Origin: Oxalobacteraceae bacterium | GTDB lineage: Bacteria > Pseudomonadota > Gammaproteobacteria > Burkholderiales > Burkholderiaceae_D | Reading direction: 5' to 3' | Length of the DNA stretch: 38,498 nt | Assembly (NCBI GenBank): GCA_027484285.1 | Contig: JAIXTG010000249.1 | Location: 1 to 38,498 of the forward strand | Shown: one piece after another, positions 1-38,498 of the stretch | How positions within the stretch are numbered: position 1 is the first letter of the stretch | Layout: each line of letters starts with the position of its first letter | Translations under genes and position numbers: made by a program | The notes under the pieces: generated by a model | What the model was told of the DNA's origin: nothing | What the model saw: only the letters and a program-made list of their open reading frames with translations | The model's database searches: none

Positions 1-18
1 GCCATTGAAATCAGGAAA

Positions 19-990
19 TTGTCTGTACACACAGAACTATGTTCGGCAATTTGGAACCCAGATTCGTCGGTGAGCGAACACGCTCAATTTTTTGATGAAT
101 CCATGAGGATGATTGCGATGATGAATAGCACCCAGCGAAGCCCCCTGCGTCGATCAATTAGCCAGCCGGCTCCGGCAAGCAAAAAGATTTTGGCTGAATC
201 CGATATACAAAACCGGATTGCAGCTCTCAAAACGAGGGAGCGGAAGCAGGCGGTCGCCGCCTTCAGGCAATCACCCGAACTGCAGGGCTTGAAGGCAGCA
301 ATCATTGATCAGTGGGTCCGCGATGCCAGCGCCGGCGTGGCTACCGGCGGGTTGACTTCCCGTTTTGCCGACTGCCAGCTGTCGAGTGAACAGAAGTCGA
401 GGGTCGTGAGCTTTGCGCTGCAGCACCTCGCGCCCTCCCCCACCGATGACGAGACAACCGGCATCGTGAAGCAGTACGTAATAGCCAACAGACTGATCGA
501 GCAGTGCCTCGGTCTGAAGCAGCTGACGATGCGCGCGCAGGGGCAAGGTATGCTGGAGCTGGCATTTACCAGCATCATTGCCGAAGTACCCTTCATCCAG
601 GACGCCCCGGAATTCGGATGGCTGAAGGCTGCCGTCGATAACGGTGCGCCCAACATAGCTCGGGTCGAACGAACCGAGAAAGCCGGAATGAGACTGGGGA
701 TCGCTCGGGCAATGCAGACTTTGCTGGGCGCCCAGCCGCATCGGATCGCAGCACGGGACCCGATTCGCGGGAAGGAACCCCCCAGCTTTTATCTGGGCGA
801 GGACGAAGTTCAGCGCTTTATCGCCGGCGTCGACCGACTGATCGCCGGGCAAGACATCGAAGAAATCGAACTCGACATGGTCGAGCGATTCACTCCGCGC
901 CTGCAGCGCCATATGCCAGAGACCATGCAGGCCGAGTTCGCGGATTTCGTGGATCTGCTGAATCTTCGCAAGGAGCAGGAGCGGGGCTGA
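19..990 (+). CDS. hypothetical host protein left of the prophage (start uncertain)
   Basis: 323-aa ORF ending in TGA followed by an intrinsic terminator at 1013-1038; no family recognised. Confidence 0.6.
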   Translation: MSVHTELCSAIWNPDSSVSEHAQFFDESMRMIAMMNSTQRSPLRRSISQPAPASKKILAESDIQNRIAALKTRERKQAVAAFRQSPELQGLKAAIIDQWVRDASAGVATGGLTSRFADCQLSSEQKSRVVSFALQHLAPSPTDDETTGIVKQYVIANRLIEQCLGLKQLTMRAQGQGMLELAFTSIIAEVPFIQDAPEFGWLKAAVDNGAPNIARVERTEKAGMRLGIARAMQTLLGAQPHRIAARDPIRGKEPPSFYLGEDEVQRFIAGVDRLIAGQDIEEIELDMVERFTPRLQRHMPETMQAEFADFVDLLNLRKEQERG

Positions 991-1012
991 AGAGCGTTCA
1001 CCTCTTCGAAGG

Positions 1013-1038
1013 GGGCGGGTGTCATCCTGCCCTTTTTT
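1013..1038 (+). terminator. intrinsic terminator of the 19-990 gene
   Basis: gggcggg-tgtcat-cctgccc stem (one G-U pair) followed by tttttt. Confidence 0.75.
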
Positions 1039-1264
1039 CATGCAGGCGCTCGCCCCGCTGCCATCACCGCCAAGTGGACGAAGGCTTTCGCTACAATGCG
1101 AGGCTCAGTCCTCAGCCACGCATCACATGAAACTCGCCACCTGCGAGTTTCATTCACGTCCCAGCCTGCTCCACCACATACCCTAACCCATTGATTCCAA
1201 AGGTATCTGCTTGCCTTACCGTTCCCGCGTGTGCCATGCTATTTCGGCCTAGCTACCCAGTTTT

Positions 1265-1284
1265 GGGTAGCTAGCTGGGTAGCT
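1265..1284 (+). repeat. attL core, left copy of 20-bp perfect direct repeat
   Basis: gggtagctagctgggtagct, identical to 35466-35485; adjacent to integrase. Confidence 0.85.
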
Positions 1285-1347
1285 AGAAAACGGTGGAATT
1301 GACGTTCCACCTGTTACGACAAAACACGAAATAACGGGACGGAAACC

Positions 1348-2622
1348 ATGGCCAAACCGCTGCACCAGCTCGACGACATTCAACTGCGCCGCTGGGTCGT
1401 CGCCGGCACACCGGTGGCCAAATCCGATGGCGGCGGCTTGACCTTCACGCTATCAGCCGCAGGCGCGGCCAGCTGGGTCTTGCGCTATCGCGTGGCCGGC
1501 ACGATTCGGCGAGAAATGACCATCGGTAGCTACCCGGACCTGACGCTGGCCGAAGCGCGCAAGAAGGCGCAAAAGCTGCGCGTGTTGATCAGCGATGGCA
1601 AAGACCCAGCGCTCGAAAAGCAGAAAGACAAGACGCGCCAGCAGGCTGACTGGACGATGCGCGATCTGGTGGCCGACTACCGTGCTCACGTACTGAAGCT
1701 GCCGACCTACGCTGCCGATACCATCAAGTATCGCAACTATGACATTGACCAAGTGGTACTGCCCAAACTGGGACACCGGCGCGTGGCAGATATCTCGACC
1801 GTCGACCTCGTCTTTTTACTGAAGCAACTCAAACGCTCATGGCTGATCTGCAAGCGCATCCGAACGGGTCTGGGCCAATTGATGGACCATGCGATCGCGC
1901 ACGGGCTAATCGTCACCAACCCGGTCACCGGCATCAAACTGAAGGCCTTGAAAGGCGAACGGCCGCCGGTCAAAAAGCGCGTGATGCTTTCGACCGCTGA
2001 ACTGTCGACTCTGCTGCGCTCGACGGGCGAGATCGGCGTAGCCAATGCACTGGCGCTGCGTATTTTGCTGGCCACCTGCGTGCGCGGCATCGAGCTCGTG
2101 CGCGCCGAATGGACGCACATCGATTGGCAGCGCGCGACCTGGTGGATACCGGATGAGTCGGTCAAGACGCGCACCGGCTTTTTGGTGCCGTTGACGCCAA
2201 CCGTGCTCGACTGGTTCCAGCAACTGAAAGCGCTGGCGGACGAATCGAAGTACGTGCTGCCGGCGCGCAGTACTCGTCGAACAAAACACGGTGACAACCA
2301 TGTCGGTCGCACGACCTTGTGGGCGGCTATCACCCGGGCGTTCGAGCGCGGCCAGCTTGATATCACGCGCTTTACCCCACACGACACGCGCTCGACCGCC
2401 AAGGGCCATTTGCGCAACCTGGGCGTATCAAAGGAAATATCCGAAATTGCGTTGAATCACAAGCTCGAGGGGATGGAAGCCGTCTATGACGTGCGCGAGG
2501 AAATACCGGAGCGGCGCATTGCTCTCGAGCGCTGGGCCACGTTCTTGGTCGAATGCGAGAACAGTGGGCCGCCGACGCCGCGAGGCAACGTCATTGCGCT
2601 GCCCGGGCGGCACGCTGCATAA
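1348..2622 (+). CDS. int: tyrosine integrase, P4-type (DUF4102/Arm-DNA-binding N-terminus)
   Basis: N-terminal DGGGLTFTLSAAGAASWVLRYRVAG...TIGSYPDLTLAEARKKA; C-terminal HDTRSTAKGHLRNLGV...LNHKLEGMEAVYD. Confidence 0.93.
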   Translation: MAKPLHQLDDIQLRRWVVAGTPVAKSDGGGLTFTLSAAGAASWVLRYRVAGTIRREMTIGSYPDLTLAEARKKAQKLRVLISDGKDPALEKQKDKTRQQADWTMRDLVADYRAHVLKLPTYAADTIKYRNYDIDQVVLPKLGHRRVADISTVDLVFLLKQLKRSWLICKRIRTGLGQLMDHAIAHGLIVTNPVTGIKLKALKGERPPVKKRVMLSTAELSTLLRSTGEIGVANALALRILLATCVRGIELVRAEWTHIDWQRATWWIPDESVKTRTGFLVPLTPTVLDWFQQLKALADESKYVLPARSTRRTKHGDNHVGRTTLWAAITRAFERGQLDITRFTPHDTRSTAKGHLRNLGVSKEISEIALNHKLEGMEAVYDVREEIPERRIALERWATFLVECENSGPPTPRGNVIALPGRHAA

Positions 2623-2646
2623 AAAAGGCCCCGCAATCGCGGGGCC
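2621..2646 (-). terminator. leftward intrinsic terminator of the late/lysis operon
   Basis: minus strand ggccccgcgattgcggggcctttttt. Confidence 0.85.
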
Positions 2647-2681
2647 AAGTCGGGCACGGCTGAGACTGCAGCGAGAGGAGA

Positions 2682-3191
2682 TCACCGCACCGTGCCCGGG
2701 AGCACTTCACCAAAGTTCGGTGACAGGTAAAGGAGCCGCTCGTCGTGGCGCCGTTTGACCAGTCCGGGCAGGACCTTGCCGGCCGCTTTGGTCCATGCCA
2801 GGAACCCGTCGGCGGCGCCATCAAAGTCGCCGCGGTTATGCCGCATGCGGATCTGACTGCGCTGTAGGTTGCCTAGCCCCACATTGAATGCAAACGATGC
2901 CAGTGCATCCAGACGAGGCTGAGACAGGCCCCCGGGACAAAGACGGCGTACGCCCATCTCAAAGCGGCGCAGATCAGCCTTGAGAATTGCATCGACCTCC
3001 TCGTGCGAAAACGTTCGGTTATCTGCCAGGCTCAGCGGATAGCGCCGCCGCTCGTCCACCGGCAGCTTTGCCTGCTCCGGATACAGCACGTGCCCGACGC
3101 CCACAGTCCACAGCTGCGCGGGACAACGGTAGGGGCGTAGCCGCACGCCTTCGTGGTGCTTGATCTGGACAATGGCGCGGTCCGAGATCAT
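2682..3191 (-). CDS. endolysin, GH24 T4-type lysozyme
   Basis: HHEGVRLRPYRCPAQLWTVGVGHV motif; start MISDRAIV overlaps the upstream ORF by 4 bp. Confidence 0.85.
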   Translation of the reverse strand: MISDRAIVQIKHHEGVRLRPYRCPAQLWTVGVGHVLYPEQAKLPVDERRRYPLSLADNRTFSHEEVDAILKADLRRFEMGVRRLCPGGLSQPRLDALASFAFNVGLGNLQRSQIRMRHNRGDFDGAADGFLAWTKAAGKVLPGLVKRRHDERLLYLSPNFGEVLPGTVR

Positions 3192-3670
3192 TTCTTGAAT
3201 GCTTGGGTGCCGAACCAGAAGGCGATGACGGCCGCCCATATTTGCTGCGTGTCGTCGTCCCACACCAGGTTCATCATTTGCTCAAACGGCACCCCGGTGG
3301 TCCACGCATACCAGACGCCAGCAACGTCGATCGCCACCAGCAGGAAGAACAGCCCGTAGGTGACGGTGGGGCGCACCATCGCGCGCGCATTGATCACCCA
3401 GCGCGAAGCGCCCTTGCCGATCTCGATGTCATGCTGGTACAACGCGATCCGCTCCTGCGCGGCTGTCTCGATCTGCAGCTGCTCGGTATGGATTTCCTCG
3501 ACCTTCTGCTGCGCAAGGAACCCCTCCTTGGCCATCTGCAGCTCGCGTTCGGCCTGCATGCGCGCCAGTTCGAGTTCATGGCGCTTGTCCTGCCGGTCCT
3601 GGAAAAAATTCAGCAGGCTGGGCAAGCCGCCGGACAGGAACGATAGAAACGTGCTGATCAACGTAAGCAT
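3188..3670 (-). CDS. putative holin (3-TM, gene-transfer-agent holin-like)
   Basis: Amphipathic N-terminus, charged coiled middle, two C-terminal hydrophobic segments; directly upstream of endolysin. Confidence 0.55.
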   Translation of the reverse strand: MLTLISTFLSFLSGGLPSLLNFFQDRQDKRHELELARMQAERELQMAKEGFLAQQKVEEIHTEQLQIETAAQERIALYQHDIEIGKGASRWVINARAMVRPTVTYGLFFLLVAIDVAGVWYAWTTGVPFEQMMNLVWDDDTQQIWAAVIAFWFGTQAFKK

Positions 3671-4257
3671 CAGTGACCTCCAACCTTAAACATCCAGACG
3701 ACCGCGGCGATAATCGCTGCCGACACCGCACAGCCGAGAACGATCGCAAACGCGTTTTCCATCATTTGCCATTGCTGCTGCTTTTTGCGCCGTACCGCCA
3801 TTTCTGCCGCGCGTACTTTCAGGCGCGCTTCCATCGCTGTCTGTCGGCGGTCCTCGCGCAGCTTTTCCAGACGGGCCATGTATTCGTTGAACAGGCCCGG
3901 TTCCTGGAACTGGTAGGTAAACGTCTCGCGCAACTCCGTGTAGAAGTTTTTCAGCTGGCGCTCGGCGACCATCGCGTTGATCACCAGCTCATGATCGGAC
4001 TTCACCGGCTGCCCTTCGACCGCTGCAGGCGGGTTGACCTGCATTTCCCTGGCAGTGGCAACCCCCTCCTCAATTTTGGAAGCCGCGGCAAAGAACTTGC
4101 CGAGTGCGCCGACGGACTCCACCACATCCGATCCGGCTTGCGCGCATTCACGGATTTCATCAACCGCTTCCCTGGCCATTTCGAGCGCGCCCTTCACGCC
4201 AGATATGACTGCCTTTGCGGTTGCGATGCCTGCCGTGAGGGTGACCGGATCGAGCAT
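3670..4257 (-). CDS. phage protein with C-terminal TM segment
   Basis: ORF in operon; AFAIVLGCAVSAAIIAAVVWMF. Confidence 0.6.
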   Translation of the reverse strand: MLDPVTLTAGIATAKAVISGVKGALEMAREAVDEIRECAQAGSDVVESVGALGKFFAAASKIEEGVATAREMQVNPPAAVEGQPVKSDHELVINAMVAERQLKNFYTELRETFTYQFQEPGLFNEYMARLEKLREDRRQTAMEARLKVRAAEMAVRRKKQQQWQMMENAFAIVLGCAVSAAIIAAVVWMFKVGGH

Positions 4258-4259
4258 GG

Positions 4260-4550
4260 TCAGGCCAGATGAAGCTGCTGTTTCAGTGCGATGATCTCCA
4301 AGTGCAGCGCCGCATTTCTGGCCTCACATTCAGCATTGGCTGCCTCAACCTTTTCTAGCCGCTCCGAAAGCCGCGCCACCTCTTCACGCAGTGTCTGGAT
4401 GACCTGCGCCATCGCGCCATCGGTCAGGTCGGCTTTGGTATCTTCGCGACGGTCAGCCTTGAGCAGCCGGAAAACGCCATACGCTCCAGCAGCAACTGCT
4501 GCTATGCCTGCTCCTAGTCTTGTGAACAAATCGCTGCCAAGATCATTCAT
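4260..4550 (-). CDS. small membrane-anchored coiled-coil protein (possible lysis accessory)
   Basis: N-terminal TM then ETKADL...LREEVARLSERLEKVEAANAECEARNAALHLEI. Confidence 0.55.
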   Translation of the reverse strand: MNDLGSDLFTRLGAGIAAVAAGAYGVFRLLKADRREDTKADLTDGAMAQVIQTLREEVARLSERLEKVEAANAECEARNAALHLEIIALKQQLHLA

Positions 4551-4559
4551 CGCTGCACC

Positions 4560-4913
4560 TTATACAGACGGTGCTGCAGGCCAGACAACATCCATTGGAA
4601 AACCATCCTGTTGCGGCACATCCAGTAGCGATTTCCGGTAGGCGCGCCAAGCGTTTTTTTGCTCGTCAGTTATCAATTCCCAACGCACTGGGTTCAATGT
4701 ATCGACGGTATCACGCAACAGTTGGTCTCGCTGCTGCCGCGCCACTTTGGCAAGCAAGTCTAGGTCGATTTCAGGCTTAACAAATACCCCGTTTTCGTAA
4801 CGGTCTCCGATAGTTCCACCCTTCTCTCCGTCTACGAGATTTGGCATGAAATCCAGCGATTCGACCTCAATAGTGTTGACGACAAAGCCGTTTTCAATAA
4901 CGTGCGCTTTCAT
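4560..4913 (-). CDS. putative tail fibre assembly protein
   Basis: ELITDEQKNAWRAYRKSLLDVPQQDGFPMDVVWPAAP; directly downstream of the fibre gene. Confidence 0.7.
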   Translation of the reverse strand: MKAHVIENGFVVNTIEVESLDFMPNLVDGEKGGTIGDRYENGVFVKPEIDLDLLAKVARQQRDQLLRDTVDTLNPVRWELITDEQKNAWRAYRKSLLDVPQQDGFPMDVVWPAAPSV

Positions 4914-6652
4914 TAGATGACTCCCCAGATGCGAAGCTCGCCTCTAGCACCACTTCCACCAGCTGTTCCGGTTCTAGTGGCCCCGCCACCCCCACCAGGA
5001 GCACTTCCGTTTACACCGCTAATCGTGCTTCTTGCACTACCACCGGCACCGCCATAAAGTGAAGTTCCTGCGTTATCTACATCATTCGTAGATGGTGCAC
5101 CAGCACCCCCTGCGCCGCTGTATACGCAACTTCCTGAAGCAGTCTGCCCCCCACCACCGCCACTCCCCCCTCCATAAACACCCCCAGGATTTTGAAGGGA
5201 AGAGCCGCTGTTAAATCCAGCTCCACCAAAAAAGCCCAACTGAGTCAAATTGCTGACTGAGCTAGTCAAGAATACTGGTGCGCCACCTTGAATAAAGCCC
5301 GACCCACCTGAAGTGCCCGGGTTACCTGCACCAAAAATCCCACCGCCAGAGCCGCCTTTTGCATCAACGGAACTGCTACCGTATCCACCACCGCCACCAA
5401 AAGCCGAGATAATGCTGAAAGCACTGTTACCACCTGTAGATGCTGCCAAGTCAGAAACTGTTGCGCCTGCACCACCAGCGCCGATTGTTACTATTTCGTT
5501 AGAGTTAACTACTGAACTCGGGAGTTCAAATGGATGGCAAGCACCACCACCGCCTCCACCAGAAAGCAAAGATGAATTTCCAGATTTCCCACCACCCCCT
5601 CCAGCGCCCCATAACAATCCTGCAAATGTTGCGTAACCTGGAGGTTTGATAAATGTTCCACTTTCAGTAAAGGTTCGATAAAACGAATTAAGAACAATTG
5701 AGCGCAGTGCTGATCCATCGCACTGAATCAGTCGCACTTCACCTGGATACATTACAAAGCTAGTTAGGCCATCGATTGTTTCGCTGCCGTTCGGATCGAG
5801 CGTAATGTCGCCGGTTCCAGCATTTTGGAGATAGCAATACCAACCGTTGCCAAGCGACGAGCAAGCGTTAAATGTCTGCGTAAAAGTACCGCTAGTAATT
5901 GCGATCAGGTTGCCTTTGTTTCCGTTTGCAAGTGTTGTGTTGCTAGTACGGGCAACTCGAACAACGTCAGAGCCGGCCGGTAAAGTGGTCCATGTTGGGA
6001 CTGAGCCTGATCCTGCGGATGTCAGCACTTGTCCAACCGCGCCAGTAGTGCCGCCCAAGCTGATACGTGGATCAGTTAGCGTCTTGTTCGTCAGCGTCTG
6101 CTCGCCAGTCGTAGTGACATTGCCCGTACCGGGAAACATCTGACCCGCAGCGAAGGTAATCGCACCGGTCATCGTCCCGCCAGCCAGCGGCAGCAAACCA
6201 TCCGGTGACACATACGCCGCCACCCATGCCGAGCCCGTGTAGACCTTCATCACGCCGCTGATCGTGTTGAAGTACAGGCTGCCGGCCGCCAACGGATTGC
6301 CGTCGTTGTCTACCGTCGGGTCGGCCGTTTTTGCACCCAGATAGCGGTCATCAAAGCTGTCAAATGCGGCCAACGTGGCATCACGTGCCGACTCTGCCGC
6401 CGTCTTTGCGCTAGCCGCTGCCGTAGCACTTGTCGACGCTTCTGACGCTTTCGTGGTCGCGATCGCCGCGCTGGCTGATGCTTCTGCCGCCTTCGCAGTG
6501 GCTATCGCTGCATCCGCATCGACGGCTGCCTCGGTGGCATTGGTCTCGGTGACAAAGGTGCCCAGGGCCGCCACCCAGGCGAAGGCCTTGGAATTAAATT
6601 GCGCCGTGGTGTCGGTCGGCTGCGGCGGGCTGGGTAAGGGAGTAATAGCCAT
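4913..6652 (-). CDS. tail fibre / receptor-binding protein with glycine-rich C-terminus
   Basis: Ala-rich N-terminal stalk and ~230-aa poly-Gly-rich C-terminal domain. Confidence 0.8.
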
Positions 6653-7578
6653 CAGGTAAGTCCTTCAATTTCAAGCTCGCACTCGGAATGCTGCGGGTAC
6701 GAAATCAGCACATCAAAATTTTTGTAAAAGCCGAACAGCGTGGTGCTTTCGTAGTCGGTCGATCCAACCCACAGGCACGGCACCGCACGCACCTCGACAA
6801 GGAAGTTTTGCAGCGCGTCGGTTTCGCCTTTCTCGACCAGCATCGAGAAATTGGCGCGCTTGGCAAACGCGCGCACCAGCAGCTCGGTGTCGCCAAATTC
6901 GTTGGTCTGCTTGACCGAGTAATCCTGAATGCCGACGCGGGCCCCGTAGGACACCCCCAGGCCAAAATTCTTTTGCTGGCCAAACATGATCACGCCAACG
7001 GCCAAGCTGCTATTGCCAGACAGCTGCACCAGCAAATCGGCGTTCGGGTAGGCCGGCACATCGGTAGCGACATACTGCGTCGGCGTGACCTTCTGGCCAA
7101 AAAACCATGACCACCAGTTCGCCTGCCTCGGCAGCGCCGTAAAGTCGATCGTGCGGCTGTAGACAACGCCGTAGACCGGATCGGTCAGCTTCAGCAGGAG
7201 CGACGTGGCGTTCGCCACGTTGAGCACCGCGACGCTCGAGATGGCCGCGCCGGGGCGGATCGTGTAGCTGATCTTTGGCGTGGCACCGCCGGCGGTGACG
7301 GTCTGCGTGCTGTTGGAGTAATCGAACGCCTTCCAGCGATTGGTGGGGCTGACCTCGATCCACCAGGTCGGATTGGCGGTCGGGTCTTTGCCCAAGTTCG
7401 ATGCCTGCAGTGATTCGTAGACGGCGTGCGTGCTGGTGAGAATCACGCGCGCTCCCAGCGCATAGGTCGTGCCTGCCGACCATGCCGCATAGTCGTTTTC
7501 AGGGATATCGGTCGAAATCAGCATTGCGTCGGTCAACTGCACCGGCTGCGTGATCGACAGGGCCAGTTCGCTGCTCAT
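6652..7578 (-). CDS. tail tip-associated protein with CBM5/12-like motif
   Basis: [44 protein letters not shown]; between tape measure and fibre. Confidence 0.6.
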
Positions 7579-10500
7579 GCTGCCACGTTCCTTGTCTCGG
7601 GAATGCCGTCACCGTCCCACTGCTCAAGCAGCTTCGTCATCCGGTTCTGCAGGCCGACCAGCGCTCGCGACTGTGCTCGGTTCTCTTCTCGCAGTTGCCG
7701 GATTTCGTCGGCCACTTCTGCACCGCCCCCCAGCATGGCTGCCGTATTGGCGCTGCTGTAGTAGCGGGCCGGCCCAGTGACTTCCAGCTCGGGACCATTT
7801 TCCCCAACCAGGCGCATGCCGCCGTCGAACAGCCCACCGGCGGCGTATTGCGGCGTTTTCAGCACGCTGCCTGACGAAGACGTGAGGGTCGCACCGAAAT
7901 AGTTGGCAATGTCCTGCGTGGTGCGCAGCGTGCTGCCGGCCTGCCCCCCGTACGCAATGCCCGCTTCCTTGAGCTTGGCAACGGCCTGCACCAGCGTCAT
8001 CGTTTGCGGCGTGGCCTGCGTACTAGCCGACTGCGCGGCCGTCGCCGTTGCCGCCTGGGCGGCGCTTTGTGCCTGGTATGACGCGACCGAGGAATTCAAC
8101 ACGCGGATTTCGCTCGAGACCGTGGCATTCATCAGGTTCACGGCATCGGTCACCGAAAGAATCGGAATAGCCAGACCCCGAATCGATTCAATCTGCTGAC
8201 GCCCCGCTTGCAGTTGCGCGTCGAGCGCGGCGAGCTGGTCTTGTGCCGTTTGTAAAGTCTTTTCCGCCACCGTCAGCTGGTCGCCGGTCAGCCCGCGCAA
8301 ATCGTTCAACTTGCCGGCCAACAGCAGGCGGTCGCGCTCGGCTTCAAATGCGCTGGCATAGCTCCTTGTACCCATGCCGCCGCGCACGGCCGCAATCGCA
8401 TTGGACAATTGCCCGCTTTCCGGCAGATACCCGGTGGCCCGGGCCGCACTGATGGCCTGGTCGATGAACGCCTGCCCTTGGGCGGCCGTCATGCCGCCGA
8501 TCTGCCCGGTCAGCTCATCGATGGCCCCGCTCAACACGTCGAAGATCGACTTCAGGTTGCTGACCGACTCTTGCGCGACTTGTCGCGTGACCTCGATGCT
8601 GGCTTTTTGCGCATCGATGGCCTGCTCCAGCGCGCGCAGCGCATTGTCGGTGGCGGCCTGCGCCGCGTCGATCGCGTCCTGGCGCAGCTGCTCTGCCGAT
8701 TTCGTAATCAACGCAAAGGTCGGCGCCAGCTGCACCAGCGCGGCAAACAGGTTGCGGCCCTTGTCGGTGGTGACATCGAGCGACTCGACCAGCGAACGGT
8801 ACGCGTCGCGCGTGGCCGGCAGCTGCAGCCCCATCGCCGCAAACGTCTGCGTCAGCTGGCGCGTGGCGATCGTGGTGCGCTCAGCCTCGTCATAGAACTC
8901 ACCGTAAAAGCTGTTGATCGCCTTGGTGAAGTTTTCCACGCCGCCGAACGCATCAGCCAGCTGGCTGGCCAGATCGGCACCCGATAGGCTCGCCTGCAGC
9001 AGCGTGTAGCCCAGCGTGTCGAAGGCCTGGTTGACCACGCTGATGGCCGTCGACAGCCGCTTTAATGTGTCGGCCGCAGTCTCCCCGCTTTGCTGGAAGC
9101 CTTTGATGTAGTCACTGATGGCCAGCCCATTGGCGACAAAGCCCTGATTCAGGCGTCCGGCGGCTTTTAATTCGGCGCCGGCGATCTGGCGCAGTGCGAC
9201 GACGGCCAGTTCCTCCGAAATGTCGGCAAAGACTTCCTGCAGCTTGGCCTGCGCCTTTTCCGGGCTCAGGCCCATCAGGTTGACCTTGATCGCCTTCGTG
9301 TAGCCGTCGACCTGGGTGGTCGCATTGCCCAGCGCATTGGCCATCGACTTGACCGCCCCCTGGATCGACAGAAATTGCTTGGCCAGCGCATCCTGCACAA
9401 CCGGGTCCAGCGGCGACGTCGAGGTCTTGTCCGAGCGGAACCAGCCACCTTTTTCAAACTTGTAGTTCGAACCGGCAAAGCCCATGGCGCCGCCGAAGTC
9501 GCCCATGATGCCGGCAGCCACCAGCTTGCGACCGAACGCACGGTTGAAGACCCCGGCCACGACGCCAGCAATCGGCCCGAAGATCGCGCCACCGACGGCA
9601 GTCAGCACATCGACGACCTTGCCGTCTCCAACCTTGTAGCCGCCGGAGATGAACTTCTGGATGCCATAGGCGGCCGCGGCATTGCCCAGCGTACCGGCCG
9701 CTTCGGCGAGAAATTCGGAGTTGCGGTAGATCGCGTTGCCAAATTCGGCAATCGTCGTGTTCGAGGACTGGATGAAGAAGTCGGCGACGTTGCGAATCTG
9801 CTCGCCCAGTGCGCCCGTCATCGATGCAAAGCCGGTTTTCAGCAGGTTGTAGCCGTTGTTCAGCACCGTCATCACGTTGACCGCGCCCACGCTGCTGCCG
9901 GTGGCCGCCGACGCCGTGCCAGCCATTCCCATCGTGCCCGCCATCGTGCCGGTCACGCCACGGATGATCGGGTCTAGCAGCGGGCGAAGTACCAGCGTCC
10001 TGAACAGGTTCTTCAGGTATTCCCATGCCGATTTGCCGCCGTCCATCAGGCTGTTGGCCAGCGCCTGACCGATCTGGTCGGTGATCTTTTCCCACTGCTT
10101 GGCGTATTCCTGCTGCTGCTTGATCGACGCCTCGGTCGCTTCCCTGGCTTCGACTGCCTGGCGGATCTGCTCGGCATACTGCTCGTATTCTTTTGTGCCC
10201 TGCGCGATACCCTTGTTCTCGAGTTCGCGCAGCTTGATGGCCGTCTCGCGCTCGACATTCGTCATCTTCAGCGCATCGGCTTCAAACCGGATCTGATCGA
10301 TCATTTCCTCGACCGACTTGAGCTGCTTGGCGCGGTCTTCGATCTCCTTCTCGCGCTGCTTGGCGCGCTCGACCCCGTCGCGCTCGAATTCCTTGAGCAG
10401 ATCCGCTTCGGCTTTGAGCTGGTCCTGGTAGAACTTCTGCTGCTTGATGTAGGTTTCGACCAGCTGCACGTACTGCTCGAGGCTCACGTATGCCTTGTCC

Positions 10501-11684
10501 AGCCCATCCTTCAGTGTCGCCAGGTTCTTGAAGAAGTCGGCATCCAGACCGCTGTCCTTGCCGGTGATGCGCGAAGCCAGCGCTTCAAATTCCTGCCGCG
10601 CCTTTCTTGCCTTGTCAGCCAGATCGTTGACGACCGGCGCGGCCTGCTTGCCGCTGGACGTAATGGCCGCCATTGATTCGACGGCGGCTGATCCGGTGCC
10701 CATGACCGTCTCCTGGAACCGGTCCAGTTCGACGCGGGCATCGGCTGCTTCTTCGTTGTATTTGTCGATGACCGCCTTGGCATTGGCCAGGTTGAATTTC
10801 ACGACATTCCATCCCGCCTCGCCCAGCGCAACGACGCCCTTGACCATCTGGTAGACGACAAACACGACTTCGCTGCCCATGACCGTCACGGTCTGGAAAA
10901 CCGTCTTCAGTATGGTGCCAACGGTCTTCATCAGGCTGCTGTTGTTGGCTGCAGTCAGGAATGCATCGGCCAGCGACTGTAGCGTCGGCAGCAGCTCGGC
11001 GGCCAGCTTGCGCCCCGTGCCCTGCACGCCTTGGCCTATTAAGTCGATCGTGTCGTTGAATTTCTCCGCCGCGGCGGCCGTCTTGGCATCCATCGTCAGG
11101 CCCAGCTGCTGCGCAAGCCGGTCGAACTCGTCGAGCGCACCCGCGCCCTGGTTCAGCAGCGGGATCAGGTCTGCACCAGACTTGCCAAAGAGCTGCACCG
11201 CCAGCGCGGTCTTTTCGGCGCCATCGCGATAGCTGGCGAACTTGTCGGCCACCAGTCCCAGCACGTCGCGCGTTGACTTCAGCGAACCGTCGGCATTGGC
11301 CGTAGCAATGCCCATCACCTTCAGTGCATCGTTGCCGCTGGTAATCGCAACCGACAGTTTTGATAACGACGATTGCAGCTTGTCGGAATCGAGCCCGGCC
11401 TGCCGGTACGCCAGCTGCAGGCCAGCGATGCGCTCGACAGCCACCCCGGTCTTCTGCGACAGCTTGTTCATCTCGTCGCCCGCATCGATGGCACCCTTGA
11501 TAAACGACTTAAATGCCTCAATACCGATACCTACGCCAACCCCTGCCAGCGCCACTTTCGCCATATTGGCTGCTTTGGCAATATTGGCCATCGCACCATT
11601 GACGGACCGCTGCGCCTCGAGCATCTTGCGCTGCAGGTCGGCGATATCGGCCACCAGCTTGATCGACAGGTCCGCCGTCTGCAT
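7575..11684 (-). CDS. tail tape measure protein
   Basis: 1369 aa; N-terminal LVADIADLQRKMLEAQRSV...; long coiled coils; C-terminal GLFDGGMRLVGENGPELEV. Confidence 0.93.
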   Translation of the reverse strand: MQTADLSIKLVADIADLQRKMLEAQRSVNGAMANIAKAANMAKVALAGVGVGIGIEAFKSFIKGAIDAGDEMNKLSQKTGVAVERIAGLQLAYRQAGLDSDKLQSSLSKLSVAITSGNDALKVMGIATANADGSLKSTRDVLGLVADKFASYRDGAEKTALAVQLFGKSGADLIPLLNQGAGALDEFDRLAQQLGLTMDAKTAAAAEKFNDTIDLIGQGVQGTGRKLAAELLPTLQSLADAFLTAANNSSLMKTVGTILKTVFQTVTVMGSEVVFVVYQMVKGVVALGEAGWNVVKFNLANAKAVIDKYNEEAADARVELDRFQETVMGTGSAAVESMAAITSSGKQAAPVVNDLADKARKARQEFEALASRITGKDSGLDADFFKNLATLKDGLDKAYVSLEQYVQLVETYIKQQKFYQDQLKAEADLLKEFERDGVERAKQREKEIEDRAKQLKSVEEMIDQIRFEADALKMTNVERETAIKLRELENKGIAQGTKEYEQYAEQIRQAVEAREATEASIKQQQEYAKQWEKITDQIGQALANSLMDGGKSAWEYLKNLFRTLVLRPLLDPIIRGVTGTMAGTMGMAGTASAATGSSVGAVNVMTVLNNGYNLLKTGFASMTGALGEQIRNVADFFIQSSNTTIAEFGNAIYRNSEFLAEAAGTLGNAAAAYGIQKFISGGYKVGDGKVVDVLTAVGGAIFGPIAGVVAGVFNRAFGRKLVAAGIMGDFGGAMGFAGSNYKFEKGGWFRSDKTSTSPLDPVVQDALAKQFLSIQGAVKSMANALGNATTQVDGYTKAIKVNLMGLSPEKAQAKLQEVFADISEELAVVALRQIAGAELKAAGRLNQGFVANGLAISDYIKGFQQSGETAADTLKRLSTAISVVNQAFDTLGYTLLQASLSGADLASQLADAFGGVENFTKAINSFYGEFYDEAERTTIATRQLTQTFAAMGLQLPATRDAYRSLVESLDVTTDKGRNLFAALVQLAPTFALITKSAEQLRQDAIDAAQAATDNALRALEQAIDAQKASIEVTRQVAQESVSNLKSIFDVLSGAIDELTGQIGGMTAAQGQAFIDQAISAARATGYLPESGQLSNAIAAVRGGMGTRSYASAFEAERDRLLLAGKLNDLRGLTGDQLTVAEKTLQTAQDQLAALDAQLQAGRQQIESIRGLAIPILSVTDAVNLMNATVSSEIRVLNSSVASYQAQSAAQAATATAAQSASTQATPQTMTLVQAVAKLKEAGIAYGGQAGSTLRTTQDIANYFGATLTSSSGSVLKTPQYAAGGLFDGGMRLVGENGPELEVTGPARYYSSANTAAMLGGGAEVADEIRQLREENRAQSRALVGLQNRMTKLLEQWDGDGIPETRNVAA

Positions 11685-12148
11685 TACGCCGCCCTCCCGC
11701 CAAAGATGGCGCGCACCTTGCTGGCGACGGCTGCACGGCGCTCGCTGTCGCGATCAATGTACGGCGCCGGGCAATCGGGCTCCTCGGCCAGTTGGCTCTG
11801 GTGCAGGTAGTCAGCCGACAGCCGGCGCAGCGCGCGCGCCTCCCAGGCGGCCAAATCAATGCCGACCGCCTGCTGCCACGCATGGATATCGTGCCAGGAC
11901 AACGGTATTGCGCCCATCGCGCCATAGGCAACGGGACCGCATTCGAACAGGTAGGCCGACAGATGACCGGCGGCGCCTGCATCCGGCAACGCGGGGGTGG
12001 TGCCTGCGTCGGTGATGGTCTGCAATCGGGTCATCTGCTTGGTCGGCGCGTTCTTCTGTAGGGACTTCTTTTCGCGTGGTGCGGTATGCAGCCACGCCAG
12101 CTGCTTCACATAGAGCGAAACTTCCTCTATGCGTCCTTCGTAAAATTT
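11684..12148 (-). CDS. tail assembly chaperone T segment, expressed as G-T fusion by -1 frameshift
   Basis: Frame open upstream of the annotated GTG (12109) back to the heptamer AAATTTT; no convincing own start/RBS; located G-GT-tape measure as in lambda. Confidence 0.8.
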   Translation of the reverse strand, partial: KFYEGRIEEVSLYVKQLAWLHTAPREKKSLQKNAPTKQMTRLQTITDAGTTPALPDAGAAGHLSAYLFECGPVAYGAMGAIPLSWHDIHAWQQAVGIDLAAWEARALRRLSADYLHQSQLAEEPDCPAPYIDRDSERRAAVASKVRAIFGGRAA

Positions 12149-12525
12149 GCCCAGTCCGAAATCGCCTTGCCGACCTGCTCGGCAATGAATCCGATCGTCG
12201 GATCGTTGTAGGCGGCTTCAAATGCCTCGGCATCGTTTTTGCCCTTGTAGGCCCAGCCGTTGAAGGACACGGTGCACGCGGCCAGGAATTCGGCGTTCTC
12301 GCGCTGCTGCTCTTCGGCGCTTAACTTGATCTTTCCCTTCTTGGCCATGCGGTCGAGCATGCGCTGCGTGCGCGAAGCCTGCGCCTTCGTGTATGCCTTC
12401 GAACCGGGGCCGTAGACGGTCACGGACAGCGCCTTGCCATCGTCGCCGACCAGGGGCTCGTCGTTGCCGTTGAAGAGCTCCAGCGTGAATGTCTCTTTGG
12501 CTGCAAGGTTGGTAATTTCAAACAT
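12127..12525 (-). CDS. tail assembly chaperone G-like
   Basis: MFEITNLAAKETFTLELFNGNDEPL...; RBS aaggaa; between tail tube and tape measure. Confidence 0.8.
   Translation of the reverse strand: MFEITNLAAKETFTLELFNGNDEPLVGDDGKALSVTVYGPGSKAYTKAQASRTQRMLDRMAKKGKIKLSAEEQQRENAEFLAACTVSFNGWAYKGKNDAEAFEAAYNDPTIGFIAEQVGKAISDWANFTKDA
12142..12148 (-). other. programmed -1 ribosomal frameshift site A AAT TTT
   Basis: X XXY YYZ heptamer in G frame (GCA AAT TTT ACG), 12 nt before the G stop, shifting exactly into the downstream frame. Confidence 0.85.
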
Positions 12526-12646
12526 GAAGGATTCCTTTTCGCGAGGAGGAAACTGACTACTGCCCGTGCTCCGACCCGCCGCCCCCCGCGAAGAAGGCGA
12601 ACGGGTCGAAGTCGGTGCGCTGCTTTGGCTCTTGGCCAAATCCTAG

Positions 12647-13108
12647 TTACGCCGACAACACTTCAACGATGCCCACGCCTGCCGAGTTCGTCGTCAGTTC
12701 CAGCGCAATCGTGGCCGAAGTCACCGAATCAACTGACCCGACGCCGACCTTGAAGCTCATGACTTTCGCCTGGAAGTAGTAAGCGTCGCCGTTTTGCGTG
12801 GTGATCTTGAAGGAGTAGTCGTTGTCCGACAGCGACGCGGCCTTGGCCAGGATCTGGCCGGCATCGTCGGTATCGAGGCCCAGCTGCATCGAGATCGAGC
12901 CTTCGTTGAAGCTGCCCTTCAACTTGACCGTGCCGCGATTGCCGATCGGGTTGTGCGTGATGAGGTTGAATTCGCGACCGAATTCGCCAAGGTCGGTGAC
13001 CTCGCCGATGGTCGTCATCGTCAGTGCCGCATAACCGGTGCCATCGTAGGTGGCCGGCTGGCTTGCGCTGATCTTGATGGTCGTTCCTGCGCTTGATCGT
13101 ACAGTCAT
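12647..13108 (-). CDS. major tail tube protein
   Basis: GEVTDLGEFGREFNLITHNPIGNRGTVKLKGSFNEGSISMQLGLD. Confidence 0.85.
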   Translation of the reverse strand: MTVRSSAGTTIKISASQPATYDGTGYAALTMTTIGEVTDLGEFGREFNLITHNPIGNRGTVKLKGSFNEGSISMQLGLDTDDAGQILAKAASLSDNDYSFKITTQNGDAYYFQAKVMSFKVGVGSVDSVTSATIALELTTNSAGVGIVEVLSA

Positions 13109-13126
13109 GATGTTTTCCTTTCCAAA

Positions 13127-13426
13127 TTAGGCTTGAAGCAGATGCAAGGTGGTCAAGCCACTGGCATCTGGCATCGCATTGGCAATCCGATAGCTGCCCG
13201 CGGCCGGCCCGCTGGTGATCACCAGCGTTTTGCCTTCAGCCACCGCCGGCACAGCGGCCGACGGCAGCGTGAAGCGCGGTGACGACCCGCCACCGCCCCA
13301 GCCGTCGAGCGCCGCGTTCTCGAACCCGGCATCGACCAGACCCCGGATGGTTGTCCCATCAAGCGTTGCGGTCTCCGCAAACTCGCCCGACTTGAAAAAC
13401 ACGTCCAGGTTCTCGGACAGGCTCAT
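13127..13426 (-). CDS. head-tail joining / tail completion-like protein
   Basis: MSLSENLDVFFKSGEFAETATLDGTTIRGLVDAGFE between capsid and tail tube genes. Confidence 0.65.
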   Translation of the reverse strand: MSLSENLDVFFKSGEFAETATLDGTTIRGLVDAGFENAALDGWGGGGSSPRFTLPSAAVPAVAEGKTLVITSGPAAGSYRIANAMPDASGLTTLHLLQA

Positions 13427-13434
13427 CGGATCAC

Positions 13435-15351
13435 TCAGGCGGTCACCGCATCGACCATCGTCGCGAACGACTCGGCATGGCGCAGCGCGATGTCGACGTC
13501 CTGCAGCGCGACGACGCGCACGGTGCCGGAAGTCGAGTTGCTATACGGGTCGACCATCAGGTCGAGGCTGCCCCACATGCCAACGATCAGCGAGCTGAAG
13601 TCGCCGAAGATGATGGCCGACAGGTTTGTGCCGCTGCCCTTGGTCAGGTTGCTCGGCACCGCATTGGTGACGCCCACCTGATAGCCATTGACCGGGAAAT
13701 CGCCACCTTCCCAGATGAAGCCGGTCTGGCCCGACACCTTCGAGGTGCCCTTGAGCTTGCCGCGCACCTTGGCGTTGGTCAGATAGCCGAGCGTGCCGAT
13801 GTCGGCGTTGGCGACAGCCACGTCGGTCTCGAGCTCGATCAGATTCGCCCAGGTCGGCGCGGCGCCATCGGTGCCACCGGCCACCGACGGCGTCACTTGC
13901 GTCAGGATGCCCGACGGCTGGTTCGACGAACCGCTGCCGGAGATGGCGGCCTGCTGGATGGCGAGACCCAGGACGGTGGCCAGATCGGTCTGGACCATGC
14001 CTTCGACGTCCATTGAGCTCTGCAAGATCAGGCGGCGCGAGATGTCGGTGTAGGCCCCAACCGTCTTTGGCGACATCGTCACTTGGCCAAAGGTCTGCTG
14101 GCTCTCGGTCGGGCTGCCGGACTCGGCCACCCAGTACGCAGTGGCCGCGCCGGTCTGCTTCGGAATGGCGATGTTGCCCACCAGGCCCGTCAGCATGCGC
14201 GCGCCCAGCCGATCGATCACCATCGCGTTGCGCAGCACGTCGATGAAGCTGCCGGTCAGCAGGTCGGTGGCAACCAAGTTGCCGCCGGCGGAGGCGGTGC
14301 CGACATTCAGATCACGGCGCTGCACTTCGGACGGGATGAAAAAGCCGCGGGCGGCCTTGCCCATCTTCGAGGCAACGGCTTCGGAGCACTCGCGCTCGAA
14401 CGCAGCGGCGCGCTGTGCGGCGGCATCGGTCGGGTTGGCCAGCGCATTAATGGCGCGCATGACCGAATACTTCTGCACCTCGCGCTTGTCCATGCCGATG
14501 TCGGCGGTGGGCAGCGGCTTGGTCGACAGCGCGCGGATGGCCTCGGCCTGGAACTGCTCGACGGTCTTGCCATCCTGGATGGCCTTCAGTGCGAGCTCGG
14601 CGCCGCCGGGGATTGAGGCAGCGATTTTCGTGATTTCTGCAGCGTGGTTGCGCTGTTCGGTGACTTCAACGGGCATGATGGTGTCCTTGATGAGTTCGGT
14701 GGATTTCGATGCGGCCTCGGCAAGCGCAGGCCCGTCGTCGAGCAGCGGCACACATGGCTCGATCGGTTCCACCCGATCGATCTCGGCGCTGCGCGCGTCG
14801 TTTGCTTCGTGAAGATCCGCGCTGCGGCCCACGCCGACAGTCGCGTCCGCCGGCACGGAGACCAGCGAGATTTCAAAAGGCTCCCAGTCCGTCACGCGAT
14901 AGGTATCCAGCCCATCGCGTGTCTCGACCAGTACTGCCTGGTGGATCAGGTAGCCGACCGACACATTCTTGCGAATACCATCGACGACGTCCTGCCACAC
15001 TTCCTCTGCCCGCGCACTTCTCCCGAAGCGCACGACGGCACGGGCTACACTGTCCGTACCGATCGACACAGATTCGATGACGCCCACGACGTCGCGCATG
15101 TCGTGGTCGCACAAAAGGTTGGCCCCGCCCATGAGACGCTGCAGGCGCATCGCGGCGGCCGATATATCGAGGATCTCGACACCCCACCAGCGCTCGTACG
15201 GCGTCTCGGATGCGAACGCGAGCTCGGCGGTGCGGGCTTCAGGATCGATCGCGGCGCGATCGACGACGAACGCCCGGGCGAGCTTGCCGCCAACATCCTT
15301 CAGATGCTCACGCAATGCGGCCGGGACTTTGGGGAAAGATTTTTTGCTCAT
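13435..15351 (-). CDS. HK97-type prohead protease / major capsid protein fusion
   Basis: N-terminal protease motifs NLLCDHDMRDVVGVIES and RKNVSVGYLIH; C-terminal HK97 capsid (SGILTQ, GNIAIPKQTGAATAYWVAESG); longest ORF starts at 15387. Confidence 0.9.
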   Translation of the reverse strand: MSKKSFPKVPAALREHLKDVGGKLARAFVVDRAAIDPEARTAELAFASETPYERWWGVEILDISAAAMRLQRLMGGANLLCDHDMRDVVGVIESVSIGTDSVARAVVRFGRSARAEEVWQDVVDGIRKNVSVGYLIHQAVLVETRDGLDTYRVTDWEPFEISLVSVPADATVGVGRSADLHEANDARSAEIDRVEPIEPCVPLLDDGPALAEAASKSTELIKDTIMPVEVTEQRNHAAEITKIAASIPGGAELALKAIQDGKTVEQFQAEAIRALSTKPLPTADIGMDKREVQKYSVMRAINALANPTDAAAQRAAAFERECSEAVASKMGKAARGFFIPSEVQRRDLNVGTASAGGNLVATDLLTGSFIDVLRNAMVIDRLGARMLTGLVGNIAIPKQTGAATAYWVAESGSPTESQQTFGQVTMSPKTVGAYTDISRRLILQSSMDVEGMVQTDLATVLGLAIQQAAISGSGSSNQPSGILTQVTPSVAGGTDGAAPTWANLIELETDVAVANADIGTLGYLTNAKVRGKLKGTSKVSGQTGFIWEGGDFPVNGYQVGVTNAVPSNLTKGSGTNLSAIIFGDFSSLIVGMWGSLDLMVDPYSNSTSGTVRVVALQDVDIALRHAESFATMVDAVTA

Positions 15352-15372
15352 GGCGGTATTGCACCGCATGAC

Positions 15373-15403
15373 AGGTGAAATTTTCATGCATCGGATTTCA
15401 CCT
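15373..15403. repeat. 31-bp palindromic repeat, copy 1
   Basis: AGGTGAAAT-N13-ATTTCACCT, 9-bp perfect arms. Confidence 0.75.
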
Positions 15404-15411
15404 ACTGTTTT

Positions 15412-16884
15412 TTATACGCTGTTCGATGCTGCAGATTGCGCACCTGGCGCCCCATCGTAAGCGGTAAGCTTTACTCCATACTGAAGCGCCGTATCCTGCG
15501 CGGAAGCGATCAATTTCAGCGTGTCCTCGAAGTCGTAGCCCATCGCAGCCGACAGGTCCTGCGGGCTGATCAGGCCGGCCTTGACGCCGAGGATCTTCGC
15601 TTCCATGTCGTTCTTCGGGTCGACCCATTCCCAGCGCCGCGGCTGCCATTCGTGGCGACGGAACTTGGCCAGCTTTGCGTATGGCAGCGCTGCGCCGTTG
15701 GGCATCGTAATGGCGCCCGATAGCAGCGCCATTTGCAGCCAGTGGTTGAACACCGGCTCCATGAAGCAGCCGATAAACCATTCCTGGTCGGCCGCCCAGC
15801 GGTCGCGTTCCTCAAGCGTGCCTGAGCGGATCGATGAAAACGACACGCCCTCAAGGTCGTTGGCCAGCGAGTGGTACGCGACGCGCCAGCCGGTAGCAAT
15901 GCGCTGCAGCGTGGTTTTTACAAACGGCCCGAAGACCTCGTTCGGGTATTTCGAATCGTATGCCTGAAAGCTCACCCCGGTGGGCAACGTGTCGAACACG
16001 CCGGGCTGGCTGGTCGTAATCGTCTCGCCGTGCTCGTTTTGGCCAATGCCGGGGCTGCCGCCATCGGGTGTGGTGAAGAACCCGTAGTGGTTGGCGCCGT
16101 GCTCGGCCGCCAGCAGCGCCGACAGCTTGAAGTTACCCAGGTGATGCAGCGACAGCATCGACGGCGCCATCCATGGAATGCCACGCATCTGCTCGGCGCG
16201 CTCGACGCGGAACTTGTGCAACAGCTCGTCGATTGGCACGCGAATGCGCCGCCGATTTGTGCGCGCCCCATCATTCGGGTGCGCCTCAAAAAGATGCAAT
16301 GCCAGCGGTCGCCGGTACGCATCGACCTCCACGCCCATGATCACCGTGTTTTGACCATACAGCCCGTTGTAGGTCGTGTCGATGCGATCGACGTCGATGA
16401 CCTGCAGCGCAAAGTTGAAGCGATTACGCGCATCAGGGCCCTTGACCAGCCGCACCAGGAATTCGCCATCGGATGGCAACGCGCCGATGATCGAGTCGCA
16501 CAGGTCGCGCAGCGACAGCTGCCCCGTTACGTCGCACTGCTGCGACCACTCGTGCCACGCCTTCTCTATCGATTCGTTTGCAATTTTGTCTGGCAATCCG
16601 GGTTTTTCTTCTACCCGCATCTGCAGCCGGATACCCGATGGTCCGACGATATTATTCTGGCACATGCGCACGAACTTGGACGCGTAGTCGTTGTTGTTGA
16701 CCAGCTGGCGGCCGCGGCGGCGCAGGTTATCGAGGTCGTACTGCAGCTCCTGGTTGATCGAGTTGGCCGTGGCGATCCAGTCGGCGGTCAGCCGGTCGAT
16801 GCGCGCGGCCTCGAAACGGCGCACGGCCATGGTCGGCTTGGCGCCAAACAGGCGACGGGCACGGTCAAGCAAGGGAATTTTCAT
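15412..16884 (-). CDS. portal protein, lambda type
   Basis: RRRGRQLVNNNDYASKFVRMCQNNIVGPSGIRLQ. Confidence 0.92.
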   Translation of the reverse strand: MKIPLLDRARRLFGAKPTMAVRRFEAARIDRLTADWIATANSINQELQYDLDNLRRRGRQLVNNNDYASKFVRMCQNNIVGPSGIRLQMRVEEKPGLPDKIANESIEKAWHEWSQQCDVTGQLSLRDLCDSIIGALPSDGEFLVRLVKGPDARNRFNFALQVIDVDRIDTTYNGLYGQNTVIMGVEVDAYRRPLALHLFEAHPNDGARTNRRRIRVPIDELLHKFRVERAEQMRGIPWMAPSMLSLHHLGNFKLSALLAAEHGANHYGFFTTPDGGSPGIGQNEHGETITTSQPGVFDTLPTGVSFQAYDSKYPNEVFGPFVKTTLQRIATGWRVAYHSLANDLEGVSFSSIRSGTLEERDRWAADQEWFIGCFMEPVFNHWLQMALLSGAITMPNGAALPYAKLAKFRRHEWQPRRWEWVDPKNDMEAKILGVKAGLISPQDLSAAMGYDFEDTLKLIASAQDTALQYGVKLTAYDGAPGAQSAASNSV

Positions 16885-17438
16885 CGGCCAAACCTGACAA
16901 AGATGCGATTCGGCGGCGGCAGGCCTTGGGCGGCGGCCAGTGCCGCATCCTCGCGCTGCACGTCAAACCGTAGCCGGTCGCGCAGCTTCAAAAGATCGGG
17001 AATCGACAGGTACTTCAGCTGCCGGCCATTGATTTCGTACTCGGCCACCTCGCTGCTGGCCCGGTTGCCCAGCACTGCCTCGACCGCATCGAGCATCTTG
17101 CGCGCCGCGCTGCGGTCATCGAGCGTGGCAGCGGAGAACGCCGGCTCGATCGTGATGCGCCCGGACGCGACGGTAAATACCTGCCCAGCCTTCGACACCT
17201 GCGCGCGCCACGCATAGTCGCCCGCTGACCACAGGGCGCTCGTGGCTGCCGGCACGTTGACCAGAAAATCGTCACCCTGCGCCGAGGCGGCAATCGTCAC
17301 CTTGCCGGCGGCATTGATCAGCGTATAGGCCAGCGTCCAGCCATCGCCGGCTGGATAGTCGTGCAGCAACCGGGTCCACTGGATCGTGTCGCCGGCAATG
17401 ACGCGGGCGGGTTCAAGGGAAGGAATGGGAAAGGCCAT
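16881..17438 (-). CDS. gpW-like head-tail connector with extended N-terminus
   Basis: SSEVAEYEINGRQLKYLSIPDLLKLRDRLRFDVQRE; 4-bp overlap with portal. Confidence 0.6.
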   Translation of the reverse strand: MAFPIPSLEPARVIAGDTIQWTRLLHDYPAGDGWTLAYTLINAAGKVTIAASAQGDDFLVNVPAATSALWSAGDYAWRAQVSKAGQVFTVASGRITIEPAFSAATLDDRSAARKMLDAVEAVLGNRASSEVAEYEINGRQLKYLSIPDLLKLRDRLRFDVQREDAALAAAQGLPPPNRIFVRFGR

Positions 17439-17478
17439 GAACGCAAATTGGGTGTTTGGGGCCAGTGTCGTTGATTTA

Positions 17479-17509
17479 GGATGAAATTTTCATGCACTTG
17501 ATTTCACCA
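17479..17509. repeat. 31-bp palindromic repeat, copy 2
   Basis: Shares TGAAATTTTCATGCA and GATTTCACC with 15373-15403 at the same spacing; directly after the Mor-like stop codon. Confidence 0.7.
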
Positions 17510-17812
17510 TCACGGGCTTTTCAAGATTTGCTTGATACGACGTTCAGATAAGTTGTAACGGCGTGACAGAAAACTAATGCGTTCCCCGGCAAGGTAGTCG
17601 CGAACTATCGCGTCATTCCTTTGACTTCGCATGGAATCGGTAATTTTGGCGATGTAGCAAATCCTGCTGTATTCACCGGCCCAATCATGACGGACTTCTT
17701 TCGCAATCCTAAGCGCTACGTCGACTGACATATCAGGCAACTGCTCAACCAGTCGGCGGATCACGTCGTCGACAATATCGTCCTGAGATTTTGGCTTTTT
17801 CTGTCTCACCAT
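17510..17812 (-). CDS. Mor-family transcription activator-like protein
   Basis: QRNDAIVRDYLAGERISFLSRRYNLSERRIKQILKS C-terminal HTH resembles the Mor family. Confidence 0.65.
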   Translation of the reverse strand: MVRQKKPKSQDDIVDDVIRRLVEQLPDMSVDVALRIAKEVRHDWAGEYSRICYIAKITDSMRSQRNDAIVRDYLAGERISFLSRRYNLSERRIKQILKSP

Positions 17813-19845
17813 GTTCGTCCTGTCATCGGTCGGCGGTTAGTCATCTGGCGCGCAGGCGCCGGTTTCGGAGGCGGTACGTCGGCAGGCGCCGAGGCCTCGA
17901 CGGACGCGGGGCTCGGCGCGGCGGCCATGGCGAACAGGTCGGCCACGCGCGGGGCGATGCGCTCCTCGCGACGTGCCCATGCTGGCTCGCGCATGGTCTG
18001 GATGCCGAGGTAGCAGGCGGCGGCATACGCATAGATGGCGCAGTCGAGCGCTTCGTTGCGACGCCCGGCCGGCTTGAACCACTCGAGCTTGGCGTGGCCC
18101 TTGATGTACTTGGTGGCCAGCCGCTCCGCAGTCAGCTGCTCGAACTCGTCGGTACTGACCAGCGCGGCGGGCAGGTGCACATAGCCGGGACCGGACTGCG
18201 CCAGTCGCAGGCGGCCATAGAGCAAATGCTTGGCGGTGTCGGTGCCGATTAGCCAGAGCTTCAGGCCGCGGGGAAGCACCTTGCCGCGCCAGGACACGTC
18301 GACGGTCGAGGGCTTGCCGATGATCGGCCGGTTGCCCTGGCTAGCGCCCTTGATGGCCAGCACATGCTCGGCCGCATGCGCGCGGCAGTACTGGTAGACC
18401 GACTGCGTGTTGTGGCCGCCGGTGTCGATCGCGCAGGCCTCGACGGACAGCTGCCGGCCGCTGGCGTGTGCCAGCCCCTGCCGGCGCAGCTCGGTCAGGC
18501 GCGCCCAGGGCGACTCGGGCACCAGCTCGTCAAGGTTGGGATCGCCGTAGAGCACATGCCGATCGATCAGCCACGATTCCTCGCCGCGACCAAACGCCCA
18601 GCTCCGGACCTCGAGGCGGTCCGGCTGCACGTCGACGCCCATCGTCAGCATCAGGCTGCCGGCCGGCAGCCTCCCCAACGGGTAGTCTTCGGCACGGCGC
18701 GCCAGCTCATGATGCTGGATCTTGTCGCCCTGCTCTTCCCAGGTCTCGGCCAAGCGGGTATTGATGAACGCACGAAGCTTTGATTGGTCACCCGTCTTTG
18801 CCAGTTCGCGTGCTGCAACCCATTCCTCGACCAGCTCACGCCAGGACAGAAATCCCAGCGGCGAGTACAACGAGTTCAAGTGGTAGCCGCGTCGTTTTGC
18901 ATTTGCGTCGGGATTGGCGGCAATCCATCGTGCCTGACCGCCCAGCTCGGCACATTTCAGAAATTGCGGCTTTTGGTGTTCATGGATGACGCAGCCGTTG
19001 TGGCGGCAGACATAGTGCGCCGTTGCTGGCAGATGAAGTCCGTCACCGGTCTTGTCCCATTTGATGCCGTAGTTTTTATCAGCACCCCACTCAAGAACCT
19101 GCAATTCGCCGCAGGATGGACAGGCAATGTGATAGCGTCGCTGGTCGGTTTGCAAAAACGCGTCCTCGATTCGCGACATCCCCTTGATCGTCGGCGTTGA
19201 CGTCTTCAGACGTTTGCGGCGCGCGAACGTCGACTGTCGCGCCTCTGCCAGGCTAATCGGGTCGCCCTCGCCGTCGACATCCAATGGATAAGCGTCTATC
19301 TCATCGAAAAAAATGTCTCGGATCGGCATCGAGCGCAGGCCCGCCGCGCTGTTGGCCCCGGCGATCACCATGAACCCACCGGTGTATTCTTTGAGCAAAA
19401 TGGTGTTGGCGTCGTCCCGAGAACGGTTTTCCTTTACTTTGGTTCGCAGTACCGACGACTCCTCAATCATTGGCGTTAGTCGCTGCCGGCTGAACCGTTT
19501 GGCCACATCCATCGTTGGCTGGACAATCATCAACGGTCCGGGCTGCATGTCGATAATTGATCCGATCCAGTTTGCGCCTACCGTCGTTTTGCTGGTCTGC
19601 GCGCCCCACATCAGCACGACTTCTTCGACCTTAGAGTATGGGGAAAGCGCATCTTGCGGCTCCAAGGCATAAGGCGTTCGAGATACCCGGTACAGCCCGG
19701 GTTCGGCCGAGTCCTTTGCCGATAGCACACGGTGCTTCTCAGCCCAGTCGGTGACGGTCAGACGTGGTGGCGGCGCCAGATAAGTGGCCAACAAATCACG
19801 CACCAATTTTTCGGCACGAATTTCGTCGCTGAGTACCGTACTCAT
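17806..19845 (-). CDS. terminase large subunit, GpA type
   Basis: WADRKHRVLSAKDSAEPG-like start, MWGAQTSKTTVGANWIGSII, IFFDEIDAYP, GVDVQPDRLEV. Confidence 0.93.
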   Translation of the reverse strand: MSTVLSDEIRAEKLVRDLLATYLAPPPRLTVTDWAEKHRVLSAKDSAEPGLYRVSRTPYALEPQDALSPYSKVEEVVLMWGAQTSKTTVGANWIGSIIDMQPGPLMIVQPTMDVAKRFSRQRLTPMIEESSVLRTKVKENRSRDDANTILLKEYTGGFMVIAGANSAAGLRSMPIRDIFFDEIDAYPLDVDGEGDPISLAEARQSTFARRKRLKTSTPTIKGMSRIEDAFLQTDQRRYHIACPSCGELQVLEWGADKNYGIKWDKTGDGLHLPATAHYVCRHNGCVIHEHQKPQFLKCAELGGQARWIAANPDANAKRRGYHLNSLYSPLGFLSWRELVEEWVAARELAKTGDQSKLRAFINTRLAETWEEQGDKIQHHELARRAEDYPLGRLPAGSLMLTMGVDVQPDRLEVRSWAFGRGEESWLIDRHVLYGDPNLDELVPESPWARLTELRRQGLAHASGRQLSVEACAIDTGGHNTQSVYQYCRAHAAEHVLAIKGASQGNRPIIGKPSTVDVSWRGKVLPRGLKLWLIGTDTAKHLLYGRLRLAQSGPGYVHLPAALVSTDEFEQLTAERLATKYIKGHAKLEWFKPAGRRNEALDCAIYAYAAACYLGIQTMREPAWARREERIAPRVADLFAMAAAPSPASVEASAPADVPPPKPAPARQMTNRRPMTGRTW

Positions 19846-20318
19846 TTGCTCACCTCAATAGTTTTGTCCTGCGCCATCGCCAATCGCACCAGCGCCTGGT
19901 TCAATTCCCCCATCAGTAGGTCATGCACTATCGCCGGGTCGGACTCTGCTGCCAGTGCTGGAGCCATGCGAGCAGGAACCTGCAGGATTGCCTCGCGCGT
20001 GGTTGAAATCAACGAAGCCAAAGCCGCGCGGATTACTTCGACTCGGATCAATTCGCTTCGCTGTTCGGCCTCCTTTAATTCGGCCAAATTGGCGTCCGCA
20101 ATTTCACGTCGCGTACGCGCTGCCTGATAGTCTTCATCCAAGTCAGAACAATCCATGCCGTGCACCGCACGTTTTGCCGGATTTTGGTGTTGGTCACGCC
20201 AAGCCTTGGCCGCTTCAATGCTGGTGGTTGGCATACCCTCGCGGATGAGTTGAGAGACCCGCTGCTGCGATATCCCCAGCCCGTCGGCGATTTGTTTTTG
20301 CGTTGGCGAATCCGTCAT
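19842..20318 (-). CDS. terminase small subunit, Nu1-like
   Basis: N-terminal HTH QKQIADGLGISQQRVSQLIREGMP; upstream of and overlapping TerL. Confidence 0.8.
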   Translation of the reverse strand: MTDSPTQKQIADGLGISQQRVSQLIREGMPTTSIEAAKAWRDQHQNPAKRAVHGMDCSDLDEDYQAARTRREIADANLAELKEAEQRSELIRVEVIRAALASLISTTREAILQVPARMAPALAAESDPAIVHDLLMGELNQALVRLAMAQDKTIEVSK

Positions 20319-20491
20319 ATAAACAAGGCAAAGTTTTTTGTACCTACTAGCGCGATTGCGCGGTTCGAATTACCCGTATGCGGCGCTTTGCAGGAGGACC
20401 CGAACTGGGGGCCTCCCGAAAGAGCAGGCGAGCCCTCCGCCTGATGCACAATGCAGTTTCCACACCCCATTGCGAACCAAGCGGAGGACTC

Positions 20492-20767
20492 ATGACTGAC
20501 AAAGAAAGGGACGACCTGATCACATCACTGGCCGACACGCTGATGCACACTCGGGCTGAGCTCGACGCAATGCGTACGGTCGTCATCGGTCTGCTCCGCG
20601 GTCTGGCCGACCAGCCCATTGACCACGCAGCCATTGCAGGGCGAATTGCAGGAGCAATCGAAGGCGACGAAGCCGCCTCACTGAACTCGCTGATGAACGA
20701 CCAGATGCTTGCGCTGCGCGAACACTGGATGACATTGCTGCTGCCGCCGATTTACCGGCCTCGCTAG
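20492..20767 (+). CDS. hypothetical phage protein
   Basis: MTDKERDDLITSLADTLMHTRAELDAMR...; RBS gcggagga. Confidence 0.55.
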   Translation: MTDKERDDLITSLADTLMHTRAELDAMRTVVIGLLRGLADQPIDHAAIAGRIAGAIEGDEAASLNSLMNDQMLALREHWMTLLLPPIYRPR

Positions 20768-20842
20768 CCAGTTTCATTGCTTTTGATTGCCGCGTCGATG
20801 ACGAGTGGCGCCTGACCGATTGGCGAGGGAAAGGTTTCATCT

Positions 20843-21616
20843 TCACACCCCCATCATCTTGCGGATTCGGTAGCTCAGCCGGCGCTCGAAGTACGCGTCC
20901 GCCTGCGCGCCCTTCAATACGGCCGCAAACGACAGCCGCGGCTTGTAATCGGGCTCGCGCACGAACATCAGCACCGGCCGCACGTCCACGCCATACGCGC
21001 CCTGCCGCGCCCAGATGCCCGGCGCCAAGTGCGATGCACGGTTGTCGCGCAGCGCGCCATAGGACACGAAGAACGCCAGTCCGTTGTTCTTGCGCGCGAG
21101 GTTCTTCTTGCGTCGCTCGGTCATGTTGGCGCGGTAGCCCTGCTCGCCAAACGCGGCAAAGTACGACAGCAGCTGCACGACGAACGGGCCGCGCATGTTG
21201 CCGCGACCATCGTCGGAGCCGGGAAACGGCGTCTCGGGAATGGCGGTCACAAAGCCCGGCGGCAGGATGCCGGCATTGCGCAGTGCCACTTCGCTGCGTT
21301 TCAAGCGCCGCCGTCCGCCATCGACCTGCGCCTTCAGGATCGATTGCGGGTCAGTGCCAGCTTTGCCGTAATAGGTCGGGGCAATCTCGGCCACCAGCGC
21401 TGCCTTCGTCGCGCGCTTTACCTGCACGCTGCGCAGGATGTACGGCGTCGGTCGGTCGAACTGGCGGGCAATCTCGTCCTGCATCTCGCGCCTGACCTGA
21501 AACGCCGTGTCGGTCATCGCGGTGGCGACTGCCTCGCGGAACTGCTCGCCGCTCATCTTCGCCAGCAGCTGGCTGACCTTCTGCAGTCCTTGCGTGCGGA
21601 TCTGAAAGTCCATCAT
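20843..21616 (-). CDS. minor tail protein, gpZ-like
   Basis: GLQKVSQLLAKMSGEQFREAVATAMTDTAFQVRREMQDEIARQFDRPTPYILRSV. Confidence 0.6.
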   Translation of the reverse strand: MMDFQIRTQGLQKVSQLLAKMSGEQFREAVATAMTDTAFQVRREMQDEIARQFDRPTPYILRSVQVKRATKAALVAEIAPTYYGKAGTDPQSILKAQVDGGRRRLKRSEVALRNAGILPPGFVTAIPETPFPGSDDGRGNMRGPFVVQLLSYFAAFGEQGYRANMTERRKKNLARKNNGLAFFVSYGALRDNRASHLAPGIWARQGAYGVDVRPVLMFVREPDYKPRLSFAAVLKGAQADAYFERRLSYRIRKMMGV

Positions 21617-21864
21617 CCCTCCCTGGCTGGTGCTTCAACCGGCTCGATGCGCGCAGCGTCGCGTTCATCCCAGCGCACGCAGTAGCTGCCCCGCGTCGGT
21701 GCCGTACCAATTACGTGGCCGTTCTCGCGCGCGACAAAGCAAGGCTCGCCGGCCAGTCCGCGGCGGATCTGGCCATGGATCGATTCCTTGCCAAAGGCCG
21801 CCACCATCTGGTCAACCCAGTCGGCAATGGTCGGCATCTTTTCGCGCAGTTCCTTTTGTTTCAT
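21613..21864 (-). CDS. hypothetical phage protein
   Basis: 83-aa ORF overlapping the next gene by 4 bp. Confidence 0.55.
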   Translation of the reverse strand: MKQKELREKMPTIADWVDQMVAAFGKESIHGQIRRGLAGEPCFVARENGHVIGTAPTRGSYCVRWDERDAARIEPVEAPAREG

Positions 21865-21868
21865 TTAC

Positions 21869-22124
21869 TGAAACCCTTCAACCCTTCAACTACTGTTCAC
21901 CTTCAAAAGCCGCACCAGTACTAGCTTTGTGGATAGTTGAAGTGTTGAAGGGTTTAAAGTGAAGTTGACCCAATGATTTATTCACAGCATTCCTTTGTTG
22001 CGCTCACGCGCGCGCGCACGCGAATGTCATGGAAAAAAACTGTCCATACTCTTCAACAGTCCACAACGCCAGCATCCATGCGGGTTTTCGTGTTGAACAG
22101 TTGTTGAAGGGTTGAAGGGTTTCA
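21869..22124. other. putative phage replication origin
   Basis: Near-identical 32/33-bp inverted iteron blocks at both ends, internal GTTGAAG repeats, DnaA boxes at 21978-21986 (TTATTCACA) and 21928-21936 (8/9); adjacent to primase gene. Confidence 0.6.
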
Positions 22125-24683
22125 TTCGCTGGCCTGGTCAAATACGTGCCGATACTTCTTCAATGCGTCGTCAAATAACGACGATGCCCCCTCGACCCAC
22201 TCGACCCGCGACCGATCGGCCGGCTGCTCGCCGACCAGATAGACGGTGCGCTGCTTCACGTCCGCCGCCAGCTCGTACTTGATGACGGTCCGGTGCACGA
22301 GGCCGGCGGCGACCCGGTCGATCGAGCGCCCGAACATCGTCTGGCTGACCGGGAAGCGCTCGCCGTTCAAGTGCGACCAGCGCGCATAGCCCAGGTACAG
22401 CTGCATGGCCGAGCAGCAGATGAACGGCAGCGGCAGGAAGCCGCCGGACCATTCGCGAAAGAAGCGCTCCGGCGCCGACAGCCCCAGCGAGATCAGCCGC
22501 TCGCGCGCATCGGTCTCGATCGGCTTGGTGTGCTCGGTGAAGTCACCCAGGTCGACCTCGTGTTTCAGGAAGTGGTAGAACGCGGCGATGCCGCCGGCGG
22601 CGGCTTGCTCGGCCACGGCCCGGTAGAACTCCGGCTCGCGCTTGGGCGGCGTCCACAGCACCAGGTACCGACGGTCGGACTTGTCCAATGCCAGCGGCTG
22701 CAGCTCGTTGGACAGGAACACGAAGTTCATGTGGTTCGACTCGGCGCGCTCGGGCATCCCTTTCGGGTTGATCATGATGACGTCGCCGGTGACCATCGCC
22801 TTCAGCTTGCCCTTCAACTGCCGCAGCTCCGAGCGGGTGACGACCTCGTCGGCGACGACGAAGAGCTTTTTCGAGGCCCATTCGTTGAACTGGCCCTCGA
22901 TCTGCGCGTTGCCGATCACCGCGCCGTATTCGCCGTAGATCTCGCGCATGACGGTTTCGAAGAACAGGTTCTTGCCGCTGCCCTCGTCGCCATGGATGAT
23001 GATCGACGTCTTCATCTTCGCGCCCGGATGCTGCAGCGGATACGCGAGCCAGCGCAGCACCCACGCCAGCACGTTGGCGTCGTCGTTGCAGAGGAACTTG
23101 ATCAGTTCGACGATCTGCCGGCAGTCGCCCTTTTTCGGCGTGAGCTTGAAACCATCGAACAAGTTGACCGTCGTGGCCGGGTCGCACGTCTCGGTTGGGT
23201 CAAAGACGACCTGATCCTGGTTGACCATCCGGCGTTCGGCATTGTTGAGCCAGAATTTGACCGCATCCGAGCCATACGCCAGACGCAAATGATTGACGCG
23301 GATGATGATGCGGTTGACCTCATCCCACGCGGTGTCGGTGCCGTAGATAAGCACGAAATGCGCGAGCAGGTGGTTGACCGCGTCCCAGTGCGCCTGCGTG
23401 AATTCCTTCTTCGGCCGACGCCTTTTCCCCCCGCCCCCGGCAGCCGCATCGGGCCCGCCCTCGTCGCTCCGGTCTTCTTTCGTGGAGGGGGCGGGAGTTT
23501 TGACCAGCGACAGCGGCGTGCGCGGCGGACGATCCGCCCCGGTCAACGCCTGGCGCAGCTGCTGCGCCACGGCCTCGAGACCGGCGGTCGCATGCAGGTC
23601 ATTGAAGTCGGTCAGCTTCTGGCTGCCCCGTTCCGCAAACACGGGCATTGCGACAGTGGCCGCGCCCACCAGGCGCGCCGCTTCGGTGGCTTTCGATACA
23701 CCGGCATTCTCGAAGCGCCGCGACAGCACAAGCCGGCCGCAGCGCGCATCAGCCACGATCATCGGCACGCCCTGGTCGTTGACATCTCGCCGTGCGGTGA
23801 CGGTGACGAGCTCGCCATCGGTGGCGCGCGGCCATGCGTGCTCCTGTCCGTCGACCGGCGGGGCGTCAGCCAACTGGAATTCGTCATCGAGCCACGCGGC
23901 ATAGCGCCCCTCGAGCTGGTCATCGTCGTCGGCAGCAAACACCAGGCGCAGCGATGGAAACTGCGTGCGCAGCGCACTGGCCACCGGTTTCAAGTTGCCC
24001 GCATCGAAGGCCACGACAACCGGCACCGAGCGCTCGAGCGCCATGCGAATCGTCGCGCCAGTTGCATAGCCTTCGCAGACGATCGCCACCGGTGTGGCCG
24101 CATCGACGGCGCCCAGCCGCAACGACGCGCCCGCCTTTTCGGTGCCACGGTTGAAGCGCTTGCTGCCGTCCGGCGCAATCTTTTGCAGGCCGACCAACTG
24201 CCGGCCCTCCGGCTCGTAGCGCACCATCGGCACCAGCAGCGTGCCGTCATCGGTGCAGCGCGCCGACTCGGGGTGGATGCCCTTGCGCTGCAGGTACGGG
24301 ACCGCATTGAATCGGGCCGGCTCAGCGGCTTCCCATTGGAGCTTGGCGCGGTTGGCCGCAAAACGCGCCAGCCGCGCGCGCTTGGCCTGCTCGCGCACTT
24401 CGATCTCGCGCTGGCGAGCTTCGGCGGCGGCCCGCTCTTCGGGCGAGATGCGTGCCCAGTCGACGTCGACCTTTGTCGCATTGTTCTCGGTGCCCTGCCA
24501 GCGCCCGAACGCACCACCAATGACGGACTGGCCGGACTTCAACGGAATCTCGCGCAGCACGTACCATGCCTTTTTCTGCGGCCCGAACCGGTGTACCTTG
24601 CCATCGAGGATCGGATGACCGGGCGGCGGCAATGGCAGGCCCGCGTGCTGCATCTGGTCGACCACTTGCGCCAGCGTCGTCAT
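22122..24683 (-). CDS. phage primase/helicase (Toprim-like plus DUF5906-type helicase)
   Basis: Toprim-like VAIVCEGYATGATIRMAL and VFAADDDDQ; Walker A IHGDEGSGKNLFFETV. Confidence 0.88.
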   Translation of the reverse strand: MTTLAQVVDQMQHAGLPLPPPGHPILDGKVHRFGPQKKAWYVLREIPLKSGQSVIGGAFGRWQGTENNATKVDVDWARISPEERAAAEARQREIEVREQAKRARLARFAANRAKLQWEAAEPARFNAVPYLQRKGIHPESARCTDDGTLLVPMVRYEPEGRQLVGLQKIAPDGSKRFNRGTEKAGASLRLGAVDAATPVAIVCEGYATGATIRMALERSVPVVVAFDAGNLKPVASALRTQFPSLRLVFAADDDDQLEGRYAAWLDDEFQLADAPPVDGQEHAWPRATDGELVTVTARRDVNDQGVPMIVADARCGRLVLSRRFENAGVSKATEAARLVGAATVAMPVFAERGSQKLTDFNDLHATAGLEAVAQQLRQALTGADRPPRTPLSLVKTPAPSTKEDRSDEGGPDAAAGGGGKRRRPKKEFTQAHWDAVNHLLAHFVLIYGTDTAWDEVNRIIIRVNHLRLAYGSDAVKFWLNNAERRMVNQDQVVFDPTETCDPATTVNLFDGFKLTPKKGDCRQIVELIKFLCNDDANVLAWVLRWLAYPLQHPGAKMKTSIIIHGDEGSGKNLFFETVMREIYGEYGAVIGNAQIEGQFNEWASKKLFVVADEVVTRSELRQLKGKLKAMVTGDVIMINPKGMPERAESNHMNFVFLSNELQPLALDKSDRRYLVLWTPPKREPEFYRAVAEQAAAGGIAAFYHFLKHEVDLGDFTEHTKPIETDARERLISLGLSAPERFFREWSGGFLPLPFICCSAMQLYLGYARWSHLNGERFPVSQTMFGRSIDRVAAGLVHRTVIKYELAADVKQRTVYLVGEQPADRSRVEWVEGASSLFDDALKKYRHVFDQASE

Positions 24684-25069
24684 TGCACCGCCCCGGCCAA
24701 GAGGCTGCCACTGGACTGCGGGACGACGAATGGGCCGGCCGACTGGCGCAGCAGCGGCAAGGCCACGAAATACGCCCAGCGCTTGAACATCGATGCGCGC
24801 GGCTTGCGGCTTTGACCGATCAGGTGCCAGAGCCCGGACTCGTTGATGATCTCAACAAAGGTGAGGACGCCGTCCTCGCGCACGATCAGCTCGTCGAGCT
24901 CGAACGCATCGAGGTGGCGAATGGCCCGGTCCGGGTCGGCGAAGTCGAGCACCTCGCAGACGTCGCGCGCGACGAACCACGACTGGGAATCGCGCTGGAT
25001 GGCGCGAACGGGGAAACCTTCGAAATGGAAAACAGCGGGCGCGAATGCGCCGTCGGCGGAATGCGACAT
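24680..25069 (-). CDS. BRO-N domain antirepressor-like protein
   Basis: VRAIQRDSQSWFVARDVCEVLDFADPDRAIRHLD...INESGLWHLIGQSRKP; RBS aggagcgttcc-ATG; ATGA overlap with primase. Confidence 0.82.
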   Translation of the reverse strand: MSHSADGAFAPAVFHFEGFPVRAIQRDSQSWFVARDVCEVLDFADPDRAIRHLDAFELDELIVREDGVLTFVEIINESGLWHLIGQSRKPRASMFKRWAYFVALPLLRQSAGPFVVPQSSGSLLAGAVQ

Positions 25070-25146
25070 GGAACGCTCCTGTGCGAGTCTTTGAACAAAC
25101 TCGCCGAAAGCGTTCTTACGCGCATCCGGCGAGGTGGCCGGGAGGT

Positions 25147-25163
25147 TAAGAACTCGAGCACAG
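25147..25163 (-). promoter_or_regulatory. predicted C4 RNA target segment in the antirepressor leader
   Basis: CUGUGCUCGAGUUCUUA, 16 of 17 nt complementary to the C4 segment 25271-25289. Confidence 0.6.
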
Positions 25164-25234
25164 TCGAGCGGACTTCTTTCCCTTGCGGGTCTTGTATCCG
25201 TCGCCCTCCCGGCCATAGTGAAATGTCCGGGCGC

Positions 25235-25316
25235 AAAAAAACCGCGATACTGTCGGGCGCGGGCGTGCCGCTGTGCTTCGGAGTTCTTACGCTCCATCCC
25301 TCTCGGGACACGCGGA
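25235..25316 (-). ncRNA. C4-type antisense RNA
   Basis: CCGCG...CGCGG closing stem followed by U7; CCCgagaGGG hairpin; GGAG-CGUAAGAA-CUCC hairpin with antisense segment; upstream of antirepressor. Confidence 0.65.
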
Positions 25317-25345
25317 CTATGCCCGAACAGCGGCGTGGCTGTCAA
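25316..25345 (-). promoter_or_regulatory. sigma70-like promoter for C4-antirepressor-primase
   Basis: TTGACA-18-CATAGT on the minus strand. Confidence 0.6.
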
Positions 25346-25348
25346 TGC

Positions 25349-25398
25349 AACACTTCTGTTGTTTTTTCCTTGCAAAACACAACAGAAGTGTTTAGTAT
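25349..25398 (+). promoter_or_regulatory. hicAB promoter and operator
   Basis: TTGCAA-17-TAGTAT (25370-25398) overlapped by a 14-bp perfect inverted repeat aacacttctgttgt/acaacagaagtgtt (25349-25362, 25379-25392). Confidence 0.75.
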
Positions 25399-25405
25399 CA
25401 TTTCC

Positions 25406-25585
25406 ATGAACTCCAAACAGATGAAGAAATGGCTCGAGCAGCAAGGCGCGACTTTCACGCCCGGCCGCGGCTCGCATCTGAACGTTTACTTGAACGGCCG
25501 CAAGTCGGTGCTGCCGATGCACGGCACGACGGAGCTGGGCAAAGGACTCGAAGCGGCGATCAAGCGCCAGCTCGGATTGAAATAA
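25406..25585 (+). CDS. hicA: HicA toxin
   Basis: 59 aa: MNSKQMKKWLEQQGATFTPGRGSHLNVYLNGRKSVLPMHGTTELGKGLEAAIKRQLGLK. Confidence 0.93.
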   Translation: MNSKQMKKWLEQQGATFTPGRGSHLNVYLNGRKSVLPMHGTTELGKGLEAAIKRQLGLK

Positions 25586-25591
25586 GGAGCA

Positions 25592-26014
25592 ATGATGTTT
25601 GACTATCCCGTACTGCTGACCCCGGACGACAACGGCACGATCCTGGTCACCTTCCCTGATGTCCCCGAAGCGATCACGTTTGGCGAGGACACCGACGAGG
25701 CGCTGCTGCAGGCCGTCGATGCGCTCGAATCGGCGCTGGCGTTCTATATCGCCGAGCGTCTGCCGCTGCCGGTGGCTTCCCGTCCCAAGCGCGGGCAAAA
25801 GACGGTGCGCCCCAGCGCACTCGAGTGCGCGAAATTCGGCGTCTACCAGGCGATGACCGAGCAGGGCATCAAGAAGACCGAACTGGCGCGCCGGCTCGGC
25901 TGGCACCTGCCGCAAGTCGACCGCCTCTTTGACATTCGCCACGCTTCGCGCTTTGACCAGATCGAAGCAGCCGCGCGCGCTCTCGGCAGGCATGTCGAAG
26001 TGCATATCGCCTGA
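25592..26014 (+). CDS. hicB: HicB antitoxin
   Basis: FDYPVLLTPDDNGTILVTFPDVPEAITFGEDTDEAL and C-terminal HTH. Confidence 0.93.
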   Translation: MMFDYPVLLTPDDNGTILVTFPDVPEAITFGEDTDEALLQAVDALESALAFYIAERLPLPVASRPKRGQKTVRPSALECAKFGVYQAMTEQGIKKTELARRLGWHLPQVDRLFDIRHASRFDQIEAAARALGRHVEVHIA

Positions 26015-26049
26015 AACGGACGAAGCCGATCCAGCCTGGAAGATCGTCG

Positions 26050-26256
26050 TCATTGGCGATCGCCCTCATTGCGTGTCGCTGAAAGCTCGCGCGTGAGCAA
26101 CATGTCCACGCATGCTCGCATCAATCCAACAATCTCCATCGTCGACATCTCACCGAGATGGATGACCGCTTTGGGAGGGGCCGCCGACAACGCGGCATTG
26201 TCGCTCTTGATTTCCACGGGCCCCGGGCATCTGCGCGGCGGAAATTGCCAGCTCAT
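26050..26256 (-). CDS. hypothetical small phage protein
   Basis: 68-aa ORF, 4-bp overlap with upstream gene. Confidence 0.5.
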   Translation of the reverse strand: MSWQFPPRRCPGPVEIKSDNAALSAAPPKAVIHLGEMSTMEIVGLMRACVDMLLTRELSATRNEGDRQ

Positions 26257-26681
26257 GACTTGCTCCGGTACGGCACGCGCACGCCGCCCATCAGGGACGG
26301 GTACTTGCGGTAGTCGAGCGACCCGGGGCGCATTTCCTGCACGCGTGCATAGTGCTCCGGGCGCAGCGGCTTGAACTCCGGCGCGCTGCGTGCCGGTACC
26401 GGCTTGGAGGACTTCTTCGCGGGGGCCGGTGCCAGGATCGATGCGTCGACATGCGCGCGCCCGGCCAGCGTGATCTCGATGGCGTCGTCGCCGACTTCAC
26501 GCGCCATCTTGTTGTCGACCAGCGGCTCGACGACGAGTTGCTCAAAGCGCGACGCGGAACGGAAATGCGACAGCAGCGCCGTCGACAGCTGCGCGCGCGT
26601 GGCCATGCCGCCGTTCACAATCAGCTGCTCGAGCGCTTGGTAAGCGGCACTGCCGCGGCGCGGACCGTAGTTCTTGCTCAT
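26253..26681 (-). CDS. hypothetical phage protein
   Basis: 142-aa ORF, MSKNYGPRRGSAAYQALEQLIVNGGMATRAQLSTAL. Confidence 0.6.
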   Translation of the reverse strand: MSKNYGPRRGSAAYQALEQLIVNGGMATRAQLSTALLSHFRSASRFEQLVVEPLVDNKMAREVGDDAIEITLAGRAHVDASILAPAPAKKSSKPVPARSAPEFKPLRPEHYARVQEMRPGSLDYRKYPSLMGGVRVPYRSKS

Positions 26682-26774
26682 CGTCTCGTCGTTTTTGTTT
26701 TCAAACAGAGCACCAGACCCTGCGTGCTACAGTGAAATTTCCCGTCCGTTCCATCCGCATTGAAGGAGCCCCCA

Positions 26775-27296
26775 TTGACCGACTTACTCGACCGCTCGCT
26801 TCAGCGCCAGATACTCTCGACGCTGTCGCTGATGTACCCGGGTGGCACGCGTGACTTGGCTCAGTTGCTCGCAATGGATGCCGACAGCGAACGCCGGCTG
26901 GTAGCCAACGCCAGTTACCTCGCCGAGCACGGATTGCTGGTCAGCGGCTTTCGCCGCATCAGCACGTTTGCCGGTGTCACGTTCCAGCATGCCGGCGAAA
27001 CCTCGATCACTGCAGCCGGACTCGACTTCCTGCAGGACGATGGTGGCCTGAGCGCCATTCTTGGCGTGGTCACGGTTCGCATTGATGCCGGCCAGTGGGC
27101 CGAACTGCTGGCCAGCCGTATCGAGCAAAGTGAAAACCTCACTCACGAGGAGCGCTCCTCTCTCGCTGCAGCCGTTCGTAATCTGCCAGCGAAGGCCATT
27201 GAAAAATTGTCGTCAAAGATGCTCGATTGGGCGGTGGATCACTGGCAGGACGCGCTTCCACTACTGCATAAGTGGTTAGCGCAGAGTGCTGGGTGA
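26775..27296 (+). CDS. hypothetical phage protein, winged-HTH-like
   Basis: TTG start after aaggag; LLDRSLQRQILSTLSLMYPGGTRDLAQLL. Confidence 0.6.
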   Translation: MTDLLDRSLQRQILSTLSLMYPGGTRDLAQLLAMDADSERRLVANASYLAEHGLLVSGFRRISTFAGVTFQHAGETSITAAGLDFLQDDGGLSAILGVVTVRIDAGQWAELLASRIEQSENLTHEERSSLAAAVRNLPAKAIEKLSSKMLDWAVDHWQDALPLLHKWLAQSAG

Positions 27297-27474
27297 GCCG
27301 CTTTTCGAGCCGCACGTAGCCGACCACTGGATGGGCCTCACTCTCATGCTTGCCATCGGCGACGATCGCCACCCATAACTCGTCCTCGAAACAGGGCAGA
27401 TCGACCATCAATGCCATCGCCGGCCGATTGAGCATCAGCGCCTTGGCGGGTACGCTCAATGGGAAATAAATCAT
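27139..27474 (-). CDS. hypothetical phage protein
   Basis: 111-aa ORF, 4-bp overlap with CII-like gene; 3' end overlaps the convergent 26775-27296 gene. Confidence 0.5.
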   Translation of the reverse strand: MIYFPLSVPAKALMLNRPAMALMVDLPCFEDELWVAIVADGKHESEAHPVVGYVRLEKRLTQHSALTTYAVVEARPASDPPPNRASLTTIFQWPSLADYERLQRERSAPRE

Positions 27475-27983
27475 GGCCGCACCTTCTGCGCAGCAGCCGG
27501 ACGGTTGACCTGCGCGCGCACCCGCTCGCGCAGCGCGCCAATGGCGCCCAGTGCCTGCTGAATCTCGCGCTCGATGCCATCGAGTTCGGCCAGCGAGATG
27601 CCGCCATCGTCAGCCAGCGCCGACGCAATGGCGCCGGTCACGTCACCCAGTTCCTGCATCGCCTTGCACACCGATTGCGTCAGGTCCGCATCCGACAGAT
27701 GCGCCAGCGCCGGGAATGCAAACGCCACCAGGCTGTGACGCTGGCACATCGCCTCGATCGGCAAGGTCGCGTTGGGCACGCCGGCGGCTGCACACAGCTC
27801 GACGATCTCGGAAACCTCCTCGAACGACGGGTAATGGCTGTCGACGCCCGGGCGCAGCTTGTTGTAGAGGACATTGGCCGTCTTTCCCATGCGCTGCGCG
27901 AGTGCCTCGATGCCGCCCGGGTAAGCGCGCGCGACCTTGTAGAGCGCGTCGTGCTGATTGGTGTCGGAATAGCGAAGTGTCAT
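27471..27983 (-). CDS. CII-like phage regulatory protein
   Basis: DALYKVARAYPGGIEALAQRMGKTANVLYNKLRPGVDSHYPSFEEVSEIVELC. Confidence 0.8.
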   Translation of the reverse strand: MTLRYSDTNQHDALYKVARAYPGGIEALAQRMGKTANVLYNKLRPGVDSHYPSFEEVSEIVELCAAAGVPNATLPIEAMCQRHSLVAFAFPALAHLSDADLTQSVCKAMQELGDVTGAIASALADDGGISLAELDGIEREIQQALGAIGALRERVRAQVNRPAAAQKVRP

Positions 27984-28049
27984 GTCAAAAGGTCGTCGTG
28001 ATTGCCGGTGCCATTGAATAAGGAGCTCGGTAAGGTGCGTCTGCAGGGC

Positions 28050-28280
28050 TCAGGGCGAGCGGTTGATGCCCCGGCGCTCCCTCAGGATCCCTTCCAATCC
28101 CTCGCGCTCCAGGTATTGGCCGATTAATCTGGCTTCGTTGATCTTTTCCAGTGCCCATTGATGAAGGACTTCCCGAACGATCTCCTGCTTCTCCTGGCCC
28201 TCTCGCTCAGCCAGCGTCGAGATGACGGCATCTGCCTCCACCGTGATCTTTCCCCGGAATTCCTTCAGCGGCAGGCTCAT
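28050..28280 (-). CDS. hypothetical small phage protein
   Basis: 76-aa ORF MSLPLKEFRGKITVEADAVISTLAEREGQEKQEIVREVLHQWALEK. Confidence 0.6.
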   Translation of the reverse strand: MSLPLKEFRGKITVEADAVISTLAEREGQEKQEIVREVLHQWALEKINEARLIGQYLEREGLEGILRERRGINRSP

Positions 28281-28294
28281 GGGCTGCACTCCGT

Positions 28295-28498
28295 TCACGC
28301 CGCCACGCCCGCCGAGCTCGTCGACGGCGCATCGGCTGGGTTGGCAAACAACTCCGGGTGCATCAGCTTCAACGTCTGCAGACGGGCCTTCGGAATGCCC
28401 TCGCGCCGCCAGCCGGAGACGGAAGCCGGCGCGATCTCGAACAGCTGCGCAACCTTGTTGGTGCCGCCTAGGCGATCGATGAGGTGATTGGCGTCCAT
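28295..28498 (-). CDS. Cro-like (YdaS-type HTH) regulator
   Basis: MDANHLIDRLGGTNKVAQLFEIAPASVSGWRREGIPKARLQTLKLMHPELF; divergent from repressor. Confidence 0.85.
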   Translation of the reverse strand: MDANHLIDRLGGTNKVAQLFEIAPASVSGWRREGIPKARLQTLKLMHPELFANPADAPSTSSAGVAA

Positions 28499-28529
28499 AA
28501 CGGGTGGAAGGTTTTTTCTCGCCGTTAAT

Positions 28530-28595
28530 GTTAGGTGCAGCTAATAGCCCTGTCAATAGGGATACCTTATTATCAATCCATTAGGATAGCCTAAT
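28530..28595. promoter_or_regulatory. operator cluster between Cro-like gene and repressor (three sites)
   Basis: GTTAGGTGCAGCTAAT 28530-28545, AATAGGGATACCTTAT 28555-28570, ATTAGGATAGCCTAAT 28580-28595; centres exactly 25 bp apart; minus-strand TTGACA-17-TAACAT. Confidence 0.85.
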
Positions 28596-29289
28596 GAATC
28601 TTGCTGAACGTTTACGAAAAGCGCTGACCGAGCGCCCGGAGATTACGCAGGCCGACTTGGCCCGCGCGTGCGCCATTAAGCCGCCGTCCGTGTCTGATTG
28701 GCTCAACGGAAAGACCAAGCGGCTATCCGGCTCCAACCTGCTGGCTGCGGCGCGCTTGCTGGGCGTGCGACCGGACTGGCTGGCAACGGGCAAAGGTCAG
28801 ATGCGCGCCGACGCAGCGTCGGCCGGCGGTGCTGACGCAACGCCGTCCGAAGATGACTTTGACCTGGTGCCGCAGCTGGATCTAAGCGCGGCCTGTGGGG
28901 ATGGAAAGTTTGCCGAGCATGTCGTCGTGCGCGGCGGGCTGGCGTTCAAGAAGACCTTCATGCGCCAGTTCGGCATTTCCGAGGCGACCTCGCGCATCAT
29001 CTACGCGCAAGGCACCAGCATGGAGCCGACCATCGGCGATGGGCGCGTGGTGCTGATCAACTTATCGGAGACGGCGCCGATCGATGGCAAGGTGTTCCTG
29101 ATTTGCGACCAGGACGGCGCGTTGCTTTTGAAACGCCTGGTGCGCGAGTACGACCCGGCCATGCAGGCAACGGTCTGGAAGACTCGCTCCGACAACCCGG
29201 ACAAGCGGCAGTACCCGGACAAGATCCTGCCGGATGATCCGCGCGTGCAGATCGTGGGACGTGCGATCTGGCATGACGGATTGCTTTAA
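28594..29289 (+). CDS. CI/LexA-like repressor (XRE HTH + S24 peptidase)
   Basis: TQADLARACAIKPPSVSDWLNGKTKRLSG; AQGTSMEPTIGDGRVVLIN; DGKVFLICDQDG. Confidence 0.93.
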   Translation: MNLAERLRKALTERPEITQADLARACAIKPPSVSDWLNGKTKRLSGSNLLAAARLLGVRPDWLATGKGQMRADAASAGGADATPSEDDFDLVPQLDLSAACGDGKFAEHVVVRGGLAFKKTFMRQFGISEATSRIIYAQGTSMEPTIGDGRVVLINLSETAPIDGKVFLICDQDGALLLKRLVREYDPAMQATVWKTRSDNPDKRQYPDKILPDDPRVQIVGRAIWHDGLL

Positions 29290-29353
29290 TTTTTATCAGG
29301 ATTGCCCGTGATCTGATAAGCTGGAAAAACATTTTTCCTTTGCTGGGAGAATC

Positions 29354-29548
29354 ATGGAACAGACCGGAATCGCTGGGGCACTGACCCTGCTTGTGTTCTA
29401 CTTTATCCCTGCTTTCGTCGCCTTCCGGCGCCAGCATGCCAATAAGGTGCCAGTCATGTTGGTCAATGCTTTTCTCGGATGGACCTTTATCGGCTGGATC
29501 GTCGCGTTGGTCTGGGCGTTCACTTCCAATACTCGGCAGCAAACCTGA
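29354..29548 (+). CDS. superinfection immunity-like membrane protein
   Basis: 64 aa, two TM segments, FVAFRRQHANKVPVMLVNAFLGWTFIGWIVALVWAF. Confidence 0.75.
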   Translation: MEQTGIAGALTLLVFYFIPAFVAFRRQHANKVPVMLVNAFLGWTFIGWIVALVWAFTSNTRQQT

Positions 29549-29612
29549 ATTACCGAATTCGGAATTTGGTTCGATGAATTAATTCATGGGCAGCTTTGCT
29601 GGAAAGCCCGCA

Positions 29613-30158
29613 ATGCGCAGAAAATTTGGATTGATTTTTTTCTTGGCAATCGCCGTTGCTGCCGCGATGGGCGCCAGTTATTTCAGCCCATTGTGGACGA
29701 TGCGGCAAATTCATGCGGCTGCAAAACAGAAAGAAGTCGACCGACTATCCGACTACGTCGACTTTTCCGCAGTTCGTGAAAACCTAAAATCTGTCGTGAT
29801 GGCTGAAATGTCGCGCGTGGCCAAAGATGCGGCCAAAGGAAGTGAGCCAGCAGCCGATTTCGCCTCAGCGCTGGTCGTCGGCTTTGCTGGCGCCATGATT
29901 GATGCGCTGGTGACGCCAGCCGGGATGATTAACCTGATCGACAAAGGGCAATTTCCCCAGCCGGGCAAGCAAGAAGCCGCCCCAACACAGCCGCAAGATC
30001 AACCTGCGGAATTCTCGTTTCACTACACAGCGTGGGACCGGGCCATTGTGTACCGCAAGGATCAGCCAGAGGGCGCGTTCATCCTTCGCCGAAATGGTCC
30101 ATGGAGTTGGCGACTGGTCGGCGTGAAAATCGCTAACTGGCCTCAGAAATCGCCATAG
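29613..30158 (+). CDS. DUF2939-like membrane-anchored protein
   Basis: N-terminal TM; SPLWTMRQIHAAAKQKEVDRLSDYVDFSAVRENLKS. Confidence 0.7.
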   Translation: MRRKFGLIFFLAIAVAAAMGASYFSPLWTMRQIHAAAKQKEVDRLSDYVDFSAVRENLKSVVMAEMSRVAKDAAKGSEPAADFASALVVGFAGAMIDALVTPAGMINLIDKGQFPQPGKQEAAPTQPQDQPAEFSFHYTAWDRAIVYRKDQPEGAFILRRNGPWSWRLVGVKIANWPQKSP

Positions 30159-30228
30159 CAATCTGCGTCGGTCGCATCATCATTTCCCCAGCCACAAATC
30201 ACCCCCGGATTTGTCACCGGTGACTAAT

Positions 30229-30480
30229 TCAGGACGCCGGGCCTTGCCGGTTGATTGCGCCGATCTGGATCAGAAACGGCTCACCCGGATGGCGCGACAG
30301 CAGTTCGTGTACGAGATCCGCGTCGCTGAGCTCAGCCAATGCGCCTTGTGTAGCAAAGGTACGGCGCACGCGCATCAAAATCTCCGAGTTCAATGAGCGC
30401 CCTTCTCGTTCCGCTGAAGCCTCTAGCTTTTCGCGCAGGTCCGGCGGCAATCGGATCCCCATGGTCGACGTCTTTTTCAT
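30229..30480 (-). CDS. Arc-like ribbon-helix-helix regulator
   Basis: MGIRLPPDLREKLEASAEREGRSLNSEILMRVRRTF. Confidence 0.8.
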   Translation of the reverse strand: MKKTSTMGIRLPPDLREKLEASAEREGRSLNSEILMRVRRTFATQGALAELSDADLVHELLSRHPGEPFLIQIGAINRQGPAS

Positions 30481-30664
30481 GGCTTAAAGCGTAATACCGA
30501 TTTCGCGGCACTTTGGCACGCTCTGAAATTATTCCATGCAATATGTGCATACATTGGCACATTTCATGCACAATCTAAAAGCCATTCGCCTATTTTTATG
30601 GATTCGGTTTTTGTAGGCGAATCGGCCGACTTAAATATCCAAAGAAAAATAAAAGGAGCCGCTC

Positions 30665-30907
30665 GTGGATTCACAGCCTGTGATTCAAGTTCCTGTGTCC
30701 GAAGGTATTGCATTGCATTTGCCAATAACGGCTGCGTTTGATTATCTGTCGATGCTCATCGATCAGTTAACGGCAATCCTGAGCCTGATGTGCCTTGACG
30801 AATTTGAAACGCGATCGGTCGAGATCCAGACCGGCGCCATCTGGTGTGCAGCCTCGCTCGCCGACCAGATCCGTGCGCTACTGCCCCACTTGCCGCGCCA
30901 TTCTTAG
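30665..30907 (+). CDS. hypothetical phage protein (GTG start)
   Basis: RBS aaaggag; 80-aa ORF. Confidence 0.55.
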   Translation: MDSQPVIQVPVSEGIALHLPITAAFDYLSMLIDQLTAILSLMCLDEFETRSVEIQTGAIWCAASLADQIRALLPHLPRHS

Positions 30908-30934
30908 GCGTCGCCGATGTGCTGCCACGGTTTA

Positions 30935-30977
30935 ATTAGGAACGCCTATTGACAGCAATCTAAGGTTTGCCTAATCT
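30935..30977 (+). promoter_or_regulatory. PL-like early promoter with two repressor operators
   Basis: TTGACA-17-TAATCT (30949-30977) with ATTAGGAACGCCTATT (30935-30950) and CTAAGGTTTGCCTAAT (30960-30975), 25 bp apart. Confidence 0.8.
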
Positions 30978-31013
30978 ACGCCTTATTGCTTCCTTACTTT
31001 TGGAGGAGTCGAT

Positions 31014-31175
31014 ATGCGCGTAGTTGGTACTCATGGCACAGCGGCCCGGCGTTCTGCACTCGGGCGGTTTTTGACGGCTGAAGATGACTGGATCGCGCGC
31101 CACCAGGGCGTGACGATGCTGCTCTTGTGGCTGGGTGCGCTGATCGTGCCGGGGGTGATCGAATGGATGATCTGA
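31014..31175 (+). CDS. small membrane protein (53 aa), first gene of early operon
   Basis: RBS ggaggag; MRVVGTHGTAARRSALGRFLTAEDDWIARHQGVTMLLLWLGALIVPGVIEWMI. Confidence 0.6.
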   Translation: MRVVGTHGTAARRSALGRFLTAEDDWIARHQGVTMLLLWLGALIVPGVIEWMI

Positions 31176-31402
31176 TCCTGACCGTTCGCGTGCGCTGCAC
31201 GCTGCCGGATCCATTCGCCGGCATGAAAGGGCACGACTACATTGCCGCACGCGGCCTGTCGCCGATGCTGGGCCCGAAATCCCTGCGCCTGGTCGGCGAC
31301 TGCCAGTGCGCTCCGTGCGTGCAGCAGCGACTGCTGCCGGTGGTGCAGGCGATCGTGGCGAACTGGCCGCTTGAGGAGACGCGCCGTGCAGCCGCGCATT
31401 GA
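31163..31402 (+). CDS. hypothetical early protein
   Basis: MDDLILTVRVRCTLPDPFAGMKGHDYIAARG...; overlaps the preceding ORF. Confidence 0.6.
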   Translation: MDDLILTVRVRCTLPDPFAGMKGHDYIAARGLSPMLGPKSLRLVGDCQCAPCVQQRLLPVVQAIVANWPLEETRRAAAH

Positions 31403-31586
31403 TCCGGACCGCGCCGCGCTCGAGATTGCACATCGGCTGTTGCGCACCCCGATGACGCTGGAACAGATGCTGGGCTCGCGTCCGCTGTCGCTGATCTTGA
31501 TGAATGTCGCGCGCCGCCACATGCAGCGCCGCAACGTCTTTGATACCAAGCGCCTTCAGGCAAACGACTACCAAGAAAGCCAATGA
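31386..31586 (+). CDS. hypothetical early protein (GTG start)
   Basis: VQPRIDPDRAALEIAHRLLRTPMTLEQMLGSRPLSLILMNVARRHMQRRNVFD. Confidence 0.5.
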   Translation: MQPRIDPDRAALEIAHRLLRTPMTLEQMLGSRPLSLILMNVARRHMQRRNVFDTKRLQANDYQESQ

Positions 31587-31786
31587 ACACGATGACCATT
31601 TACCCGATACAGCAAGGCTCGCGCGTTGAATTCGATAGCGAACATGGGCCGCAGAAAGGCACGGTGCTTGGCGTCACCTGCGACGTGGGCAATGGCGAGC
31701 CCTTTGCCGTTATCGAGATTGACCATGCAATGGCCGGCATGCTGTGGAAAGTGCCGCTGCAGCAGCTGCAGCCAGCCCGGGCCTAA
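31583..31786 (+). CDS. hypothetical early protein
   Basis: 67 aa, 4-bp overlap. Confidence 0.55.
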   Translation: MNTMTIYPIQQGSRVEFDSEHGPQKGTVLGVTCDVGNGEPFAVIEIDHAMAGMLWKVPLQQLQPARA

Positions 31787-31788
31787 CG

Positions 31789-32286
31789 ATGCCGATCAGC
31801 CGAAAAGCGCGGGTCAAGCGCTACCGACCACGAACGCCGGCTCCCGAAGCAGGACTGGGCGCGCTGCTGGCAGCGATCGTTCGTACCGAAGACTGCCAAC
31901 CACTTTCTGGCATGCAGGTGACGGATCTGGCAGCCGCCTACTGGTTGGCGCTCGATGCGATGGCGCGCGGCACTAGCGGCGAGGAGGAATGGTCGGTCGT
32001 CACCTGTGCGCTGAACGTGGCATTAGTGCTGGCCGAGCAGGGAGTGGGCGCCGAGTACGAGCATGACTTCATCGCCGCGCTCGATGGTGCATTTCGCGCG
32101 AAGGTCCGCGCGCAACACAAGCGGGCGTGGCGATTTGATGGGGATGCGCTTCTAGCCATTCGCGCGGCATTGGGACTGCACGACCAGCAGATCGCCGTGG
32201 CCAGCAAGGCGCAGCTGCGCGCCGCATTGATTGAAGTGCACGAGCGCATCGAGCGCGGCGTGGTGTACGAGATGAGCACAGAGTAA
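31789..32286 (+). CDS. hypothetical early protein
   Basis: MPISRKARVKRYRPRTPAPEAGLGALLAAIVR...; 165 aa. Confidence 0.65.
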   Translation: MPISRKARVKRYRPRTPAPEAGLGALLAAIVRTEDCQPLSGMQVTDLAAAYWLALDAMARGTSGEEEWSVVTCALNVALVLAEQGVGAEYEHDFIAALDGAFRAKVRAQHKRAWRFDGDALLAIRAALGLHDQQIAVASKAQLRAALIEVHERIERGVVYEMSTE

Positions 32287-32300
32287 AGGGGAACGGGGAA

Positions 32301-32789
32301 ATGAACCGACGCGATCAGATTCTGCAGGCGCTGGCGGAGACGACGGTAGCGCTGAAAACTACCGAGATTGCCGCCAAACTCGGCACGGTCGAGCAAAACA
32401 TTCACAAGGTCGTGCGGGAGCTGGCCGAGGACGGACTGGTACATCAGGTCGGCATCAAGCCCTTTACCTACCTGTTGAGCCCCAGCGGTCGAGACTGGCT
32501 CGCTGATCCGAATTTTGGTCAAGCGTCTCGCAGCAAGAAGTCGGCAGTCGCCGATGACAGCGACCCACCGGGGCTGAAGGTAGGCGTCTTTACCAGCGGC
32601 GAGCTACAGATCGAAGCCGCCGGCAAGCGGTTGTTGCTTTCGCGTGTGCAGGCGGCCGAGCTCGTGCAGTTCCTAGATGCGCTGCCCAACCGGCTGTTTG
32701 AAGGCGGGGCACCAGCCGCTCGGCCCAGTCCGTTTGCCGCATTGGGCGTCGCTGCTACGCGCACGCACCGGCTGGCGGATGAAGCCTGA
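32301..32789 (+). CDS. winged-HTH protein
   Basis: MNRRDQILQALAETTVALKTTEIAAKLGTVEQNIHKVVRELAEDGLVHQVG. Confidence 0.65.
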   Translation: MNRRDQILQALAETTVALKTTEIAAKLGTVEQNIHKVVRELAEDGLVHQVGIKPFTYLLSPSGRDWLADPNFGQASRSKKSAVADDSDPPGLKVGVFTSGELQIEAAGKRLLLSRVQAAELVQFLDALPNRLFEGGAPAARPSPFAALGVAATRTHRLADEA

Positions 32790-32821
32790 AGGGGGCACCG
32801 ATTAAGTTGCAGGAGAAAATA

Positions 32822-33055
32822 ATGACACCAACCTATCCGATCATCTACCGCATCAACGTCGCCATGGCGCATCTGGGCATTTCGCGCACGCAGCTTTATC
32901 GCCTGGTCAACGCCGGAAAGCTTGAGCTTGTGAAGCTGGGGCCCAATTCGTCGGGGATCACTAGCGAAAGCGTTCGGCGCTTTGTCGAGGGGGCGACACG
33001 GCGAACCGGACAGGTTGCCGCAAACTGGCCTGCATTTTCCAAGCGCGAGGGCTAG
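32822..33055 (+). CDS. HTH protein, excisionase/AlpA-like candidate
   Basis: INVAMAHLGISRTQLYRLVNAGKLELVKLGPNSSGI. Confidence 0.55.
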   Translation: MTPTYPIIYRINVAMAHLGISRTQLYRLVNAGKLELVKLGPNSSGITSESVRRFVEGATRRTGQVAANWPAFSKREG

Positions 33056-33070
33056 GGCGATCAATAACGA

Positions 33071-33099
33071 TTGACGTATTACGTTAGGCGTAATAAGAT
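33071..33099 (+). promoter_or_regulatory. higBA promoter/operator
   Basis: TTGACG-17-TAAGAT with perfect palindrome TATTACG-TTAGG-CGTAATA (33077-33095) between the hexamers. Confidence 0.8.
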
Positions 33100-33106
33100 C
33101 ACTTCC

Positions 33107-33385
33107 ATGATCCAGTCCTTCCAATGCGCCGACACGCAAGCCCTGTTTGAAGGGAGGTCGCCGAAGCGATTTCGCGCCATCCAGTCGGTCGCCGAACGAA
33201 AGCTGGCTCAACTCGACGCCGCGCAGACACTAGACTTTCTGCGTTCTCCACCGGGCAACCGCTTGGAGGCACTCAAAGGCAACCGCGCCGGTCAATACAG
33301 CATCCGCGTCAACGACCAGTTCCGCGTTTGCTTTACCTGGACGGATCGCGGAGCGGCCGACGTCGAGATCGTTGATTACCACTAG
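33107..33385 (+). CDS. higB: HigB toxin (RelE/ParE superfamily)
   Basis: MIQSFQCADTQALFEGRSPKRFRAIQSVAERKLAQLDAA...LKGNRAGQYSIRVNDQFRVCFTW. Confidence 0.92.
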   Translation: MIQSFQCADTQALFEGRSPKRFRAIQSVAERKLAQLDAAQTLDFLRSPPGNRLEALKGNRAGQYSIRVNDQFRVCFTWTDRGAADVEIVDYH

Positions 33386-33390
33386 GAGCG

Positions 33391-33705
33391 ATGATGAGCC
33401 GACCTGTTAACCGAATGCGCGCAATCCACCCCGGCGAAATTTTGCGCGAGGATTTTCTTGTCCCGCTGGGCATGAGCGCCAATGCCCTGGCGATGGCGCT
33501 GGCCGTGCCCGCCACACGCATCCATGAGATCGTCAACGAGCGGCGCGGTATTAGTGCCGATACAGCCGAGCGGCTGGCGCACTATTTCGGTGGCGATGCC
33601 GCCTCCTGGCTGAACCTGCAAAACGCGTACGACCTCAAGACGCTGCCGACCCGCGCAGAAATTGAGCAACGCGTGAAGCGTCGCGCCGAACCGGCACATG
33701 TTTAA
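33391..33705 (+). CDS. higA: HigA antitoxin
   Basis: MRAIHPGEILREDFLVPLGMSANALAMALAVPATRIHEIVNERRGISADTAERLAHYFG. Confidence 0.93.
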   Translation: MMSRPVNRMRAIHPGEILREDFLVPLGMSANALAMALAVPATRIHEIVNERRGISADTAERLAHYFGGDAASWLNLQNAYDLKTLPTRAEIEQRVKRRAEPAHV

Positions 33706-33777
33706 ATGTTCTGTTGCCGCAGCGACCAGTTGCTTGCCGCGCAGAACAAACCTCTACGAACAGGCGCGCTAAGCCGT

Positions 33778-33996
33778 TCAGTATAGTTTTGCACCGCATT
33801 TTGGGCAGTGCGGCCGAGTATGTCTGAGCATATCAGCCCAGTTTGCAATGCCGTCGATGTGATACGAGTCTCCATTGAGCTGGTCTAGCGAATAACTTTC
33901 ATATTGTCTGGAAAAAGGAGCATCATTTTCTTTCATGATGATTGCGCCTTTATGTCCGCATTGACATTCAATCAGGTGGCGAGTGACTAAAGTCAT
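33778..33996 (-). CDS. small zinc-ribbon-like protein
   Basis: CQCGHKG...CPKCGAKLY. Confidence 0.55.
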   Translation of the reverse strand: MTLVTRHLIECQCGHKGAIIMKENDAPFSRQYESYSLDQLNGDSYHIDGIANWADMLRHTRPHCPKCGAKLY

Positions 33997-34030
33997 AGGT
34001 TCGTTCCCTGGCCGTTAAATTTTTGTGAAG

Positions 34031-34059
34031 AAAAAGAAAGGACGGATTGCTCCGTCCTT
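34031..34059 (-). terminator. leftward intrinsic terminator
   Basis: minus strand aaggacgga-gcaa-tccgtccttt-cttttt. Confidence 0.8.
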
Positions 34060-34074
34060 CAGCCGATCACTCAG

Positions 34075-34182
34075 TTACTTTGGCAGTGAACGGCAGTGCT
34101 CGCAAACGCGCTCAAGCTTTCCTTTTCGGAAACGCAGATAAGCATTCACATGCACCGTCCTCGGATAGTGACAAATTTTCAT
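34075..34182 (-). CDS. 35-aa Cys-containing small protein
   Basis: RBS aaaggagttagtg-ATG; MKICHYPRTVHVNAYLRFRKGKLERVCEHCRSLPK; terminator immediately downstream. Confidence 0.5.
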   Translation of the reverse strand: MKICHYPRTVHVNAYLRFRKGKLERVCEHCRSLPK

Positions 34183-34264
34183 CACTAACTCCTTTCGTCG
34201 AACGATGGCCTCGGCGACGAACTTGGTGCTTGCAAAACAGCGATGGCGTGACTACACTGCCGCT

Positions 34265-34358
34265 GCTACCCAATAGCATGCACTCAAGAGAAAACCAGAG
34301 ACCGTTTGGCTTTCTTTTCCGAAAGCGCCTGAAGAGTTGCAGCTCTTCAGGCGTTTTT
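34265..34358 (+). ncRNA. candidate small RNA (~94 nt)
   Basis: Promoter TTGCAA-17-TACACT at 34230-34258; ends in hairpin CGCCTGAAGAG-TTGCAG-CTCTTCAGGCG-TTTTT; no ORF. Confidence 0.5.
34326..34358 (+). terminator. strong rightward intrinsic terminator
   Basis: 11-bp perfect stem, 6-nt loop, T5. Confidence 0.85.
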
Positions 34359-34895
34359 CATCTCACTGCGTCGCGCATTTGCCGCATCAAAGCTGACGCC
34401 GAATTTTTGCTGTGCTTCTGCAATCGATGGACGATCGATCAGTAGAGATCGAGGCATCAATAAGAAGGACGCAAATTTATCGGCTTGCCACTCCGAATTA
34501 CAGTAGGTTTTTGGTGGCTGTTCCGGGTCAATTCTTGACAACGCCACTCCGCGATGCAACAACAAATGACCCATTTCATGACACATCGTGAACCGGTCAC
34601 GCCCCTCCCCTACCGCGGCCCGTTCGTACACGTCTTCTCGAATCCAGATGCGTCCTTTATCGGGGAACGTGCGACCATGATCGCAACCCATTTCATGTAG
34701 CTCGCGAACCTCGAAACACGCCTCAGGTACCAGCTGATGTAAAAATTCGTAGACCCGAAGCACAGGGAAATAGGGGATTTCGGCGAGTCCGAGAACCTGC
34801 CGTACAGTATCCGCAACTTGGGCTATGTCATCATTTGATCTTGGAGGTACAACGATGCCATTGCGGCGGGTAATGCTTGTTTTTACCATAGGCAA
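34347..34895 (-). CDS. ImmA/IrrE-family metallopeptidase
   Basis: FTMCHEMGHLLLHRG; CNSEWQADKFASFLLMPRSLL. Confidence 0.9.
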   Translation of the reverse strand: MPMVKTSITRRNGIVVPPRSNDDIAQVADTVRQVLGLAEIPYFPVLRVYEFLHQLVPEACFEVRELHEMGCDHGRTFPDKGRIWIREDVYERAAVGEGRDRFTMCHEMGHLLLHRGVALSRIDPEQPPKTYCNSEWQADKFASFLLMPRSLLIDRPSIAEAQQKFGVSFDAANARRSEMKNA

Positions 34896-35246
34896 TTACT
34901 CCATCAAAAAACTCCGAAGCTGATCCTTTTCTTCCGCAGTCATGCTACTGAAGCGGCGTGCCATCGCTGTTGCCAATTCAGCATCTTCAACACTTGCATC
35001 TGTTAACGGAAAGCGTACTTCTCGGCGTGCTTGATTAATCAAAGCTTCGAACTTATCGCGGGCACTCCGTACTTCTGAAAACTTTTGCGTCAGCAAATCC
35101 AGCATCCCATCTGGAATACGCTTTCGTCCTGTTTCAATGGCCGACAAAAAGGCTGCGGACACGTTAAGCACTTTGGCCATATCCATAAGCGTCATGCCGC
35201 CATCATTGCGAAGCTTCTTTAGTTCCTTTCCAAATTGGGTTGTCAT
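34896..35246 (-). CDS. XRE-family regulator paired with ImmA-like peptidase
   Basis: ELKKLRNDGGMTLMDMAKVLNVSAAFLSAIETGRKRIPDGMLDLLTQKF. Confidence 0.9.
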   Translation of the reverse strand: MTTQFGKELKKLRNDGGMTLMDMAKVLNVSAAFLSAIETGRKRIPDGMLDLLTQKFSEVRSARDKFEALINQARREVRFPLTDASVEDAELATAMARRFSSMTAEEKDQLRSFLME

Positions 35247-35465
35247 GTAGCTCTCCCTTTATCAGCTATGCGAATCGCATTCGGTATTGTTGTCATCGAC
35301 GAAGGTGGAATTTTCGCGATTCGTCGCTGCAATAATAGCTCGTTGGCAATGAATTTTCAACCATTATGGTTAATTTTTTACCTTGGGCGGTATTGGTGCC
35401 AATCGCCGAAATGTCGGAAGAGGATTCGCTTGCCTCAGGTACCATTAAGCGCGGCTGTCAGCTTC

Positions 35466-35485
35466 GGGTAGCTAGCTGGGTAGCT
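35466..35485 (+). repeat. attR core, right copy of 20-bp direct repeat
   Basis: gggtagctagctgggtagct. Confidence 0.85.
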
Positions 35486-35546
35486 GGCACGGAAAATTAG
35501 TGAGCACTTTCGCCAAAAATCCCACTAGAACTAGCTTTTGAAAAAA

Positions 35547-36314
35547 ATGAAGATTGCCACCTGGAACGTCAACTCCCTGAAAGTCCGCCTGCCTCAGGTA
35601 CTGCAATGGCTGGAGTCCTCGCCGGTCGATGTGCTTTGCCTTCAGGAGACGAAGCTGACCGATGACAAATTCCCGGTGGCCGAGATCGAGGCGGCCGGCT
35701 ATCAGGTGGCCTTCTCCGGACAGAAGACCTACAACGGCGTGGCCATCCTGTCGCGCCATCCGATGTCGGACATCGTGAAGAACAACCCGCTGTTCGAAGA
35801 TGAGCAGCAGCGCATCATCAGTGCCACGATTGCCGGCATGCGCATCGTCTGTGCGTATATTCCGAACGGCCAGGAAGTCGGCTCGGACAAGTACCAGTAC
35901 AAATTGCGCTGGCTGGATGCCTTGCACCAGTGGCTGTCAGCAGAGATTGCCTCCCACCCCAGCCTCGCCCTGCTCGGCGACTACAACATTGCGCCGGCCG
36001 ATGCGGATGTCCATGATGCGGCGGCCTGGCAGGGGCAGGTGCTGTGCTCGGACGCCGAGCGTGCTGCCTTTGAGCGGCTGTGCGCGCTGCCGATGAAAGA
36101 TGCGTTCCGCCTGTTCCCGCAGGCGGAGAAAATGTACAGCTGGTGGGATTATCGCCAGATGGCCTTCCGCCGCAACCGCGGCCTGCGGATCGACCATATC
36201 CTGCTGTCGCCCCCGCTCGCCGAGCGCTGTGTCGCGTGCGAGATCGACAAAGTGCCCCGCAAATGGGAACAGCCGTCGGACCATACGCCGGTGGTGGCCA
36301 CGCTGGCGCCCTGA
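35547..36314 (+). CDS. xthA: exodeoxyribonuclease III
   Basis: MKIATWNVNSLKVRLPQVLQWL...LCLQETKLTDDKFP...LLGDYNIAP...LRIDHILLS...SDHTPVVATL. Confidence 0.95.
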   Translation: MKIATWNVNSLKVRLPQVLQWLESSPVDVLCLQETKLTDDKFPVAEIEAAGYQVAFSGQKTYNGVAILSRHPMSDIVKNNPLFEDEQQRIISATIAGMRIVCAYIPNGQEVGSDKYQYKLRWLDALHQWLSAEIASHPSLALLGDYNIAPADADVHDAAAWQGQVLCSDAERAAFERLCALPMKDAFRLFPQAEKMYSWWDYRQMAFRRNRGLRIDHILLSPPLAERCVACEIDKVPRKWEQPSDHTPVVATLAP

Positions 36315-36321
36315 ACCCGGC

Positions 36322-36759
36322 TCAACCGCCGCCCGGACCGGCGGCCTGGCTGGCCGGCATGCCGGTGCCAGACTCCATCACCTGCCGCAGCCGCTCGAGG
36401 TCGGCCTGCACCAGCGCCATATCCTGTTGCAGCCGATGCTCCGTCATTGCCGGCGGCCGGAACAGCGTGAACAGCACCTCGCTGCCCTCCTCGTTCGGCA
36501 CCACCCGCATCGGCACCTGAACCTGAAGGTCCGGCGACAACGTGATGACATGGTCGAGGATGCCGTGCTCGACCGGGCCACTGAAATGCAGCCCGACCTC
36601 GCCTTCGCCGGTATCGATCCGCCAGTCATCGCCGACCTGCCGCACCGAGCGGCAGAGTCCGCCTGCCCAGTGCGGCAGGTTGCGCGGGTCGGCGACGAAG
36701 GCAGCGACCGCCATTGGCGGGCTGGCAATCGAAACCGACAGGGTGATCGTCGGGTTCAT
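36322..36759 (-). CDS. SRPBCC-family protein
   Basis: MNPTITLSVSIASPPMAVAAFVADPRNLPHWAGGLCRSVRQVGDDWRIDTGEG. Confidence 0.7.
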   Translation of the reverse strand: MNPTITLSVSIASPPMAVAAFVADPRNLPHWAGGLCRSVRQVGDDWRIDTGEGEVGLHFSGPVEHGILDHVITLSPDLQVQVPMRVVPNEEGSEVLFTLFRPPAMTEHRLQQDMALVQADLERLRQVMESGTGMPASQAAGPGGG

Positions 36760-36764
36760 GGGAA

Positions 36765-38498
36765 CTAGGACTGCAGCGCCTCGCGAATCTGCTGCAGCGA
36801 TGCAGGATCTTCGATCGTCGTCAAATCGCCCGGATCGCGTCCTTCGCACAGCGCCTGGATCGAACGGCGCAGCAACTTTCCGGAACGGGTCTTGGGCAAC
36901 AGGTTCACGCAGTACACCCGGGCCGGGCGCGCCACGGCACCCAACTGGTGGTCGACCACGCCGAAGATTTCCTTCTCCAGCAATTTTTTCGCTTCCGGCG
37001 TGGCAACCCGGTCCGCATGTTTCGGAATGACAAACGCGACCGCGACCTGCCCCTTGAGCTTGTCTTCGACGCCGACCACCGCAACTTCGGACACATTGTC
37101 GTGGCTGGAAATGCTTTCTTCGATCTCGCGGGTGCCGAGCCGATGGCCTGCGACATTGATCACGTCATCGGTGCGGCCGAGGATGAAGTAGTAGCCGTCG
37201 GCATCGCGGATGCCCCAGTCAAAGGTGGAATACACCTGTTCGCTGCTGAAGTTCGACCAGTAGGCGTTGATGAAACGCTCGTCGTTGTTGAACACGGTCT
37301 GCAGGCAGCCGGGAGGCAGCGGGCCTTCGATCACGACCACGCCCTTCTCGTTGTCGCCGCAGACTTCGCCGCTGGCCTCGTTGAGGATCTTCACGCGATA
37401 GCCCGGCATCGGCACGCCGGGGCTGCCGAGCCGCGTCGGCTTGTCGTCGACGCCCTTCGCGACCGACAGGATCGGCCAGCCGGTCTCGGTCTGCCAGTAG
37501 TTGTCGATGATGGACACGCCGAGCGCATCGGCCACCCAGGCGGAGGTGTTCTCGTCCAGCGGCTCGCCGGCCAGGTACAGCGCCTTCAGCGACGACAGGT
37601 CGTGCCGCTTCATCAGTTCCGGCGGCTGTTTCTTCAGCACGCGCACCGCGGTCGGCGCCGAGAACATGCGCGTGACCTTGTGCTTCTCGACGATCTGCCA
37701 CCAGATGGAGGCATCCGGCCGCAGCGGCGTGCCCTCGTACAGGACGGTCGCCATGCCCGCGATCAGCGGGCCGTAGACGATGTAGGAATGGCCGACCACC
37801 CAGCCGATGTCGGAGGTGGAGAAATAGGTTTCGCCCGGCTTGCCGCAGAAGATGTGCTGCATCGAGCTGGCCAGCGCGACTGCATAGCCGCCGACGTCGC
37901 GCTGCACGCCCTTCGGCTTGCCGGTGGTGCCGGAGGTGTACAGCACGTATGAAATATCGTCCGATTTCAGCCAGGTGACCGGTACCTGCGCATCGATGTG
38001 CTGCTCGCGCAGCGTCGCATAATCGACGTCGCGTCCGGCTACCAGTTCCATCGCGGCCAAATGGCGATCGACCAGCAGTACATGGGCAGGCTTGTGCGCG
38101 GACAGCGAGATCGCCTCGTCCAGCAGCGGCTTGTACGGAATCGGCTTGCCGCCGCGCGAACCGGCATCGGCCGAGACGATCAGCTTCGGCTGAGCGTCGT
38201 CGATGCGGGTTGCGAGGCTGTTGGCCGCAAAACCGCCGAACACCACCGAATGGATCGCGCCGATGCGCGCACAGGCCAGCATCGCGAACACGGCCTCGGC
38301 AATCATCGGCATGTAGATCAGCACGCGGTCGCCCTTGACGACGCCCAGCGCCTGCATGATCGCCGCGGTGCGCTCGATTTCGCGCTGCAGTTCGGCGAAG
38401 CTCCAGGTCTTTTCCGCCGGCTGGCCGCTGGCCGTCTCGGTCGTGATCGCGATCAGCGCGGGCTGGTTCGGCTGCGTCGCCGCCCAGCGGTCGACCGC
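36765..38498 (-). CDS. prpE: propionyl-CoA/acetyl-CoA synthetase family (PrpE-like), 5' end beyond window
   Basis: SYVLYTSGTTGKPKGVQRDVGGYAVAL; ADAGSRGGKPIPYKPLLDEA; DNYWQTETGWP; frame open to window edge. Confidence 0.9.
   Translation of the reverse strand, partial: AVDRWAATQPNQPALIAITTETASGQPAEKTWSFAELQREIERTAAIMQALGVVKGDRVLIYMPMIAEAVFAMLACARIGAIHSVVFGGFAANSLATRIDDAQPKLIVSADAGSRGGKPIPYKPLLDEAISLSAHKPAHVLLVDRHLAAMELVAGRDVDYATLREQHIDAQVPVTWLKSDDISYVLYTSGTTGKPKGVQRDVGGYAVALASSMQHIFCGKPGETYFSTSDIGWVVGHSYIVYGPLIAGMATVLYEGTPLRPDASIWWQIVEKHKVTRMFSAPTAVRVLKKQPPELMKRHDLSSLKALYLAGEPLDENTSAWVADALGVSIIDNYWQTETGWPILSVAKGVDDKPTRLGSPGVPMPGYRVKILNEASGEVCGDNEKGVVVIEGPLPPGCLQTVFNNDERFINAYWSNFSSEQVYSTFDWGIRDADGYYFILGRTDDVINVAGHRLGTREIEESISSHDNVSEVAVVGVEDKLKGQVAVAFVIPKHADRVATPEAKKLLEKEIFGVVDHQLGAVARPARVYCVNLLPKTRSGKLLRRSIQALCEGRDPGDLTTIEDPASLQQIREALQS

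What the first reader, a model, noticed from the sequence alone, without database searches (positions are those of the whole stretch)
24680..25345. C4-type antisense RNA controlling an antirepressor-primase operon in a CI-repressor phage
Minus strand, in order: TTGACA-18-CATAGT promoter; an ~82-nt RNA with closing stem CCGCG/CGCGG followed by U7, a CCCgagaGGG hairpin and a GGAG-CGUAAGAA-CUCC hairpin; then ~70 nt downstream a segment CUGUGCU-C-GAGUUCUUA that pairs with the RNA's UAAGAACUC-CGA-AGCACAG (9+7 bp); then a BRO-N antirepressor overlapping the primase/helicase gene by ATGA. This matches the P1/P7 c4-icd-ant immunity logic and recalls the P4 CI RNA controlling the alpha primase. The unusual point is that it fuses antirepressor and primase control in a phage that also has a protein CI/Cro switch with operators, suggesting two immunity circuits.
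Basis: partly seen in the sequence, partly recalled or inferred. Interest (0 to 1): 0.82.

Follow-up and report, generated by a model that had tools for sequence, protein, structure and literature searches.

The report
Phage antisense RNA guarding an antirepressor
A prophage carries a small folded RNA (database family sRNA-Xcc1) whose loops match its own leader and the ribosome-binding site of an antirepressor gene, so it very probably keeps the virus dormant the way phage P1's C4 RNA does; the same module turns up in many phages and also in front of bacterial toxin genes.

Summary
The sequence observations hold: the promoter, the 9+7 bp complementarity, the U7 tract, BRO-N and the ATGA overlap are all there. 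The P1 c4-icd-ant logic is right, but the roles were read the wrong way round. Rfam C4 does not hit. It carries a1/b1, like P1's a1b1 region and Salmonella IsrK. In 21 chromosomal loci the same test gives z 5.5-8.5. In 19 Xanthomonadales-type leaders, b1 and b' match at 7-8 nt in every case, against 5% when swapped. No paper I could search links sRNA-Xcc1 to C4-type control. So this is a C4-type immunity switch built from a different RNA family, which also precedes symE toxin genes.

The parts
25316..25345 (-). sigma70-type promoter TTGACA-18-CATAGT of the leader/antirepressor operon
   Evidence: a TTGACA-like promoter precedes the leader in other phages (L103, L161)
25298..25307 (-). small hairpin CCC-GAGA-GGG in the short leader RNA
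   Evidence: same in the Bordetella phage L182; a different-sequence hairpin at this place in Smp131 L183
25280..25295 (-). hairpin GGAG-CGUAAGAA-CUCC presenting a1 in its loop
   Evidence: identical in L182 and L183; GGAGCGTxxxAACTCC in Xanthomonas loci
25283..25290 (-). a1: GTAAGAAC, pairs with a' of the sRNA-Xcc1 element (within the 9 bp UAAGAACUC/GAGUUCUUA)
25271..25277 (-). b1: AGCACAG, pairs with b' (CUGUGCU)
25235..25262 (-). intrinsic terminator CCGCG-11-CGCGG-T7 ending the short (about 75 nt) isrK/a1b1-like leader RNA
   Evidence: conserved in L182, L183 and at this position in P1; termination itself not tested, and the tool's terminator scan (loop 3-8) does not list it because the loop is 11 nt
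25128..25214 (-). sRNA-Xcc1 (RF02221) element: the C4-like antisense RNA
   Evidence: 66.1 bits, cut-off 53, E 5.8e-10; closing helix covaries, 98% standard pairs against 33-53% in slid registers
25177..25197 (-). conserved core AUACAA-ACCCG-AAGGG-AA of the element
25157..25163 (-). b': CUGUGCU, loop of the second hairpin
   Evidence: covaries with b1 and b2 across phages and with b1 across 19 Xanthomonadales-type leaders
25147..25155 (-). a': GAGUUCUUA, junction strand before the closing helix
   Evidence: covaries with a1 and a2
25112..25119 (-). a2: GTAAGAAC, target in the antirepressor leader (7 bp with a')
25079..25084 (-). b2: GCACAG, target overlapping the Shine-Dalgarno (6 bp with b')
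25076..25080 (-). Shine-Dalgarno AGGAG of the antirepressor
24680..25069 (-). BRO-N domain antirepressor, 129 aa
   Evidence: PF02498 E 3.1e-16; PHROG anti-repressor Ant E 5.7e-22
22122..24683 (-). DNA primase/helicase (Toprim, DUF5906), ATGA overlap with BRO-N
   Evidence: phrog_2249 DNA primase E 9e-141
25349..25392 (.). 14-bp inverted repeat between hicA and the operon promoter, 3 nt from its -35; candidate HicB operator
   Evidence: sequence; function inferred

Best explanation
A P1-c4-type antisense immunity switch in which the antisense RNA belongs to Rfam family sRNA-Xcc1. Transcription from the TTGACA promoter makes mostly a terminated leader of about 75 nt carrying a1 and b1. Read-through transcripts continue into the folded sRNA-Xcc1 element, the antirepressor (BRO-N) and the primase. 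The element, released as an RNA of about 80-90 nt or acting in cis, exposes b' (second hairpin loop) and a' (junction strand). These pair with a2 and with b2, which overlaps the Shine-Dalgarno of BRO-N. That blocks BRO-N translation and, through the ATGA overlap, lowers primase translation, keeping the CI lysogen quiet. The short leader carries better matches (a1b1: 9+7 bp) than the RBS (7+6 bp), so it most likely acts as a sponge that titrates the antisense RNA and frees BRO-N translation when leader transcription rises. Shown computationally: parts, positions, structure, four-way covariation. Inferred: repression, RNA release, the sponge role, coupling to primase, inactivation of CI by BRO-N.
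For: RF02221 hit at 66.1 bits. The closing helix covaries: 98% standard pairs, 2-6 pair types per position. All four pairings beat 5000 partner-swapped permutations in 38 non-redundant, mostly phage, elements (z 9.4, 9.8, 11.4, 11.0) and independently in 21 chromosomal loci (z 5.5-8.5). The 3' end of b2 lies 6-12 nt before the start codon in most elements. Near-identical Xanthomonadales-type leaders differ in b1 and b' together: 19 of 19 match at 7-8 nt, against 4.7% swapped. P1 has the same annotated layout a1-b1-c4-a2-b2-icd, with the icd/ant overlap, and its Rfam C4 and c4-a1b1 matches fall where expected. Genes next to the element in phages are antirepressor families KilA-N, Bro-N, AntA, pRha, P22_AR, ORF6N. 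sRNA-Xcc1 is a real RNA, 88 nt by end mapping and about 100 nt on Northern blots, in Xanthomonas (PMC2996969). The terminated IsrK leader of Gifsy-1 activates antirepressor translation 140-fold in trans (PMC4825925), as the sponge model expects.
Against: No expression data for this prophage. In the window alone the split downstream match (7 + 6 bp, about 28 nt apart) is not better than shuffles by single-duplex energy (259 of 1000); the case for a2/b2 rests on position and family covariation. In Xanthomonas chromosomal copies the a2/b2 sites look lost while a1b1 still covaries, so RBS pairing is not the family's only constraint. The IsrK paper explains activation by refolding of the mRNA rather than by sponging a C4 RNA. 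Rfam C4 itself does not match.
Confidence: 0.82

Rival explanations
1. One reading: the upstream 82-nt RNA is the C4-like antisense RNA and 25163-25147 is merely its mRNA target.
For: The upstream stretch has its own promoter and terminator and the 9+7 bp pairing is real.
Against: The conserved, covarying fold and the Rfam family lie in the supposed target. The upstream RNA holds the same-sense sequences as the RBS region, so it cannot pair with the RBS. In P1 this position is the a1b1 target, not c4.
Confidence: 0.07
2. A purely cis-acting leader: the Xcc1 fold and a2/b2 pair within one mRNA (pseudoknot), with a1b1 as the competing partner; no free antisense RNA.
For: All partners are within 220 nt of one transcript, and pairing by proximity would suit matches of 6-8 bp. 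The IsrK paper describes competing mRNA folds (PMC4825925).
Against: sRNA-Xcc1 accumulates as a discrete RNA of about 100 nt in Xanthomonas (PMC2996969), seven copies are expressed in Xylella (PMC12189769), and P1 C4 acts in trans (established for P1/P7).
Confidence: 0.2
3. sRNA-Xcc1 is a trans-acting sRNA with host virulence or metabolic targets, as the literature treats it, and its position upstream of antirepressors is incidental.
For: Described as trans-acting, HrpG/HrpX-controlled in Xanthomonas (Chen 2011, cited in PMC12189769 and PMC12444791); predicted host targets in Xylella.
Against: Loop sequences change together with the neighbouring leader and RBS in phages and chromosomes, which fixed host targets would not produce.
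Confidence: 0.04
4. The stretch is coding: a 457-aa minus-strand ORF (26053-24680) runs through the region and BRO-N is only its end.
For: The frame is open and its ATG overlaps the stop of the preceding ORF.
Against: It runs antisense to hicA/hicB (PF07927, PF15919), its upstream part looks like non-coding translation, the RNA family lies inside it, and a good SD and ATG sit at 25080 and 25069.
Confidence: 0.02

Closest known systems
C4 antisense RNA of phages P1/P7 (RF01695) with the c4-a1b1 leader (RF03163)
   Same: Promoter, a1, b1, folded RNA with b' in a hairpin loop and a' in the junction, a2, b2 at the RBS, first ORF joined to the second by ATGA; separate CI-type repressor in the same phage.
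   Different: Different RNA family: neither Rfam model crosses over; first hairpin has an AUACAA internal-loop core; the controlled pair is BRO-N then primase instead of icd then ant.
sRNA-Xcc1 (RF02221), Xanthomonas integron sRNA
   Same: Direct member by model score; same leader layout a1b1-terminator-element in Xanthomonas hortorum in front of a SymE toxin gene.
   Different: Published as a trans-acting sRNA; in the papers found it is not linked to antirepressors or C4-type control.
IsrK (RF01394) of Salmonella Gifsy-1
   Same: Short terminated leader RNA upstream of a small ORF and an antirepressor, with read-through mRNA; activates antirepressor translation in trans (PMC4825925).
   Different: No isrK model match in the window; the window leader is different in sequence and precedes an Xcc1, not a C4, element.
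P4 CI RNA controlling the alpha primase operon
   Same: A small leader-derived antisense RNA governs an operon that includes a phage primase (from knowledge of P4).
   Different: P4 CI acts by premature transcription termination within its leader; no P4-type element was recognised here by Rfam.

Membership tests
sRNA-Xcc1 (RF02221) | Match over the curated model cut-off | tested here: met
   66.1 bits, cut-off 53, full length 1-87
sRNA-Xcc1 (RF02221) | Expressed RNA of about 88 nt | not testable with these tools
   Shown only in Xanthomonas (PMC2996969)
C4 antisense RNA (RF01695) | Match to the C4 covariance model | tested here: not met
   No C4 match at gathering or at E up to 5; same library finds C4 in P1 at 68.8 bits
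C4 antisense RNA (RF01695) | a'/b' complementary to a2/b2 at the RBS of the first ORF of an antirepressor operon | tested here: met
C4 antisense RNA (RF01695) | Second target copy a1/b1 between promoter and RNA | tested here: met
C4 antisense RNA (RF01695) | Represses antirepressor synthesis; processed from the same transcript | not testable with these tools
   Needs reporter and Northern experiments
c4-a1b1 (RF03163) | Match to the model in the leader | tested here: not met
   Absent in window, present in P1
isrK (RF01394) | Match to the model in the leader | tested here: not met
   Absent in window; present in phages L103 and L161 upstream of C4
P4 CI RNA | Pairing with seqA/seqC causes premature termination | not tested
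   -

The most novel reading that the evidence does not exclude
The whole sRNA-Xcc1 family, known as an integron-borne virulence-linked sRNA, is a second, widespread class of C4-type antisense switch. It controls whatever gene follows it (antirepressors in phages, SymE toxins and other small proteins in chromosomes and integrons), with hypervariable a/b loops that set specificity groups, comparable to heteroimmunity.
Probability: 0.7. Interest if true: 0.75.

Novelty: new variant of a known kind. Interest (0 to 1): 0.63.

Why it matters
It gives a testable cis-encoded target to an RNA family treated for 15 years as a trans-acting virulence sRNA, ties integron sRNA-Xcc1/symE cassettes to phage immunity RNA, and predicts for many temperate phages and chromosomal loci which loop bases set the specificity of the switch. 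Genome annotators who see sRNA-Xcc1 in a prophage could then look for an antirepressor directly downstream.

Tried and rejected
Rfam C4, c4-a1b1 and isrK in the window: no hit. The 82-nt closed fold: not supported. A covariance model from a plain MAFFT alignment (R1) recovered only 7 pairs because the closing helix misaligned; it was not used, and closing-helix covariation was counted on Rfam coordinates instead. RNase-P-like RCC motif after the closing helix: not general, so RNase P processing as in P1 C4 is left open. Primase relatives in viral contigs: none by pattern; no primase like the window's near any Xcc1 element in 119 loci; the best relative in genomes of kin (54%, G320) ends at a contig edge. 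Plasmid search with a symE-type element: none. The 457-aa ORF: rejected as spurious. First b' cut was too narrow and started one base late; corrected.

Full report
What is in the sequence. On the minus strand the promoter TTGACA-18-CATAGT (25345-25316) is the only sigma70-like site in 24950-25650. Downstream come a small hairpin (25307-25298), a hairpin GGAG-CGUAAGAA-CUCC (25295-25280) and the segment UAAGAACUC-CGA-AGCACAG (25289-25271). A duplex this stable is reached by 1 of 1000 dinucleotide shuffles of the upstream region. The proposed 82-nt closed fold is not supported: fold z -0.77. An alignment with Bordetella phage vB_BaM-IFTN1 and Stenotrophomonas phage Smp131 shows that only a short terminator, CCGC(G)...(C)GCGG-T run, is conserved.

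What the target really is. Rfam gives no C4 match but a full-length match to RF02221 sRNA-Xcc1 at 25214-25128 (66.1 bits, cut-off 53). The region folds with z -5.0. Over 29 family members the closing helix is 98% paired, with 2-6 standard pair types per position, against 33-53% in slid registers.

The missed site. GTAAGAAC occurs again at 25119-25112 and GCACAG at 25084-25079, overlapping the Shine-Dalgarno AGGAG (25080-25076) of the BRO-N gene that starts at 25069. The element therefore has two partner pairs: a1/b1 upstream and a2/b2 downstream. Because a1b1 and a2b2 are same-sense copies, the upstream RNA cannot be antisense to the RBS; the Xcc1 element can.

Is it more than chance? In 38 non-redundant elements with a well-defined closing helix (one from a bacterial genome, the rest phage, window included), the longest exact complements exceed those of partner-swapped elements for a'-a2 (z 9.4), b'-b2 (9.8), a'-a1 (11.4) and b'-b1 (11.0), with 0 of 5000 permutations each. 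The 3' end of b2 lies 6-12 nt before the ATG in most of them. An independent set of 21 dissimilar chromosomal loci gives z 5.5, 7.5, 8.1 and 8.5. In 19 Xanthomonadales-type leaders that are nearly identical elsewhere, b1 and b' differ from locus to locus yet always match over 7-8 nt, against 4.7% of swapped pairs. In the window taken alone, the split a2/b2 match is not significant by duplex energy (259 of 1000), so that part leans on position and on the family.

Comparison with P1. The P1 record annotates a1, b1, c4, a2, b2, then icd overlapping ant1, with a C1 operator beside the promoter. The window has the same order and similar spacing. P1 behaves as a positive control in the shuffle test (3 and 6 of 1000) and in Rfam (C4 68.8 bits, c4-a1b1 51 bits). 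Phages L103 and L161 carry isrK directly before C4 as well as an sRNA-Xcc1 element. C4 and Xcc1 share the layout: closing helix, hairpin, hairpin with b' in the loop, a' junction, closing helix. Rfam does not join them, and I cannot say whether this is homology or convergence.

Mechanism. Genes next to the element in phages belong to antirepressor families KilA-N, P22_AR, AntA, Bro-N, pRha and ORF6N, or are short ORFs followed by them. I therefore take the element as an antisense repressor of BRO-N translation. By the ATGA overlap, the primase is probably translated less as well; this is inference, and no other Xcc1 element was found next to such a primase. For the short leader the best guide is IsrK: a terminated leader whose RNA in trans raises antirepressor translation 140-fold by pairing with the read-through mRNA (PMC4825925). 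A leader that pairs better with the element (9+7 bp) than the RBS does (7+6 bp) fits a sponge. P1's own two circuits (C1 plus c4-ant) show that a CI/Cro switch (S24 repressor 28594-29289; Cro-like 28295-28498, sub-threshold P22_Cro hit) beside such a module is normal.

Beyond phages. Elements in bacterial genomes precede SymE toxins (L194 X. hortorum, PF08845 E 2.6e-20; L005 E 3.5e-10) and other small proteins. This agrees with the report that the most widespread Xanthomonas integron cassette holds sRNA-Xcc1 upstream of symE (PMC12444791). Papers on sRNA-Xcc1 treat it as a trans-acting sRNA (PMC2996969, PMC12189769); a full-text search found none that ties it to C4-type control. The library holds open-access papers only, so an earlier mention elsewhere is possible.

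Verdict. It is a new variant of a known kind; the main gain is the reassignment of the sRNA-Xcc1 family.

Noticed in passing
window 25349-26014: hicA (25409-25585, +) and hicB with an HTH (25592-26014, +) lie divergent to the operon; a 14-bp inverted repeat (25392-25379 / 25362-25349) sits 3 nt from the operon's -35, like the C1 operator beside the P1 c4 promoter. HicB may control both.
   Followed up: partly
window 25409-27983: In Halomonas phage vB_HmeY_H4907 (L334) the primase directly follows the Cro/CII-type operon; in the window hicAB, the Xcc1 element and BRO-N stand between them, as if inserted as a cassette.
   Followed up: partly
L183 3912-4484 (Stenotrophomonas phage Smp131): The annotated anti-repressor CDS runs through the sRNA-Xcc1 element; its start is probably too far upstream.
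   Followed up: no
L103 2422-2834 and 3565-3753: One phage contig carries two isrK-C4 pairs and an sRNA-Xcc1 module close together.
   Followed up: no
L131, L150, L178, L332: Two sRNA-Xcc1 elements within about 0.2-1.9 kb of each other with different loop sequences, reminiscent of the five tandem copies reported in Xylella (PMC12189769).
   Followed up: partly
L194, L197, L220, L238, L250, L255, L269, L270 (Xanthomonas): Leader a1b1 and element loops covary perfectly but a2/b2 are not kept; most downstream ORFs there encode small proteins of unknown function.
   Followed up: partly
L019 and L030 (G214): sRNA-Xcc1-like elements without the AUACAA core but with intact a1/b1 complements, a possible further variant of the family.
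   Followed up: no
L088 2202-2349: Three CRISPR-DR4 repeat matches in a phage contig.
   Followed up: no
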